Assembly: GCF_008801925.2 (NCBI RefSeq) | Contig: NZ_CP062803.1 | Coordinates: forward strand, 744,001 to 808,000 | From: Cupriavidus basilensis | GTDB lineage: Bacteria > Pseudomonadota > Gammaproteobacteria > Burkholderiales > Burkholderiaceae | Direction: 5' to 3' | DNA: 64,000 nucleotides | Shown: positions 1 through 64,000 of the stretch, one piece after another | How the letters are laid out: each line of letters opens with the position of its first letter | Position numbering within the stretch: the first letter of the stretch is position 1 | Translations under genes and position numbers: made by a program | Notes under the pieces: generated by a model | Told to the model about the DNA's origin: nothing | Seen by the model: the letters and a program-made list of their open reading frames with translations, nothing else | Database searches by the model: none

Positions 1-434
1 TGGCCGCGCGCGGCGCCTCGGTGCCCATCCCCGTGGACGTGGTGTGCGCCAAGGAATTCAGCGCCACCGCCGTGGCCACCGTCAAGGACGCGAAGGACGT
101 GGCCGACGACGACATGATCCTCGATATCGGCCCCAAGACCGCGCAGATGCTGGCGGAGCAGCTCAAGCTGGCCGGCACCATCGTGTGGAACGGCCCGGTC
201 GGCGTGTTCGAGTTCGACCAGTTCAGCAATGGCACCAAGGTGCTGGCCCAAGCCATCGCCGAGTCCAAGGCGTTCTCGATCGCCGGCGGCGGCGACACGC
301 TGGCGGCCATCGCCAAGTACGGCATCGCTGACCAGGTGGGCTACATCTCCACCGGTGGCGGCGCCTTCCTGGAGTTCCTGGAAGGCAAGAAGCTGCCCGC
401 GTTCGAGGTGCTGGAACAGCGCGCCGCGGGCTGA
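1..434 (+). CDS. pgk: Phosphoglycerate kinase, C-terminal part (5' end outside window)
   Basis: This is the C-terminal third of phosphoglycerate kinase, the cytosolic glycolytic enzyme that interconverts 1,3-bisphosphoglycerate plus ADP and 3-phosphoglycerate plus ATP. The frame is open from base 3 and ends at TGA 432-434. The nucleotide-binding lobe is recognisable: WNGPVGVFE, then the Gly-rich GGGDT loop, then the family-typical end with [14 protein letters not shown]. The start lies upstream of the window. The pyk gene follows on the same strand, and pgk next to pyk and fba is a familiar order in Cupriavidus and Ralstonia. Family assignment is certain. Confidence 0.97.
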
Positions 435-557
435 CCGAATTTGCCGAGTTGTTCCGCGGCAGCCCAGCCACGCCGTTGCGCATGGCCGGGCTGCCGTGTT
501 TGCTTGCGGTGTGCCGCTGTCCTACCTGCGCTGGCCCTCGATAAGGAAAATCAGTTC

Positions 558-1994
558 ATGACCCGTTCCACCAAGATCGTCGCTACCATCGGCCCTGCTT
601 CCAGCACGCTGGAAATGCTCACGCGCATGATCGCGGCAGGGGTCGACGTGGTGCGCCTGAACTTCTCCCACGGCGTGGCCGCGGACCATATCGAGCGTGC
701 CCGCCTGGTGCGCGAGGCGGCCAAGGCCTGCGGCCGGGAAGTTGCCATCATGGCCGACCTGCAAGGGCCGAAGATCCGCGTTGGCAAGTTCGAGCACGGC
801 AAGATCACGCTGAACGTGGGTGAGCCCTTCATCCTCGACGCCACCTGCACCCTGGGCAACCAGGAACGCGCCGGCCTCGACTACGAGGACCTGCCGCGCG
901 ACGTGGGCCCGGGCGACCTGCTGCTGCTCAACGATGGCCTGATCGTGCTGGTGGTGGATCGCGTGCTGGGCCACGAGATCTTCACCACGGTCCGGATCGG
1001 CGGCGAGCTGTCCAACAACAAGGGCATCAACCGCCAGGGCGGCGGCCTGTCGGCGCCGGCGCTGACCGCCAAGGACATGGAAGACATCAAGACCGCCATG
1101 GCGCTGGGCGCGGACTATGTCGCGGTGAGTTTTCCCAAGAACGCCACCGATATGGAAATGGCCCGCCAGCTTGCCGCGGTGGCCGGCCAGCCGCATCAGC
1201 ACAAGGCCCGCATGATCGCCAAGATCGAGCGCGCCGAGGCGATCCGCCCGGGCGTGCTGGAAGAGATCTTGCAGGCCTCCGACGGCATCATGGTGGCCCG
1301 CGGCGACCTGGCCGTGGAAGTGGGCAACGCGGCCGTGCCGGCGCTGCAAAAGCGCATGATCCGGCTGGCGCGCGAGGCCAACAAGCTGACCATCACCGCC
1401 ACCCAGATGATGGAGAGCATGATCGTCAACCCGGTGCCCACGCGCGCCGAGGTGTCGGACGTGGCCAACGCCGTGCTGGACGGCACCGATGCCGTGATGC
1501 TGTCGGCCGAGACCGCCGCCGGCCGCTATCCGGTGGAAACCGTGGAAGCCATGGCCGCGGTCTGCGTCGAGGCGGAGAAGTCCGAGGTGGTCCAGCTCGA
1601 CACCGATTTCCTCAACCAGACCTTTGGCCGCATCGACCAGTCGATCGCCATGGGCGCACTGTTCACCGCCTATCATTTGCAGGTAAAGGCGATTGCCGCG
1701 CTGACCGATTCCGGCGCCACCGCGCTGTGGATGAGCCGGCATCGCATCCATGTGCCGATCTACGCGATGACGCCCAACCTGGCCTCGCAGCGCAAGATGC
1801 AGCTCTACCGCAATGTGGTGCCGCTGCCGCTGGAAGCCAGCGCCGACCGTGACACCGCGCTGGAGCAGGCCGAGGAACTGCTGCTGTCGCGCGGCGTCGT
1901 GCAGCGCGGCGACTTTATCGTGCTGACCATTGGCGAGCCGATGGGCCAGCCGGGTGGCACGAATACGCTGAAGATTGTCCGGGTTGGCGCCTGA
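558..1994 (+). CDS. pyk: Pyruvate kinase
   Basis: Pyruvate kinase transfers phosphate from phosphoenolpyruvate to ADP in the last step of glycolysis. The ATG at 558 gives MTRSTKIVATIGPASS, the usual N-terminus, and AAGGA lies about 12 bases upstream; the open frame continues up to 441 but that extension is not family-like. The 478-residue length is normal. The catalytic signature MIAKIERAEAIRPG (Lys about residue 222), the following DGIMVARGDLAVEV and the ITATQMMESM segment are all intact, and the C-terminal allosteric domain ends in GGTNTLKIVRVG. It lies 123 bases after pgk and is probably co-expressed with it. Confidence 0.97.
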   Translation: MTRSTKIVATIGPASSTLEMLTRMIAAGVDVVRLNFSHGVAADHIERARLVREAAKACGREVAIMADLQGPKIRVGKFEHGKITLNVGEPFILDATCTLGNQERAGLDYEDLPRDVGPGDLLLLNDGLIVLVVDRVLGHEIFTTVRIGGELSNNKGINRQGGGLSAPALTAKDMEDIKTAMALGADYVAVSFPKNATDMEMARQLAAVAGQPHQHKARMIAKIERAEAIRPGVLEEILQASDGIMVARGDLAVEVGNAAVPALQKRMIRLAREANKLTITATQMMESMIVNPVPTRAEVSDVANAVLDGTDAVMLSAETAAGRYPVETVEAMAAVCVEAEKSEVVQLDTDFLNQTFGRIDQSIAMGALFTAYHLQVKAIAALTDSGATALWMSRHRIHVPIYAMTPNLASQRKMQLYRNVVPLPLEASADRDTALEQAEELLLSRGVVQRGDFIVLTIGEPMGQPGGTNTLKIVRVGA

Positions 1995-2155
1995 TATGTG
2001 CCGCGCCGGACAGACAGCCGGCGCCCGAGCGCACAGGATCGCCCTGGATAAATCGCGTTGAGACGGTGTCTTGCGCGAACAGCAAAGAACGACCAGATCG
2101 ACAGATCGACCAGATTATTAAACGAGACACCCCATTCTTTCTTTAGGAGTTTGAC

Positions 2156-3220
2156 ATGCCACTCGTATCGATGCGCCAGCTGCTCGACCACGCCGCCGAA
2201 AACGGCTACGCGCTGCCCGCCTTCAACGTGAACAACCTGGAACAGGTTCAGGCCATCATGCAGGCCGCCGACGAAGTCAATGCGCCGGTGATCATGCAAG
2301 CCTCCGCAGGCGCACGCAAGTACGCCGGCGAGCACTTCCTGCGCCACCTGATCGAAGCCGCGGTGGAAGCCTATCCGCATATCCCGGTGGTGATGCACCA
2401 GGATCACGGCCAGTCGCCGGCGATCTGCCAGGCAGCGATCGACCTGGGCTTCTCCTCGGTGATGATGGACGGCTCGCTGCGCGAAGACGGCAAGACCCCG
2501 TCCGACTACGAGTACAACATCGAAGTGACCCGCAAGGTGGTGCAGCTCTCGCACGCCATCGGCGTGACCGTGGAAGGCGAGCTTGGCTGCCTGGGCTCGC
2601 TCGAGACCGGCGAGGCTGGCGAGGAAGACGGCATCGGCGCCGAAGGCAAGCTGGACCATTCCATGCTGCTGACCGACCCTGAGCAGGCCGCCGACTTCGT
2701 CAAGGCTACCCAGCTGGACGCGCTGGCGATCGCCATCGGCACCTCGCACGGCGCTTACAAGTTCACCCGCAAGCCCACTGGCGATATCCTGGCGATCAAC
2801 CGCATCAAGGAAATCCACGCCCGCATCCCCAACACCCACCTGGTGATGCACGGCTCGTCGTCGGTCCCGCAGGAACTGCTCGCGGAAATCCGCCAGTTCG
2901 GCGGCGACATGAAGGAAACCTACGGCGTGCCGGTCGAGGAAATCCAGGAAGCCATCAAGTACGGCGTGCGCAAGATCAATATCGACACCGATATCCGCCT
3001 TGCCATGACCGGCGCGATCCGCCGCTTCTTTGCCGAGAACCCGAGCAAGTTCGACCCGCGCGAATACCTGAAGCCTGCCCGCGAAGCCGCCAAGCTGGTT
3101 TGCAAGGCACGCTACGTCGCCTTCGGCTGCGAAGGCCAGGCCGCCAAGATCAAGCCGGTCTCGCTCGACGCCATCGCACAGAAGTACAAGTCGGGCGAAC
3201 TCGCCCAGGTCGTGCAGTAA
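2156..3220 (+). CDS. fba: Class II fructose-1,6-bisphosphate aldolase
   Basis: This zinc-dependent aldolase interconverts fructose 1,6-bisphosphate with dihydroxyacetone phosphate and glyceraldehyde 3-phosphate; related CbbA enzymes also serve the Calvin cycle and may use sedoheptulose bisphosphate. The ATG at 2156 has AGGAG eight bases upstream. The 354-residue product shows FNVNNLEQ, the catalytic/metal pair H81-Q-D-H84, [16 protein letters not shown] and [10 protein letters not shown], all typical of class II. It follows pyk after 161 bases, in which the 9-base word CGACCAGAT occurs twice (2090 and 2107). Whether it works mainly in glycolysis or CO2 fixation cannot be told from sequence. 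Confidence 0.96.
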
Positions 3221-3276
3221 GCAGGACCCGTGCCGTCCCCGCCCCGGTCCCGTCAAACGGGGAGGTGCGGGGACGA

Positions 3277-3369
3277 CGCTTTTCAGGCCCCGGCGCCGGG
3301 GCGCTGAAAAGCGCTAACAAAATGAAGCGAAGCAGTTGTTCTGGCCCGGCGCCAGAATCATTCTGTTAG
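3277..3369 (+). other. Nested inverted repeats in the purC leader
   Basis: Between fba and purC there are two adjacent foldable elements. The first pairs CGCTTTTCAG (3277-3286) with CTGAAAAGCG (3304-3313) around a GC-rich core. The second pairs CTAACA (3314-3319) with TGTTAG (3364-3369) and encloses TTCTGGC (3339-3345) pairing with GCCAGAA (3351-3357). No U-tract follows, so this is not a classical terminator. It could be a structured purC leader, an RNA-processing site or a dispersed palindromic element; no known riboswitch class was recognised. Confidence 0.55.
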
Positions 3370-3405
3370 TGCCTCCCGTCGGAACCACCGAACCACCGAA
3401 ACACC

Positions 3406-4314
3406 ATGTCGAACGCTCTCTACCAGTCCTCCATCACTTCGCTGCCGCTGCTCGGCCACGGCAAGGTCCGCGACAACTACGCCGTCGGCGACGACAAGCT
3501 GCTGATCGTCACCACCGACCGCCTGTCGGCCTTCGACGTCATCCTGGGCGAGCCGATCCCGGCCAAGGGCCGCGTGCTCAACCAGATGGCCAACTTCTGG
3601 TTCAAGAAGCTGGCTCACATCGTGCCGAACCACGAAACCGGCATTGCCGCCGAGACCGTGGTGAGCCCGGCCGAAGTCGAGCAGGTGCAAGGCCGCGCCG
3701 TGGTGGTCAAGCGCCTCAAGCCGATCCTGGTGGAAGCCGTGGTGCGCGGCTACCTGGCCGGCAGCGGCTGGAAGGACTACCAGGCCACCGGCAGCGTGTG
3801 CGGCATCGAATTGCCCGCCGGCCTGCAGAACGCGCAGAAGCTGCCCGAGCCGATCTTCACCCCGGCCGCCAAGGCCGAGATGGGCGAGCACGACGAGAAC
3901 ATCTCCTTCGCGGAAACGGAAGCGCGCATCGGCGCCGACCTGGCCCGCCAGATGCGCGATATCTCGATCCGCCTGTACAAGGAAGCCGCCGACTACGCCG
4001 CCACCCGCGGCATCATCATCGCCGACACCAAGTTCGAGTTCGGCCTGGACGAGAACGGCACGCTGACGCTGATGGACGAAGTGCTGACCGCCGACTCCTC
4101 GCGCTTCTGGCCCGCGGATTCGTATGAAGTCGGCACCAACCCGCCGTCCTTCGACAAGCAGTTCGTGCGCGACTGGCTGGAAGCTGTGCGCATCGACGGC
4201 AAGCCCTGGCCCAAGACCGCCCCGGCGCCGGCACTGCCTGCCGACGTGATCGAGAAGACCGCCGCCAAGTACCGCGAGGCGCTGACGCGCCTGACCGGCG
4301 AGGAACTGCAGTAA
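3406..4314 (+). CDS. purC: SAICAR synthase (phosphoribosylaminoimidazole-succinocarboxamide synthase)
   Basis: PurC condenses CAIR with aspartate using ATP in de novo purine synthesis. The 302-residue protein begins [24 protein letters not shown], carrying the conserved G-K-V-R-D nucleotide-binding motif, followed by [30 protein letters not shown] (the family signature region) and [10 protein letters not shown]. The length suits the longer SAICAR synthases. The start codon has no strong Shine-Dalgarno sequence; the bases before it carry AACCACCG twice, so initiation may depend on leader structure. purE and purK follow on the same strand. Confidence 0.97.
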
Positions 4315-4386
4315 TGTTGGGCGGCGCAGGTGCTGGCCGAAGCCGGCCGGTGCGCCAAAGCCGCCTGAAATGCCCAATGGTGTTTA

Positions 4387-4415
4387 CTCCCTCTCCCCTC
4401 AGGGGGAGAGGGGAG
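4387..4415. repeat. CCCTCTCCCC palindrome, copy 1
   Basis: A near-perfect hairpin with arms CCCTCTCCCC (4389-4398) and GGGGAGAGGG (4403-4412) lies between purC and purE. The same palindrome type recurs at 7743-7768 and 43625-43668, always between genes, so it looks like a dispersed REP-like element. No T-run follows on either strand. Confidence 0.7.
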
Positions 4416-4488
4416 CGAAAGAAGGCGACGCGAAAGTTGGCGCAATCCCGCAATCCATATGCGCCAGACAGATTTTTAAGGACTTAAC

Positions 4489-4986
4489 GTGAGCAATACA
4501 GCCAAGCCGCTGGTCGGCGTTGTGATGGGCAGCAGTTCCGACTGGGACGTGATGCAGAACGCGGTCGCCATGCTGAAGGATTTCGGCGTGGCCTTCGAGG
4601 CACGCGTGGTCTCCGCCCACCGCATGGCCGACGACATGTTCGAGTACGCCGCGACCGCGCGCGAGCGCGGCCTGCGCGCCATCATCGCCGGTGCCGGCGG
4701 TGCCGCACACCTGCCCGGCATGATCGCCGCCAAGACCATCGTGCCGGTGTTCGGCGTGCCGGTGCCGTCGCGCTACCTGCGTGGCGAGGACTCGCTGCTG
4801 TCGATCGTGCAGATGCCCAAGGGCGTGCCGGTTGCCACCTTCGCCATCGGCGAAGCGGGCGCCGCCAATGCCGCGCTGCACGCCATCGCCACGCTCGCCA
4901 CCACCGACGACGCGCTGGCCGCCGCGCTCGAAGCGTTCCGCGCCAAGCAGACCGAAGCTGCCCGCGCCATGACGCTGCCGGTGTAA
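4489..4986 (+). CDS. purE: N5-carboxyaminoimidazole ribonucleotide mutase, class I PurE
   Basis: PurE converts N5-CAIR, the product of PurK, to CAIR, the substrate of PurC. The start is GTG at 4489, chosen because TAAGGAC sits seven bases upstream and the product then begins [19 protein letters not shown]. The substrate-binding GSSSDW motif is near residue 15, the catalytic His is in SAHR (H44), and [12 protein letters not shown] is intact; SAHR marks class I PurE that works with PurK. The 165-residue length is normal. It lies 174 bases after purC and 59 before purK, so purE-purK are probably one transcript. Confidence 0.97.
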
Positions 4987-5045
4987 TACGCACATTCGCA
5001 CGCACACCGACTAGCCCCAAGCCCCCGAATCCGGAAAGACGCGCA

Positions 5046-6290
5046 ATGCCAACCGATATCCATCCCCACCTGGTCGAAGCCCACACGCCGGAGTCGCGTG
5101 CCGAGTTCGGCATCGACAATCCCAGCGCGCCGGTGCTGCCCGGCGCCTGGCTAGGCATGCTGGGCGGCGGCCAGCTCGGCCGCATGTTCACCCATGCCGC
5201 GCAGTCGATGGGCTACAAGGTTTGCGTGCTCGATCCGGACCAGGACAGCCCGGCCGGCACCATCGCCGAGAAGCACATCTGCGCGGCCTATACGGATGAA
5301 GCCGCGCTGGCCGAGATGGCCAAGCTGTGCCCGGCGGTGACCACCGAGTTCGAGAACGTGCCCTCGCTCTCGCTCGACCGGCTGGAGCAACTCGGCGCCT
5401 TCGTCGCGCCGCGCGGCTACTGCGTGTCGATCGCGCAGAACCGCATCGGCGAGAAGAAGTTCTTCGCTTCCTGCGCCGAGCGCACCGGCGTGCCCACCGC
5501 GCCGCACTGGGTGATCCAGCACGACGCCGACGTCGACCAGGTGCCCGAGGATCTGCTGCCCGGCATCCTCAAGACCGCGCGCATGGGTTATGACGGCAAG
5601 GGCCAGGCCCGCGTCAGGACCCGCGAAGACGTGCGCGCAGCGTGGCGTGCGATGCAGCACGTGCCGTGTGTGCTGGAAAAGATGCTGCCGCTGGCCTACG
5701 AGGTTTCGGTACTGGCCGCGCGCGCTGCCGACGGCACCACCGCCACCTGGCCGCTCGCCGAAAACGTGCACCGCGACGGCATCCTGTTCTCCACCGTGAT
5801 GCCGTCCACCAGCGTCTCCGACGAGATCGCCGCGCGGGCGCGCGCCGCGGCCGCCACCATCACCACCGAGATGGGCTACGTGGGCGTGCTGTGCATCGAG
5901 TTCTTCGTGCTGACGGATGGCTCGCTGGTCGCCAACGAAATGGCGCCGCGCCCGCACAACTCCGGCCACATCACCATGGACGCCTGCGAGACCAGCCAGT
6001 TCGAGCAGCAGGTGCGCGCCATGGCGCGCCTGCCGCTGGGCAGCACGCGCCAGCATTCGGCCGGCAAGATGCTCAACCTGCTGGGCGATGTGTGGTTCGA
6101 GTTCGGCCTGGAACGCACGCCGGCCTGGGACGAAGTCGTGGCCCAGCCCGGCGCCAAGCTGCACTTGTACGGCAAGAGCGATGCGCGCCCCTCGCGCAAG
6201 ATGGGCCACGTGAATTGCGTGGGCGGCGCGGCGGCCGACGCCGAGCGCGCCTTCGACGCGGCCCTGACGGCGCTGCACATCGCGCCTTGA
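5046..6290 (+). CDS. purK: N5-carboxyaminoimidazole ribonucleotide synthase
   Basis: PurK is an ATP-grasp enzyme that makes N5-CAIR from AIR, bicarbonate and ATP. The 414-residue protein has about 30 poorly conserved residues before the pre-ATP-grasp fold, whose start is marked by [15 protein letters not shown]-grasp motifs follow: [12 protein letters not shown] in the ATP-binding lobe and [18 protein letters not shown] in the metal-binding lobe. GGAAAG precedes the ATG. A clear hairpin terminator follows at 6297-6320. Its place after purE agrees with the two-enzyme bacterial route for this step. Confidence 0.97.
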
Positions 6291-6296
6291 TGGCAT

Positions 6297-6320
6297 GCCC
6301 GGCGCATGCGCCGGGCTTTT
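6297..6320 (+). terminator. Rho-independent terminator after purK
   Basis: GCCCGGCGC (6297-6305) pairs perfectly with GCGCCGGGC (6308-6316) and is followed by TTTTCCGTTTT. It ends the purE-purK transcript before the sua5 gene. Confidence 0.8.
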
Positions 6321-6387
6321 CCGTTTTCCTGTTTTCGCAGCTCCGTAGTTCCGAAGCTTCGCAGTCACGCCACCCCAGAGATCCCCG

Positions 6388-7374
6388 ATGTCGCGCATGC
6401 CCACGTCCGCCGAACTTGACCAAGCGGTCCAACTACTGGAGGCCGGCGAGCTGGTCGCCTTCCCGACCGAGACGGTCTATGGCCTGGGCGCCGACGCGGA
6501 AAACCCCGAGGCCATCGCTCGTATCTACGCGGCCAAGGGGCGCCCGTCCAATCACCCGATCATCGTGCACGTGGTGGATGGCGGCGACATCAGCTACTGG
6601 GTGGACGATGTGCCGCCGGCCGCGCAAGACCTGATCGACGCCTTCTGGCCCGGCCCGCTCACGCTGATCCTCAAGCGCGCCGCGCATATCCCGGCGGCGG
6701 TTGCCGGCGGCCAGGACAGCATCGGCCTGCGTTGCCCGTCGCATCCGGTTGCGCAGGCGCTGCTGGGCCGCTTCAAGCGTGGCCGGGGCGGCATCGCCGC
6801 GCCGTCCGCGAACAAGTTTGGGCAGGTCAGCCCGACCACGGCGCAGCACGTGCGCGACGAGTTTGGCGACGCGGTCTTCGTGCTGGAAGGCGACGGCGTT
6901 GAGGTGGGCATCGAATCGACCATCGTGGACCTGTCGCGGCTGGAGCAGGGCATTGGCCCGGTGCTGCTGCGCCCGGGCGCGATCACGCCGGCCATGATGG
7001 CGCAGGTGCTGGGCGTCACGCCGTTGCCGCCGGACGCTGCTGCGCCGCGCGCGTCAGGCACGCTGAAGGCGCACTATGCGCCGCATACGCCGTTGGCTTT
7101 GTGTTCTGCCGCGGACCTGCCTGCGCGGCTGGTCGATTTGCCCGCCGACGCGCGGGTGGCGTGGGTTGGTGTGCAGGCGGTTGCCGATCCGCGGTGTGTG
7201 TGGGTAGAGGCGCCTGCCGATGCCGAGGGTTATGCGCGGGCGCTTTATAGCTTGTTGCGTCGGCTGGATGGGGAGGGGTTTGCGCGGCTGGTGTTTGAGG
7301 CCTTGCCGGCCGGGCATGAGTGGGATGGGGTGCGGGATCGGTTGCAGAGAGCGGCTGCTGCGTTTGGGGAGTGA
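6388..7374 (+). CDS. L-threonylcarbamoyladenylate synthase, Sua5/YwlC type
   Basis: This enzyme makes threonylcarbamoyl-AMP from threonine, bicarbonate and ATP, the first step of t6A modification of ANN-decoding tRNAs. Residues about 10-205 form the YrdC domain, with PTETVYGLG, AAKGRPSNHP and SANKFGQVSPT; the C-terminal 110 residues are the Sua5 extension starting near SGTLKAHYAPHTPL. The 328-residue two-domain layout separates it from the short TsaC. The partner gene tsaE lies far away at 47714-48226. The last 200 bases use more G/T-rich codons than the first part, which often marks a fast-evolving C-terminus. Confidence 0.94.
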   Translation: MSRMPTSAELDQAVQLLEAGELVAFPTETVYGLGADAENPEAIARIYAAKGRPSNHPIIVHVVDGGDISYWVDDVPPAAQDLIDAFWPGPLTLILKRAAHIPAAVAGGQDSIGLRCPSHPVAQALLGRFKRGRGGIAAPSANKFGQVSPTTAQHVRDEFGDAVFVLEGDGVEVGIESTIVDLSRLEQGIGPVLLRPGAITPAMMAQVLGVTPLPPDAAAPRASGTLKAHYAPHTPLALCSAADLPARLVDLPADARVAWVGVQAVADPRCVWVEAPADAEGYARALYSLLRRLDGEGFARLVFEALPAGHEWDGVRDRLQRAAAAFGE

Positions 7375-7456
7375 GGGGGGTGTTGGTTGTTGGTAGTAAC
7401 TGCAACTGCTTAAAGTCAAAGGCAACGGCAGTTTCACCACCCCTGCGGGGCGGCGA

Positions 7457-7486
7457 CCTACTTTCTTGTCTTGCCAAGAAAGTAGG
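7457..7486. repeat. 12-bp-arm hairpin between sua5 and dacB
   Basis: CCTACTTTCTTG (7457-7468) is followed six bases later by its perfect complement CAAGAAAGTAGG (7475-7486). It stands next to the larger inverted repeat at 7505-7631. There is no T-tract after it, so it is probably part of a composite intergenic element rather than a simple terminator. Confidence 0.75.
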
Positions 7487-7504
7487 CAAAGAAGGCGCGC
7501 CGGA

Positions 7505-7631
7505 TGGGGCGACTACCCCCTCGGGCTTCGACGAAAAGAGCGGCCGGGACCCAAACTCGCATCGCCTTAAGGCGATACTCAGACATGGGTCCCTCTTTTC
7601 CGCTCTTTTCGCCGAATCCCGAGGCGCCCCA
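7505..7631. repeat. 127-bp imperfect inverted repeat
   Basis: The arms begin TGGGGCG (7505-7511) and end CGCCCCA (7625-7631). They share paired blocks such as CGAAAAGAGCGG with CCGCTCTTTTCG and GGGACCCA with TGGGTCCC, and they meet at the perfect palindrome ATCGCCTTAAGGCGAT (7561-7576). The region can form one very long hairpin. Open frames cross it on both strands but their products are low-complexity and not protein-like. With the neighbouring hairpins it fills the 467-base gap between sua5 and dacB. Confidence 0.75.
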
Positions 7632-7742
7632 TACGGCCTTGGTACACCTTGACGGCTCGCTTCGCATCGCGTTGGGGTGATTCCCGCCCGAAGGGCGGGA
7701 ATCACGGCTACACCAGTTGGTTGATCTTGCCGCTGGTTGGCT

Positions 7743-7768
7743 CCCCTCTCCCACTTGTGGGAGAGGGG
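7743..7768. repeat. CCCCTCTCCCAC palindrome, copy 2
   Basis: Perfect 12-base arms, CCCCTCTCCCAC (7743-7754) and GTGGGAGAGGGG (7757-7768), are separated by TT. It is the same palindrome type as at 4387-4415 and 43625-43668. Confidence 0.7.
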
Positions 7769-7841
7769 CCGGGGGAGAGGGCGGGCGCTGGCAAGGGCGC
7801 GATCTCACCTTCTCCCGTGCCGGCTGCCAGTATCACGCGAC

Positions 7842-9377
7842 TCACGGTGCGCCCTGATACACCCATTGCAGCAGGGCGTCGTGGGCTTCGCGGGCTTGTG
7901 CTGCGTTGGCGTGGTTGATGTAGCTGACCACCACATAGCGGTCGCCGTTCAGCGCATCGACATAGCCGGCCAGCGCCCGGACGTCGTTCAACGTTCCGGT
8001 TTTCATATAGGCATTGCCGGCCGCGCCGGCGCGCGTCAGGCGGTTGCGCAGTGTGCCGTCCACGCCCAGGATCGGCAGCGAATCGATCAGCACCGGGCCG
8101 ACTTCACTGGCCAGCGCTTGCTGCAGCAGCCGCGACATATCGTAGGCGCTGATGCGTTCTTCGCGCGATAGCCCGGAGCCGTTGTCCAGGACCAGGCCGG
8201 GCATGTCCAGGCCCTGGCGCGCCAGCCAGCGCTGCACCACCTTGGCCGAGCGGGTGGTGCTGGCCGGGCCGCTGCGGTCCATCTCCGCGCCGATGGTCAG
8301 GTAAAGCTGGCGGGCCATCACATTGTTCGAGAACTTGTTGATGTCGCGCACGATTTCCGACAGGGGCTGGCCGTAGTGGCGTGCCAGCAGGAAGGCGTTG
8401 CGCGGGGCGCGGCCCATGCGCAGGGCTGGCTGGTGGGTGAAGCGGCCACCAGCCAGTTGCCATTCGGCGACAAAGCCGCCCCAGGTGAATTCGTTGTGCG
8501 AGAGCGTGGCGATGTTGACCACGTGTTCGCCGCAGTCGGCGGCGTAGCTGCCGTCGAAGGAGGCCAGCACGGTGCCGTCGGGCTGCGGCGTGACGGCGGG
8601 GCGGGCGCGTGCCGACCAGTCGCCGCATTTGCCGTGGGACAGCGCGAGGCGGTTGTCGAGCTTGAGCTGCGCCAGCGCGGGCGTGACCGATACCGCGACC
8701 GACTGGTTGGCCGGGTCGGGCGTGATGGTAAACGACAGCGTCTTGAAGGCGTAGAGCAGCGCGTCGGGGCTGACGTTGTAGGCGCGCTGCGTTTCGCCAT
8801 CGATGGTGGTGCCCTTGTCGAGCGCGGAATCGAAGTAGCTGCGGTCCAGCACCAGGTCGCCGTTGATGGTGGTGGCGCCCGCGGTGCGGGCGGCGTTGAC
8901 CAGCTTGGCCATTTCTTCCGGCACCAGCTTGGGGTCGCCATAGCCGCGCAGGTAGACGTTGCCGTTGACGGTGCCGTCGGCGCCTGGCTGGTTGTCGGCG
9001 TACAGCGCGGTCTGCCAGCGGTAGCCGGGGCCAAGCAGCTGTAGCCCGGCGAAGGTGGTGACCAGCTTCATGGTGGAAGCCGGGTTCATCGGCGTTTGCG
9101 CATTCCAGCTTGCGCGGGGTGCCTGCGCGCCGACCTTGATCACGTAGAAGCTGGTGGCCGAGGCAGGCACATGCGCGCGCTTGAGCGCGGCCGTTACGCT
9201 GCCTGGCAGGCCTGAGCGCGGCTCGGCGGACTCGGTCGCGGCGTGGGTGGCCTTGGTCTTGTGAGCGGGGGTCTTGGCGGCGGCGGTGCTCACGCCGCTG
9301 ATGCACAACAGCCCGGCGGCGCAAAGCGGCAGCAGGCGGTGAAGAATGGGGGAAGGGCGATTCGGCATGGTGCCCAT
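7842..9377 (-). CDS. dacB: D-alanyl-D-alanine carboxypeptidase/endopeptidase (PBP4 family)
   Basis: This is a penicillin-binding protein of the PBP4/S13 family, a periplasmic enzyme that trims peptidoglycan peptide stems or cuts D-Ala-DAP crosslinks. The 511-residue product starts with a basic stretch and hydrophobic signal (LLPLCAAGLLCISGVSTAAA). All three active-site motifs are present: S101-T-M-K104, S-N-N in KFSNNVMARQ, and KTG in AYMKTGTLND. A large insert between the first two motifs is usual for the family. The first ATG (9377) was chosen; the ATG at 9368 is equally possible because neither has a strong Shine-Dalgarno sequence. The frame stays open further upstream, but that extension is not conserved-looking. 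Confidence 0.93.
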   Translation of the reverse strand: MGTMPNRPSPILHRLLPLCAAGLLCISGVSTAAAKTPAHKTKATHAATESAEPRSGLPGSVTAALKRAHVPASATSFYVIKVGAQAPRASWNAQTPMNPASTMKLVTTFAGLQLLGPGYRWQTALYADNQPGADGTVNGNVYLRGYGDPKLVPEEMAKLVNAARTAGATTINGDLVLDRSYFDSALDKGTTIDGETQRAYNVSPDALLYAFKTLSFTITPDPANQSVAVSVTPALAQLKLDNRLALSHGKCGDWSARARPAVTPQPDGTVLASFDGSYAADCGEHVVNIATLSHNEFTWGGFVAEWQLAGGRFTHQPALRMGRAPRNAFLLARHYGQPLSEIVRDINKFSNNVMARQLYLTIGAEMDRSGPASTTRSAKVVQRWLARQGLDMPGLVLDNGSGLSREERISAYDMSRLLQQALASEVGPVLIDSLPILGVDGTLRNRLTRAGAAGNAYMKTGTLNDVRALAGYVDALNGDRYVVVSYINHANAAQAREAHDALLQWVYQGAP

Positions 9378-9448
9378 GTTAACGCATGGGCCTTGGCGCG
9401 GATGACGCCGCCATGCGATTTCCGCAGGTTTTTCCGCAGAAGTTCCGT

Positions 9449-10072
9449 CTAGTCTTCTGCGGCGTTTGCGGGATCTGCCGAATGAGCCGAATGAGCCGAA
9501 TGAGCCGAATGGGCCAAGTGCGCCACGCCGATCGCCTGCGGCGGCGCGAGCTTTCCGAGCAGCGTGCGCAGCGTGTCTTGTTCCTGCGCCGACAATGCCC
9601 CCGCGACGCGCGCATCGTGCGCGCACACCGCGGCGGTGGCGGCTTCGAGCGTGCGCCGTCCCGCCGGGGTCAGCACCAGGCTGTAGGCGCGGCGGTCGTG
9701 CGGCGCCGGGCGGCGCGCCACCAGCTTCATGTCCTCCAGCGCGTCGACCAGCAGCACCGCGCCCGAGCGCGCGATGCCCAGGATGCTGGCCAGCTCGGTC
9801 AGCTTGAGCAGCGGATTGCGCGAGACGATCACGAGCGCGGAGAAACGCGGCGGCGTGATGTTCCACTGCGCCAGCGATTGCACGAAGTCTTCGTAGATAC
9901 GGATCTGCGCGCGGCGGATGGCGTAGCCGACCAGGCCGTCCAGCACGCCGTAGTCGACGTTGGCGATATGCGGGTCGAATCCGCCGGGCGCATCGGCCGC
10001 CTGGCTGGCGCCGGCGGGATCGGGGGCGAGGGCGTCGCGGCTGCGGCGCGCTCGCGCCTTGGTTGTGGTCAT
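9449..10072 (-). CDS. MarR-family transcriptional regulator
   Basis: This winged-helix regulator is about 207 residues long with a disordered N-terminal extension of about 40. The DNA-binding core is visible: TPPRFSALVIVSRNPLLKLTELASILGIARSGAVLLVDALEDMKLVARRPAPHDRRAYSLVLTPAG in pieces, including the D-x-R-A wing motif. Such proteins typically repress catabolic or efflux operons and release DNA on binding a small aromatic ligand. It is the last gene of an apparent four-gene operon (FAD monooxygenase, binding protein, DUF3237, MarR) and may control the palindrome at 13280-13294. The C-terminus carries a repeated AHS tripeptide from a 9-bp tandem repeat. Confidence 0.9.
   Translation of the reverse strand: MTTTKARARRSRDALAPDPAGASQAADAPGGFDPHIANVDYGVLDGLVGYAIRRAQIRIYEDFVQSLAQWNITPPRFSALVIVSRNPLLKLTELASILGIARSGAVLLVDALEDMKLVARRPAPHDRRAYSLVLTPAGRRTLEAATAAVCAHDARVAGALSAQEQDTLRTLLGKLAPPQAIGVAHLAHSAHSAHSAHSADPANAAED
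9477..9512. repeat. 9-bp tandem repeat inside the marR-family gene
   Basis: Four units of GCCGAATGA (last unit ends in G) run from 9477 to 9512. On the minus strand they encode a His-Ser-Ala repeat near the C-terminus of the MarR protein. The unit is a multiple of three, so copy-number change would keep the frame. Confidence 0.9.
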
Positions 10073-10132
10073 GAGGCCTGGGCGTCGGTCGATGGATGTG
10101 GGTGGCGATGGCTGCCTGAAAAACCGGGCCGC

Positions 10133-10642
10133 CTATACGACGCGAAAATACCGCATTTCCACCCGGTCCGGATAGCGGGCGCCGGTGGCGACAAACAGGT
10201 GCTGCATGAGCCAGTCGTAGCCGGGCGCCGCCGTCTCGAAGCGGGGCGCGGTGCGGAAGTAGATCAGGCGCGGGTCGACGATCTCGCCGCCGGCCAGGCG
10301 CGCGATCAACTCGGCGGGTCCGCTGCGCACGCCGGCGTTGACGATGTAGATGCGCGCGCCGTCGTCGGTCTCCAGCACATAGCGGGCCTCGATATCGGCC
10401 ACGACGATGCCGTTGCCGGCGTCGTGGCGCACCAGCTGGAAGTCCGCGCCGCCGGGCAGGATGCGCCCTTGCAGGCGCGGCCCGGAAACGACGCCATCGA
10501 GAATGGGAATGACCCGCCGGTTGCCCAGCGCGCTCGCGCCCACCTCGGTGACCGGCGCCAGCCGGAAGCTGAAGTCCGCCACGTGCTCCAGCGTGGGCGT
10601 GGGCAGGGCGGCGATGGCAAAGGGTGCGGCGGGCGCGGTCAT
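10133..10642 (-). CDS. DUF3237 family protein
   Basis: The 169-residue protein has the DUF3237 pattern: an N-terminal block LEHVADFSFRLAPVTEVG, then RRVIPILDGVVSGPRLQGRILPGGADFQ, a middle block with DIEARYVLETDDGARIYIVNAGVR, and the ending FRTAPRFETAAPGYDWL plus LFVATGARYPDRVEMRYFRV. The family is a small beta-barrel of unknown biochemical role that often sits beside aromatic or xenobiotic degradation genes. Its ATG overlaps the stop of the upstream binding-protein gene by four bases, so translation is probably coupled and both act in the same process. No catalytic residues can be assigned. Confidence 0.88.
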   Translation of the reverse strand: MTAPAAPFAIAALPTPTLEHVADFSFRLAPVTEVGASALGNRRVIPILDGVVSGPRLQGRILPGGADFQLVRHDAGNGIVVADIEARYVLETDDGARIYIVNAGVRSGPAELIARLAGGEIVDPRLIYFRTAPRFETAAPGYDWLMQHLFVATGARYPDRVEMRYFRVV

Positions 10643-11823
10643 TTCAGCAGCTTCCAGTTGCCGTTGTCGATGGTCAGCATCACGCGGCCGCGGGTGTCAA
10701 AGCCGAAATGATCCTGCGCGGTGTAGTTCAGCACGCCGTGCGACACCACGATATTGCGCTCGCTCTCCAGCGCGGTCTTGAGCGCGCGGCGGAACTCCGG
10801 CGTGCCCGGCTTGGCCTGCTTGAGCGCCACCGGCACGATGCGTTGCAGCACCAGGCCCGCATCGTAGGGGTGGGCGCCGAACTGGGTGCGGGTGTCGGGG
10901 CCGTACTGCTTCTCGTAGCGGCCCACGTAGTCCAGCCCCGGCTTCTTGGTGGCGGCGCTGTCCGGCAACTGCTCGGCCACGATCACCGGCCCGGCGGGCA
11001 GGATGGAGCCGTTGACGGCTTTGCCGCCGATACGGATCAGGTCCTTGGTGGCCGCGCCATGCGTGTGGTAGACCGGACCCGCGTACCCGCGCTCGCGCAG
11101 CGTGGTGTGCGGCAGGGCCGCGCCGGTGCCGGCGCCGGCGATCAGCACCGCGTCGGGGCGGGCGGCGATCAGCTTGAGCGTTTGCGCGGTCACGCTGGTG
11201 TCCGAGCGCGCATAGCGTTCGGTGGCCACCAGGCGCATGCCGCGCGCGGTGGCGGCGGTGGTGAACTCCTTGAGCCAGGTCTCGCCGTAGGCGTCGGCAA
11301 AACCGATGAAGGCGATGGTCTTGACGCCTCTGGCGTGCGCCGCATCCGCCACGGCCTCGGCCATCAGCTTGACCGGCTGGGCCAGGCGATACGTCCATTC
11401 GCCGCGGCCGGGCTTGAGCTCGATCGGCGAGAAGGCCAGCTGCACGGTCTGGCTCTCGTCGGCCACTTCGGCAATCGCGATCGACGGCGCCACCGCCGAC
11501 GAGCCGAGGATGATGTCGACCTTGTCCTCGCTGACGAAGCGGCGCGCTACCTTGGTGGCCTGGGTGGGATCGGAGCCGTCGTCCAGCACGATATAGCGGA
11601 TCTTCTCGCCCGCGATGGTCTCCGGCAGCAAGGGCATGCTGTTCTTCTGCGGGATGCCGAGCGAGGCCGAGGGGCCGGTCGACGCGATGCTGACGCCGAC
11701 CGTCACGTCGGCAAGCGCGGGCGCGGCGCCAAGCGCGGCGGCAAGGCTGGCGATGACGGCAAGCGCAAGGCGGCTGGCGGGCGTGGCAAGGTGTGTAGGA
11801 CGTGTAGAGCTGGGGCGCGGCAC
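10639..11823 (-). CDS. Periplasmic ligand-binding protein, branched-chain amino acid/aromatic ABC type
   Basis: This is a type I periplasmic binding protein (Peripla_BP_6 family) of 394 residues. A signal peptide ends near AAALGAAPALA, followed by VTVGVSIASTGPSASLG, the usual first strand and ligand loop. VDIILGSSAVAPSIAIAEVADES and YRLAQPVKLMAEAVADAA match the family layout. Members feed Liv-type ABC permeases with amino acids or aromatic acids such as benzoate derivatives; no permease or ATPase gene is nearby, so it must share a distant transporter or act otherwise. It lies 95 bases after the FAD monooxygenase and overlaps the DUF3237 gene, suggesting an uptake role for that enzyme's substrate. 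Confidence 0.92.
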   Translation of the reverse strand: MPRPSSTRPTHLATPASRLALAVIASLAAALGAAPALADVTVGVSIASTGPSASLGIPQKNSMPLLPETIAGEKIRYIVLDDGSDPTQATKVARRFVSEDKVDIILGSSAVAPSIAIAEVADESQTVQLAFSPIELKPGRGEWTYRLAQPVKLMAEAVADAAHARGVKTIAFIGFADAYGETWLKEFTTAATARGMRLVATERYARSDTSVTAQTLKLIAARPDAVLIAGAGTGAALPHTTLRERGYAGPVYHTHGAATKDLIRIGGKAVNGSILPAGPVIVAEQLPDSAATKKPGLDYVGRYEKQYGPDTRTQFGAHPYDAGLVLQRIVPVALKQAKPGTPEFRRALKTALESERNIVVSHGVLNYTAQDHFGFDTRGRVMLTIDNGNWKLLK

Positions 11824-11918
11824 GATGTCTCCTTTTCTTCGAATGACGCCGGCTTCTCAGGGCCGGTCGGGGGGCATGATACGACGGACTGGCGCAATCA
11901 CAGAGGCGCGCGGCCCGC

Positions 11919-13199
11919 TTAGCGCGGCGGCGCCTGCAGCGATTGCCGGTCGAAGCCGGCGAGCTGCTTGTAGCGCAGCGCGATCGCTTCGAGCTCGGTG
12001 CGCGGGATCACGGATTCGATATCGCTGAAACCCTGCGGCGCGCGCTGCTCGGCCAGCTGCATGACCTGCTCGGGCCCGTTCATGCGGTTGCGCAGCACGA
12101 TGGCCGCGGTGCGCGGCAGCCGTTCCGCTTCGTACTCGCGCAGCGCATGGCCGGTGCCGGAGGCGTCGCGCGGCGCGCCGTTGGCCAGGAGGCTGTCCAT
12201 CAGGTAGCGCGCATCGAGGATGGCCTGCGCGCTGCCGTTGGAGCCGATCGGGTACATCGGGTGGGCGGCGTCGCCCAGCAGCGTCACGCGGTCGAAGGTC
12301 CAGCGCGGCAGCGTGTCCTTGTCGACCATGGGGAATTCGTAGATGGCCTGCGCGCCGTCGATCAGCGCGGGGATGTCGATCCAGTCCCAGCGCCAGTTCG
12401 CAAAGGCTTCGCGGAACACGGACTTGTCGACCTGCTTGTTCCAGTCGCTGCGCGGCGGGGTATCCGGCGCGCTGTCGGGCACGCGCAGCTCGGCGATCCA
12501 GTTGACAAGCGAGCGCCCCTGGCGGCGCAGCGGCTCGGAGATCGGGTAGGCCACGAACTTCTGGTCCTGGTGGCCCGCCATGAACATCGAGCTGCCGTCC
12601 AGGTATGGCGGCGCCTCGGTGACGGCGCGCCACAGCGTGCGGCGCGAGAAGCGCGGCGCGTCGCCCTGCGGATAGAAGTGGCGGCGCACGGCGGAGTGGA
12701 TGCCATCGGCGCCCACCAGCACATCGGCCCGCGCCGTCACCTGCGCGTTGTCGCTGCGCCGGCGCAGCGTGAACTCCACGGGATCACCCGCGCGCGCGCC
12801 GGTGCTCGTGACCGCTTCAAACGTATGGCCGGCATGCACGCGCTCCGCGCCCAGGCGCTCCACCACGGTGCGGTAGAGCAGCATCTGGAATTCGCCGCGA
12901 TGGATGGAGAACTGCGGCTGGCCGTAGCCCGCCGCGCGCCCGCGCGGCTCGTGCCAGATGCGCTGGCCAAGCTTGTTGTAGTAGGACAGGGACGAGGTCT
13001 GCACCGCCAGCTCGGCCAGTGCATCGTGCAGTCCCAGCTCGGACAGCTCGCGCACCGCGTGCGGCAGCAGGTTGATGCCCACGCCGAGCGGGCGCAGCGT
13101 CTCGCTGGCTTCCCAGACCTCGGCCTCGATGCCGTGCCGGTGGCAAAGCAGTGCCAGCGTCAGGCCGCCGATGCCGCCACCGGCAATCGCGATCTTCAT
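11919..13199 (-). CDS. FAD-dependent monooxygenase (class A aromatic hydroxylase type)
   Basis: The 426-residue protein is a group A flavin monooxygenase. The N-terminal Rossmann motif is MKIAIAGGGIGGLTLA, the DG motif is VLVGADGIHSAVRRHFYP, and the flavin GD motif is VTLLGDAAHPMYPIGSNGSAQAILDARYL. Relatives such as salicylate and 3-hydroxybenzoate hydroxylases use NAD(P)H and O2 to hydroxylate an aromatic ring. The substrate cannot be told from sequence. It is the first gene of an apparent operon with a binding protein, DUF3237 and MarR genes, pointing to uptake and oxidation of an aromatic compound. A 15-bp palindrome lies 80 bases upstream of the ATG. Confidence 0.92.
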   Translation of the reverse strand: MKIAIAGGGIGGLTLALLCHRHGIEAEVWEASETLRPLGVGINLLPHAVRELSELGLHDALAELAVQTSSLSYYNKLGQRIWHEPRGRAAGYGQPQFSIHRGEFQMLLYRTVVERLGAERVHAGHTFEAVTSTGARAGDPVEFTLRRRSDNAQVTARADVLVGADGIHSAVRRHFYPQGDAPRFSRRTLWRAVTEAPPYLDGSSMFMAGHQDQKFVAYPISEPLRRQGRSLVNWIAELRVPDSAPDTPPRSDWNKQVDKSVFREAFANWRWDWIDIPALIDGAQAIYEFPMVDKDTLPRWTFDRVTLLGDAAHPMYPIGSNGSAQAILDARYLMDSLLANGAPRDASGTGHALREYEAERLPRTAAIVLRNRMNGPEQVMQLAEQRAPQGFSDIESVIPRTELEAIALRYKQLAGFDRQSLQAPPR

Positions 13200-13279
13200 G
13201 GTGTTGTCTCCACGGCTTGTTATGGAATTCCCGGGCCGCGCGGGTGCTCCATGGGGAGCCGGCGGCCACTGGCAATATT

Positions 13280-13294
13280 GTTATAGAGTATAAC
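13280..13294. promoter_or_regulatory. Palindromic operator candidate ahead of the FAD monooxygenase operon
   Basis: GTTATA (13280-13285), spacer GAG, TATAAC (13289-13294) is a perfect 15-bp inverted repeat in an AT-rich patch within GC-rich surroundings. The size and symmetry suit a MarR-family dimer, and a MarR gene ends the adjacent operon. The rest of 13200-13542 holds the leader of the lipoprotein gene; nothing else was recognised there. Confidence 0.6.
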
Positions 13295-13542
13295 TAAATG
13301 CGCGAAGGCTTCAAGATCGGCGGCGTGCGGGGAAACCCGCAAGCAAGCGCCGCATGCACGTCCTGAGCACGGGGTTTGTGGGAATCCGCTGACACGAAGT
13401 TCGGCCAAGCCCCGGTTCCGCGCAGCGGCACCGGGCCCCATAGTGAATCTACCTGCCGCAAAGCATGGACCTTGCGGTAAACGCGATAACGATGCCTGGG
13501 TGCATTACCAGGCGCAAAACAAATCTCAAAAGGAGCCTCATC

Positions 13543-13752
13543 ATGCGTACCGTAACCCTGTCTATCCTGCTTGCCACCCTGCTGAGCGTGGCGGGCTGCG
13601 CCGACATGACGCCCAAGCAGCGCAATACCGCCATCGGCGCGGGTGTTGGCGGCGTGGCCGGCGCGGCACTGATCGGCGGCCCGGCGGCCACCATCGGCGG
13701 CGCGGCGCTGGGCGGTGTGGTTGGCAACGTGGCGACGCCCGAACGCCGGTAA
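13543..13752 (+). CDS. Small glycine-zipper outer-membrane lipoprotein
   Basis: A 69-residue lipoprotein. The ATG at 13543 was chosen because AAAAGGAG precedes it and it starts a clean signal peptide MRTVTLSILLATLLSVAGC whose LSVAGC lipobox places the lipidated Cys at residue 19. The mature part has a Gly/Ala zipper (AIGAGVGGVAGAALIGG, then GGAALGGVVG), typical of the Rickettsia 17-kDa/YMGG-like/OsmB group of envelope proteins that insert into or associate with the outer membrane. Precise function is unknown; relatives are often osmotic- or stress-inducible. A strong terminator follows at 13796-13832. Confidence 0.85.
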   Translation: MRTVTLSILLATLLSVAGCADMTPKQRNTAIGAGVGGVAGAALIGGPAATIGGAALGGVVGNVATPERR

Positions 13753-13795
13753 GCAAACAGCAGCGGGGCGCAGCGCGACGCGGCCCGCCACAAAA

Positions 13796-13832
13796 CAAAA
13801 AGCGGATGCCGTCGGCATCCGCTTTTTGTTTT
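13796..13832. terminator. Bidirectional Rho-independent terminator
   Basis: AAAAAGCGGATGCC is followed by loop GTC and GGCATCCGCTTTTTGTTTTTT. The A-run on one side and T-run on the other allow it to serve both the lipoprotein gene and the convergent PACE gene. Confidence 0.9.
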
Positions 13833-13845
13833 TTGACGCTAAGGG

Positions 13846-14316
13846 TCAGCAGGCAGACTTTACGGCGGACTTTCCGGCCTTCCCAGTCTTTCCGCCTTGC
13901 CCCGCGTTGGCCACCGGGAACACCGTGTCGTAGGCCCAGTTGTAGACGAACGCATAGACCACGTAGAAGGCGGCCAGGGCGATGTCCATGATGAAGGCAT
14001 CGAAGAGACTCATGTCGAGATACCACGCCACCATCGGCAGGAACACCACCAGCAGGCCCAGTTCGAACAGGATGGCGTGGAGCACCCGCACGGCAACCGG
14101 CTTGCGCAGCTGCCCGGTGAACCGCAGCATGGCCTTGTCGAACAGCACGTTGTAGAGGTAGTTCCAGCCGGCGGCGATCAACGATGCCACCACGGCGAGG
14201 ATGCCGATCTGGTGCAGGGCGAAGCCAAAGACCCAGCTGCCCACAGGCGCGACAATCAGCAAGCCAATCACTTCAAAGCCGATGGTGTGACGAATCCTGT
14301 CCTTGGTGCTGCGCAT
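13846..14316 (-). CDS. PACE-family efflux transporter
   Basis: A 156-residue inner-membrane protein of the proteobacterial antimicrobial compound efflux family (two bacterial transmembrane pair domains). RDRIRHTIGFEVIGLLIVAPVGSW-type and WNYLYNVLFDKAM repeat-like blocks are present: the first pair starts at KDRIRHTIGFE, the second at KPVAVRVLHAILFELGLL, and WYLDMSLFDAFIMDIALAAFYVVYAFVYNWAYDTVFP closes it. Four transmembrane helices and the conserved early acidic residue (E of GFEV) are visible. Known PACE pumps (AceI) export biocides such as chlorhexidine or short diamines by proton antiport. AGGAAG precedes the ATG at 14316. It is divergent from a LysR gene, the usual arrangement for PACE genes. 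Confidence 0.9.
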   Translation of the reverse strand: MRSTKDRIRHTIGFEVIGLLIVAPVGSWVFGFALHQIGILAVVASLIAAGWNYLYNVLFDKAMLRFTGQLRKPVAVRVLHAILFELGLLVVFLPMVAWYLDMSLFDAFIMDIALAAFYVVYAFVYNWAYDTVFPVANAGQGGKTGKAGKSAVKSAC

Positions 14317-14349
14317 GATACTTCCTGTCTGGCGTGTGAATAGAGGGCA

Positions 14350-14390
14350 TTCTATCGAGTATTCTGAGATGGTAAAGTTAGGTTCTATCG
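14350..14390. promoter_or_regulatory. Direct repeats in the PACE/LysR divergent promoter region
   Basis: TTCTATCG occurs at 14350-14357 and again at 14383-14390, 33 bases apart, about three helical turns on the same face of DNA. The pair lies in the AT-rich 117-base region between the divergent starts at 14316 and 14434, where a LysR-type tetramer would bind. Confidence 0.5.
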
Positions 14391-14433
14391 CTAAAAACGA
14401 TGGATGGGTCACGGCCCGTCCCAAGGAATCGAC

Positions 14434-15339
14434 ATGAGCCTCTCGCTCGAACAATTGCAGGCCTTTGCCGCGGCTGCCGAATGTGGCTCTTTCTCCGCCG
14501 CCGCGCGCCGGCTGGGCAAGGCCCAGTCGGTTGTCAGCGCGGCCGTGTCCAATCTCGAGATCGACCTGGGCAACCAGCTGTTCGACCGCGGCGGGCGCTA
14601 TCCCACCCTGACCGCCGCGGGCGAACGCCTGCTGGCCGAGGCGCGCGTGATCCTGGAGCGCTGCGAGCATTTCCGTGGCGTGGCCAAGAGCCTGGGCGAG
14701 GGCGTGGAGAGCCGCCTGGTGCTGGCGGTGGACGAACTCTATCCGGAGGAAACCCTGGGCGTGATGCTGGAGGAGTTCTCAGCGCGCTTCCCGGCGGTGG
14801 AGCTGGAATTGCTGTTTCCCTTGATGGAAGACGTCAGCCGGCTGGTGCTGGAGCGCTGCGCCGACCTGGGAATCATGTGGCGCCAGGAGGTGCTTCCGCC
14901 GGAACTGGGTTTCCGCGCGCTGGGCTGGGTGCCGATGCGCATCATCTGTGCCCCGGACCATCCGCTTGCGGACCAGCGCGTGGGCTGGGAGGAGCTGAAG
15001 CGCTACCGGCAACTGATGGTGGCCACCCGTACCGATAGCGAGGAAAAAATGCGGCTGCGCGTGGCCGCCGAAGTCTGGTGGGTGGAGAGCCAGTGGGTCA
15101 TCGTTGAACTGGTCAAGCGCCGGCTGGGCTGGGCCTTCGTGCCCTGGCACGTGGCGGCCAACTCGCCGGCGGGCGCGCAACTGGTGTCGCCCGCGCTGGA
15201 GTTCGACGACCAGGACTGGCCGGTGGCGATGGAGCTGGTGTGGCACAAGCAGCGGCCGCTTGGCAAGGCCGCCACCTGGCTCAAGGAGCGGGTGAGCAAG
15301 CAGCCGCTGCCGCGTCCCGAGGTGCCCGCCCGGCCGTAG
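14434..15339 (+). CDS. LysR-family transcriptional regulator beside the PACE gene
   Basis: The ATG at 14434 (AAGGAA upstream) gives MSLSLEQLQAFAAAAECGSFSAAARRLGKAQSVVSAAVSNLE, a standard N-terminal LysR helix-turn-helix, followed by the effector-binding domain from about residue 90. Total length is 301. Divergent orientation to the PACE efflux gene suggests it is the AceR-like activator that responds to the pump's substrate. That role is inferred from position. The end of the gene is 22 bases from the convergent tctC-type gene. Confidence 0.92.
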   Translation: MSLSLEQLQAFAAAAECGSFSAAARRLGKAQSVVSAAVSNLEIDLGNQLFDRGGRYPTLTAAGERLLAEARVILERCEHFRGVAKSLGEGVESRLVLAVDELYPEETLGVMLEEFSARFPAVELELLFPLMEDVSRLVLERCADLGIMWRQEVLPPELGFRALGWVPMRIICAPDHPLADQRVGWEELKRYRQLMVATRTDSEEKMRLRVAAEVWWVESQWVIVELVKRRLGWAFVPWHVAANSPAGAQLVSPALEFDDQDWPVAMELVWHKQRPLGKAATWLKERVSKQPLPRPEVPARP

Positions 15340-15361
15340 CCGATGTTGGTAAGTATCGGCG

Positions 15362-16339
15362 CTATCGGGTCAGCCCGAATTCCCTGGCCAGCGTGCTATA
15401 GCGCTGCACCGTTCGCTGCACATAGGTATCCAGGTCAGCGCCGCCCAGGTCGGCGGGGAACAGGCCTTGCTCCGCGCGCAGCCGGGCGAATGCCGGGCTG
15501 GCCTGCAGGCGCGCGAAGCGGCTGGCCCAGCGCTGGTAGTCGGCCTGCGCAACCTTGGGGCCCATGTAGAAGCCGCGCAGGATGGGCCAGACGATGTCGA
15601 AGCCCTGCTCGCGCGCGGTAGGCACGCCGGCCAGCCTGCCGGGCAGACGCTGCGCCGCCAGCACGGCCAGGATGCGGATGCCGCCCGCGCCGAGCTGCAT
15701 GGCGGCCTCCGATGCGTCGCCGGACACCGCCTGGACGTGCCCGCCCTGCAGTGCCGTGAAGGCCTCGCCGCCACCCTCGAAACCCACGAAGCGCATGCGC
15801 TTGTAGCCCACGCCGGCCTGCCGCGCCACCAGCGCGGCCTTCATCCAGTCCTGGTTGCCGATGGTGCCGCCGGCCCCGAACAGTACCTGGTCCGGATCCG
15901 ACCTGAGCGCTGCCACCAGGTCCTTCAGGGTCTTGAAGGGCGAATCGGCGCGTACCGCTATCACGCCGTAATCGGTGCCGAGCGCGCCCACCCAGCGCAC
16001 GTCCGCCGCGCCGTACTTGCCGAACTTGCCTTGGGCCAGCGCCAGCAGGGAGCCGTCTGAAAAGGCGACGATGGTGTCGGGCTCGGCGGGGCGCTGCGCC
16101 ACGATGCTGTTGTAGGCGACCGCGCCGATGCCGCCCGGCACGTAGGCCAGCCGCATCGCCTGCTCGGTGAACCCGGCCTCCAGCAGCGCGCGCTGCGCCA
16201 GCTTGCAGGTCAGGTCGAAACCGCCACCGGGCTTGGCGGGCACGATGCATTCCGGCGCGGCCGCCGCCGGCCGCGCACAGGCGACGGCGAGGGCGAGCGC
16301 CGCACAGGCATAGCGCAGGGCGGCCAGGACGTGGCGCAT
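15362..16339 (-). CDS. tctC: TctC-like (Bug) tricarboxylate-type periplasmic binding protein
   Basis: A 325-residue extracytoplasmic solute receptor with signal peptide ending ARPAAA. The family start PECIVPAKPGGGFDLTCKLAQRAL carries the P-x-x-P-G-G-x-x-D ligand loop, and later DSPFKTLKDLVAALRSDP and FGAGGTIGNQDWM match. Such proteins deliver carboxylates (citrate and related acids) to TctAB permeases or act as sensory co-receptors for a histidine kinase. It is divergent from tctD-tctE with 126 bases between starts, but no tctA or tctB is adjacent, so a receptor role for TctE or a distant permease is likely. The ligand is unknown. Confidence 0.9.
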   Translation of the reverse strand: MRHVLAALRYACAALALAVACARPAAAAPECIVPAKPGGGFDLTCKLAQRALLEAGFTEQAMRLAYVPGGIGAVAYNSIVAQRPAEPDTIVAFSDGSLLALAQGKFGKYGAADVRWVGALGTDYGVIAVRADSPFKTLKDLVAALRSDPDQVLFGAGGTIGNQDWMKAALVARQAGVGYKRMRFVGFEGGGEAFTALQGGHVQAVSGDASEAAMQLGAGGIRILAVLAAQRLPGRLAGVPTAREQGFDIVWPILRGFYMGPKVAQADYQRWASRFARLQASPAFARLRAEQGLFPADLGGADLDTYVQRTVQRYSTLAREFGLTR

Positions 16340-16465
16340 CGATTCTCCCCCGGGGGCAATTGGACGGCAGACAGCTTACCGGGAAATTCCAAACAAATCC
16401 GCTGGCTGGCGATGCGAAAATCAGGCATAACAAAACGCCGCCAAGAAGCAGGAGAACACCCTTCC

Positions 16466-17167
16466 ATGAGAGTACTGCTGGTCGAGGACCACGATGAACT
16501 GGCCACCTGGGTGATGCAGGCGCTGCGCGCGCTGCATTTCACCGTGGAGCGCGCGGCCGACGCGGCCAGTGCGCAATCCCTGCTGTTCAGCACGCACGCC
16601 GGCAGCGCGGGCGGGGCCGGCAGTGACTACGCGCTGGTGCTGCTGGACCTGACCCTGCCCGACCGCGACGGCCTGGACCTGCTCGCGCGCCTGCGCGCTC
16701 GTGGCTGCCGCGTGCCGGTGATGATCCTGACCGCGCGCGGCGAAGTGGGCGAGCGGGTCAAGGGCCTGGACCTGGGCGCCGACGACTATATGGCCAAGCC
16801 CTTCGACCTGGCCGAGTTCGAGGCGCGGGTGAAGGCGCTGCTGCGCCGCGCGCGCCAGACCGAGGCGCCGCTGGTGGTGTGCGGCGGCCTGGGCTTCGAT
16901 ACGGTGTCGCGCCATTTCCAGGTGGGCGGCGTGCCGCTGGCGCTGACGCCGCGCGAGCATGCCGTGCTGGAGATCCTGATGACGCCGCCCGGCAAGACCG
17001 TCAGCAAGGACCGCATCTACGCCAGCATCTTCACCCTGGCCGACGACACCCAGCCGGATGTGATCGAGGTCTACGTGCATCGCCTGCGCCGCAAGCTCGA
17101 AGGCTCGGGTGCTGCCATCGTGACCTTGCGCGGGCTGGGCTACGTGCTGGAGCCCAGCGTTGGCTGA
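16466..17167 (+). CDS. tctD: OmpR-family response regulator, TctD type
   Basis: A 233-residue response regulator. The ATG at 16466 starts MRVLLVEDHDEL; the receiver domain has the acidic pair E7/D8, phospho-acceptor D61 in LVLLDLTLPDRDG, the T of ILTARG and K in YMAKPFD. The C-terminal winged helix ends VIEVYVHRLRRKLEGSGAAIVTLRGLGYVLE. It is followed by an overlapping sensor kinase gene and divergent from a tctC gene, the layout of the TctDE/BctDE systems that control tricarboxylate uptake. A short Gly/Ser-rich loop (residues 45-53) is inserted before D61. Confidence 0.92.
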   Translation: MRVLLVEDHDELATWVMQALRALHFTVERAADAASAQSLLFSTHAGSAGGAGSDYALVLLDLTLPDRDGLDLLARLRARGCRVPVMILTARGEVGERVKGLDLGADDYMAKPFDLAEFEARVKALLRRARQTEAPLVVCGGLGFDTVSRHFQVGGVPLALTPREHAVLEILMTPPGKTVSKDRIYASIFTLADDTQPDVIEVYVHRLRRKLEGSGAAIVTLRGLGYVLEPSVG

Positions 17168-18587
17168 GCCGCGCAAGCGCGCCGCCAGCCTGCGCGCACG
17201 CCTGCTGTGGTGGCTGATCCCGCCCATGCTGGCGCTGCAAGCCGCGTATGGCGTGGTGGCTTACTCCAATGCGCTTGAGTCCGCCGACCAGGCCTATGAC
17301 CGCACCTTGCTGGCATCGGCGCGCAATATCTCCGAGCGCATCACGCTGACCCCCGAAGGCGTGCGCGTGGACGTGCCGTATATCTCGCTCGATACCTTCG
17401 AGGTGGGCATGAACGCCACCATGTTCTACCGCGTCAGCGGCGTGCATGGCGAGTTCGTCTCGGGCTACGACGACCTGCCGCCATTCGACGCCAGCCAGCC
17501 GCGCACCAAGCTATATCCGGCACTGGTGAGCTTCTACGACCGCACCTACCGTGGCCAGCCGATCCGCATCGCCGCGCTGCGCCAGCCGGTGATGGACGCC
17601 AGCGGCACGCGCGGCGGCATGGCCTTGATCGAGGTGGGCGAGACGCTGGACTCACGCCAGGCGCTGACGCGCAACATCCTGTTCGATGTGCTGTGGGGCC
17701 AGCTGATGCTGGTGCTGGCCGCGGTGCTGGTGATCTGGCTGTTCACGCGGCGCGCGCTGGCACCGCTCGATGCGCTGCGCGAAGCCGTGGCGCAACGCCA
17801 GCCCGGCGCCACCACGCCGCTGCCGCTCGACAGCGCCCCGCGCGAGACCGCGCCGCTGGTGGAGGCCATGAACGGCTACATGGCGCGGCTGGAACAGGTG
17901 CTTGCCGCGCAGCGCCGCTTTATCGCCGACGCGGCACACCAGCTGCGCACGCCGCTGGCCGTGCTGCACACGCAGGCCCAGCTGGCCGCGCGCGAGCACG
18001 ATCCCGACGAGCAGCGGCGCATCGCGCAGGGCCTGGCCGACAGCACCGCGCGCATGGCCGCGCTGGCCGACCGCCTGCTGTCGATGGCGCGCGCCGCGCA
18101 CGGCGGGGCCGCGGCGCCGCGCGCGCTGGACCTCGCGGCGTTGGTGAGGGAGGTCTGCCTTGAGCTCACGCCCGCCGCGCGTGCGCGCCGCATCGACCTG
18201 GGCTTCGAAGGCGAGGGCGCGCAGCCAGTGCGTGGCACCGATCTGCTGCACGAGCTGGTGACCAACCTGGTCGACAACGCGCTGCGCTATACGCCATCAG
18301 GCGGCATGGTCACGGCGCGTGTCTTGCGCGCGGGCGAGGCGGTGGTACTGGAAGTGGAGGACGACGGCCCCGGCATTCCCGCCGCGGAACGCGCGGCGGT
18401 GCTGGAGCCGTTCTACCGCGGCAAGGCGGCGGGTTTGAAGGCGCCCGGTGAGGCGGCTCCCGCCGGCTCGGGGCTTGGCCTGACCATCGTGCGCGACATC
18501 GCCCTGGCGCATGGCGCGTCGCTGGCGCTGCTGGATGGCGCGCAGGGCAGGGGCCTGCTGGTGCGGGTGCGTTTCGCGCCGGCATAG
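17160..18587 (+). CDS. tctE: Sensor histidine kinase, TctE type
   Basis: A 475-residue membrane kinase. The start is TTG at 17160, overlapping the tctD stop by eight bases; no ATG fits better without losing the first transmembrane helix (LLWWLIPPMLALQAAYGVVAY). A periplasmic TctE-type sensor domain (about residues 40-160) is followed by the second helix LMLVLAAVLVIWLF, a HAMP-like linker, the H-box RFIADAAHQLRTPL with H260, and ATPase boxes NLVDNALRYTP, EDDGPGIP and GSGLGLTIV. It should phosphorylate the TctD regulator in response to a periplasmic carboxylate or its loaded TctC. Confidence 0.92.
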   Translation: MAEPRKRAASLRARLLWWLIPPMLALQAAYGVVAYSNALESADQAYDRTLLASARNISERITLTPEGVRVDVPYISLDTFEVGMNATMFYRVSGVHGEFVSGYDDLPPFDASQPRTKLYPALVSFYDRTYRGQPIRIAALRQPVMDASGTRGGMALIEVGETLDSRQALTRNILFDVLWGQLMLVLAAVLVIWLFTRRALAPLDALREAVAQRQPGATTPLPLDSAPRETAPLVEAMNGYMARLEQVLAAQRRFIADAAHQLRTPLAVLHTQAQLAAREHDPDEQRRIAQGLADSTARMAALADRLLSMARAAHGGAAAPRALDLAALVREVCLELTPAARARRIDLGFEGEGAQPVRGTDLLHELVTNLVDNALRYTPSGGMVTARVLRAGEAVVLEVEDDGPGIPAAERAAVLEPFYRGKAAGLKAPGEAAPAGSGLGLTIVRDIALAHGASLALLDGAQGRGLLVRVRFAPA

Positions 18588-18637
18588 GGCGGCGCGAAGG
18601 CTTCCACCGCCATTCGCCATCTGCGATCTGCTTTTTG

Positions 18638-20137
18638 CTATTGCGTTGCCGAGCCGCCGGGCGCTGCGCCAGCCGGCGCCGTATTCGACGCGCTCTCCGT
18701 CTCGATATGCCAACCGCCGCCCAGTGCCTTGATCAACACCGCGCTGGTCGTGTACTGGCGGCCTACGATGGTCAGGTAGGTGCGCTCCGCCGTGTAGGCG
18801 GTGGTCTGCGCGGTCAGTACGTCCAGCAGGCTGGCGGTGCCGGCGCGGTAACGGTTGTTGACCAGGGCCAGCGCATCGCGCGCCGAACGCAGCGCGTCGT
18901 TCTGCACCACGCTTTCCTGCTCCAGCAGGCGCGCGCCGGCCAGGTTGTCCTCGACCTCCTGGAACGCGGCGAGCACCGTCTGGCGGTAGTTGGCCACGGT
19001 CTGGTCATAGGCCGCCACCGCCTGTGCCTTGGCCGCGCTGCGCAGGCCGCCGTCAAACAGCGTGCCGGCCAGCGCCGGGCCGATCGACCACACGCGGTCC
19101 GGCAGCGACAGCCAGCGCGCCAGCGTGGCGGCGGAAAGCCCGCCGGTGGCCGACAGCGACAGCGTCGGGTAATAAGCGGCCTGGGCTACGCCAATCTGCG
19201 CGTTGGCCGCGGCCATGCGGCGCTCGGCCGCGCCGATATCGGGCCGGCGTTCCAGCAGCGCCGACGGCACCGCGACCGGCACGCGCGGCACGGCGGCGGC
19301 ATAGTCCTGCGGCGTGATGGAGAGGTCGGCCGGTGGCTTGCCAGTCAGGATGGCGATGGCGTGCTCGAGCTGCGCGCGCGTGATCTGGATATCGATCTGC
19401 TGCGCCTGCGCGGACTTGAGCTGGGTCTCGGATTGCAGCACGTCGGAGCGCTGGGCGGTGCCGGCTGCGTACTGGTTGCGTACCAGTTGCAGTGACTTCT
19501 CGTAATCGACTACGGTGCGGTCAAGCAAGGCCTTCTGCTGGTCGGCGATGCGCAGCAGGAAATAGCTCTGCGCCAGCGTGGACTGGGTCGACAGCAAGGT
19601 CGAGGCCAGGTCGGACTGGCTGGCCTGTGCGCTGGCCTCGCTGCTTTCCACCTGCCTGCGCACGCGGCCCCACACATCGATTTCCCAGCTGGCCGACAGC
19701 GTGGCGTTCTGGCTGTTGCCGATCAGGCCGCTGCTGCCGCTCGCGCGGCTCAGCCCGGCCGATGCGCCCAGCGTGGGGAAGTAGCCGGCGCGCGCCGATT
19801 GCAGCGCGGCCAGCGCTTGCCGGTACTGCGCCTCGGCCGCCTTGATGTTCTGGTTGGATACCTGCACCTGCGACATCAGCGTGTCGAGTGCCGGATCGCT
19901 GAACACCGCCCACCAGTTGCTGCGCGCGCTGGCATCCTGTGGCTCGGCCGGTTTCCACGTGCCCCACTGCGAGGTGTCGGCGGGTGCTTCCTTGAAGGCC
20001 GGGGTGCTGGGCGCGTCCGGCCGCTTGTAGTCGGGACCCACGGCGCAGCCGCCCAGCAGCAGGGCGCAGGCTGCCGTCAGCACGGTCGCGGGGACGGAAA
20101 GGGCGGGGAGGCGAAGAAAAGCGTTCATGGATCGCAT
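18638..20137 (-). CDS. RND efflux outer-membrane channel lipoprotein (NodT family)
   Basis: A 499-residue TolC-like outer-membrane factor. The signal peptide ends in the lipobox LLGGC, giving the lipidated Cys of CAVGPDYKRP, the hallmark start of NodT/OprM-type proteins. Two structural repeats of the coiled-coil barrel are visible: QNIKAAEAQYRQALAALQSARAGYFPTL and AAERRMAAANAQIGVAQAAYYPTLSLS. Its ATG abuts the mdtC stop codon (TGAATG), so it is translationally coupled and completes the tripartite pump with the RND proteins and adaptor upstream. A second in-frame ATG three codons later is also possible. Confidence 0.94.
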   Translation of the reverse strand: MRSMNAFLRLPALSVPATVLTAACALLLGGCAVGPDYKRPDAPSTPAFKEAPADTSQWGTWKPAEPQDASARSNWWAVFSDPALDTLMSQVQVSNQNIKAAEAQYRQALAALQSARAGYFPTLGASAGLSRASGSSGLIGNSQNATLSASWEIDVWGRVRRQVESSEASAQASQSDLASTLLSTQSTLAQSYFLLRIADQQKALLDRTVVDYEKSLQLVRNQYAAGTAQRSDVLQSETQLKSAQAQQIDIQITRAQLEHAIAILTGKPPADLSITPQDYAAAVPRVPVAVPSALLERRPDIGAAERRMAAANAQIGVAQAAYYPTLSLSATGGLSAATLARWLSLPDRVWSIGPALAGTLFDGGLRSAAKAQAVAAYDQTVANYRQTVLAAFQEVEDNLAGARLLEQESVVQNDALRSARDALALVNNRYRAGTASLLDVLTAQTTAYTAERTYLTIVGRQYTTSAVLIKALGGGWHIETESASNTAPAGAAPGGSATQ

Positions 20138-23100
20138 TCAGGGTTCGAGGCTGACCGTGCCTGCAGGCACGGCGGAGCGGCGCTGGCGCCAGGCTTTCAC
20201 CTTCAGGCGCCAGCGGTCCAGCGTCAGGTACACCACGGGCGTCGTGTACAGCGTCAGCAACTGGCTGACCACCAGCCCGCCGACGATGGAGATGCCCAGC
20301 GGCGCGCGCAGCTCGGCGCCGTCGCCGTGGCCGATCGCCAGGGGTATCGCGCCCAGCAGGGCGGCCATGGTGGTCATCAGGATCGGGCGGAAACGCAGCA
20401 GGCAGGCGCGGTAGATGGCGTCACGCGGCGACAGGCCCTCGCGCCGCTCGGCGTCGATGGCGAAGTCGATCATCATGATGGCGTTCTTCTTGACGATGCC
20501 GATCAGCAGGATCACGCCAATCAGCGCGATGATGCTGAAGTCCGTGCCAGAGGCCAGCAGCGCCAGCAGCGCGCCCACGCCGGCCGACGGCAGCGTGGAC
20601 AGGATGGTGAGCGGATGCACATAGCTCTCGTACAGCATGCCGAGCACGATATAGATGGTGATCAGCGCGGCCAGGATCAGCAGCGGCTGGCTCTTGAGCG
20701 AATCCTGGAAGGCCTTGGCGCTGCCCTGGAAGTTGGCCTGCAGCGTCTCCGGCACGCCAATGCGCGCCATCGCGTCCTTGACCATGTCGGTCGCCTGCGA
20801 CAGCGAGACGCCCTCGGCCAGGTTGAAGGATATGGTGGAGGCCGCGAACTGGCCCTGGTGATTGACGCCCAGCGGGGTGCTGGTGGGCGCGAAGTGCGCG
20901 AAGGCCGACAGCGGCACCCGCTTGCCGCCGCCCGTGACCACGTAGATATCCTGGAGCGCATGCGGGCCCTGCAGATACTCGGGGCTGAGCTCCATCACCA
21001 CCCGGTACTGGTTGAGCGGATTGTAGATGGTGGACACCAGGCGCTGGCCGAAGGCATCGTTGAGGATCGCATCGATCTGCTGCGCGGTGACGCCGAGCTT
21101 GGACGCGGTGTCGCGGTCGATGATCACCGAGGTCTGCAAGCCCTTGTCGTTGGTGTCGGTGTCGACGTCTTCCAGCCCCTTGAGGTTGGAGATGGCCGCG
21201 CGCACCTTGGGCTCCCACTCGCGCAACACGTCGAGATCGTCCGACTGCAGCGTGAACTGGTAGGCCGAGCTGCTCTGGCGCCCGCCAATGCGGATGTCCT
21301 GCACCGAGGTCAGGAACAGGCTCGCGCCAGGCTCCTTGGCAAGCTTGACGCGCAGGCGCGCCACGATGGCATCGGCGGACTCGCGCTCGGACAGCGGCTT
21401 GAGCGTGACGAACATCTGGCCGGTATTGCGTTGCGAGCCGCCGGTGAAGCCGGTGACATTGACCACCGCCGGGTCGGATTGCACGATCTTGATGAAGTTA
21501 TCCAGCTTGGTGCGCATGGCCTGGAACGAGGTGGCCTGGTCGGCGCGGATAAAGCCGATCAGGCGCCCCGTATCCTGCTGCGGGAAGAAACCCTTGGGCA
21601 CGATCGTGTAGAGCCAGACATTGAGGCCGATGGTGGCCAGCAGCACCAGCCACACCAGCGCGCTGTGGCGAAGCGCCACCGCCAGCGTGCGCGAGTACCC
21701 ATTGTGCATCCAGGTGAACACCCGCTCGCTGGCGCGGTAGAGGCGGCCCTGGCGCTCGGGGCGCACCGGCTTTAGCAGGCGCGCGCACATCATCGGCGTG
21801 GCCGTGAGCGAGACCACCAGCGAGACCAGGATCGCCACCGACAAGGTGATGGCGAACTCCTGGAACAGCCGCCCGACGATGCCGCCCATCATCAGCAGCG
21901 GGATGAACACCGCGATCAGCGACAAGCTCATCGACAGCACCGTGAAGCCGACTTCGCGCGAGCCCTTGAGCGCGGCTTCGAGCGGCTTCATGCCTTCCTC
22001 GATGTGCCGCGAGATGTTCTCCAGCACCACGATGGCGTCATCCACCACAAAGCCGGTGGCGACCGTGAGCGCCATCAGCGACAGGTTGTTGAGCGAGAAG
22101 CCGGCCAGGTACATCACCGAGAAGGTGCCGATCAGCGACACCGGCACCGCCACGCTGGGGATCAGCGTGGCGCGCACGTTGCGCAGGAACAGGAACACCA
22201 CCATGATCACCAGCGCCACCGAGATCATCAGGGTGTGCTCCACCTCGCGCAGCGAGCCGCGGATGGTGGGGGTGCGGTCCATCATCACTTCCATCTTGAT
22301 GGCCGACGGGATCATCTGCTGCAGCGACGGCAGCATCTCGGTGACGCGGTCCACCGTCTCGATGATGTTGGCGCCGGGCGAGCGGTTGAGCACCAGCAGC
22401 ACCGAGGGCTGGCCGTTGGCGGAGCCGGCGTTGCGGATGTCCTGCACCGAGTCCGTCACCCGCGCCACATCCGACAGCCGGATCGGCACCGCGAAGGAGT
22501 TCGGGCCGCCGCTGTTGCTGTTGCCGCCGGTGGCACCGGTGGTAATGGTGGTGGTGCCGCTGCTGGTGGTCAGCGTGGTGGTGGTGACGCCGTTGACGGT
22601 CTTGGTGCTCACGCCGCCGCCCGCGGTGGCATTGGCCGTGCTGGCGATCAGCGCACCGGCCGAGGCCGACGAGTAGGTGCCCGGCGTGGCGTAGCGGATG
22701 ATCAGCGGCATGTAGTCCGCCGCCTTCATGGCCTGGTCGTTGGCGTAGACCTGCCAGTTGGTGGTGGTGTTCTCGAGCGAGCCGAGCGGACGGTTGGCGT
22801 TGGTGGCGCTGATGGTGTTGCGCACGTCCTCCAGCGAGACACCGTACTTGTTGAGCGCCGTGGGGTTGAGTTCCACCCGCACCGCCGGCAGCGACGAGCC
22901 GCCGATGGTGACCTGGCCCACGCCCTCGATCTGCGACATCTTCTGCGCCAGGATGGTCGAGGCCGCATCGTAGAGCTGGCCGCGCGTCATGGTGGGCGAG
23001 GTCAGCGCGATGATCATGATCGGCGCATCGGCCGGGTTGACCTTGCGGTACGTCGGGTTGCTCGGCAGGCTGGTGGGCAGCGTGGCGCGCGAGGCATTGA

Positions 23101-23434
23101 TGGCGGCCTGCACGTCGCGCGCGGCGCCGTCGATGTCGCGCGAGAGCTCGAACTGCATCGTGATGCGGGTCGAGCCCAGCGAGCTGCTGGAGGTGATCTC
23201 GGTGACGCCGGCAATGGCGCCCAGGGCGCGCTCCAGCGGCGTGGCCACGGTAGCGGCCATGGTTTCGGGGCTGGCGCCAGGCAGCGAGGCGGACACCGAG
23301 ATGGTGGGGAAATCCACCTGCGGCAGCGGCGACACCGGCAGCAGCCGCAGCGCCGCCAGCCCCGCCAGCAGGATGCCGATGGTCAGCAGCGCGGTGGCAA
23401 CCGGGCGATGGATGAATGTGGCCGACAGGTTCAT
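20138..23434 (-). CDS. mdtC: RND multidrug efflux inner-membrane subunit, MdtC/MuxC type
   Basis: A proton-driven RND transporter subunit of about 1098 residues that pairs with MdtB in a heterotrimer. The ATG at 23434 overlaps the mdtB stop by one base and aligns [17 protein letters not shown] with the MdtC N-terminus; a GTG one codon earlier is possible. [11 protein letters not shown] and [29 protein letters not shown] are RND signatures, and [10 protein letters not shown] and NAFGQR fit MdtC. It is some 70 residues longer than E. coli MdtC because of a Ser/Thr/Gly-rich insert (about residues 248-311) in the periplasmic porter domain. Substrates are unknown; relatives export novobiocin, bile salts and detergents. 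Confidence 0.95.
22500..22690 (-). other. Low-complexity Thr/Gly/Ser insertion in MdtC
   Basis: Between [10 protein letters not shown] and [12 protein letters not shown] the protein carries about 64 extra residues, including [19 protein letters not shown] and GGNSNSGG. E. coli MdtC passes directly between these two blocks. The insert is in frame with no stop, and the base composition resembles the gene, so it is a loop expansion rather than an intein or insertion sequence. Confidence 0.8.
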
Positions 23435-26400
23435 CACGGCCTCGGCTCCGGAGCTTGCCCGGCTTCATTGCCACCTGCGCTGCCACCTTCGCCACCACCT
23501 GCGCCACCACCCGTGTCGTCGCCAAACCGGCGCTGGCGCCAGGCTTTCAGGCGCGTTGCCACGCTGTCGAACGCCAGGTAGATCACCGGCGTGGTGAACA
23601 GCGTCAGCACCTGGCTGACCAGCAGGCCGCCCACCATGGTGATGCCCAGCGGGCGGCGCAGCTCCGAGCCGATGCCGGTGCCCAGCATCAGCGGCAGCGC
23701 CGCCAGCAGGGCCGCCATGGTGGTCATCAGGATGGGGCGCAAGCGCAGCAGGCAGGCCTGGAAGATCGCCTCGCGCGGCGCCATGCCGCCCTCGCGCTCG
23801 GCCTCGAGCGCGAAGTCGATCATCATGATGGCGTTCTTCTTGACGATACCGATCAGCAGGATGATGCCGATGATCGCGATGATGCCCAGGTCCTGGCCCG
23901 AGACCAGCAGCGCCAGCAGCGCGCCCACGCCGGCCGAGGGCAGGGTGGAGAGGATGGTCACGGGATGGATGGTGCTCTCATAGAGCACGCCCAGCACGAT
24001 GTACATCGTGATCACCGCGGCCAGGATCAGCCACAGCGTGTTGGACAGCGAAGCGCGGAAGGCCAGCGCGGCGCCCTGGAAGTCGGTCTGCATCGAGATC
24101 GGCAGGCCGATTTCCTGCTCCACCTTGGCGATCTTGTCGACCGCGGCGCCGAGCGATTCGCCCGGTGCCAGGTTGAACGAGATGGTGGCCGAAGGGAACT
24201 GGCCCTGGTGGTTGATCACCAGCGGCCCGGTGCGCTCGCTGATGCGCGCGAACGCGCCCAGCGGCACCTGCCCGCCGGAGGAAGAGGGCAGGCGCAGCTC
24301 CGCGAGCGACTGCGGGTCGGTGCGGAACTGCGGCATGGCCTCCAGTACCACGCGGTACTGGCTCGCCTGCGTGAAGATGGTCGACACCAGGCGCTGGCCG
24401 AAGGCGCTGTACAACGCGCTGTCGATCACCGCGGTGGTGATGCCAAAGCGCGCCGCGGCGTCGCGGTCGATATCCACATAGGCGCGCAGGCCGTTGTTCT
24501 GCTGGTCGCTGGCCACGTCGCGCAGTTCCGGCTCCAGCTTCAGGCGCTCGACCAGTCTCGGCACCCAGGTGGCCAGCGTGGCGGGGTCCGGGTCCTGCAC
24601 GGTGAACTGGTACTGCGTGCGTGCCACGCGGTCCTCGATGGTCAGGTCCTGCACCGGCTGGGTGTAGAGCGAAACCCCGCCGAGCTTGTCGACCGCGGCC
24701 TGCAGGCGGCGCGTCACGTCCTCGATGGAGTCGCTGCGCTGGTCCTTGGGCTTCAGGTTGATCAAGAGGCGCCCGGCGTTGAGCGTGGTATTGGTGCCGT
24801 CGACCCCGATGAAGGAGGACAGGCTCTCCACCGCCGGGTCTTCCAGCACCACTTTGGCCACGGCCTGCTGTTTGAGTGCCATGGCGGGGAACGAGGTGGT
24901 CTGGGACGCTTCGGTAATGCCCTGGATCACGCCGGTGTCCTGCACCGGGAAGAAACCCTTGGGCACCAGCATGTACAGCAGCACGGTCAGCACCATGGTG
25001 CCGACGGCGACCAGCAAGGTGAGCTTCTGGCGATCCAGCACCCATTCCAGCGCGCGGCCGTAGCGGTCGATCACCTTGTCAAAGAAGCGGCCGGTGGCGC
25101 GGTGAAAGCGCGAGAGCTTTTCTTCGGGCACATGGTGCAGCAGGCGCGCGCACATCATCGGCGTGAGCGTCAGCGAGACCACCGCCGAGATCAGGATCGA
25201 CACCGCCAGCGTGATGGCGAACTCGCGGAACAGGCGCCCGACCACATCGCCCATGAACAGCAGGGGGATCAGCACGGCCACCAGCGAGAACGTCAGCGAG
25301 ATGATGGTGAAGCCAATCTGCTTGGAGCCCTTGAGCGCCGCCTCCATGGGCGAGTCGCCCTTCTCGATGTAGCGCATGATGTTCTCGATCATCACGATCG
25401 CATCGTCCACCACGAAGCCGGTGGCAATGGTCAGCGCCATCAGCGTCAGGTTGTTGATCGAGAAGCCCGCCAGGTACATCACGCCGAAGGTGCCGACCAG
25501 CGACAGCGGCACCGCCACGCCCGGGATGATGGTGGCGGGCACGTTGCGCAGGAAGACGAAGATCACCATCACCACCAGCGCGACCGCCAGCAGCAGCTCG
25601 AACTCCACGTCGCGCACCGAGGCGCGGATGGTGGTGGTGCGGTCGGTCAGCAACTGCACCTTGACCGAGGCCGGCAGCGCGTTCTGCAATTGCGGCAGCA
25701 GGGCCTTGATGCGGTCCACCACCTCGATCACATTGGCGCCGGGCTGGCGCTGGATGCTCAGCACGATGGCCGGCTTGTCGTTGGCCCAGGCCGCCAGGCG
25801 GCTGTTCTCGGGCCCGTCGACGATGTTGGCCACATCGGTGATGCGGATCGGCGCGCCGTTCTGGTAGCCGACGATGATCTGGCGGTACTCGTCGGCGGAC
25901 TTGAGCTGGTCGTTGGCGTCGATGGTGGAGGCGCGCGCGGGGCCGTCGAAGCTGCCCTTGGCGCCGTTGACGTTGGCGCTGCCGATCGCCGTGCGCAGGT
26001 CATCGATCGACATGCCGAGCGCGGCCAGCGCGGTCGGGTTGGCCTGGACGCGCACCGCCGGGCGCTGCCCGCCGCTGATGCTCACCAGCCCCACGCCCTG
26101 CAGCTGCGAGATCTTTTGCGCCACGCGGGTGTCCACCATGTCCTGCAGCTTGGGCAGCGGCATGGTGTCGGACGTCATGGCCAGCGTCATGATCGGCGCG
26201 TCGGCCGGGTTGACCTTGCTGTACACCGGCGGCATCGGCAGGTCCGCCGGCAGCAGGTTGCCGCCGGCGTTGATGGCGGCCTGCACCTCTTGCTCGGCCA
26301 CGTCCAGCGACAGCGTGAGCTCGAACTGCAGCGTGATCACCGAGGCGCCGCCCGAGGACGACGACGACATCTGCTTGAGGCCCGGCATCTGGCCGAACTG

Positions 26401-26607
26401 GCGCTCCAGCGGTGCCGTGATGGACGAAGTCATCACATCCGGGCTGGCGCCCGGATACAGCGTGGTGACCTGGATGGTCGGGTAGTCGACCTCCGGCAGT
26501 GCCGACAGCGGCAGCAGCTTGAAGGCCACCAGGCCCGACAGCAGGATGGCGACCATCAGCAGCGCGGTGGCGACCGGCCGCTCGATGAACAGGCGTGAGG
26601 GATTCAT
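23434..26607 (-). CDS. mdtB: RND multidrug efflux inner-membrane subunit, MdtB/MuxB type
   Basis: A 1057-residue RND subunit. It starts [26 protein letters not shown] and contains [30 protein letters not shown] and [29 protein letters not shown], with twelve expected transmembrane helices and two large periplasmic loops. In MdtABC systems MdtB is the likely proton-translocating partner and MdtC the drug-binding one. The C-terminal 30 residues are a Gly-rich tail ([17 protein letters not shown]) beyond the usual end. It lies nine bases after mdtA and overlaps mdtC, within one operon. Confidence 0.95.
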
Positions 26608-26616
26608 GCTGGGTCC

Positions 26617-28074
26617 TTACTGCGGCCGCTGGGGCGCCGCGCCCGCCGGGGCGCCAGCGCTGCCGCCGCCATCCGTTGCCGCGGCGCTCGCACCGTCGCG
26701 GTGACGCCGCCCTTCACCGTGCGCACCCGAGGCGCCCGGCACGCCGGAAGCGCCGGCCGCGCCGCTGGCGCCACCATCGCGGCGCCGTCCGCGCCCGCGT
26801 GGCGCGCTGGCCGGCACCAGCGCGGCGGCGCGCGCCGCCGGGTCCACGGTTTCCACCGTCATGCCTTCCTTGAGCCGGTCGGCACCGTCGACCACCACGC
26901 GCTGGCCGGGCTGCAGGCCCTTGGTCACCACGGTGCGATCGCCGTCGCTCGTGCCGAGCGCGACCACCTGGACCTTGACCTTGCTGCTGTCGTCCACCAC
27001 GTAGACAAAGGTGCCTTGCTGGCCGCGCTGGATCGCCGCCACCGGTACCACGGTGGCGTCCTCGATCGTGTCCACCTTGGTGCGCATGTTGACGAACTGG
27101 TTCGGGAACAGCAGGCCGTCCTGGTTCTGGAAGATTGCCTTGAGCTTGACCGTGCCGGTGGTGGTGTCGATCTGGTTGTCGGTGGTCAGCAGCGTGCCAT
27201 CGGCCAGGCGGTTGCGGGCCTGGCGGTCCCAGGCCTGGACGGGAATGGTCTCACCCGCGTGCAGGCGCTTGAGCACCGACGGCAGGTTGTCTTCAGGAAT
27301 GGTGTAGAGCACCGCGATCGGCTGGATCTGGGTGATCAGGGCGATGCCGTTGGTGTCGCTGGTGCTGATGATATTGCCCGGGTCGACCTGGCGCAGGCCG
27401 ATGCGGCCAGAGACCGGCGCGACGATGCGGGTGTAGCCCAGTTGCAGGCGGGCGCTGTCCACGTTGGCCTGGTCGGTCTTGACCAAGCCTTCATACTGGC
27501 GCACCAGGGCGTCCTGGGTGTCTACCTGCTGGCTGGAGATGGAGTCCTGGCTGAGCAGGGTGCGGTAGCGCTTCTGGTCCAGGCGGGCGTTTTCCAGCAA
27601 GGCGCGGTCGCGCGCCAGCGTGCCCACGGCCTGGTCCAGCGTGGCCTGGAACGGGCGAGGGTCGATCTCGGCAAGCACGTCGCCGGCCTTGACCATCTGG
27701 CCCTCCTTGAACAGGACCTTGAGCAGAGGGCCCGACACCTGGGCCCGCACGGTCACATTGGCCACGGGCGTGACATTGCCCAGGCCGTTGAGGATGACGT
27801 CCATATTACGCTTGGCCACGGTGCTGACCACCACCGGCGAGCGCTGGCCGCCCGGACCCCCAGGGCCGCCGGGTCCACCGGGGCCGCCACGGCTGCCGTT
27901 AGCGCCGCCGGGCGCACCCGCGGCGCCGGCGGCGGGCGTACGATGCTTGTACCAATACCAGCCGCCGCCGGCCAGCAGCAGGATCAGCGCGGCGGCGATC
28001 AGTTTGCGGCGGCGCGAGGCAGCTTTGGGCGGCAGTGGCAGCTTAGCCGGTTGATGTTCTTCGGGGTTGGCCAT
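26617..28074 (-). CDS. mdtA: RND efflux membrane-fusion protein, MdtA/MuxA type
   Basis: A 485-residue periplasmic adaptor linking the RND pump to the outer-membrane channel. The ATG at 28074 was chosen; it gives a short cytosolic tail and one signal anchor KLIAAALILLLAGGGWYWY. A Gly/Pro-rich linker (about residues 50-75) precedes the barrel-sandwich domain VTPVANVTVRAQVSGPLLKVLFKEGQMVKAGDVLAEIDPRPF, then the hairpin, and VVVDGADRLKEGMTVETV near the end. The C-terminus is an unusual Gly/Ala/Arg-rich disordered tail of about 70 residues. It is the first gene of mdtA-mdtB-mdtC-nodT. Confidence 0.94.
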   Translation of the reverse strand: MANPEEHQPAKLPLPPKAASRRRKLIAAALILLLAGGGWYWYKHRTPAAGAAGAPGGANGSRGGPGGPGGPGGPGGQRSPVVVSTVAKRNMDVILNGLGNVTPVANVTVRAQVSGPLLKVLFKEGQMVKAGDVLAEIDPRPFQATLDQAVGTLARDRALLENARLDQKRYRTLLSQDSISSQQVDTQDALVRQYEGLVKTDQANVDSARLQLGYTRIVAPVSGRIGLRQVDPGNIISTSDTNGIALITQIQPIAVLYTIPEDNLPSVLKRLHAGETIPVQAWDRQARNRLADGTLLTTDNQIDTTTGTVKLKAIFQNQDGLLFPNQFVNMRTKVDTIEDATVVPVAAIQRGQQGTFVYVVDDSSKVKVQVVALGTSDGDRTVVTKGLQPGQRVVVDGADRLKEGMTVETVDPAARAAALVPASAPRGRGRRRDGGASGAAGASGVPGASGAHGEGRRHRDGASAAATDGGGSAGAPAGAAPQRPQ

Positions 28075-28404
28075 GACCGGATCCTGGGAGCGACGCGTCG
28101 ACAAAGACGCGTTCGAACGATTTTCGGGGTTTGAGAGGCAGAAGTATGCCGCAATGCCGTCGGCACGTGCCGCTGGCAGCACGCGGCGTCATGCGCAATT
28201 GCGCGCTGGCCGGGCGGCGTCGGGCGGGGCCGTCCTGACCGGCGACCGCCGGCAACGGCAACATAAGCGAAGCATAATGCGCCTTGGCGGCGCCCATGTT
28301 TCAGCGCGGGCGACCAATCTTACAAATCATTACCAGCAGGCCGGGTGTAATGCCCTGAAACAATTCGCCCGGATTGCCGCGTCCAGCCTAGCTATCATCT
28401 GCCT
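28075..28404. promoter_or_regulatory. Divergent promoter region between mdtA and the OmpR-like gene
   Basis: This 330-base gene-free stretch separates the divergent exporter operon and the two-component operon. It must hold both promoters and probably the regulator's sites. No convincing -10/-35 pair or regulator box was recognised by eye. An in-frame upstream extension of mdtA crosses it but is not protein-like. Confidence 0.45.
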
Positions 28405-29136
28405 ATGCGAGCCAATCAGCCTACCCAGATCCTCGTCGTCGACGACGATCCCGAACTCCGCGACCTGCTGCGCGAATACCTCACCCAGCAGGGCTTTGCC
28501 GTGTCCGTGCTGCACGATGGCGAAGGCTTGCAGGCACGCCTGGAGCGCGAGCGCCCCGCGCTGGTCGTGCTCGACCTGATGATGCCCAAGGTGGATGGGC
28601 TGACCGCATTGCGCAACCTGCGCGCCAAGAACGACGACATTCCCGTGATCCTGCTCACCGCGCGCAGCGACGAGATCGACCGCATCGTCGGGCTGGAGAT
28701 CGGCGCGGACGACTATCTCGGCAAGCCATTCTCGCCGCGCGAGCTGCTGGCGCGGATCAATGCCGTGCTGCGCCGCAAGCTGGCCCGCCCCGCGGCCGCG
28801 CCGGAAGACCGCGAGGGCATGGCGTTCGGGCCATTCCGCGTCAACTTCCGCCAGCGCTCGCTGGTGCGCGGCGGCGACCCGGTGGCGATCAGCGATACCG
28901 AGTTCGCGTTGCTCAAGCTGCTGTTGATGCACCCGCTTGAGGTGCTGTCGCGCGAGCGCATCGTGGAGCTGATGTACGGCACCGCGAGCGGCATCAGCGA
29001 CCGCGGAATCGACGTCCAGATCTGGCGCCTGCGCCGCCTGCTGGACGAAGACGCCCAGCGGCCCCGCTACATCCAGACGGTAAGGGGGCGCGGTTATACC
29101 TTCGTGCCTGACGAAGCTGAAGACATTGCCCAATGA
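28405..29136 (+). CDS. OmpR-like response regulator
   Basis: A 243-residue response regulator very close to OmpR in layout. The receiver has D13-D15 in ILVVDDDPELRDLLREYLTQQGF, phospho-acceptor D57 in VVLDLMMPKVDG, and K in YLGKPFSPRELLARI. The winged helix ends DVQIWRLRRLLDEDAQRPRYIQTVRGRGYTFVPD, matching OmpR's ending. It overlaps the following kinase gene by four bases. OmpR is an osmolarity regulator, while the position divergent from mdtABC resembles BaeSR control of that pump; both roles are possible. Confidence 0.93.
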   Translation: MRANQPTQILVVDDDPELRDLLREYLTQQGFAVSVLHDGEGLQARLERERPALVVLDLMMPKVDGLTALRNLRAKNDDIPVILLTARSDEIDRIVGLEIGADDYLGKPFSPRELLARINAVLRRKLARPAAAPEDREGMAFGPFRVNFRQRSLVRGGDPVAISDTEFALLKLLLMHPLEVLSRERIVELMYGTASGISDRGIDVQIWRLRRLLDEDAQRPRYIQTVRGRGYTFVPDEAEDIAQ

Positions 29137-30410
29137 AGCTGCGCATCGATACGCTGTTCGGACGCATCGCGCTGCTGATCGCAGCGGTGCTGGTGCTGAG
29201 CCATTTCTCCTGGCTCGCCATCCTGCGCATGGATCGCCGCCAGCAGCAGGTGGATTACTCCGTCGAGCAGATGATGTTCCAGTTCGAGAGCATCCAGCGC
29301 GCGCTTGCAGCCCAGCCGCCCGTCAAGCTGCCAAGCCTGGTGGAGGTGGCCAGCGAGGCCAGCGCGGCCGAGCACACGGTGGCGGCCAAGGGCCGGGCGC
29401 GCCGGCTGGTCGAGCAGTTTTCCCAGCGCATGCCGCCCGGGACGCAGGTACGGCTCGAGGAGGACCAGACCACGCGCATCTGGGTCAAGCTGCCGCACCG
29501 GCAGGACTGGATCGCGATGCCGGCGCTGTGGGTGGTCAACCCGCCGCCCGACAACCGCCTGCTGCCTGGCGTGATCCTGGTGGTCGGCGTAGCCATGGCC
29601 GTGGCCCTGTTGATTGCCTGGCAGATCCAGCGCCCGGTGCGCGACATGGCCGCCGCGGCCGAGCAGCTGTCGCGCCAGCACACCGTCAAGCCGCTGCGTG
29701 AGCGCGGCCCGCACGAGCTGCGCCAGTTGATCGTGCGCTTCAACCGCATGATGGCTGACCTGACCCGCATCGACCAGGAGCGCAATACGATGCTTGCCGG
29801 CATCGCCCACGATCTCAAGACGCCGCTGGCGCGTCTGCGGTTGCGCGCCGAGATGCTGGCCGACCCCAAGGCCGCGGCCGGCGTCACGCGCGATGTCGAA
29901 TCCATGTCCGCCATCGTCGAGCAGTTCCTGACCTTTGCCCAGAGCGGCGAACCCGTGGCGCGGCCGGTGCCGGTCGATCGCCGCATCGGCGAGCTGGCCG
30001 CCTCGCTGGCCGAGCAGGACAAGTCGGTGGAGGTCTCGCTGATGGCAGGCGAGGGCTTCCGCATGATCGCCACCCAGCTCGACCGTATTGTCGGCAACCT
30101 GGTCGACAACGCCTATGCCTATGGCGCGGCGCCGGTGCTGCTCAGCACCTCGCGCCAGGCCGATGGCTGGCACATGGTGGTGGAGGACCACGGCGAGGGC
30201 ATTCCGCCCGATGCCATGGAAAAGGTCACCCTGCCGTTCGTGCGGCTGGACCCGGCGCGCGGCGGCAATGCGCACTCGGGCCTGGGCCTGGCCATCGTCG
30301 ACCGGCTGGTGCGCCAGGCGGGCGGCCGCCTGGTGCTGGCAAACCGGGACGAGGGCGGCTTGCGGGTGGAAATGGTGTTTCCGTTCGCGGCGCTGGCACA
30401 AGCGGCCTGA
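29133..30410 (+). CDS. EnvZ-like sensor histidine kinase
   Basis: A 425-residue sensor kinase. Transmembrane helix 1 is IALLIAAVLVLSHFSWLAIL, a roughly 110-residue periplasmic domain follows, and helix 2 is LLPGVILVVGVAMAVALLIAW. HAMP then leads to the H-box MLAGIAHDLKTPLARLRLRAEM with phospho-acceptor H226, closely like EnvZ. ATPase motifs are VGNLVDNAYAYG, VVEDHGEGIP and SGLGLAIVDRL. Translation is probably coupled to the OmpR-like regulator. The signal is unknown. Confidence 0.92.
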   Translation: MKLRIDTLFGRIALLIAAVLVLSHFSWLAILRMDRRQQQVDYSVEQMMFQFESIQRALAAQPPVKLPSLVEVASEASAAEHTVAAKGRARRLVEQFSQRMPPGTQVRLEEDQTTRIWVKLPHRQDWIAMPALWVVNPPPDNRLLPGVILVVGVAMAVALLIAWQIQRPVRDMAAAAEQLSRQHTVKPLRERGPHELRQLIVRFNRMMADLTRIDQERNTMLAGIAHDLKTPLARLRLRAEMLADPKAAAGVTRDVESMSAIVEQFLTFAQSGEPVARPVPVDRRIGELAASLAEQDKSVEVSLMAGEGFRMIATQLDRIVGNLVDNAYAYGAAPVLLSTSRQADGWHMVVEDHGEGIPPDAMEKVTLPFVRLDPARGGNAHSGLGLAIVDRLVRQAGGRLVLANRDEGGLRVEMVFPFAALAQAA

Positions 30411-30621
30411 GCGCCGGCCGCAGGCCGCCGCACAGCGGCGTCCCGGCTCGTATCAGATCTGGAACACATTGATGCGGTTTTCCCCTGCGCGGGGGCTGCC
30501 GGCTGACGCCATGGCCACGCGGGCCATATGCTGGCTCGCGTGGTACGCAGCTTGCTGCGAGTAGTTGCTCTGTGCGCTTTGGCAACGCGTAGCGCCAATC
30601 CAGTGGATCAGGAGACGCATC

Positions 30622-30915
30622 ATGGCAACGTTCGTCACGCTTCTAAACTTCACCGACCAGGGAATCCGTACCGTCAAGGACACAACCAAGCGCGCCGCGG
30701 CTGTTCGCGAAATGGCAAAGGCAAGCGGCATTGAAATGAAAGATATCTTCTGGACGCTCGGGCAATATGACCTGGTAGCGACCTTTAGCGCGCCTGACGA
30801 GGCCACCATGACCGCATTCGGCCTGGCCCTGGGCATGGCGGGCAACGTCCGCAGCCAGACGCTGCGTGCCTTCTCCGCTGACGAGATGAACGGCATCCTC
30901 AGCAAGCTGCCGTAG
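30622..30915 (+). CDS. GYD-domain protein
   Basis: A 97-residue protein of the GYD family. The ATG at 30622 (AGGAGA upstream) gives MATFVTLLNFTDQGIRTVKDTTKRAAAVREMAKASGIEMKDIFWTLGQYDLVATF in sequence, the complete ferredoxin-like fold; the GQYDLV segment corresponds to the name-giving GxYD motif. Function is unknown; members are widespread small cytosolic proteins. It stands alone, with a terminator right after it. Confidence 0.88.
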   Translation: MATFVTLLNFTDQGIRTVKDTTKRAAAVREMAKASGIEMKDIFWTLGQYDLVATFSAPDEATMTAFGLALGMAGNVRSQTLRAFSADEMNGILSKLP

Positions 30916-30933
30916 CCACTTGCCAGCCGGCAT

Positions 30934-30965
30934 GAAAAAGCCCGCATCATCGTGCGGGCTTTTTG
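30934..30965. terminator. Bidirectional terminator between the GYD gene and plsY
   Basis: AAAAAGCCCGCA, loop, TGCGGGCTTTTT form a strong hairpin with an A-run before and a T-run after. It can end both the GYD transcript and the convergent plsY transcript. Confidence 0.9.
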
Positions 30966-30981
30966 CTGTCTGATTCGGCGT

Positions 30982-31599
30982 TCAGGCGCCGGGCGCCTTT
31001 TTCTTCTCGCCGATGCGGCTTTCCTTGCCGGCCAACAGCTTTTCGATGTTGGCGCGGTGCCGCACCACCAGCAGCACGCTGATCGCGAATACCGCGCCGG
31101 CGATCACGTCCACACCCGACATCAGCACGTAGAAGAAAGGCGCAAAGACCGCCGACACCAGCGCCGCCAGCGACGAGTAGCGGAAGAAGAAGGCCACGAT
31201 CAGCCAGGTCGCCATCGTGCCCGCGCCCAGCAGCGGGTCAATGGCAAACAGGATGCCGGCCGCGGTGGCCACGCCCTTGCCGCCCGCAAAGCGGAAGAAC
31301 ACCGGGAACAGGTGGCCCAGGAACACCGCCACCGCCACCAGCGCGATGCCCGTGTCGTCGACCCCGTACGCCGGGCCGAAGCGCAGCGCCAGCCAGACCG
31401 CCAGCCAGCCCTTCAAGGCATCGCCGATCAGCGTCAGGATGGCGGCCTTCTTGTTGCCGCTGCGCAGCACGTTGGTGGCGCCGGGGTTGCCGGAGCCATA
31501 AGTGTGCGGATCGGGCAGGTGCATGGCCTTGCTGACCACGACAGCAAAGGAAATGGAGCCGATCAGGTAGGCGGCTAGTGCGAAGATCAGATTGGCCAT
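30982..31599 (-). CDS. plsY: Glycerol-3-phosphate acyltransferase PlsY
   Basis: PlsY is the inner-membrane enzyme that transfers acyl groups from acyl-phosphate to glycerol 3-phosphate, the first step of phospholipid synthesis. The ATG at 31599 starts [25 protein letters not shown]. The three family motifs are present: [28 protein letters not shown] and [12 protein letters not shown]. The 205-residue length and five to seven hydrophobic helices are normal; the open frame upstream of 31599 runs through a repeat array and is not part of the protein. Confidence 0.95.
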
Positions 31600-31667
31600 G
31601 TGGGAATTGGGGGTTTTAGGCTGGCGGGATTGTAGCGTGGAAGGGAGATGAGGGGCGTTGAGGGGGG

Positions 31668-31925
31668 GCTTTTGTCGGCGGCGTTGGCGTTTGGACCCAA
31701 GTGCCGTACGACATCGCCCTTGCTTGCTTGGTCGCTGTTTCTTTGTGCGGTGTTGGTTTTTGGACCCAAAAGCCATACGACATCCCCCTGCGGGGGCTGC
31801 CGTATGGCCCTTGGGTGCAAAAACCAACGCCGCTGAAATAAACAGCGACCAACCCCGCAAGGGAGATGTCGTACGGCACTTGGGTGCAAACGCCATCGCC
31901 GCTCAAAGAAACAGCGACCACCCCA
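31668..31925. repeat. Four-unit array (two direct, two inverted) of about 65-bp repeats
   Basis: The stretch between plsY and ybaK contains four related units. Two read on the plus strand (about 31668-31740 and 31728-31798) and two on the minus strand (about 31793-31860 and 31843-31925). Shared words are GGTCGCTGTTTCTTTG, GGCGTTGG, ACCCAAGTGCCGTACGACAT and CCCTTGCGGGG. The outer units are nearly exact reverse complements, so the whole can form a cruciform or long hairpin. Open frames in all directions are by-products of the repeat. No gene was recognised in this 347-base gap. Confidence 0.8.
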
Positions 31926-31946
31926 TCATCCCAACCCCTCAATCCC

Positions 31947-32438
31947 TCAATCCCTCAACCCACACTCCACCACCTCCGCCCCCACCAACGTCTTCAAAAC
32001 CTGCGGATCAATACTAACCAGATACCCCCTGCGGCCCCCATTGATATAGATCCGCTCCAGCGCCAACACACCTGCCTCAACAAAAACCGGCATCTGCTTG
32101 CGCGTCCCGAACGGTGACGTCCCGCCCACCAGATACCCGCTATGCCGCTGCGCCACCTCGGGCTTGCAGGGCTGCACGCTCTTGTGCCCGGTTTGCCGCG
32201 CCAGGTTCTTGGTAGACACCGAACAGTCGCCATGCATCAGCACGATCAGCGGCTGCGCACGCTCGTCTTCCATGACCAGGGTCTTGATCACCGCATGCTC
32301 GTCCACGCCGAGCTGGCGGGCGGACTCCCCCGTGCCGCCATGCTCGACGTAGTCATAGGCATGCTCGCCGAAGGCAACGCCATGCCGCTTGAGGAACTGG
32401 GTGGCCGGGGTTTCCGAAACGTGTTTGGACTTGCTCAT
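31947..32438 (-). CDS. ybaK: YbaK/EbsC-type Cys-tRNA(Pro) deacylase
   Basis: A 163-residue trans-editing protein that hydrolyses mischarged Cys-tRNA(Pro). The ATG at 32438 gives MSKSKHVSETPATQFLKRHGVAF. The conserved VEHGGTGESARQLG, VIKTLVM, GDCSVSTKNLAR, HSGYLVGGTSPFGTRKQMPVFVE and INGGRRGYLVSIDP blocks match the YbaK fold, with the lysine of KTLV (equivalent to K46 in the Haemophilus protein) present. It is separated from xerD by 35 bases on the same strand. Confidence 0.93.
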   Translation of the reverse strand: MSKSKHVSETPATQFLKRHGVAFGEHAYDYVEHGGTGESARQLGVDEHAVIKTLVMEDERAQPLIVLMHGDCSVSTKNLARQTGHKSVQPCKPEVAQRHSGYLVGGTSPFGTRKQMPVFVEAGVLALERIYINGGRRGYLVSIDPQVLKTLVGAEVVECGLRD

Positions 32439-32473
32439 GATGGATGACGGATCGCGATGACCGCGCGGGCAAC

Positions 32474-33499
32474 CTAGCCGCGCGGATGGTGGTGCTGGTG
32501 CAGCTCGCGTAGGCGCTCGCGCGCCACGTGCGTGTAGATCTGCGTGGTGGAGATATCGGCGTGCCCCAGCAGCAACTGCACCACGCGCAGGTCCGCGCCG
32601 TGGTTGAGCAGGTGGGTGGCAAAGGCATGCCGCAAGGTGTGCGGTGACAGCGGCGCGTAGATCTCGGCTTCGCGCGCGTGGCGCTTGATCAGGTGCCAGA
32701 AGGCCTGGCGCGTCATGCCGTCGCCGCGTTGGGTGACGAACAGCGCTTCGCAGGCACGCTCGCCCAACAGCGCGGGCCGGCCTTCGGCCAGGTAGCGGCG
32801 CAGCCAGTCGCCGGCTTCGGTGCCAAACGGCACCAGGCGCTCCTTGTTGCCCTTGCCGCCGACCACGCGCGCCACGCCTTCGTTCAGGCTGATCTCGATG
32901 GTCTTCATCTGCGTCAGCTCGGACACACGCAGGCCGCTGGCATACATCAGTTCCAGCATGGTGCGGTCGCGCAGGCCAAGCGGCGTGGCGGTGTCGGGTG
33001 TCTCCAGCAGCGCCTCGACCTGGGCTTCGGTCAGCGTCTTGGGAAAGCGCGGCGGCTGCTTGGCCGGGCGCAGCAGCAGGCAGGGGTCGGCCGTGATCAT
33101 GTGCTCGCGCAGCGCCCACTGGAAAAAGCGCTTGAATACCGTCAGCCGCCGGTTGGCGGACGAGGCGCGGGTTTCCAGGTGGCGCGAGGCGAAGTAGCCG
33201 TTGAGGGCGGTGTCGTCCACCGCCAGCAGCGCGCAGGTGCCCGAGGCATGCAGCCAGCGCGACAGCAGCGCCAGGTCGCGCCGGTACGCGTCGATGGTGT
33301 TCTGCGCAAGGCCGTCTTCGAGCCACAGCGCGTCGCAGAAGCGGTCGACCAGGGCCAGGTCGGCGAGCAGGGCGGGGCTGTCCTCGGTGTCGATGGTGTC
33401 CATGGCGGCGCTGCCGTCTTCGAGGCCGTCTTCGAGGTCGTCGATATGGCCGCTGTCGCCGCCGTTGTCACCGTCGTCAGTCTGCGCAATGTCGTTCAT
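32474..33499 (-). CDS. xerD: Site-specific tyrosine recombinase XerD
   Basis: XerD with XerC resolves chromosome dimers at dif. The 341-residue protein has the SAM-like N-terminal core-binding domain ([25 protein letters not shown]) and the catalytic domain with ASGLRVSEL (first Arg), GGKGNKER (Lys), [14 protein letters not shown] (HxxR), [14 protein letters not shown] (His and the nucleophilic Tyr). An acidic N-terminal extension of about 43 residues, rich in Asp and Glu, is longer than in E. coli XerD. Its start overlaps the ogt stop by four bases. Confidence 0.95.
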
Positions 33500-33975
33500 G
33501 CCAGCATCACCCCTTCATGGCGCAGCAGCCAGCGTTTGATGTCAAGGAAGAAGCCGTCGCCGTCATGGTTGGCAAAGCCGCCGATGCCGCTGGCGCCAAC
33601 CACGCGATGGCAGGGAATCACCAGCGGGAAGACATTCGCGCCGCACGCCTGCCCGACCGCGCGCGGCGCGCTGGCGATCTGCCGCGCCACCGCGCCATAG
33701 GTGGTGACCTTGCCGCGCGGCACGTTCGAGATCGCTTGCCAGACCCGGCGCTGGAACGCGCTGCCGACCGGCGCCAGCGCAATATCGAAGCGTGCATCCG
33801 GATCGGCGTAGTAGGCCTCCAGCTGCCGCGCCAGGCGTTGCGTGACCGCGTTGGCCGGCGCGACGAGCCGCATGCTCGGGGGCAGGTAGACGATCTCGCG
33901 GATGAATTCGCCGTCGGTGCGCACGCCGATCTTGCCGAAAGGGGCTGGGAGGATGGCGTCGAAGATGGAGTCCAT
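33496..33975 (-). CDS. ogt: Methylated-DNA--protein-cysteine methyltransferase
   Basis: A suicide DNA-repair protein that takes methyl groups from O6-methylguanine or O4-methylthymine. The ATG at 33975 gives MDSIFDAILPAPFGKIGVRT and 159 residues. The C-terminal domain carries VWQAISNVPRGKVTTYGAVAR and the active-site PCHRVV motif, preceded by the Asn of GANVFPLVIPCH. The usual helix after the active site ends KRWLLRHEG. It is translationally coupled to xerD through a four-base overlap. Confidence 0.94.
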   Translation of the reverse strand: MDSIFDAILPAPFGKIGVRTDGEFIREIVYLPPSMRLVAPANAVTQRLARQLEAYYADPDARFDIALAPVGSAFQRRVWQAISNVPRGKVTTYGAVARQIASAPRAVGQACGANVFPLVIPCHRVVGASGIGGFANHDGDGFFLDIKRWLLRHEGVMLA

Positions 33976-34119
33976 GGCAGGGGTGGGAAGCGCGAGCCTG
34001 GATTTTAGAGCATGGCGGCGGCGCCGGGATGCGCGGTGGCGTGTGGGGCGCACCGCAGAGGGCCATGCAACCACTTGACTGGGGTTTCCCCTTCCTTGAG
34101 TTCTGGTCTGGCTTATTAT

Positions 34120-34138
34120 TTAATTCAATCTGAATTAA
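34120..34138. promoter_or_regulatory. 19-bp palindromic operator candidate of ROK type
   Basis: TTAATTCA (34120-34127), ATC, TGAATTAA (34131-34138) is a perfect inverted repeat 86 bases before the ROK repressor gene. It has the AT-rich half-site form of operators known for ROK repressors such as NagC and Mlc. It is the best candidate site for autoregulation of the sugar operon. Confidence 0.65.
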
Positions 34139-34223
34139 TTAATGCCGTAGCCAGACGCACCGCCGCCGCCACCCGGTGCGCAGCGTGATGCAAACGGCAC
34201 TCATAACAGCATTCGGAGACGAC

Positions 34224-35483
34224 ATGAACAGTGTCAAGGCCGGCCGCGGCGTGAATTCCGCCAGTTTGCGGCTGTACAACGAGCGTGCCCTGCTGCTGGC
34301 GCTGCGTCATGCCGGGGAGGCGTCCAAGGCGGATCTCGCTCGCATCGCGCAGCTCACCAACACGGCGGTGGGCAGCATCGTGCAGACGCTCACCGAGGAT
34401 GGCCTGATCCATGTGGCCGGCCGCCGCCAGGATGGGCAGCGCGGCCAGCCGGCCAGCCTGATCCGCCTGCAGCCCAAGGGCGCGTTCGGCATCGGGGTCC
34501 GGCTGGACCGCGGCAGCATCGAGTGCGTGATGGTGGACTTCGGTGGCGAGATCCTCGCCAGCCGTGCCCACCAGATGGTCCTGCCCCACCCGGAGCAAGC
34601 GCTGGCGCTGGTGCGCGACGACGTGGCCGAACTGCGTGCGCTGCTCACGCCGGCCGAGCGCAAGCGCCTGCTTGGCATCGGCGTGGCCCAACCTTACAAC
34701 CTGGGCGCCTGGCTGCGCGAGCTGGACCTGCAGGACGAGGCATCGCAGGCCACCTTCCGCGCCTGGGATGCCGTGGACTTTGCCGCGGCGCTGTCGGATG
34801 CCACCGGCCTGCCGGTGTTTGGCGAGAACGACGGCACCGCCGCCGCCGTGGCTGAGCTGTTCTACGGCAGCCATCACGCGCAGAGCTTCCTCTATGTCTT
34901 CGTCGGCCCGGCCATCGGCGGCGGCGTGGTGCTCAACGGAGACTGCGTGCGCGGCGTGTCGGGCAATGCCGGCGATATCGGCATGATGCCGGTGCAGCCC
35001 AGCACCCTGGCCTCCGCGCCGCGCACCGGCAAGCGGCGCGACATCCTGCTGGCGCGCGCCTCGCTCAACGCGCTGACGCGCCACCTGCGCTACCACGGCG
35101 TGGCCATCGACGGCCATGCCGACCTGGAAGCGCAGGTGCGCGGCCAGCATCCGGCGGTGGCGCAGTGGCTGGACGACTGCATCGATGCGCTGGCGCCCGC
35201 CATGCAATCCGCGCTCGCGGTGCTCGACGTGCCGCTGATCATCCTTGACGCCGATATCGACGGTGGCCTGGTGCAGGCGCTGATCGAGCGCCTGCAAGGC
35301 GAGCTGGACGACGGCGCGCCCGAGGCACGGCGAGCGCCACGCGTGGTGCGTGGCTGCTTTGGCGCCAACGCCGGCGCGGTCGGTGCCGCGTCGCTGCCGA
35401 TGTTCATGAATTTCTCGCCGCGGGCCGACATGCTCAAAGGCGCATCCGCCATGATTCCGGAGGCCAACCATGCCATCGTCTGA
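34224..35483 (+). CDS. ROK-family transcriptional repressor of the sugar operon
   Basis: A 419-residue ROK regulator. The ATG at 34224 follows CGGAGAC and gives [62 protein letters not shown] in sequence, the N-terminal winged helix. The ROK kinase-like domain follows with [34 protein letters not shown] and [30 protein letters not shown]. The Cys-rich zinc motif typical of ROK proteins is not obvious. It heads a seven-gene sugar cluster, and its stop overlaps the start of the transporter ATPase by 14 bases, so it probably represses its own operon. Confidence 0.92.
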
Positions 35484-37146
35484 TCTGTCCGCTTCGGCTG
35501 TTTCGGCAACTTCGGCTGCTTCGTCCGATACGTCCACCAAGGCGCCGCTGCTGGCGCTGCGCAATATCTGCAAGACCTTCCCCGGCGTGCGCGCGCTGCG
35601 CAACGTCGAGCTCACGGCCTACGCCGGCGAGGTCCACGCCTTGATGGGCGAGAACGGCGCCGGCAAGTCGACGCTGATGAAGATCCTGTCCGGCGCCTAC
35701 ACGGCGGACCCCGGCGGCGAATGCCATATCGACGGGCAACGGGTGCAGATCGATGGGCCGCAATCCGCGCGCGACCTTGGCGTGGCGGTGATCTACCAGG
35801 AGCTGAGCCTGGCGCCCAACCTGAGCGTGGCCGAGAACATCTACCTGGGCCGCGCTCTGCAGCGGCGCGGGCTGGTGGCGCGCGGCGACATGGTGCGCGC
35901 CTGCGCGCCCACGCTGGCCAGGCTCGGCGCGGATTTCTCGCCCGCGGCGAACGTGGCGAGCCTGTCGATCGCGCAGCGCCAGCTGGTGGAAATCGCGCGG
36001 GCCGTGCACTTCGCGGCGCGCATCCTGGTGATGGACGAGCCCACCACGCCGCTGTCCACGCACGAGACGGATCGTCTCTTCGCGCTGATCCGCCAGTTGC
36101 GCGGCGAAGGCATGGGGATTCTCTATATCAGCCACCGCATGGCCGAGATCGATGAGCTGGCCGATCGCGTGACCGTGTTGCGCGACGGCTGCTTCGTCGG
36201 CACGCTGGACCGCGCGCACCTGTCGCAGGCGGCGCTGGTCAAGATGATGGTGGGGCGTGACCTGTCAGGCTTCTACACCAAGACGCACGGCCAGGCGGCC
36301 GAGCGTGAGGTGATGCTGTCCGTGCGCGACGTGGCCGATGGCCGGCGCGTCAAGGGCTGCAGCTTCGACCTGCGCGCCGGCGAGGTACTGGGGCTGGCGG
36401 GCCTGGTCGGCGCGGGCCGCACGGAGCTGGCGCGGCTGGTGTTTGGCGCCGACGTGCGCACGCGCGGCGAGGTCCGCATTGCCGACCCGGCCAACCCCGC
36501 CGGCGCCGGCGGGCTGGTCACGCTGCCGGCCGGCGGCCCGCGCCAGGCCATCGATGCCGGCATTGCCTACCTGACCGAGGACCGCAAGCTGCAGGGCTTG
36601 TTCCTGGACCAGAGCGTGCACGAGAACATCAACCTGATCGTGGCCGCGCGCGACGCATTGGGCCTGGGCCGCCTGAACCGGAGCGCCGCGCGCCGCCGCA
36701 CGGCCGAGGCCATCGACTCGCTGGGCATCCGCGTGGCGCATGCGCAGGTCAACGTGGGCGCGCTGTCCGGCGGCAACCAGCAGAAGGTGATGCTGTCGCG
36801 GCTGCTGGAAATCCAGCCGCGCGTGCTGATCCTGGATGAGCCCACGCGTGGCGTGGACATTGGCGCCAAGTCGGAGATCTACCGGCTGATCAACGCGCTG
36901 GCCCAGAGCGGCGTGGCGATCCTGATGATCTCCAGCGAGCTGCCCGAAGTGGTGGGCCTGTGCGACCGCGTGCTGGTCATGCGCGAGGGCGTGCTGGCCG
37001 GCGAGGTGCGCCCCGCCGGCAGCGCGGCCGAGACCCAGGAACGCATCATCGCGCTGGCCACCGGCGCGGCCGCGCAGCCGGCGCCCGCGTGGGCTGACGT
37101 GCCGCGCGCTGCCACCGCCAACGCAACCGGCATCACGCTGCACTGA
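35470..37146 (+). CDS. Sugar ABC transporter ATP-binding protein (RbsA/FrcA type)
   Basis: A 558-residue double-ATPase of the CUT2 family. Domain 1 has Walker [11 protein letters not shown]-loop [14 protein letters not shown], signature [13 protein letters not shown] and Walker [12 protein letters not shown]; domain 2 starts near [11 protein letters not shown], has the degenerate Walker [11 protein letters not shown], then [13 protein letters not shown] and [16 protein letters not shown]. An Ala/Ser-rich extension of about 25 residues precedes domain 1. CUT2 importers move ribose, xylose, fructose or galactose. The permease and binding protein follow, and the ROK gene overlaps its start. Confidence 0.94.
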
Positions 37147-37236
37147 GGCAGGGCGCAGCCTGTGCGCCGCCCGCAAGAGACAAAACGATCGACGCCGGAC
37201 CGCAACGCTGCGCGGCCGCCGGCGCAGGAGACAACC

Positions 37237-38250
37237 ATGCATGAATCCATTACGCGTCCCGCCGCATCCACTGGCGCTTCATTGCCCGCGGCCACCCTTG
37301 GCCGCCTCACCACCCAGGAGCGCCTGCGCGCGCTTGGCATGCTGCCCGTGCTGGTGCTGCTGTGCGTCGGCTTCTCGGTGCTGACCGAGAACTTCGCCGG
37401 CTGGCAGAACCTGTCGATCATCGCGCAGCAGGCCTCCATCAACATGGTGCTGGCCGCGGGCATGACTTTCGTGATCCTGACCGGCGGTATCGATTTGTCG
37501 GTGGGCTCCATCCTGTCGATCTCGGCGGTGGTGGCGATGCTGGTGTCGCTGATGCCGCAGCTCGGCATGCTGAGCGTGCCCGCCGCGCTCTTGTGCGGCC
37601 TGCTGTTCGGCATCGTCAACGGCGCGTTGGTTGCTTTCATGAAACTGCCGCCGTTCATCGTCACACTGGGCACGCTGACGGCGGTGCGCGGGCTGGCGCG
37701 GCTGGTCGGCAACGACAGCACGATCTACAACCCGGATATCGGCTTTGCCTTTATCGGCAATGGCGAAGTGCTGGGCGTGCCCTGGCTGGTGATCATCGCC
37801 TTTGCCGTGGTGGCGGTGTCGTGGTTCGTGCTGCGCCGTACCGTGCTGGGCTTGCAGATCTACGCGGTGGGCGGCAATGCCGAGGCGGCGCGCCTGTCCG
37901 GCATCAAGGTGTGGGTCGTGCTGCTGTTCGTGTACGCGGTGTCCGGGCTGCTGGCGGGACTGGGCGGCGTGATGTCTTCCGCGCGCCTGTACGCGGCCAA
38001 CGGGCTGCAGCTTGGCCAGTCGTACGAGCTTGACGCCATCGCCGCGGTCATCCTGGGCGGCACCAGCTTCGTGGGCGGCACTGGCTCCATCGTCGGCACG
38101 CTGGTCGGGGCGCTGATCATCGCGGTGCTGTCCAACGGACTGGTGCTGCTGGGCGTGTCCGATATCTGGCAGTACATCATCAAGGGGCTGGTGATCATCG
38201 GCGCGGTGGCGCTCGACAGCTATCGCCGCAAGGGCTCGGCGCGCACGTGA
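37237..38250 (+). CDS. Sugar ABC transporter permease (RbsC/FrcC type)
   Basis: A 337-residue integral membrane protein with eight to ten hydrophobic helices. The ATG at 37237 follows CAGGAG. The CUT2 permease signatures are present: GMTFVILTGGIDLSVGSILSISAVVAM, NGALVAFMKLPPFIVTLGTLTAVRGLARL, GGNAEAARLSGI (the coupling segment facing the ATPase) and VILGGTSFVGGTGSIVGTLVGALIIAVLSNGL. It forms the channel of the importer encoded at 35470-39267. Confidence 0.94.
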   Translation: MHESITRPAASTGASLPAATLGRLTTQERLRALGMLPVLVLLCVGFSVLTENFAGWQNLSIIAQQASINMVLAAGMTFVILTGGIDLSVGSILSISAVVAMLVSLMPQLGMLSVPAALLCGLLFGIVNGALVAFMKLPPFIVTLGTLTAVRGLARLVGNDSTIYNPDIGFAFIGNGEVLGVPWLVIIAFAVVAVSWFVLRRTVLGLQIYAVGGNAEAARLSGIKVWVVLLFVYAVSGLLAGLGGVMSSARLYAANGLQLGQSYELDAIAAVILGGTSFVGGTGSIVGTLVGALIIAVLSNGLVLLGVSDIWQYIIKGLVIIGAVALDSYRRKGSART

Positions 38251-38289
38251 GGCGTGCGTGACCTGACCACCGGCTACTGGAGACACGAT

Positions 38290-39267
38290 ATGTCCAAGCA
38301 ATACCTGGCGGCACTGGCGATGGCGGCAATGAGCTTGCTGTGCGCCGGCGCAGCCGCACAGAACGCGCCGGACGCCGCACCGGCGAGCGAGGCCGCGCAA
38401 CGGCCGCTGAAAAAAGTCGGCGTCACGCTCGGCTCGCTCGGCAACCCGTACTTTGTCGCGCTGGCGCATGGCGCCGAAGCCGCCGCCAAGAAGATCAACC
38501 CGGATGCCAAGGTCACGGTGCTGTCCGCCGACTATGACCTCAACAAGCAGTTCTCGCATATCGATAGCTTTATCGTGTCGAAGGTGGACCTGATCCTGAT
38601 CAACGCGGCCGATGCGCGCGCCATCGAGCCCGCGGTGAAGAAGGCCCGCAAGGCCGGTATCGTGGTGGTGGCGGTGGACGTGGCGGCGGCGGGCGCCGAC
38701 GCCACGGTGCAGACCGACAACACGCAGGCCGGCGAACTGGCCTGCGCCTTCCTCGCCGAGCAGCTGGGCGGGCGCGGTAACCTCATCATCCAGAATGGCC
38801 CGCCGGTGTCTGCCGTGCTGGATCGCGTGAAGGGCTGCAAGACGGTGCTGGGCAAGCACCCCGGCATCCACGTGCTCTCCGATGACCAGGATGGCAAGGG
38901 CTCGCGCGAGGGCGGCCTCAATGTCATGCAGCTTTACCTGACCCGCTTCCCCAGGATCGACGCGGTCTTCACCATCAACGACCCGCAGGCTGTCGGCGCT
39001 GACCTGGCCGCGCGTCAGCTGAACCGCCGTGGCATCCTGATCGCGTCTGTCGACGGCGCGCCCGATATCGAGGCCGCGCTCAAGGCCAACACGCTGGTGC
39101 AGGCCTCGGCCAGCCAGGACCCGTGGGCCATCGCCCGCACCGCGGTGGAGATCGGCGTGGGGCTGATGCATGGCCAGGCGCCCGTAAACCGCACCGTGTT
39201 GTTGCCGCCCACACTGGTGACGCGAGCCAATGTGAACGCGTACAAGGGCTGGGCGGCGCCGCGCTAG
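38290..39267 (+). CDS. Sugar ABC transporter substrate-binding protein (RbsB/FrcB type)
   Basis: A 325-residue periplasmic type I binding protein. The signal peptide MSKQYLAALAMAAMSLLCAGAAAQ is followed by KKVGVTLGSLGNPYFVALAHGAEAAAKKINPDAKVTVL in sequence, the standard first lobe. INAADARAIEPAVKKARKAGIVVVAVDVAAAGADATVQTDNTQAG carries the hinge and sugar-contact residues (D and N of TDN). NDPQAVGADLAARQ and SVDGAPDIEAAL match the second lobe. Fructose is a reasonable ligand guess from the operon (isomerase and sugar kinase), but ribose-like sugars cannot be excluded. Confidence 0.92.
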   Translation: MSKQYLAALAMAAMSLLCAGAAAQNAPDAAPASEAAQRPLKKVGVTLGSLGNPYFVALAHGAEAAAKKINPDAKVTVLSADYDLNKQFSHIDSFIVSKVDLILINAADARAIEPAVKKARKAGIVVVAVDVAAAGADATVQTDNTQAGELACAFLAEQLGGRGNLIIQNGPPVSAVLDRVKGCKTVLGKHPGIHVLSDDQDGKGSREGGLNVMQLYLTRFPRIDAVFTINDPQAVGADLAARQLNRRGILIASVDGAPDIEAALKANTLVQASASQDPWAIARTAVEIGVGLMHGQAPVNRTVLLPPTLVTRANVNAYKGWAAPR

Positions 39268-39318
39268 CGGGGCGGCGGCCCGCGCTCAACTGACAACCGA
39301 ATTCCCTGATAGCCGATG

Positions 39319-39350
39319 AACCGACCAACCGACCAACCGACCAACCGACC
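39319..39350. repeat. 8-bp tandem repeat upstream of zwf
   Basis: AACCGACC is repeated four times without a mismatch (39319-39350), ending 17 bases before the zwf ATG. It lies just ahead of the ribosome-binding region, and no clear Shine-Dalgarno sequence precedes the ATG, so repeat number may influence zwf expression. Confidence 0.9.
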
Positions 39351-39367
39351 ATCCGACTGGTGAAACC

Positions 39368-40858
39368 ATGCCAAACAATGCTGTAGGCGCAGTCCCCGAA
39401 TTCGACTTCGTGCTGTTCGGCGGCACCGGCGACCTGGCCACACGCAAGCTGCTGCCGGCGCTGTTCGATGCGCACTGCGTGGGCTCGCTGCACCCGCGCG
39501 GGCGCATTCTCGCACTCGGCAGCCAGCCGCTCGGCCAGGACGCCTACCTGGCCATGCTGGAGTCCAAGGTGCGTCCGGCGCTGCCGGCCGCCGCGGCGGC
39601 CGAAGTCTGGCAGGCCTTTGTCGCGCGCATCCTCTACCTGCAGGTGGACGCCAACGCGCCGGAGGGCTTCGATGCACTCGCCGAGCTGGTCCGTGCCCGC
39701 GCCGCGCCGGTGGTGGTGTTCTACCTGGCCACCGGCCCGCAGCTGTTCGTGCCGATCTGCGAGCAACTGGCGCGCACCGGCCTGAACCACGCGGGCGTGC
39801 GCATCGTGCTGGAAAAGCCGCTGGGCCACGATCTGGCCTCGTCCGATGCGATCAACTCCGCGGTGGCGCAACACTTCGCCGAAGACCAGATCTACCGCAT
39901 CGACCACTACCTGGGCAAGGAGTCGGTGCAGAACCTGATGGCGATGCGCTTTGGCAATGTCCTGTTCGAACCGCTGTGGCGGCGCGAATGGGTGCGCGAC
40001 GTGCAGATCACCATCGCCGAGGAAATCGGCGTGGAAAAGCGCGGCGCATTCTACGACGGCATCGGCGCGCTGCGCGACATGGTGCAGAACCACCTGCTGC
40101 AACTGCTGTGCATGGTGGCGATGGAGCCACCGGCCAGCTTGTCGGAGGACGCGATCCGCGACGAGAAGCTGAAGATCCTCAAGGCGCTCAAGCCCATCGC
40201 GTTGAACGAGGTCGCCGAGAAGGTGGTGCGCGGGCAATACTGCCGTGGCGCCGCGGCCGGCGACGCCGTGCCGGGCTATGTGAACGAGCCGGCCGTCGCG
40301 CCCGACAGCCAGACCGAGACCTTCGTCGCGATCAAGGCGGAGGTTGCCAACTGGCGCTGGGCCGGCGTGCCGTTCTACCTGCGCACCGGCAAGCGCATGC
40401 AGTCGCGCCTGGCCGAGATCGTGATCCAGTTCCGCGACGTGCCGTACTCGCTGTTCCCGCGTCCGCTGGACCACGAGCCCGGCAACCGGCTGGTGATCAC
40501 GCTGCAGCCGGAGGAAAGCATCCGCCTGCATTTCCTGGTCAAGCATCCCGGCGACACGCAGGCGCTGCAGCCCGCCACGCTGGACCTGCAACGCATGCTG
40601 CCGCGCGGCCAGGGCAATCGCAATGAGCGCAAGACCGGCGCTTACGAGCGGCTGCTGCTGGACGTGATCCGCGGGCGGCTCGGGCTGTTCGTGCGGCGCG
40701 ACGAGCAGGCGCAGGCCTGGCGCTGGGTCGCGCCGATCCAGCAGGCCTGGGCGCAGAGCAATCTCGCGCCCAAGCTCTACACCGCCGGCACCTGGGGGCC
40801 GGCGGCGTCGAGCGCGCTGCCCTCGCGCGATGGCGCGGTGTGGCATGAAGAGCTGTGA
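39368..40858 (+). CDS. zwf: Glucose-6-phosphate 1-dehydrogenase
   Basis: Zwf oxidises glucose 6-phosphate to 6-phosphogluconolactone with NAD(P)+, opening the Entner-Doudoroff and pentose phosphate routes. The 496-residue protein has the dinucleotide motif FVLFGGTGDLATRKLLPALF, EKPLGHD and the substrate-binding R177-I-D-H180-Y-L-G-K184-E motif, plus DMVQNHLLQLLCM around the general-base region and PFYLRTGKRM. Placing zwf beside pgi and a sugar kinase makes a complete path from imported hexose to 6-phosphogluconolactone. The pgl, edd and eda genes are not in the window. Confidence 0.96.
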   Translation: MPNNAVGAVPEFDFVLFGGTGDLATRKLLPALFDAHCVGSLHPRGRILALGSQPLGQDAYLAMLESKVRPALPAAAAAEVWQAFVARILYLQVDANAPEGFDALAELVRARAAPVVVFYLATGPQLFVPICEQLARTGLNHAGVRIVLEKPLGHDLASSDAINSAVAQHFAEDQIYRIDHYLGKESVQNLMAMRFGNVLFEPLWRREWVRDVQITIAEEIGVEKRGAFYDGIGALRDMVQNHLLQLLCMVAMEPPASLSEDAIRDEKLKILKALKPIALNEVAEKVVRGQYCRGAAAGDAVPGYVNEPAVAPDSQTETFVAIKAEVANWRWAGVPFYLRTGKRMQSRLAEIVIQFRDVPYSLFPRPLDHEPGNRLVITLQPEESIRLHFLVKHPGDTQALQPATLDLQRMLPRGQGNRNERKTGAYERLLLDVIRGRLGLFVRRDEQAQAWRWVAPIQQAWAQSNLAPKLYTAGTWGPAASSALPSRDGAVWHEEL

Positions 40859-40899
40859 GACGCGTTGTGAAGCCAGTCTGAAGTACAGGAGTTGATTCG

Positions 40900-42621
40900 A
40901 TGTCCACGATGTTCCCGGTGCCCTCGATGTCCCCGATGTCCCCGATGTCCCCTATGTCCCCGATGTCCCCGATATCCCCGATATCCGAAGGACCTCGTTC
41001 CCTGCCGACCTGGCAGCGGCTGCAAGCGCATGCGCAAACCATTCGCCATGCCCACCTGCGCGACTGGTTCGACGGCCAGCAGGGCGAAGCCCGTGGCGCC
41101 GGCTTCGTGGCCGAGGCGGCTGGCCTGACGCTGGACTACGCCAAGAACCGTGTCACCGACACCACCATGGCGCTGCTCTTCGCGCTGGCCGACGAGGCCG
41201 GCGTGAGCGCGCGGCGCGATGCCATGTACCGCGGCGAAGCCGTCAACACCACCGAGCGGCGCGCCGCGCTGCATATGGCGCTGCGCGCGTGGCCGCAGGA
41301 CGGCTTTCACGCGCAGGGCGTGGCGGTGGCCGGCGACGTGGCTGCGGTGCTCTCCCAGATGGAGCGTTTTGCCGACGCGGTGCGCGGCGGCACGTGGCGC
41401 GGCTGGAATGGCCGCCGGATCACCGACGTGATCAATATCGGCATCGGCGGCTCGGACCTCGGCCCGCGCATGGTCTGCCGCGCGCTCGCGCACCTGGACA
41501 CCGAAGGGCCGCGCCTGCATTTTGTCGCCAACGTGGATGGCAGCGATCTTGCCGCCGTGCTCGCTCGGCTGGACGCCGCCAGCACGCTGGTGGTGGTTTG
41601 CTCCAAGACCTTCACCACGCTGGAAACCATGGCCAACGCGCACACCGCGCGCACCTGGTTCCTGCGCCACGGCGTGCCGCAGGCGCAGTTGGCCAGCCAC
41701 TTCGTCGCGGTCTCCACCAACCGGCAAGCGGTGGCCGCGTTCGGCATCGACCCCGCCAATATGTTCCCGTTCTGGGACTGGGTGGGCGGGCGCTTCTCGC
41801 TGTGGTCCGCGGTGGGGTTGTCCATTGCGCTGGCTGTTGGCTTTGCGCGCTTTCGCCAGTTGCTCGACGGCGCCCGCGCCATGGACCGGCATTTCGCCGA
41901 GGCCGACGCGCCGCAAAACATGCCGATGATCCTCGGCCTGCTCGACGTGTGGTATCGCAGCTTCCTGGGCACCGGCAGCCGCTGCGTGGCGCCGTACTGC
42001 GAGCCGCTTGAGCTGCTGCCAGCCTTTTTGCAGCAGCTCGAGATGGAGAGCAACGGCAAGTCCGTGCAGCTCGATGGTGCCGCCGCCGCGCAAGGCACCG
42101 CGCCGGTGGTGTGGGGCACCACGGGCACCAATGGACAGCACGCCTACTTCCAGATGGTGCACCAGGGCTCGCACTGGATGCCGGTGGATTTCATCGCCGC
42201 GCTGGAGCCGGTGCACCCGATGCCGGGCCACCACGGCAAGCTGCTCGCCAACTGCTTTGCGCAAGGCGAGGCGTTGCTGCGCGGGCGCACCGCGCAAGAG
42301 GTCAGGGCGCTCGGCGTGCAGGACGAAGCGCTGGTGCCGCACATGGTGTTCGAGGGCAACCGCCCCAGCAACACGCTGTTGCTGCAGCGGCTCGATCCGT
42401 ATCATCTGGGCGCATTGATCGCGCTCTCGGAGCACCGCACCTTCGTGCAGGGCGTGCTGTGGAATATCAACTCGTTCGACCAGTGGGGCGTGGAACTCGG
42501 CAAGCAGCTTGCCGCGCCGATCGCCTGCGAGCTCGACGGCGGGCCGGCCCGCCCGCATGATGCTTCCACCGCCGGCCTGATCCGGCGCGCATTGGCCGCG
42601 GCATCGGCCTGGCAAGGCTGA
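40900..42621 (+). CDS. pgi: Glucose-6-phosphate isomerase
   Basis: Pgi interconverts fructose 6-phosphate and glucose 6-phosphate. The 573-residue protein contains NIGIGGSDLGPRMV, VVVCSKTFTTLETMAN, FPFWDWVGGRFSLWSAVGLSIAL (family signature) and the C-terminal VELGKQLA signature with GGPARPHDASTAGLI. The ATG at 40900 has AGGAG nine bases upstream. The first 30 residues are an odd Met-Ser-Pro repeat from a 9-bp tandem repeat; the normal fold starts near PRSLPTWQRLQAHA. It is in the sugar operon between zwf and the sugar kinase. Confidence 0.96.
   Translation: MSTMFPVPSMSPMSPMSPMSPMSPISPISEGPRSLPTWQRLQAHAQTIRHAHLRDWFDGQQGEARGAGFVAEAAGLTLDYAKNRVTDTTMALLFALADEAGVSARRDAMYRGEAVNTTERRAALHMALRAWPQDGFHAQGVAVAGDVAAVLSQMERFADAVRGGTWRGWNGRRITDVINIGIGGSDLGPRMVCRALAHLDTEGPRLHFVANVDGSDLAAVLARLDAASTLVVVCSKTFTTLETMANAHTARTWFLRHGVPQAQLASHFVAVSTNRQAVAAFGIDPANMFPFWDWVGGRFSLWSAVGLSIALAVGFARFRQLLDGARAMDRHFAEADAPQNMPMILGLLDVWYRSFLGTGSRCVAPYCEPLELLPAFLQQLEMESNGKSVQLDGAAAAQGTAPVVWGTTGTNGQHAYFQMVHQGSHWMPVDFIAALEPVHPMPGHHGKLLANCFAQGEALLRGRTAQEVRALGVQDEALVPHMVFEGNRPSNTLLLQRLDPYHLGALIALSEHRTFVQGVLWNINSFDQWGVELGKQLAAPIACELDGGPARPHDASTAGLIRRALAAASAWQG
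40927..40980 (+). repeat. 9-bp tandem repeat at the start of pgi
   Basis: Six copies of a unit close to ATGTCCCCG run in frame from 40927 to 40980 and encode repeated Met-Ser-Pro (the last as Ile-Ser-Pro). Every unit but the last carries an in-frame ATG, so several alternative starts exist. Slippage would change protein length without breaking the frame. Confidence 0.92.
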
Positions 42622-42665
42622 CGCGCGGCAGCGTACGCGCTGGGAAACACGAGAAAGAGGATGCA

Positions 42666-43595
42666 ATGACAACGACATCATGGCCAGCCTACGTCGTCTT
42701 TGGCGAGGCATTGACCGATATGGTCCACCAGGGCGGGCAGGGCTGGCTCGGCCTGCCCGGCGGCTCGTGCTGGAACGTGGCCCGCGTGGGCGCGCGGCTG
42801 GGCGTGCCCACCGCCTTTGCCGGTGCGATCAGCGCCGACACGCTGGGCGACCAGCTAGCCGAGGCCAGTGCCGAGGCCGGCCTGGACCTGCGCTTCCTGC
42901 AGCGCGTGGAGCGCTCGCCGTTGCTGGCGTTTGTCGGCGCGCAGCACCCGCCGCAGTACTTCTTCGTCGGCGACGACAGCGCCGATCTCTACTTCGATCC
43001 CGAGCGCTTGCCGCCGGGCTGGCGCCAGGCCGCGCGCACCGTGCACTTCGGCTCGCTCAGCCTCGCGCGCCAGCCGCTCGCCGCGCGCCTGTGCACGGAA
43101 GCCACACAGGCCAGGGCCGCAGGCAAGCGCATCGCCTTCGATCCCAACTTCCGCACGCCCATGCGCGCGCCGGCGTATCAGGCCGTCTTTGCGCATATGG
43201 CTGGCCTGGCGGACTACATCAAGGTATCGGACGAAGACCTGCGCGGCCTGTACCCCGCGCTGGACGAACACGCCGCGCTCGCCGCGCTCAGGGCGCTGGC
43301 GCCGCAGGCGCGCGTGCTGCTGACGCGCGGCGCGGATGGCATGACGCTGTTTCATGGCGATGGTGCTTGTGAGCAGCCGGTTTTCGCCGTCGACGTGGTG
43401 GATACCGTTGGCTGCGGCGACGCTGCAATGGGCGGATGGATGGCGGGATTGCTGCTGGACCCCGAGGCGACGCTGGCGCGGCAGGCGCGATGGGCTGCCG
43501 CTGCCGCGGCGGTGGCGGCCACGCGTGCAGGGGCGTATTCGCCGACGGTGGCCGAGGTGAGGGTGCTGCTGGGCGAGGCGGTGGTTCTGGCCTGA
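42666..43595 (+). CDS. PfkB-family sugar kinase, probable fructokinase
   Basis: A 309-residue ribokinase-superfamily kinase. The N-terminal signature VFGEALTDMVHQGGQGWLGLPGGSCWNVA includes the first PfkB pattern; the second is DTVGCGDAAMGGWMAGLLL, where the anion-hole/catalytic-base motif usually reads GAGD but here has GCGD, keeping the catalytic Asp. The length and FVGDDSADLYF segment fit fructokinases. As the last gene after importer, zwf and pgi, it would phosphorylate imported fructose to fructose 6-phosphate, which Pgi and Zwf then process. Other hexose or pentose substrates remain possible. Confidence 0.88.
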   Translation: MTTTSWPAYVVFGEALTDMVHQGGQGWLGLPGGSCWNVARVGARLGVPTAFAGAISADTLGDQLAEASAEAGLDLRFLQRVERSPLLAFVGAQHPPQYFFVGDDSADLYFDPERLPPGWRQAARTVHFGSLSLARQPLAARLCTEATQARAAGKRIAFDPNFRTPMRAPAYQAVFAHMAGLADYIKVSDEDLRGLYPALDEHAALAALRALAPQARVLLTRGADGMTLFHGDGACEQPVFAVDVVDTVGCGDAAMGGWMAGLLLDPEATLARQARWAAAAAAVAATRAGAYSPTVAEVRVLLGEAVVLA

Positions 43596-43624
43596 TAAAA
43601 CAGGATCTGCCTTGTCGTGCTCTC

Positions 43625-43668
43625 GGCTGTCTCTCCCTCTCCCCATGAGGGGAGAGGGAGAGACAGCC
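43625..43668. repeat. 20-bp-arm hairpin, CCCTCTCCCC palindrome copy 3
   Basis: GGCTGTCTCTCCCTCTCCCC (43625-43644) and its perfect complement (43649-43668) flank the loop ATGA. It sits between the end of the sugar operon and the convergent tctC-type gene. Without a T-tract it is not a textbook terminator, but a stem this strong could stop or stabilise transcripts. Confidence 0.8.
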
Positions 43669-43735
43669 GTCGTCATGGCGCGCGGCGTTGGCCTGCTCGC
43701 CGGCTTCGGCTAGTGCCGCGGGTTTGACACCGAGA

Positions 43736-44704
43736 TCACTGCTCCAGCTTGATGTTCTGCACCTTCACCAGCGTCTTCATCTTCTCGAATTCCTTCTTGA
43801 TCTCCGCCGCATGCTCTGCCGGGGTGTTGCCCGAAGGTTCCGCGCCGGCAGTGCGCAGGCGCTGCTGGAAGTCCTTGTCCTGCAGCGCCTTGACCGCTGC
43901 TTCGTTCAGCTTCTTGATGACTTCGTCAGGCGTGCCGGCCGGGGCCACCAGGCCGTACCAGGCCGGGTCGTTCGGCTCCTTCAGGCCGAGCTCGCCGAAG
44001 GTCGGCACGTTCGGCAGGGAGTCGATGCGCTTGTTCCATGCCACCACGATCGGGCGCAGCTTGCCGGCCTTGATGTAGGGCATCGAGGAGGGCAGGTTGT
44101 CGACCATGATCGGCACCTGGCCGGCCAGCACGTCGTTCAGCGCCGGGCCCGCGCCGCGGTAGGGGATATGGACCATGAAGGTCTTGGTCGAGACCTTGAA
44201 CTGCTCGCCCAGCATGTGGCCGAAGGCGCAGGTGCCGGAGGTCGCGTACGAATACTTGCCCGGATTGGCCTTGAGCACAGCCAGGAACTCCTTGTAGTCC
44301 TTGGCCGGGAAGTTCGGGTTGACCGCGATGACGTTGGCCACGTTGGCCAGGTTGGTGACGGGCTTGAAGTCCTTGATCGGGTCGTACGACAGCTTGGGGT
44401 TGCAGGCCGGGTTGACCGCCATGGTGGAGACCGTGGAGATGCCGATGGTGTAGCCGTCGGGCGCGGCCTTGGCGATGGCGTCGGCGCCGATCGAGCCGCC
44501 CCCGCCGGCGCGGTTTTCCACCACCACGGGCTGGCCCAGGATGCGGCTCATCTGGTCGGCCGCGCCACGGCCCACGATGTCCGTCGTGCCGCCGGGCGCA
44601 AACGGGATGATCAGCCGGATCGGCTTGGTCGGGAAGCTTTGCGCCTGCGCCACGGAGGCTGCTGCTGCCAGGCCAAGGGCCAGGACGATTTTGCTGGTTT
44701 GCAT
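43736..44704 (-). CDS. TctC-like (Bug) periplasmic binding protein
   Basis: A 322-residue tripartite-tricarboxylate-type solute receptor. The signal peptide ends SVAQA, followed by SFPTKPIRLIIPFAPGGTTDIVGR, the canonical Bug start with the P-F-x-P-G-G ligand loop. VVVENRAGGGGSIGADAIAKAAPDGYT is the second hallmark. Ligands in this family are mostly carboxylates or amides. No TctA or TctB membrane gene is nearby; orphan Bug receptors are very common in Cupriavidus and Bordetella. It stands alone, facing the sugar operon. Confidence 0.92.
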   Translation of the reverse strand: MQTSKIVLALGLAAAASVAQAQSFPTKPIRLIIPFAPGGTTDIVGRGAADQMSRILGQPVVVENRAGGGGSIGADAIAKAAPDGYTIGISTVSTMAVNPACNPKLSYDPIKDFKPVTNLANVANVIAVNPNFPAKDYKEFLAVLKANPGKYSYATSGTCAFGHMLGEQFKVSTKTFMVHIPYRGAGPALNDVLAGQVPIMVDNLPSSMPYIKAGKLRPIVVAWNKRIDSLPNVPTFGELGLKEPNDPAWYGLVAPAGTPDEVIKKLNEAAVKALQDKDFQQRLRTAGAEPSGNTPAEHAAEIKKEFEKMKTLVKVQNIKLEQ

Positions 44705-44841
44705 GAGATTGTGTCTCCCGTCAAAGGACCGGGCGGGGATATCCGCCCAAGGTAAAGAACGCCGGCGACGCTGCCGCGGTGGCGGGGCTTTGAAGCCGGC
44801 GGCGTGAGTTCTGGCGGGCGGGCCTGGAGGCCGCCCGGGGG

Positions 44842-45468
44842 CTAACCGCCCAGGAGCCCGCGCTTGAGATCCCGGTCGACCGGATGGTCGCCAAGGAAGA
44901 TGCGCAGCACGGCCTGGTAGAAATCTTCGCCCGGGATCGGCTTGCCGCGCGGCGTGCCGTTGATGGCGACCACGGTGCCGCCATCGGGCGAAAAGTCAAA
45001 ATTGATCACATCGCCCTTGCGGGCGGTGCCCATCTGCTCCATGGTCTGGCGCAGCTGGAACAGGCGCTCGGACAGCCGCTGGAACTGGACCTCGCTGTGG
45101 TTTTCGCGGATCCCTTCGTTCAGGGCCTTGATAAAGGCATCGGATGGCACCTCGCGCAGCGGCCGGATCTGCAGGCGCTTGGGGCCGTGGTCGCCCAGCA
45201 CGACGGTCGCGTTGCGCGCCTTCTCCGGCAGGTAAAGCGCGGCCACATAGCCCTTGATGATGAACATCGAGCGCAGGCCGGTGCCGTTGAGCTGCAGCTC
45301 CTTGCCGCCGACCCGGGTGGCGTCGTCGATCCGCATGCCCTCGATTTCGTTGGCGCGCGCGGGCTCCGGCGCCATAGCCAGGGCGGCGCCCACGCAGAGG
45401 GTGAGCGCCAGCAGGCTGGCGCGGCGGACGAGCGGTTCGCACGCGAACGGGGTACGACGGGAAAACAT
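44842..45468 (-). CDS. Chalcone-isomerase-like periplasmic protein
   Basis: A 208-residue secreted protein with a signal peptide (LLALTLCVGAALAMAPEPARA) and the bacterial chalcone-isomerase-like fold: DDATRVGGKELQLNGTGLRSMFIIKGYVAALYLPEKARNA, RLQIRPLREVPSDAFIKALNEG and ISF-like ending PGEDFYQAVLRIFLGDHPVDRDLKRGLLG. Bacterial members generally lack known isomerase activity on chalcones and their role is unclear. It is divergent from the AEC transporter with a palindrome between them. Confidence 0.85.
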   Translation of the reverse strand: MFSRRTPFACEPLVRRASLLALTLCVGAALAMAPEPARANEIEGMRIDDATRVGGKELQLNGTGLRSMFIIKGYVAALYLPEKARNATVVLGDHGPKRLQIRPLREVPSDAFIKALNEGIRENHSEVQFQRLSERLFQLRQTMEQMGTARKGDVINFDFSPDGGTVVAINGTPRGKPIPGEDFYQAVLRIFLGDHPVDRDLKRGLLGG

Positions 45469-45519
45469 AAAGGCTGGACGGTACGACGGAACGTGTCATA
45501 GTCCGCGATTTCTGAAACA

Positions 45520-45533
45520 ATACCAATTGGTAT
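45520..45533. promoter_or_regulatory. 14-bp perfect palindrome between divergent genes
   Basis: ATACCAATTGGTAT (45520-45533) lies in the 122-base divergent region of the chalcone-isomerase-like gene and the AEC transporter gene. It is AT-richer than its surroundings and is a plausible dimeric repressor site. The regulator is not identifiable here. Confidence 0.5.
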
Positions 45534-45590
45534 CTGCCCTAGGCTGCACTTGGCGTGCGCGGCGGCCATCACAATAACTAGAACGAACCG

Positions 45591-46484
45591 ATGTCTTCTG
45601 CTCTCCTGTTGGTGCCGGATTTCAGCCTGATCCTGATCGGCTGGCTGCTGGTGCGCTATTCCCCGTTCGACCGCGCGTTCTGGGCCGGGGTGGAGCGCCT
45701 GGTGTATTTCGTGCTCTTCCCCGCGCTGCTGTTGCAGTCCACCAACAGCGCCAGGTTCGATTTTTCCTCCACGTCGGCCATGCTCGGCCTGGCGCTGTTG
45801 ACCACCGCCTTCGGCATGGTGGGCGGCTATGCCGTCAAATGGGCGATGCGGCTGGCGCCGCTCGATTTCGCTTCCGGCCTGCAGACTGCATTCCGCTTCA
45901 ATTCCTATATCGGGCTGGCGCTGGCCGCGCGCCTGGGCGGCAGCGAGGGGCTGGCCATGATGGCGGTGATCGTCGGCTGCACGGTGCCGCTGTGCAATGT
46001 GGCCGCGGTATGGGCGCTGGCCCGTCACGGCGAGACCCGCCTGTGGCGCGAGCTGGCGCGCAACCCGCTGATCCTCGCCACCGCGGGGGGCTTGCTGACC
46101 AACCTGGTGGGCCTGCACCCGCCCGAGGTGGTGGGCATGACGCTGGCCCGGCTGGGTTCCGCGTCCACCGCGCTGGGGCTGATGACGGTCGGCGCGGGCC
46201 TGCAGATGAGCGGGGTGACAGGGGCGCTCGGCCCGGTGGCGTGGTGGAGCGGCGTCAAGCTGGTGGCCATGCCCTGCTTTGCCTGGGCGGTGGGGCGCTT
46301 GCTGCCGCTGACCGAGCTGCAGTTGCAGATCACGGTGCTGTTTGCCTCGCTGCCGACGGCGTCGAGCGCCTATATCCTGGCCGTGCGCATGGGCGGCAAC
46401 GGGCCGATGGTGGCGGCGACGATCTCGGTGATGACCGTGGCGGCCATCGTCACCACGCCGTTCTGGCTGTCTCTCGTCAGTTAG
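45591..46484 (+). CDS. AEC-family (auxin efflux carrier-like) transporter
   Basis: A 297-residue inner-membrane transporter with about ten hydrophobic helices. LVPDFSLILIGWLLVRYSPFDRAFWAGVERLVYFVLFPALLLQS is the typical AEC start, and FRFNSYIGLALAARLGGSEG and LFASLPTASSAYILAVRMGGNGPMVAATISVMT match the conserved helix-break regions. Bacterial members are malate or amino-acid exporters in some cases; the substrate is unknown. Its 3' end overlaps the convergent queG stop by eight bases. Confidence 0.9.
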   Translation: MSSALLLVPDFSLILIGWLLVRYSPFDRAFWAGVERLVYFVLFPALLLQSTNSARFDFSSTSAMLGLALLTTAFGMVGGYAVKWAMRLAPLDFASGLQTAFRFNSYIGLALAARLGGSEGLAMMAVIVGCTVPLCNVAAVWALARHGETRLWRELARNPLILATAGGLLTNLVGLHPPEVVGMTLARLGSASTALGLMTVGAGLQMSGVTGALGPVAWWSGVKLVAMPCFAWAVGRLLPLTELQLQITVLFASLPTASSAYILAVRMGGNGPMVAATISVMTVAAIVTTPFWLSLVS

Positions 46485-47697
46485 CGGGCGCCTGGGCCAG
46501 CGCCCAGTCGATATGCTCGCGTACCAGCGGGCTCGCCTCGGCCTGGCGCGCGCCGAGCGCCGCGCGGATGCGCGTGGCCAGCGCCGTGTCGCCGCTGGCC
46601 ATCGCTGCGCGCAGGCTGTTGCCCAGCCCCACTGCCAGGTTGCGCAGCCAGCGTTCATGGCCGATGCGGCGGATCGGGCTGCCTTCCAGCCGCTGGTTGA
46701 ATTCCGCCTCCGTCCAGCCGAACAGCTCGGCCATGTCGGGCGCGTCGAAGCCATTGCGCACGTCGAAGTCCGGCAGCGTGGCGCGGTGAGCGAACTTGTT
46801 CCACGGGCACGCCAGCTGGCAGTCGTCGCAGCCGTACACGCGGTTGCCCATTGGCGCGCGCAGTGCCTCGGGGATGGCGCCCTTGTGCTCGATGGTCAGG
46901 TAGGAGATGCAGCGGCGCGCGTCGATCCGGTAGGGTTCCAGGATGGCCTGGGTCGGGCAGATATCGATGCAGCGGCGGCAGTTGCCGCAGTGGCCGGGTT
47001 CCGGCGCATCGGCGGGGAAGGGCACATCGACCAGGATCTCGCCGAGGAAGAACATCGAGCCGCCATCGCGGTCGAGCAGCAGCGTGTGCTTGCCACGCCA
47101 GCCCAGCCCGCCCTGCGCGGCCAGCGCCACCTCCATCACCGGCGCCGAGTCGGTGAACACACGATAGCCGAACGGGCCGATGGCGGCTTCGATGCGGCTG
47201 GCGAGCTGCTGCAGGCGGTTGCGCAGCACCTTGTGATAATCGCGGCCCCGCGCGTAGAGCGAGACCACGGCGGTGGCGGGGTCGTCGAGCCGGGCAAGTT
47301 CATGGGCGCGCCAGTCGTGCGGGAGCGCGGCGGGCAGGTACGGCATGCGCGCCACGATGGCGCGCACCGTGCCGGGCACGAGTTCGGCGGGACGGGCGCG
47401 CCGCAAGCCGTGGTTCGCCATATAATCCATGTCGCCGTGGTAGCCCTGCGCCAGCCACGCCAACAATCCTGCTTCAGCCCGGCTCAGATCCACGTCGGCA
47501 ATGCTGAGCGCATCGAAGCCGAGCTCCGTGCCCCAGGCCCGGATCGAGCCCACCAGCGCCTCCAGCCCGGCGGCGTCCGTGCCTGCATGCACAACGGACG
47601 ACGCCAGGGGCGGCGCAAGGCCAGGCGCTGCCCCGTGGGCGGCGCTGCTGGCAGGAGGGGGCGAGGCGGTTGGCGTCTGGGCTGCTCGGTCGATCAT
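46477..47697 (-). CDS. queG: Epoxyqueuosine reductase
   Basis: QueG is a cobalamin-dependent iron-sulphur enzyme that reduces epoxyqueuosine to queuosine in tRNA. The start was set at the ATG at 47697 (MIDRAAQTP), giving 406 residues; the upstream extension overlaps tsaE and is not conserved. Two ferredoxin-type clusters are visible: CGNCRRCIDICPTQAI and CDDCQLACPWNKFA. LGWRGKHTLLLDRDGGSMFFLGEILVD is a family block. The N-terminal 45 residues are Ala/Pro-rich. Only 16 bases separate its start from that of tsaE. Confidence 0.95.
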   Translation of the reverse strand: MIDRAAQTPTASPPPASSAAHGAAPGLAPPLASSVVHAGTDAAGLEALVGSIRAWGTELGFDALSIADVDLSRAEAGLLAWLAQGYHGDMDYMANHGLRRARPAELVPGTVRAIVARMPYLPAALPHDWRAHELARLDDPATAVVSLYARGRDYHKVLRNRLQQLASRIEAAIGPFGYRVFTDSAPVMEVALAAQGGLGWRGKHTLLLDRDGGSMFFLGEILVDVPFPADAPEPGHCGNCRRCIDICPTQAILEPYRIDARRCISYLTIEHKGAIPEALRAPMGNRVYGCDDCQLACPWNKFAHRATLPDFDVRNGFDAPDMAELFGWTEAEFNQRLEGSPIRRIGHERWLRNLAVGLGNSLRAAMASGDTALATRIRAALGARQAEASPLVREHIDWALAQAPAN

Positions 47698-47713
47698 TCC
47701 CGAATTGTACGCA

Positions 47714-48226
47714 ATGCCCCTGCTCCAAGAACGCACACTCAACCTGCCCGACGAAGCGGCCACCGCCCGGCTGGGCGCGGCGCTGGCCGAGGCCGTGCGC
47801 AAGCTGCCGCCCCAGACCGTGCACCTGCAGCTCTCGGGTGACCTTGGCGCCGGCAAGACCACGCTGTCGCGCGCCATCCTGCGCGCGCTAGGCCACGCGG
47901 GCAAGGTGCGCAGCCCTACCTACACGCTGTGCGAGCCATATTCAGTCACGCGCGCCGATGGCTCGCCGCTGACCGCCTACCACTTTGACCTGTACCGCTT
48001 CGCCGATCCGGAGGAGTGGGCCGACGCCGGTTTTCGTGATTGTTTTGCCGAACCGGCCGTGAACCTGGTGGAATGGCCGGAGAAAGCCGGGCGCTTGCTT
48101 GGGGAACCGGACCTTCACTTGTTGCTCCAATCGGACAACAGCGACGCCGACGACGCGGCCGAACGCCGTATCGTTACGCTTCGTGCCTATACTCAGACTG
48201 GACTTACCCTGCTTTGCGCATGCTGA
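47714..48226 (+). CDS. tsaE: tRNA threonylcarbamoyladenosine biosynthesis ATPase TsaE
   Basis: TsaE is the small ATPase that works with TsaB and TsaD to transfer the threonylcarbamoyl group to A37 of tRNA; the Sua5-type gene at 6388-7374 supplies its substrate pathway. The ATG at 47714 gives 170 residues with Walker A SGDLGAGKTTLSRAIL, SPTYTLCEPY and HFDLYRFADPEEW, LVEWPEKAG. The last seven bases overlap the amiC start, the classic tsaE-amiC arrangement. Confidence 0.95.
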   Translation: MPLLQERTLNLPDEAATARLGAALAEAVRKLPPQTVHLQLSGDLGAGKTTLSRAILRALGHAGKVRSPTYTLCEPYSVTRADGSPLTAYHFDLYRFADPEEWADAGFRDCFAEPAVNLVEWPEKAGRLLGEPDLHLLLQSDNSDADDAAERRIVTLRAYTQTGLTLLCAC

Positions 48227-49725
48227 TCAAGCGACTCGCCACCGACCGACCCGACGATATCCAGCTGGCCCGCCGCAAATGGCTGGCGCAGTGCCTCAAG
48301 GCCGGCGCCGGCAGCGTGGTGCTCACGCTGGCCGGGCCACAGATCGCCTTTGGCGCCGGCATCGTCGCGGTGCGGGTCTGGCCCGCCGAGGAATACACCC
48401 GCGTCACCATCGAATCCGATGAGCCGCTGGCCGCCGTCCACCAGATGATCCACGGCCCCGACCGGCTGGTGGTGGACATCGATGGCCTCGATCTCTCGCC
48501 CACCCTGCGCGAGCTGGTGGCCAAGATCACCTCCAACGATCCCTATATCCAGACCGTGCGCGTGGGCCAGAACCGGCCGCGCGTGGTACGGCTGGTGTTC
48601 GACCTGAAGGAAAACGTCTCGCCGCAGGTGTTCACGCTGGCGCCGATCGGCAGCTACCGCAACCGCCTGGTGTTTGACCTGTACCCCGTCAATCCGCCGG
48701 ATCCCTTGTGGACGCTGGTGCGCGACACCGAGGACAAGCAGCGCAGGTTTGCCGCCACGCAGCCCCCGGCCGGCGCGGACGGCGTGTCCGGCGCGCCTGC
48801 CTCCGGCGAGGAAGACGCCATCGGCGCACTGGTGCGCAAGTTCGAGGACAAGGGCGCCAACCCGGTGCCGGCCCTGCCACCGATGGCAGCCGTCAAGCCC
48901 AGGCCGCCGGCACCTTCCTCACCAGCGGTGCCGTCGGCACCGCCGCTGGCGCAGAACAACCCGCCTGCGGCCCTGCCTGCCAACAACCCGCCGGCGGACC
49001 GTTCCTTCAAGATGCGCCGCCTGCTGACCGTCGCGATCGATCCCGGCCATGGTGGCGAGGATCCCGGCGCCACCGGCGCGTCCGGCTCGCGCGAGAAAGA
49101 CGTGGTGCTGCAGATCGCGCAGCGGCTGCGCGCCAAGATCGACTCCCAGCCCAATATGCGCGCCATGATGACGCGCGACGCGGACTTCTTCGTGCCGCTC
49201 AACGTGCGCGTGCAGAAGGCGCGCCGGGTGCAGGCCGACCTGTTCGTGTCCATCCACGCCGATGCCTTCCTCTCGCCGGAAGCCAAGGGTGCCTCGGTGT
49301 TCGCCTTGTCCGAGCGCGGCGCGTCCAGCACCGCCGCGCGCTGGATGGCCAACAAGGAGAACGCCTCCGACCTGATCGGCGGCGCCAACATGGGCAACAA
49401 GGATGCGCAGGTGGCGCGGGTGCTGCTGGACTTGTCCACGACCGCCCAGATCAACGACAGCTTGCAGGTGGGCAAGGCCGTGCTGGCGGAGATCGGCGGC
49501 GTCAACCGGCTGCACAAGGGCAGCGTGGAGCAGGCGGGCTTTGCCGTGCTGAAGGCGCCGGATATCCCGTCGATCCTGGTCGAGACCGCTTTCATCAGCA
49601 ATCCCGAGGAAGAGCGCAAGCTCAACGACGAGAGCCACCAGGAGCAACTGGCCAACGCCATCCTGCGTGGCATCAAGAACTACTTCGCGCGCAATCCGCC
49701 GCTGGCGAAGAATCCGTCGGTGTAA
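48220..49725 (+). CDS. amiC: N-acetylmuramoyl-L-alanine amidase (AmiC type)
   Basis: A 501-residue periplasmic amidase that splits septal peptidoglycan during cell separation. The N-terminus has twin arginines in ARRKWLAQCLKAGAGSVVLTLAGPQIAFG, pointing to Tat export as for E. coli AmiC. The AMIN domain (about residues 45-165) targets the septum; a Pro-rich linker follows; the Amidase_3 domain starts near LLTVAIDPGHGGEDPGATG and contains SIHADAF and VETAFISNPEEE, giving the zinc ligands and catalytic Glu. It is translationally coupled to tsaE and followed by a strong terminator. Confidence 0.95.
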   Translation: MLIKRLATDRPDDIQLARRKWLAQCLKAGAGSVVLTLAGPQIAFGAGIVAVRVWPAEEYTRVTIESDEPLAAVHQMIHGPDRLVVDIDGLDLSPTLRELVAKITSNDPYIQTVRVGQNRPRVVRLVFDLKENVSPQVFTLAPIGSYRNRLVFDLYPVNPPDPLWTLVRDTEDKQRRFAATQPPAGADGVSGAPASGEEDAIGALVRKFEDKGANPVPALPPMAAVKPRPPAPSSPAVPSAPPLAQNNPPAALPANNPPADRSFKMRRLLTVAIDPGHGGEDPGATGASGSREKDVVLQIAQRLRAKIDSQPNMRAMMTRDADFFVPLNVRVQKARRVQADLFVSIHADAFLSPEAKGASVFALSERGASSTAARWMANKENASDLIGGANMGNKDAQVARVLLDLSTTAQINDSLQVGKAVLAEIGGVNRLHKGSVEQAGFAVLKAPDIPSILVETAFISNPEEERKLNDESHQEQLANAILRGIKNYFARNPPLAKNPSV

Positions 49726-49743
49726 GAGGCGGCGCCTGAAAGC

Positions 49744-49777
49744 AAAACGGCCGGCAACATCGTTGCCGGCCGTTTTT
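49744..49777. terminator. Bidirectional terminator after amiC
   Basis: AAAACGGCCGGCAAC, loop ATC, GTTGCCGGCCGTTTTT form a perfect 15-base-arm hairpin with A- and T-runs. It separates amiC from the convergent transporter gene. Confidence 0.93.
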
Positions 49778-49802
49778 CGTTTGCCGTGCCGCGCGCCAAG
49801 AC

Positions 49803-50825
49803 TCAGGCGCGGGCGGTAGTCCCGTCGGGCAGCGCGTCGCGGCTGGCGTAGCGCGAGGCAATCACCGAGCACACGATCAGCTGCAACTGGTGGTAGACCA
49901 TCAGCGGCAGCACCAGCAGGCCCAGCGCCGGATGGCCGGCAAACAGGATCTTGGCCATCGGGATGCCGTTAGCCAGGCTCTTCTTGGAGCCGCAGAACAC
50001 CGCGGTGATCTCATCTTCCACCGAGAAGCCGAGGCGGCGCGCGGTGAAGGTGGTGGTGGCCAGGATCACCACCAGCAGCACGGCGGCGAGCGCCATCACG
50101 GCACCGATGGTTTCCCAGCTGTACTTGTGCCACAGGCCGGCGGCGGTGGCGTCGCAGAACGACGAATAGACGATCAGCACGATCACGCCGCGGTCGATCT
50201 TGTTGGTGATCTGCTTTTTCTTGGCCAGCCAGCTGCCGATCAGCGGGCGGGCCAGCTGGCCGAGCGCGAACGGCAGCAGCAGTTGCAGCGCCACGCCGGT
50301 CAGCGCCTTGCCCAGCGGCATCGAGGCGCCGCTGGCGCTGATCACCAGGCCCATCAGCAGCGGCGTGACGGCCATGCCGATCAGGCCCGAGATGGTGGCA
50401 TTGAAGATTGCGCCGGGCACGTTGCCGCGCGCCATCGAGGTCATCGCCACGGACGACGACACGGTGGACGGCAGCGCGCACAGGTAGAACACGCCCAGCA
50501 GCAGCTCGGCAGGCAGCATGTTGCGCAGGCCGAACATCAACGCCAGCCCGACCACCGGGAAAACGATGTAGGTGAAGCTCTGCACGAAGGCATGCAGGCG
50601 CCAGTGGCGCGCGCCGGCCACCAGCTTGTCGCGCGACAGCGCGGCGCCATGCAGGAAGAACACCAGGGCCACGCCCAGGTTGGTGACCATGCCCAGGTGC
50701 AGCGGGCCGTCGCCGGCGCCGATTTGCGGGGCCAGCAGCGCAATGCCGATGGCGCTCAGCATGATCAATACGAACCCGTCGATCAGGTCGTAGATTTTCT
50801 TGAAGGGTGAGAGGATGGCGGGCAT
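49803..50825 (-). CDS. Bile acid:sodium symporter-like transporter (YfeH type)
   Basis: A 340-residue inner-membrane protein of the SBF-like family with about ten helices. LLAPQIGAGDGPLHLGMVTNLGVALVFFLHGAALSRDKL and YLCALPSTVSSSVAMTSMARGNVPGAIFNATISGLIGMAVTPLLMG are the family blocks, and GSKKSLANGIPMAKILF is the conserved late segment. Substrates of this subgroup are not established. It is divergent from a LysR gene with 95 bases between starts, implying regulation by that protein. Confidence 0.9.
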   Translation of the reverse strand: MPAILSPFKKIYDLIDGFVLIMLSAIGIALLAPQIGAGDGPLHLGMVTNLGVALVFFLHGAALSRDKLVAGARHWRLHAFVQSFTYIVFPVVGLALMFGLRNMLPAELLLGVFYLCALPSTVSSSVAMTSMARGNVPGAIFNATISGLIGMAVTPLLMGLVISASGASMPLGKALTGVALQLLLPFALGQLARPLIGSWLAKKKQITNKIDRGVIVLIVYSSFCDATAAGLWHKYSWETIGAVMALAAVLLVVILATTTFTARRLGFSVEDEITAVFCGSKKSLANGIPMAKILFAGHPALGLLVLPLMVYHQLQLIVCSVIASRYASRDALPDGTTARA

Positions 50826-50920
50826 GACAGCAAGGTTGGATAAGGGTTTCGTCTGGTATTGGACGCCACCGAAGCCTAGAATGCAAATTCATTTATCGCA
50901 TCCATTCATCTCATAAACGC

Positions 50921-51829
50921 ATGAATTACACATTGCGCCAGTTGCGGGTCTTCCTCGCCGTGGTCGCGCATGGCAGTTTCAGCCGTGCCGCGGACGCGGT
51001 TGGCCTGACGCAGCCCGCGGTCAGCCGGGGCGTTGCCGAGCTGGAAGAGGCACTTGGCGTGCGCTTGCTCGACCGCACCACGCGGGAGGTGCTGGTGACC
51101 GACGCGGGCCAGGCCCTGGCGCCTGCCATCGAGCGCCTGCTTGGCCAGCTGGACGATACGCTGGAAGAAACGCGCCAGCTTGGCGAGCGCTATCGTGGCC
51201 GGGTTGTGATTGCCAGTGCACCCACGATTTCCGCGCGGCTGATGCCGCTGTATGTCTCGACCTGCGCGCGCCAGTATCCGGATATCCGCCTCAGCGTGCG
51301 CGACAACGTGCAGGCCGATGGCCTCGAGCAGATCCGCGCGGGGGCCGTGGACTTTGGCGTCTTGATCGATCCTTTGGCGCATGAAGGCTTGACCATCGCG
51401 CCACTGGCGACCGATCCGTTTTGCTTCGTGTGCCGGCGCGATCACCCGCTGGCCAATGCCGACTCGGTGCCGTGGTCCGCACTGGACGGCATGCCGCTGG
51501 TGCTGCTGGATTTCGCCTCGGGCAGCCGGCCCCTGATCGACCGCATTTTCGCCAGCCATGGCGTGGCGCCTAGCGTGGTGCAGGAGCTGGGGCATTCGGC
51601 CAGCGTGTTTGGCATGGTCGAGGCCGGCATCGGCGCTTCTGTCCTGCCCTCGTTTTCGCTGCCGCTGCCGGCGGCGTCTCCTCTGGTCTGGCGGCCGCTC
51701 ACGCCGCGCGAGGAACGGCGCATCGTCATGGTCTGCCGGGAGGACCGTTCCTTGTCGCCTTCGGCCGCCGCCGTGTGGCAGATGGTGCAGAGCCTGCCAT
51801 TGCCGGCCGAGCCGGCCATGGCGCAATGA
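50921..51829 (+). CDS. LysR-family transcriptional regulator
   Basis: A 302-residue LysR regulator: helix-turn-helix MNYTLRQLRVFLAVVAHGSFSRAADAVGLTQPAVSRGVAELEEALGVRLLDR in sequence, then the ligand-binding domain from about residue 92 (RVVIASAPTISARLMPLY). It probably controls the divergent YfeH-type transporter. No Shine-Dalgarno sequence is evident, and the start overlaps an inverted AATTCAT/ATGAATT pair (50886-50892 and 50921-50927) that could be part of its own binding region. Confidence 0.92.
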   Translation: MNYTLRQLRVFLAVVAHGSFSRAADAVGLTQPAVSRGVAELEEALGVRLLDRTTREVLVTDAGQALAPAIERLLGQLDDTLEETRQLGERYRGRVVIASAPTISARLMPLYVSTCARQYPDIRLSVRDNVQADGLEQIRAGAVDFGVLIDPLAHEGLTIAPLATDPFCFVCRRDHPLANADSVPWSALDGMPLVLLDFASGSRPLIDRIFASHGVAPSVVQELGHSASVFGMVEAGIGASVLPSFSLPLPAASPLVWRPLTPREERRIVMVCREDRSLSPSAAAVWQMVQSLPLPAEPAMAQ

Positions 51830-51869
51830 TGGGCCCCCGCCTGGCTCGGTTGCTTGGCAGCTTACGGGC

Positions 51870-52628
51870 TTAACCGCGCGTTGCCGTGACCATCACCGCT
51901 TCCAGCGCAAAGCTGCCGTCGGCCTTGACGAGGTAGTGGTCGCGTACTTCCGCCGGTGCCAGTTGCCACAGGTGCTGGATGGCGGCTACCGCCACGGGCG
52001 GCGTGCGCATGCGCTGCACCCAGGTGGCGAACTCCAGCTCGATGCGCCAGGCCGGCGAAACGCTGGCCGTGAAGCCCGCAGCCTCCAGCATCGCTTTCCA
52101 CTCGGTAGCGGTGTAGTCACGGATATGCGACGGGTCGCGCAGCAACTCCACCGATTGCAGCCAGGTGTCGGGCAGCGGGTCGTCCGAGCCGGCGATATCG
52201 ATCAGCACGACCTTGCCGCCCGGCTTGAGCACCCGGTACATCTCCGCCAGCGCCGCCGGCACTTTGCGCCAGTGGTGCGCGCTCATGCGCGAGATCACCG
52301 CGTCGAAGCTAGCATCGTCAAAGGGCAGCGATTCCGCGGCGCCCTGGCGGGTGCGGATGTTCGCCAGCCCCTTGTCGCGCGCCGCGCCTTCCACGACCGC
52401 CAGCATTTCCGCCGACAGATCGTAAGCCGTCACTTGCGCTGCGACCCCCGCTGCGGCAAAGCTGGCGTGGCCCGCGCCGCAACCCAGGTCGAGCACCTGC
52501 GCCGCGGGCAGCGCCGCCAGTTCCTGTGCAAGCTGCTGCAGGTCCGCGCCCTGGGCGTGGACCGCGCTGGTGAGATAGGCGCTGGCGGTGGCGCCGAACT
52601 GGGCGGCAACGAGTTCTTGTTGTTGCAT
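51870..52628 (-). CDS. Class I SAM-dependent methyltransferase (UbiE-like)
   Basis: A 252-residue methyltransferase. The ATG at 52628 has AGGAG upstream and gives MQQQELVAAQFGATASAYLTSAVHAQG. SAM motif I is VLDLGCGAGHASFA, motif II/III region YDLSAEMLAVVEGAA and LPFDDASFDAVISRMSAHHW, and the post-I block LKPGGKVVLIDIAG. This UbiE/BioC-like pattern does not fix the substrate. It is divergent from the XRE-type regulator gene, with a perfect inverted repeat between them. Confidence 0.9.
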   Translation of the reverse strand: MQQQELVAAQFGATASAYLTSAVHAQGADLQQLAQELAALPAAQVLDLGCGAGHASFAAAGVAAQVTAYDLSAEMLAVVEGAARDKGLANIRTRQGAAESLPFDDASFDAVISRMSAHHWRKVPAALAEMYRVLKPGGKVVLIDIAGSDDPLPDTWLQSVELLRDPSHIRDYTATEWKAMLEAAGFTASVSPAWRIELEFATWVQRMRTPPVAVAAIQHLWQLAPAEVRDHYLVKADGSFALEAVMVTATRG

Positions 52629-52757
52629 ATGGCTCTCCTGGCGGCAATGGCCGCTAGTGGGTTCTGGTGACCGGGGACCGGGGGATTGGTGACGGGGGCT
52701 TGCCCGCGTAACGGGTTCGACGTACTGTAGCAGCCTGTTTTCCCGGTACAAGTCAGG

Positions 52758-52777
52758 GTTTTATCCTGGTATAAAAC
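52758..52777. promoter_or_regulatory. 20-bp inverted repeat operator candidate
   Basis: GTTTTAT (52758-52764), CCTGGT, ATAAAAC (52771-52777) is a perfect inverted repeat in the divergent region of the methyltransferase and XRE-type regulator genes. CAGG and CCTG overlap it to give a second, nested symmetry. It is the likely binding site of the adjacent regulator. Confidence 0.6.
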
Positions 52778-52838
52778 GCACCAGCTTTTGAGTTTTTGAG
52801 CTTTTGCCCGGCTACCTGCATTGCCCGCTCAGCCCTCC

Positions 52839-53648
52839 ATGACAGAATACGCGCCCCCCGATCCCGCCAAGCCACATGAACTCACGCGCGAAGCCGTGCT
52901 GGGCCGCTTCCTGCGGGCGCACCGCGAGCGCCTGGCCCCGGCCGAAGTTGGCCTGGCACCCGGCCGGCGGCGGCGCACGCCGGGCTTGCGCCGCGAGGAG
53001 CTGGCGCAGCTCGCCGGCCTTAGCGCCACCTGGGTGACGTGGCTGGAACAGGGCAGGCCGGTGGCGCTGTCGGCCCGCGCGCTGGCCAGCCTGGCCGGCG
53101 CACTGCGGCTGTCGCGCGCGGAACGGGCCTACCTGTTTGAGCTGGCGGGCCGGCGCGACCCTATGCAGGCGCAGGACGAACACGCGCCAGCAGCCGTCCT
53201 CGCCAGCGTGGAGGCCATCAACGGCCCAGCCTACCTGCTAGACCGGCAATGGAGCGCGCTAGCTTGGAATGCCGCTGCCGCCGACCTGTTCGTGGGCTGG
53301 CTCGATCCCGCCAGCGAAGACCGCAACCTGTTGCGCAGCATGTTTTTGTCGCCGGGTTTGCAGGCCTTGGTGGAGGACTGGCCGCACCGGGCGGCGCGGC
53401 TGGTGTCGGAGTTTCGCGCGCACAGCATCCGCCATGCCGACGATCCGCCGATGCGCGCGCTGGTGGAGGGGCTCATTGCCCAGAGCCCGGTGTTCCGGGC
53501 CGACTGGCTGTCGCAGGATGTGGAAGAGCGGCAGGGCGGGCGCCGCGGCTTTCAGCATCCATTGCGCGGGCTCTTGCATTTCGAGCAGCTCACGCTGGTG
53601 CCGGCCGCCGCGCCGGGCCTGACGCTGGTGATGCTGATGCCGGCGTGA
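52839..53648 (+). CDS. XRE/MmyB-type helix-turn-helix regulator
   Basis: A 269-residue regulator. The ATG at 52839 was chosen over the TTG at 52821. Residues about 10-85 form an HTH_31-type domain with LGRFLRAHRERLAPAEVGLAPGRRRRTPGLRREELAQLAGLSATWVTWLEQGR in sequence; the C-terminal MmyB-like ligand-binding domain follows (PAYLLDRQWSALAWNAAAADLF, DWPHRAARLVSEFRAHS). MmyB-like proteins may bind fatty-acid-like ligands. It probably controls the divergent methyltransferase gene and itself. Confidence 0.9.
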   Translation: MTEYAPPDPAKPHELTREAVLGRFLRAHRERLAPAEVGLAPGRRRRTPGLRREELAQLAGLSATWVTWLEQGRPVALSARALASLAGALRLSRAERAYLFELAGRRDPMQAQDEHAPAAVLASVEAINGPAYLLDRQWSALAWNAAAADLFVGWLDPASEDRNLLRSMFLSPGLQALVEDWPHRAARLVSEFRAHSIRHADDPPMRALVEGLIAQSPVFRADWLSQDVEERQGGRRGFQHPLRGLLHFEQLTLVPAAAPGLTLVMLMPA

Positions 53649-53675
53649 AACCTGCCGGCAACGGCCCGGACGGCA

Positions 53676-54434
53676 TTACTTCGGCTGCATGCGGATGGCG
53701 CCGTCGAGCCGGATCACTTCGCCGTTGAGCATGGGGTTGGTGATGATGGAGCCCACCAGCTTCGCGTACTCGGCCGGGCGGCCCAGGCGCGGCGGGAACG
53801 GCACCATCTTGCCGAGCGCGTCCTGCACTTCCTGCGGCATGCCCAGCAGCATCGGCGTCTCGAACAGCCCCGGAGCAATCGTCATGCAGCGCACGCCGTC
53901 GCGCGACAGGTCGCGCGCGATGGCCAGCGTCATGGCGACCACGCCACCCTTGGAGGCCGCGTAGGCGGCCTGCCCGATCTGGCCGTCGAAGGCCGCCACC
54001 GATGCCGTGTTGATGATCACGCCACGCTCGCCTTCTGCGTCGGGCGTGTTCTGCACCATGGCCGCGGCAGCCAGCCGGATCATGTTGAAGGTGCCGATCA
54101 GGTTGACGCGGATGGTCTTGTCGCAGGCGTCGAGCGGGTGCGGGCCGTTCTTGCCCACCGTCTTGTTGGCGGTGGCAATGCCGGCGCAATTGACCAGCCC
54201 TGCCAGGCGGCCCAGCGCGGTGGCTGCCGCCACGGTGGCTTGCCCGTCGGCCTCGCTGCTGACGTCGCAGCGCACGAACTTCCCGCCCAGTTCGGCGGCC
54301 AGCGCGGTGCCGGCAGCTTCGTTAAGGTCGGCGATCACCACCTTGCCGCCCGCGGCGGCCAGCATGCGGGCGCTGCCCTCGCCGAGCCCGGAGGCGCCGC
54401 CGGTGACGATAAATACGTTGTCGCGGATTTCCAT
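53676..54434 (-). CDS. Short-chain dehydrogenase, 3-hydroxyacyl-CoA dehydrogenase type II-like
   Basis: A 252-residue SDR enzyme. The ATG at 54434 has AGGAAG upstream. The cofactor motif is [17 protein letters not shown] with D in VVIADLNE preferring NAD; NCAGIA, the catalytic Ser in [25 protein letters not shown] and Y-x-x-x-K are present. The pattern matches the human HSD17B10-like bacterial 3-hydroxyacyl-CoA dehydrogenases used in beta-oxidation and isoleucine breakdown. A perfect 16-bp palindrome lies 70 bases upstream. Confidence 0.9.
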
Positions 54435-54503
54435 CGTTGTCTTCCTCGCTTGGATGTGTGGTCTTTTGGTTTTCTGGCGCTGCAGGTACGGCATGTTGGC
54501 ATA

Positions 54504-54519
54504 ACGTTTACGTAAACGT
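54504..54519. promoter_or_regulatory. 16-bp palindromic operator candidate ahead of the SDR gene
   Basis: ACGTTTACGTAAACGT (54504-54519) is a perfect palindrome upstream of the SDR gene. Palindromes of this kind are used by TetR- and MerR-type regulators of acyl-CoA and branched-chain amino-acid catabolism, which would fit the enzyme. The regulator is not in the window. Confidence 0.6.
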
Positions 54520-54558
54520 CAATTCGGCGATGCGATCTCCGCGGATGGCGGCGGCAAT

Positions 54559-54586
54559 AAAAAAGGCGACCCGAGGGTCGCCTTTT
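54559..54586 (-). terminator. Terminator after adk
   Basis: Read on the minus strand, AAAAGGCGACC pairs with GGTCGCCTTTTTTATT around a short loop. It ends the adk transcript. Confidence 0.88.
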
Positions 54587-54613
54587 CCACCTGCGGCGCC
54601 GGAGGCGCGCGGC

Positions 54614-55638
<1,025 letters not shown>

Positions 55639-56448
55639 TCAGGGGCCTTCCTGCGCCATGGCCTGCGCCCACAGCGCACGCACGCGGTCCAGGTCGGCCT
55701 GCGTGTCAACGCCCGGCGCGGGCACAGCCGCTGTTTCCAGCACGCCGATGCGCTCGCCATGCCACATCGCGCGCAACTGCTCCAGCGCTTCGGTCTGCTC
55801 CACCGGCGACAGCGCCAGCGTGGGAAAGCGCCGCAGGAATCCGGCGCGGTAAGCATACAGGCCAATGTGGCGCAATACCGGCATGGCTGGCAAGGCCACC
55901 TGGGCGGTGGCCGCCGCCGCGGCCGGCACGCCGGCCCAGGCGTCGCGGGCCCAGGGGATCGGCGCGCGGGAGAAATACAGCGCGCGGCCGGCGCCGTCGC
56001 ACACCACTTTCACCACATTGGGGTTGAACACCTCGGCAATTTCGCGGATCGGATGCGCGGCGGTGGCGATGGCGCAATCGGCATGGTGCGCCAGGTGCAG
56101 TGCCACCTCGTCGATCAGGCTGGGCTCGATCAGCGGCTCATCGCCCTGCACATTGACCACAATGGCGTCGTCCGGCAGGCCTAGCCATGTCGCCACTTCG
56201 GCCAGGCGGTCGGTGCCCGAGGGGTGGTCGGCACGCGTGATCACGGCTTCGATGCCGTGCGCCGCGCAGGCTGCCGCCACTTCGGGCGCGTCGGTGGCGA
56301 CCACCGTGCGCTGCGCCGACGAGGCATGGGCGCGCTCGGCCACGCGCACGATCATGGGCTTGCCGCCGATATCGGCCAGCGGCTTGTTGGGCAGCCGGGT
56401 TGAAGCCAGGCGCGCAGGGATGACGACGGTAAAAGCGGGCAGCGACAT
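55639..56448 (-). CDS. kdsB: 3-deoxy-manno-octulosonate cytidylyltransferase (CMP-KDO synthetase)
   Basis: KdsB activates KDO with CTP for lipopolysaccharide core synthesis. The 269-residue protein starts [31 protein letters not shown] and contains [56 protein letters not shown] and [17 protein letters not shown], all family-typical. It lies 12 bases after the Trm112 gene and completes the LPS part of the cluster with lpxK. Confidence 0.96.
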
Positions 56449-56460
56449 GGTGCGAGCCGC

Positions 56461-56649
56461 TTATTCCGGCGTGACCAGCCGGCCCGGCACGGTCTGGCGT
56501 GCCTCATCGGCCAGCATGATGGGAATGCCATCGCGGATCGGATAGGCCAGTTTGTCGACCTGGCAGATCAGTTCCTGGGCGGCGCGGTCATATTCCAGCT
56601 TGCTCTTGCACAGCGGGCAGACCAGGATTTCAAGCAGCCGGTTGTCCAT
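56461..56649 (-). CDS. Trm112 family protein
   Basis: A 62-residue protein: [51 protein letters not shown] in sequence. The C-P-x-C pair (CPLC) and later Cys resemble the small zinc-ribbon-like Trm112/YcaR fold; in other organisms Trm112 activates methyltransferases. Its start overlaps the lpxK end by 20 bases, and the lpxK-ycaR-kdsB order is conserved widely in proteobacteria. Confidence 0.92.
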
Positions 56650-57739
56650 CTCGGGTTTCCTTGGTGTGGCCGGCGGCGGTCGCGGCGCCCGGCGCCGTGG
56701 GAGCGGCCTGGGCATGCGCGGCGACGGCGCGGCGAATTTTTTCGATCAGGCCCGCGTCGATCACGGGCGTGGTGGGGACGACCCAGATCCGCGGGTCCAG
56801 CGGGTCACTGAGGCGCTCGCATTTTACGGCATCCTTCTCGGTGATCAGGATCGCATCGGCCGCCTGCGCGACAGGATCGCCGGCGAACGGGTCTTCGGCG
56901 AAGTCGTAGTGGTCCGGCAGGGGCATGGTGTCCGGCGCGAGGCCGGCTGCGCGCAGGCTGGCAAAGAAGCGCTCGGGGTTGCCGATGCCGGCGGCAGCCA
57001 GCACCCGCTGCCCGGCAAACGCCGACAACGGCTTGGCCATGGTCGGGTCAGCCAGTTGCCAGGCATCGTCCAGCACCAGGCGCATGCCATAGACATCCGG
57101 CTGGTCCGGGCTGGGGCGGAAGTCCGGGTCGTTGATCAGGGTGGCGTCGCGACGGCGCGAGAGCGATTCGCGCAGCGGGCCGGCCGGCAGCAGCAAGCCG
57201 TTGCCGCCCATGCGCGAATCGAACATCACGATCTCGAAGTCGCGTTGCAGCTTGTAGTGCTGCAGGCCATCGTCGAGCAGCAGCACGTTGACGCCGGGAT
57301 GCGAGACCAGCATGGTCTGCGCGCACAGCGCCCGGTCGGGGAAGACCCAGACCGGCACGTCGGTGGCGCGCGCGATCAAGAGCGGCTCGTCACCCACGTC
57401 CTTGGCCTGCGAGGTGGGCTTGACCCGGCGCGGATGCTTGAGCTTGACGCCGTAGCCGCGCGAGACCACGCCCGGGCGCAGGCCGGACTCGGCCAGTGCA
57501 TGGGCCAGCGCGATCACCGCGGGGGTCTTGCCGGTGCCGCCCACGGTGACATTGCCGACCACCACCACCGGCATCGGCAGGCGCGTCGAGCTGTACCAGC
57601 CGCGCCGGTATGCCAGGCGCCGCCAGCCGCTGACCAGGCCGAACACCCACGACAGCGGCAGCATCAGCCAGGCGAACCAGCCGCGGCGTTGCCACTGGGC
57701 GGTCACGAAGTCGGCAAGGGCGTTGCGGGGAGCGGGCAT
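56630..57739 (-). CDS. lpxK: Tetraacyldisaccharide 4'-kinase
   Basis: LpxK phosphorylates the tetraacyldisaccharide precursor to form lipid IVA at the inner membrane. The ATG at 57739 gives [20 protein letters not shown] and 369 residues. An N-terminal membrane helix ([18 protein letters not shown]) is followed by the P-loop [40 protein letters not shown] and ITEKDAVKC. The C-terminus is Ala-rich with no special features. Confidence 0.95.
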
Positions 57740-57897
57740 GGGCGTGGTAGGCAGGGCTGGGCGGTAATGCTGCGTTGAAAAGAACAGGGGTGGGGCCGGG
57801 CACGGTAGCTCGGCGCGCCGGCACGATGGCGACATTGCGTCATCGCCTCATTGCCTCATGGCGGGGGAACGCAAGCGAGCTACCCAGTCATTATGGG

Positions 57898-57923
57898 CAC
57901 CTTGCGGCGCCCGCCGCAAGGTG
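57898..57923. repeat. 12-bp-arm hairpin between exbD and lpxK
   Basis: CACCTTGCGGCG (57898-57909) and CGCCGCAAGGTG (57912-57923) are perfect complements around CC. There is no T-run on either side. In the 224-base gap inside the exbB-lpxK cluster it could slow transcription or protect RNA ends. Confidence 0.7.
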
Positions 57924-57963
57924 CGGCTCGCCGCGGGGGATTGCATCCTCCGCGCCGGGCCGC

Positions 57964-58392
57964 TCAGCGCGCCTGCGAGCTCTGCGTGGCGAAGGTCAGG
58001 CGGGGCAGGCCGGCCAGGCGGGCGGCTTCCATGACGTTGATCACGGACTGGTGCGTGGCCTGTGCGTCCGCATTGACGATCAGCACGGGCGGCTGGCCAT
58101 CGGCCGGGCCGGCTACTTCGCGCAGGCGCTGGGCCAGGCTGGTCACGTCCTGCTGGTCCATGACCTGCTTGTTGATCGAATAGACACCCTTGGCGGATAC
58201 GGATACCACGATCTCGCCGGGGCGCTGCTGCGCCTTTTCGGCGTCGGCGGTCGGCAGCTGGATCTGCAGCTCGGTATAGCGCGAGTACGTGGTCGTGATC
58301 ATCAGGAAGATCAGGATCACGAGCAGGACGTCGATCAACGGGATGAGGTTGATCTCCGGTTCTTCACGCCGCTGGCGGGATCGGAAGTGCAT
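57964..58392 (-). CDS. exbD: ExbD/TolR-type biopolymer transport protein
   Basis: A 142-residue inner-membrane protein with one N-terminal helix and a periplasmic domain. EEPEINLIPLIDVLLVILIFLMITTTY carries the essential proton-conducting Asp (D21). With ExbB it forms the motor that energises TonB or TolA. It follows exbB after six bases. Neither tonB nor tolA is in the window, so ExbD and TolR identity cannot be separated, but the linkage to lpxK is that of the ExbBD form found in many betaproteobacteria. Confidence 0.9.
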   Translation of the reverse strand: MHFRSRQRREEPEINLIPLIDVLLVILIFLMITTTYSRYTELQIQLPTADAEKAQQRPGEIVVSVSAKGVYSINKQVMDQQDVTSLAQRLREVAGPADGQPPVLIVNADAQATHQSVINVMEAARLAGLPRLTFATQSSQAR

Positions 58393-58398
58393 GGCGTA

Positions 58399-59052
58399 TC
58401 AGGCGCGGCGCTGCGGCAGGATGGCGTCCAGGAAGGCGGTGGCGCGGAATTCCAGCTCGGCCACGTAGTCGTCCACGCGCCGGCGGAAGTAGCGCCAGAA
58501 GATCAGTGCCGGAATCGCGATGATCAGGCCGAAGGCGGTGTTATAGAGCGCCACCGAGATGCCATGTGCCAGCTGCTCGGGGCTGGCGCCGGCGCCACCC
58601 TGGCTGCCGAAGATCTCGATCATGCCGATCACGGTGCCCAGCAGGCCCATCAGCGGCGCCACCGAGGCGATCGTGCCGAGTGCGTTCAGGTAGCGCTCCA
58701 GCTCGTGCGCCACGGCGCGCCCGGCTTCCTCGACCACTTCCTTGGCGGCATCGCGGGAGGTATGGGGCTGCAGCACCACATGGCGCAGGCCAGCGGCCAG
58801 CACGCGGCCCAGCGGGGAGTTCTGCTCCAGCGTGTTGACCACCTCCGGCGTGGCGCGGCGCTGGTGCGCCACCGACAGGGCTTCGTCGTACAGCTTGGGC
58901 GGCAGCACCTTGCTGCGCTTCAGGCTGAGGAAACGCTCGACAATCAGCGCCAGGGCGATGACCGAGGCGAGCAACAAGGGCCAGATCGGCCAGCCGGCAG
59001 CTTGAATGATGGAAAACACGTGGAACCCCGAGTCAACGGCTTGTGTGCTCAT
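58399..59052 (-). CDS. exbB: ExbB/TolQ/MotA-type proton channel protein
   Basis: A 217-residue inner-membrane protein with three helices: IIQAAGWPIWPLLLASVIALALIVERF, IASVAPLMGLLGTVIGMIEIF (the family signature with the channel-lining Thr) and ALYNTAFGLIIAIPALIFWRYFRRRV. It partners ExbD. The ATG at 59052 has only a weak Shine-Dalgarno sequence. It is the first gene of the cluster exbB-exbD-lpxK-trm112-kdsB. Upstream, TGTTCGAAAA is repeated twice in tandem. Confidence 0.92.
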   Translation of the reverse strand: MSTQAVDSGFHVFSIIQAAGWPIWPLLLASVIALALIVERFLSLKRSKVLPPKLYDEALSVAHQRRATPEVVNTLEQNSPLGRVLAAGLRHVVLQPHTSRDAAKEVVEEAGRAVAHELERYLNALGTIASVAPLMGLLGTVIGMIEIFGSQGGAGASPEQLAHGISVALYNTAFGLIIAIPALIFWRYFRRRVDDYVAELEFRATAFLDAILPQRRA

Positions 59053-59084
59053 GCCAGGCGCCGCGGCCGTGCGCGCGCTGGCTA

Positions 59085-59104
59085 TGTTCGAAAATGTTCG
59101 AAAA
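59085..59104. promoter_or_regulatory. Tandem 10-bp repeat upstream of exbB
   Basis: TGTTCGAAAA occurs twice head to tail (59085-59094 and 59095-59104), 33 bases before the exbB start. Each copy holds the palindrome TTCGAA, and the two lie exactly one helical turn apart, as expected for a cooperatively bound operator. Confidence 0.5.
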
Positions 59105-59212
59105 AATCAGGCGCCACTCTAACCCGCAGCACCGGGCGGGGCAAGACGCAGCGTCACGGTGTGTCTGCCGCGCATCGTGCGCGCAAGCCGCCGGAGGCGG
59201 CGACTGGCGGGA

Positions 59213-59945
59213 TGTCCACATGGAACAGGGACAGTGCTGTGGATGAATTGTGGACAGAGGGCTGACAAGGCGGTCAAGTCACTGATTGATAAGGAAAAAT
59301 TGTGATTCGCTTAAAAAATGGGCAGGCGGCGGGTGACGCGGACATCCTCCGGGGAGGCGCGAAACGCCCAAAACCGGAGTCCGGTCTATCCACATTAAAA
59401 CAGGACAGTGCTGTGGACCGTTTGTGGACAGACGCCTGAAAAGAAAGCTAAGTCATTGATTGGAAAGGCAGGTATACGTGGTGCCTAAATAATATGCAGG
59501 GCACGCCAGATGGGCTTCGCGGGGGCCTCCGACGCCTCGTGAATGAAAAAATCCCGCCATGTCTCCCCCTTTCCACATTCCGCCGGGACAGTCTTGTGGA
59601 CGGGTTGTGGAAAACTATCTGAGAAGCCACTTAAGTCATTGATTGAAAAGCGCTTCACACATGCTGATTAAAAAATGGGCAACGGCCATTTGCACGGTGT
59701 TTTCCAGTCTCCGTGCTCATGCACAGGACATGGCCACGCCATGTCGCGGTTAGGAGGCCTTGCGATCTCTTTTGGCCGCCGGATGGGCATTTCCGGCGGG
59801 CAGGAAATAGTTTTCCACAGAAAACGCGTTCTACCCAAGGTTGTCCAGAGTTCCTGTGGATAACTTTGTGAACAAGCCGGGGGCGCAGCCGGTAAGTGTT
59901 TGACGCATAAGGGGTTTGCTTACATTGCCTAAAAAATAAGACAGC
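59213..59945. repeat. Degenerate four-unit array with DnaA-box-like sequences
   Basis: Four related units fill most of the 1-kb gap between exbB and xseA. Each has a TCCACA or GTCCACA word, then a pair of TGTGGA words, then AAGTCATTGATTG or a variant, then an A-rich TTAAAAAATGGGCA-like end. TGTGGA-type words start at 59238, 59249, 59412, 59423, 59595, 59606 and 59855; TCCACA-type words lie at 59215, 59389, 59571 and 59814. AAGTCA-like words start at 59276, 59450, 59633 and 59894, so the spacing is 174, 183 and 261 bases. No open frame looks protein-coding. Confidence 0.8.
59855..59863. promoter_or_regulatory. Perfect DnaA box
   Basis: TGTGGATAA (complement TTATCCACA) matches the DnaA-box consensus exactly. 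It is the best of the boxes in the surrounding array. Near-matches with one difference include TGTGGATGA (59238-59246) and CTATCCACA (59386-59394). Confidence 0.6.
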
Positions 59946-60083
59946 CGAAAGCGCATAAGAATCAAAGGCTTGTGTCAAGTCATGCGGCTTTGCGGGGTTA
60001 TTGCCTCCCCCACCCCAAGAGACTTGACAGACCAGTTATGCTGTGGACATGTCAATTCCACGCCGCTTGCCCGGCTGTGCGCC

Positions 60084-61469
60084 ATGTCAGACCCGCTGAA
60101 CTTTTCGCGTGAAACCCAGCCTATGGCCCCTCCCGGGGCGCGTGAGGCGATTCCCGTCGGAGAGCTGAACCACGCGATCGCCCAGGTACTGGAACGTAGT
60201 TTCCCGCTGACCTGGGTCCGGGGCGAAATCTCAAATTTCACACGCGCCGCCAGCGGCCACTGGTATTTCTCGCTCAAGGACGCGCGCGCCCAGATCCGCT
60301 GCGTGATGTTCCGCGGGCGCAACCAGCATGTCGACTTCACGCCGCGCGAGGGCGAGGCGGTCGAGGTGCGGGCGCTCGTATCCATGTATGAGGCGCGCGG
60401 CGAGCTGCAGCTCGGCGTAGAGGGCATGCGTCGCGCCGGCCTTGGCAATCTGTACGAGGCATTCCTGCGCCTGAAGGAAAAGCTCTCGCAGGCCGGGCTG
60501 TTCGCGCCCGAGCGCAAGCGGCCGCTGCCGTTCCACGCCCGCAGCATTGGCGTGATCACCTCGCTGCAGGCGGCGGCCCTGCGCGACGTGATCAGCACGC
60601 TGCGCCGGCGTGCCCCGCATGTGCCCGTCGTGGTTTACCCGGTGCCGGTACAGGGCGCCGGCGCCGCGGCGAAGATCGCCGCCATGATCGACACCGCCAG
60701 CGAGCGCAACGAATGCGATGTGTTGATCCTGTGCCGCGGCGGCGGCAGCATCGAGGACTTGTGGTCGTTCAATGAGGAGAGCGTGGCGCAGGCCATTGCG
60801 CGCTGCGCTGTGCCGGTGGTCTCCGGCGTGGGCCACGAGACCGATTTCACCATCGCCGACTTCGTCGCCGACGTGCGCGCGCCCACGCCCACCGGCGCCG
60901 CCGAGCTGGTCAGCCCGGACCGCAGCCATATGCTGCTGCAAGCCAGCCGCGCGCGCGACGCGCTGGCCCAGTGCATGCAGCGCCAGCTCGACCGCCGCGC
61001 CCAGAACCTTGACTGGCTGGCCCGCCGCCTGCGCAGCCCGCAAGCGCAGCTGCAGGAGCGCCGCCTGCAGGTCGACAACCTCATGCGTCACCTGCGCTCT
61101 GCGCTGCGCGATACCGTGGCCGCCCAGCGGCACCGCCAGCAGGTGCTGGCCATGCGCTGGGCTGCCGGCCGCCCCGACCTGGCCCTCGCCCAGGCCGAGC
61201 TGCGCCGCACCGCGCTGCGCCTGCGCGACGCCACGCAGCGTCAGGTCGAGCGCGCCGGCCAGCGCTGGCAGCGTGCCGCCGGCACGCTCGAGGTGCTGGC
61301 GCCGCAGCGCACCCTGGAGCGCGGCTATGCTGTGCTGCTGGACCAGCGCGGACGTGCCTTGCGCTCACCGTCGGAGCTGCGCGCGGGCACCGTGATCGAA
61401 GTCCATCTGGCCGAAGGCGTGGCCGATGCCAGCCTCGCCAGCGTTCAGCCCCGGCTGGTGGAACGCTAA
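60084..61469 (+). CDS. xseA: Exodeoxyribonuclease VII large subunit
   Basis: XseA with XseB degrades single-stranded DNA to oligonucleotides. The ATG at 60084 ([10 protein letters not shown]) gives 461 residues; an ATG at 60123 is a possible alternative. The OB-fold N-terminal domain has [36 protein letters not shown], and the catalytic domain has [40 protein letters not shown] and [30 protein letters not shown] long helical region follows, ending [14 protein letters not shown] further TGTGGACAT word (60042-60050) lies just before the start. xseB is not in the window. Confidence 0.96.
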
Positions 61470-61509
61470 GCCCGGCGCGCGTCGGCGGGGCGCCGACAGC
61501 GCTTGCATA

Positions 61510-61531
61510 TCGATCAAACTAATATGATCGA
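61510..61531. promoter_or_regulatory. 22-bp inverted repeat upstream of sodB
   Basis: TCGATCA (61510-61516) and TGATCGA (61525-61531) are perfect complements around eight AT-rich bases. The element ends 20 bases before the predicted -35 box of sodB, so an activator or a redox/iron regulator could bind here. Confidence 0.5.
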
Positions 61532-61551
61532 AGGGGCTTTGTTTGCCGCGT

Positions 61552-61580
61552 TTGCGCGGGTATGGCAAGTCCCCTACAAT
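61552..61580 (+). promoter_or_regulatory. Sigma-70-type promoter of sodB
   Basis: TTGCGC (61552-61557) and TACAAT (61575-61580) are separated by 17 bases, the best spacing for a housekeeping promoter. The sodB ATG is 42 bases further on, with AAAGAGACAG as leader. Confidence 0.6.
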
Positions 61581-61622
61581 CGACAATTCCTGATCTTCAA
61601 CCCCACAGAAAGAGACAGAACA

Positions 61623-62204
61623 ATGGAACATACTCTCCCCCCGCTGCCTTACGCTCATGATGCGCTCGCTCCGCACATCTCCAAGGAGACCCTGGAGTTC
61701 CACCACGACAAGCACCACCAGACCTACGTCACCAACCTGAACAACCTGATCAAGGGCACCGAGTTCGAGAACTCGACGCTCGAAGAGATCGTCAAGAAGT
61801 CCTCCGGCGGCATCTTCAACAACGCCGCCCAGGTGTGGAACCACACCTTCTACTGGGACTCGCTCAAGCCCAACGGCGGCGGCCAACCGACCGGCGCGCT
61901 GGCTGATGCCATCAACGCCAAGTTCGGCTCCTTCGACAAGTTCAAGGAAGAATTCACCAAGACCGCAGTCGGCACCTTCGGTTCGGGCTGGGCCTGGCTG
62001 GTGAAGAAGGCCGACGGCTCGCTGGACCTGGTCTCGACCTCCAACGCCGCTACCCCGCTGACCACCGACGCCAAGCCGCTGCTGACCTGCGACGTGTGGG
62101 AACACGCTTACTACATCGACTACCGCAATGCCCGCCCGAAGTATGTCGAGGCATTCTGGAACGTCGTGAACTGGGACTTCGCCAGCAAGAACTTCGCTGG
62201 TTGA
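61623..62204 (+). CDS. sodB: Superoxide dismutase, iron type
   Basis: SodB turns superoxide into oxygen and hydrogen peroxide in the cytosol. The ATG at 61623 gives [36 protein letters not shown] and 193 residues; H27 in FHHDKHH is the first metal ligand, and the [11 protein letters not shown] signature holds the Asp and His ligands. The [11 protein letters not shown] segment supplies the second His. GSGWAWLV and the short length favour the Fe form, but Mn use cannot be excluded. A strong terminator follows. Confidence 0.96.
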
Positions 62205-62235
62205 TTTAGCGGTTGCCGCTGCACAAGACGTTGAG

Positions 62236-62269
62236 AAAAAGCCCCTGGGATTCAGGGGCTTTTTTTTTG
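62236..62269 (+). terminator. Rho-independent terminator after sodB
   Basis: AAAAAGCCCCTG, loop GGATT, CAGGGGC followed by nine or more T residues. It is a textbook terminator. Confidence 0.95.
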
Positions 62270-62409
62270 TCTTGATGGCGGACCTGCGTCAGCGTTGGTG
62301 GCGCGACCCACGCCGGTGACCGGGGCAGCCGCTCGAAACAATACGTTCTGGTGTCTCCGAGCCTACTTAAAGATGCATGGAACGATGCACTCCCCGAACG
62401 GTTGGAAGA

Positions 62410-63447
62410 TCACGAATTGTCCTGTGCCCAGCGCTCCACCAGCTCGGCCGGGATGGCCTGGAACACTTCATCGAAGCGTTTGCCGGTCAGCCGCTCGGCT
62501 TGCCTGAGCAGTAGCGCTACGGGGCTGCTGGGTTCATGTAGTTCGAACCATTGACGCGCGGAGCGGATGTCGGCGAGGGCACCATCGCGGTCCCGCGGCA
62601 TGTCGGTGGCTGCATGCTCGGTGGTCGCTCCAGGGGAAAGACCACCTGCGGCACCGTCGCCTGCCGGGGCCGCGACGCTCAGATCGGGCCGCGGCGCGGC
62701 GGCGGCAGCGACATTGCCCGTCATCGTGCCGAGTAGCTTGAGCAGCGGGCTCAGGTCGGGGCGGTCGTCCTGGAGGTTGGCTTTTGCCCAGTCGTCGATG
62801 GCAGCGGCATATCCCGCGGCTTCGTCCAATGCGAGGAGGGCGGGGCTGTGCTGCTGGCGCAAATCCTGCAATTGCAGGCGCACCGATTCCGGCGGCGGGG
62901 CGTCCACGGGCCGTGGCACACCGAGCGAACGCTCGACGTCCCGGACCTGCAGCCGAAGCGCGGCATTGCCCGTGATCGTCAACGCCCGCGCGTCCCGCAT
63001 CAGCCCGTCCGGGTCGGCCAGTGCGGCCAGTGCGTTGGCGCGCATGGCAGGATCGGCTTCGCCATCGACCATCAATTGCGGATGGATCGCATCCGGCCAT
63101 TTCGTCAGCAGTTGCGCCAGCGCCGCGAGGCCGTCTCTCAGCCCGGCCGTCTGGGCTAGCCGAGTACGGCACCGCAGCTGCAGCACCAAAATGCGGATGT
63201 CGCGCGTTCGCAAGAGCAGGCGCTGGCAGTCGCGCTCCAGCTCGGCCCAGTTGCAGGCTTCCGGCTCACTGACGAAGTCGCCGTACTGTGCGTCCGCCTT
63301 CGGAGCGGCCTTGGCCAGAAGCACGACGAATTCAGGGTCGTACTCCAGGTCATCGCCGCATGGCCTGTCGGGAGAGACCGGTTCCAGCAGCTCCGGGAAG
63401 GGAAATTCAGGTCTTGGCGCCGGTACGGACTTGGTTTTGGCTTTCAT
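62410..63447 (-). CDS. tssA: Type VI secretion system protein TssA
   Basis: TssA organises the baseplate and sheath/tube polymerisation of the type VI secretion machine. The ATG at 63447 gives MKAKTKSVPAPRPEFPFPELLEPVSPDRPCGDDLEYDPEF and 345 residues. The N-terminal ImpA domain is clear: ISPDRPCGDDL-like start, NWAELERDCQRLLLRTRDIRILVLQL and GLAALAQLLTKWPDAIHPQL. The C-terminal SARQWFELHEPSSPVALLLRQAERLTGKRFDEVFQAI is the typical end. It starts two bases after the tssG stop and is the last gene of the cluster on this side, facing sodB. Confidence 0.93.
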   Translation of the reverse strand: MKAKTKSVPAPRPEFPFPELLEPVSPDRPCGDDLEYDPEFVVLLAKAAPKADAQYGDFVSEPEACNWAELERDCQRLLLRTRDIRILVLQLRCRTRLAQTAGLRDGLAALAQLLTKWPDAIHPQLMVDGEADPAMRANALAALADPDGLMRDARALTITGNAALRLQVRDVERSLGVPRPVDAPPPESVRLQLQDLRQQHSPALLALDEAAGYAAAIDDWAKANLQDDRPDLSPLLKLLGTMTGNVAAAAAPRPDLSVAAPAGDGAAGGLSPGATTEHAATDMPRDRDGALADIRSARQWFELHEPSSPVALLLRQAERLTGKRFDEVFQAIPAELVERWAQDNS

Positions 63448-63449
63448 GG

Positions 63450-64000
63450 TCAATGTGTCGCGTAGTGTTCGGGCTCGAACACCATGCCGGTGATGGCGCG
63501 GCTGCGATCCGGTTCGCCCAGCCACGTAGACCAGCCCAGGCGTTCCTGCGAGCCCAGGATGGCGGGTGGCGCCGAGTCAGGGATCACCTGCAGCTCGGCT
63601 TCCCAAACGAATTCATGGCCCACGAAGGCGCGCACCCATTCAATGAGCGTTGGAAGGTCCCGGCCGTTGGGCGTAAAGTTCAGGTACTGCTGCAGCCCGA
63701 GCGGACCGATCACCAGCCGGAACTTGTGTTGCCGGTCCGGTACCATCTCGCCAAGCATGGCGCCTTGTCCCATGACGCTGGGGGCGCCCGGATGCCCCAG
63801 GCGGCTGTGTTCGGCCGGATCGATGGCGATCCAGTGCAGCACATATTCCTCCAGCCTGACGGATACCCCGAAGAAGTGCGAGAGCGTGGCCGCAATGCCA
63901 TCGGGATTGCGTGCTTCGCGCACCTGGTGCGCACCGGCGGCGAGCCGCGCGTGCGGGGGCAGGGGACTGCGCGCGATCTCTTCGGCTTCGTTGCCCGTCA
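63450..64000 (-). CDS. tssG: Type VI secretion baseplate subunit TssG, partial (5' end outside window)
   Basis: The reading frame is open from base 64000 down to the TGA at 63450-63452 and covers about 183 C-terminal residues. VREARNPDGIAATLSHFFGVSVRLEEYVLHWIAI, GAMLGEMVPDRQHKFRLVIGPLGLQQYLNFTPNGRDL and GSQERLGWSTWLGEP are characteristic of TssG (ImpH/VasB), which forms the baseplate wedge with TssF and TssE. The rest of the T6SS cluster should continue beyond the right edge. Confidence 0.93.
   Translation of the reverse strand, partial: TGNEAEEIARSPLPPHARLAAGAHQVREARNPDGIAATLSHFFGVSVRLEEYVLHWIAIDPAEHSRLGHPGAPSVMGQGAMLGEMVPDRQHKFRLVIGPLGLQQYLNFTPNGRDLPTLIEWVRAFVGHEFVWEAELQVIPDSAPPAILGSQERLGWSTWLGEPDRSRAITGMVFEPEHYATH

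Follow-up and report, generated by a model that had tools for sequence, protein, structure and literature searches.

A putative DnaA-reactivating locus arranged as a tandem array between exbB and xseA in Cupriavidus basilensis

Introduction

The closest described relatives of the locus reported here are the DnaA-reactivating DARS elements and the datA locus of Escherichia coli. According to the DARS papers, boxes I and II set ADP-DnaA head to head, freeing ADP, and DARS2 requires IHF and Fis as well (PMC8682772, PMC4245941, PMC5742627); the consensus sequences given there are TAAnnnnTTGATW for IHF and GnnYAnnnnnTRnnC for Fis (PMC8682772, PMC4245941). At datA, a review describes the essential DnaA boxes as unidirectional and arranged with an IHF site (PMC5742627).

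How widely are such elements distributed? One paper describes the DARS2 core as conserved specifically in gamma-proteobacteria related to E. coli (PMC4245941), and the later review speaks of conservation in beta- or gamma-proteobacteria (PMC5742627). DARS elements as a kind are already known, and the review already carries DARS2 conservation into the beta-proteobacteria. The DARS papers found in the open-access literature concern E. coli, and our searches of that literature turned up neither a DARS at xseA nor tandem DARS arrays nor the 26/11 box-spacing variant described below.

Results

We analysed a 64,000-nucleotide stretch of the C. basilensis main-chromosome contig C1 (hereafter the window; window coordinates are used throughout unless a contig is named). 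The gap between an ExbB/TolQ-type protein gene and xseA holds four repeated sets of candidate DnaA boxes, IHF-type sites and Fis-type sites. They are listed here with their neighbours; signed distances are from box II of the same unit, and paired spacings give boxes I to II and II to III in bp.

58399..59052, minus strand: left neighbour, ExbB/TolQ-type protein gene (TolQ scores best among NCBIfam models, though below its cut-off; exbB is the earlier note's name for the gene)
59212..59323, plus strand: unit 1, boxes at 26/11 spacing, with a weak IHF-type site and a Fis-type site
59212-59220, 59238-59246, 59249-59257: unit 1 boxes I (ATGTCCACA), II and III
59279-59291: unit 1 weak IHF-type site, one mismatch (+41); 59275-59287 matches with two mismatches (+37)
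59309-59323: unit 1 Fis-type site, perfect to the consensus (+71)
59386..59497, plus strand: unit 2, boxes at 26/11 spacing
59386-59394, 59412-59420, 59423-59431: unit 2 boxes I, II and III
59449-59461: unit 2 IHF consensus, perfect (+37)
59483-59497: unit 2 Fis-type site, perfect (+71)
59569..59680, plus strand: unit 3, boxes at 26/11 spacing
59569-59577, 59595-59603, 59606-59614: unit 3 boxes I, II and III
59632-59644: unit 3 IHF consensus, perfect (+37)
59666-59680: unit 3 Fis-type site, perfect (+71)
59811..59819, plus strand: extra DnaA box TTTTCCACA, upstream of unit 4
59841..59972, plus strand: unit 4, canonical DARS-type, boxes at 14/12 spacing
59841-59849, 59855-59863, 59867-59875: unit 4 boxes I (TTGTCCAGA, two mismatches), II (TTATCCACA, perfect) and III
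59893-59905: unit 4 degenerate direct IHF site, IHF(+), two mismatches (+38)
59927-59941: unit 4 degenerate Fis-type site, one mismatch (+72)
59960-59972: unit 4 inverted IHF site, one mismatch (+105)
60042..60047, plus strand: TGTGGA word directly before xseA
60084..61469, plus strand: right neighbour xseA, exodeoxyribonuclease VII large subunit (TIGR00237, 481 bits, cut-off 180)

An earlier note, written from the letters of this DNA, had described a four-unit array here with a perfect DnaA box at 59855-59863. Both points hold: a repeat search recovered an 87-nt unit three times, starting at 59208, 59382 and 59565, hence at steps of 174 and 183 nt, with copies 2 and 3 at 74% and 67% identity to copy 1, and the box is the TTATCCACA of unit 4. 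Unit 4 itself is too diverged for that search, and its box II (59855) lies 260 bp after box II of unit 3. In every unit box I is inverted relative to the direct boxes II and III; compared with the 14/12 geometry, units 1-3 have box I 12 bp farther out and box III 1 bp in. The conspicuous words of the array resolve into known kinds of site, namely DnaA boxes, the IHF consensus TAAGTCATTGATT and a Fis-type 15-mer GCTTAAAAAATGGGC: the word AAGTCATTGATTG, singled out by the note, is an IHF site, and TTAAAAAATGGGCA, of which the repeat search found two identical copies in the array, is part of the Fis-type 15-mer.

The note had also called for a comparison of DnaA-box matches with shuffled controls. 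Across the whole window the matches are present in chance numbers, with 20 TGTGGA words against 21.9 in shuffles and 11 matches to TTATNCACA with at most one mismatch against 10.1, but 12 of the 20 words fall within 59215-60047 and seven of the 11 matches within the array region. The signal is the clustering of words in the array, not their window-wide number. Perfect IHF matches (TAANNNNTTGATW) occur twice in the window, at the equivalent position of units 2 and 3, where 0.04 are expected per 64 kb.

In E. coli K-12, the cores of DARS1 (bioD-uvrB) and DARS2 (rppH-mutH) both have an inverted box I, 14 bp from box I to box II and 12 bp from box II to box III. Of the four units, only unit 4 shows this arrangement, units 1-3 departing from it at 26/11, and when the entire window, the two ends of C1 and the stretches of E. 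coli that hold DARS1, DARS2 and datA were scanned under relaxed criteria, nothing passed except DARS1, DARS2 and unit 4. DARS1 is the nearest in letters to unit 4 (TGTGGATAAC) and shares its core geometry; it differs in being a single copy and in having no IHF consensus (at most one mismatch) within 180 bp of its box II. With DARS2 the array shares more: besides the 14/12 core with its inverted box I, IHF-type sites, of which one is inverted and about 100 bp downstream (+95 there, +105 here), Fis-type sites, and a setting in non-coding DNA adjoining a DNA-repair gene. Downstream of the core, the IHF consensus is matched perfectly in units 2 and 3 and with one mismatch in units 1 (+41) and 4 (inverted, +105), and the Fis consensus, a loose one, perfectly in units 1-3 and with one mismatch in unit 4. 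The differences are that DARS2 is a single element, that its IHF and Fis sites stand in another order and at other distances, and that the array includes 26/11 units and lies between exbB and xseA. Because the E. coli distances (IHF at +79 and +95, Fis at +131) differ from those here (+37, +71 and +105), we class the locus as DARS-like and not as DARS2.

The genome encodes DnaA, an IhfA over the curated cut-off, and a Fis relative that scores 82.6 bits, below the curated 99.

The earlier note had proposed a DnaA-titrating locus analogous to datA, in which the boxes would hold DnaA or an IHF-assisted ATP-DnaA assembly would promote ATP hydrolysis. The array does resemble datA in clustering many DnaA boxes with IHF sites in non-coding DNA, and boxes II and III of units 1-3 stand head to tail, 11 bp apart, a distance also found in the oriC cluster of the same genome. 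Box orientation and spacing do not support the analogy: the two perfect boxes of E. coli datA are codirectional and flank the IHF site, and its stretch holds no 14/12 core, whereas each of the four units here has an inverted box I, no arrangement of the datA type was seen and unit 4 has the DARS geometry. The datA stretch does carry a one-mismatch inverted box 12 bp from one of its perfect boxes. We regard a datA-like role as unlikely.

Are the IHF and Fis sites placed, or do they merely occur? Across 120 units at 47 loci, IHF(+) sits at +37/38 in 66, the inverted IHF site, IHF(-), at +104-106 in 34, and the Fis-type site at +70-72 in 49. None of 100 shuffles put more than 3, 3 and 4 matches of the three patterns at any one offset, and reversed patterns gave 2, 8 and 6 matches in all. 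A less redundant set of 69 units from 31 hand-chosen loci gave 33, 20 and 30. The units of one array are related copies, so that independent cases are fewer than these unit counts, and the agreement between families on the positions is the stronger point.

The array has relatives throughout the genus: a similarity search matched 22 of the 23 other genus genomes searched, the one miss being a 54%-complete genome. In 19 of these 22, the top-scoring match was the unit 4 stretch (query 641/642 onward). The note had taken the unit nearest xseA for the most drifted, albeit with the best DnaA box; it is indeed diverged and has that box, but to describe it simply as the most drifted would be wrong, and no other unit shows the box spacing found across other beta-proteobacteria.

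Among 100 genomes of the family, DNA similarity matched 18, in 5 of 25 genera, its reach being limited because only the short sites are conserved, and a pattern search reached further. The canonical core, with at most two mismatches, was found in 357 of 399 genomes of the order, where the reversed control matched 2, and in 305 of 369 of the class, where it matched 1, the control counts being read from the result tables. C. basilensis itself has four matches to the core pattern, and C1 carries just one of them, unit 4. With the spacing left free, the core was found in 140 of 200 genomes (1 for the reversed control); among 150 of the matches listed, 119 had the DARS spacers (5,3) and 18 had others, while the remaining 13 had (5,1), though several of the 13 reread a site already counted.

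Cores adjacent to xseA occur in Cupriavidus, Ralstonia, Nitrosomonas, Thiobacillus and others, and many other xseA loci also have a TGTGGA word 165-212 bp past box II. We scored 80 named xseA loci, which are the best of 566 confirmed stretches and therefore a biased set. By the criteria used here a unit is present at 39 of these 80; the 41 misses among them are mainly Methylophilaceae, Polynucleobacter and relatives, Nitrosomonas and Nitrotoga, and some of these loci retain boxes II and III without box I. Units at 26/11 spacing occur at all 16 Cupriavidus and Ralstonia loci (L057-L072) and at none of the other 64 of these best 80, and the canonical terminal unit is kept at 15 of the 16. Judged by these alignments and pattern matches, the locus and its layout are conserved well beyond the genus. 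Nitrosomonas halophila (L102) has the most perfect TTATNCACA boxes of the best 80 of 566 xseA loci within 1.2 kb upstream of xseA, ten where the next has 2, with two canonical cores at -690 and -248.

Another family (f8) has tandem cores at this place too: in seven of its genomes, picked for having several matches, the stretch between the ExbB and XseA genes holds 2, 4, 5, 5, 5, 6 and 7 canonical cores (at most three mismatches, one strand), with core starts 116-309 bp apart and a SodB gene beyond, as in the window. Many of these units have IHF at +37/38; zero-mismatch Fis-type sites are fewer.

Taking every contig as circular, we place the array 803 kb from dnaA on a 4.57-Mb contig, or 17.6% of it; the dnaA reading frame occupies C1:1-1785 and may start before the contig does. 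Six other Cupriavidus genomes give values of 17.0, 18.5, 17.4, 13.6, 18.0 and 15.9% of the contig, so that in the seven the array stands at 0.27-0.37 of the replichore from dnaA (13.6-18.5% of the chromosome). It is 28.6% away, on the opposite side, in genome G104 (g40, perhaps Ralstonia) and 27.5, 31.3 and 38.2% away in three f8 genomes; in two further f8 genomes dnaA and the array are on separate contigs. E. coli DARS2 lies about 21% of the chromosome from oriC, similar to the 17.6% here, and datA about 10%, which counts further against a datA-like reading of an array at 13.6-18.5%.

Could the array be an origin, as the note had allowed, either a second one or a relic? Origins too contain DnaA boxes, IHF and Fis sites and A-rich stretches. 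The ends of C1, however, carry dnaA and a box cluster of different spacing, TCCACA-N11-TGTGGATAA-N2-TGTG, which resembles the array in having an inverted pair followed by a direct box, differs from it in its spacers (11 and 2 versus 5 and 3), fails the relaxed DARS scan and has no IHF consensus (at most one mismatch) within 180 bp of either TGTGGATAA. GC skew, which the note had named as a check, is small and mostly positive from 744 to 868 kb, with no sustained reversal at 803 kb, the distance of the array from dnaA. The C1 ends and the skew thus do not support an origin here, which we consider most improbable.

The note's remaining proposal, a family of small structured RNAs, draws on tandem conserved units whose inverted boxes could pair in RNA. 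Nothing in the whole window reaches an Rfam gathering score, folding of the four units on both strands (eight sequences) gave weak z-scores of -0.05 to -2.05, and conservation tracks DNA-binding words at fixed spacing. Rfam and folding therefore lend this proposal no support, and we hold it to be very improbable.

DARS-type cores also occur away from xseA. Arrays lie near priA in three genomes of family f10 (L178, L181, L182), forming a second class of DARS-type loci; one f8 genome (G030, L185) has a core pair between priA and hemE; and in two f8 genomes (L177, L180) a DARS-type core stands on each side of a uvrD-type helicase gene. These gene labels come from a family search of 30 protein readings, several of which were matchless and may not be genes. 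DNA-repair genes recur as neighbours: xseA, priA and the uvrD-type helicase gene, and in E. coli uvrB and mutH.

Among 30 matches from the order, one per genome, 17 are at xseA and 13 elsewhere. IHF(-) at +103-107 accompanies 10 of the 17 and only 2 of the 13, and for this reason we do not call the matches in all 357 genomes DARS. IHF(+) at +36-39 is rare in both groups (1 of 17, 1 of 13), as is Fis at +70-73 (1 of 17, 2 of 13). On this pattern evidence not every core match need be a DARS, and some of those away from xseA may be origins.

Alternatively, the gap might serve as a common promoter region through which DnaA, IHF and Fis control xseA (and exbB). The array lies between divergent genes with its last unit about 100-240 bp upstream of xseA, and similar cores adjoin priA and the uvrD-type gene, just as DARS1 and DARS2 adjoin uvrB and mutH. 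A replication locus accounts better for two to seven units as far as about 0.9 kb away, for their strict geometry and for their presence at several unrelated loci, and we think regulation of the neighbours a distinctly unlikely explanation, though promoter and replication roles could coexist.

Discussion

DARS is a better match to this locus than the options named in the earlier note, whose more general suggestion of a replication-control element made of DnaA boxes finds support in the box anatomy. We consider it likely that the gap is a main-chromosome control locus of a DARS2-like, DnaA-reactivating type, built as a tandem array, and DnaA reactivation appears its most likely function. Because the arrangement recurs in many related bacteria, the array is probably a switch that helps time chromosome replication. 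Several observations tell against a DARS2-like reading: three of the four units have 26/11 spacing, the outer layout is unlike that of E. coli DARS2, the Fis relative scores below its cut-off and the Fis consensus is loose, and a unit is present at only 39 of the best 80 of 566 xseA loci.

If the array acts as a DARS, ADP-DnaA would bind boxes I-III, with the inverted I/II pair setting two AAA+ domains head to head; IHF would bend the DNA and Fis would aid the complex. ADP would then leave, and the released apo-DnaA would take up ATP, raising ATP-DnaA before the next initiation. Why repeat the unit? Several consecutive units could give a higher local rate, and a position at 0.27-0.37 of the replichore from dnaA would set when the unit dose doubles, as the fork passes. 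Units 1-3 may have a lower activity, another regulation or a new use. Their box I is displaced by 12 bp, slightly more than one helical turn, so that head-to-head contact through a loop may be possible in the 26/11 units.

A broader scheme can be offered tentatively, and we would not be surprised to see it fail. The beta-proteobacteria may run DnaA recharging from tandem arrays, with a DARS unit amplified 2-7-fold at exbB-xseA (at priA in some lineages) and unit number serving as a tunable dose; in Cupriavidus and Ralstonia the extra units might have been rebuilt to 26/11 with IHF and Fis positions unchanged, making a new DnaA-remodelling class beside one DARS unit of ancestral type. Should the DARS reading hold, DnaA recharging by non-coding DNA would be in wide use among beta- and gamma-proteobacteria, and its anatomy would be sharp enough for pattern search. 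The arrays would provide a natural copy-number series relating DARS dose to initiation timing, and the 26/11 units raise the question of how strict the head-to-head geometry must be.

Further sites of this general kind were seen in C. basilensis and a near relative. Upstream of its own priA (L200, about 669-790), C. basilensis lacks a box I but has a box II, a weak box III and IHF at +106, which may be what is left of a second element. Its second large contig carries a palindromic double match to the core pattern (L171 4659-4695; G000:C2:686658-686694), and on that of a near relative TGTGGA-type words follow one another in a short tandem run at 12-bp intervals (G023:C2:2354530-2354583).
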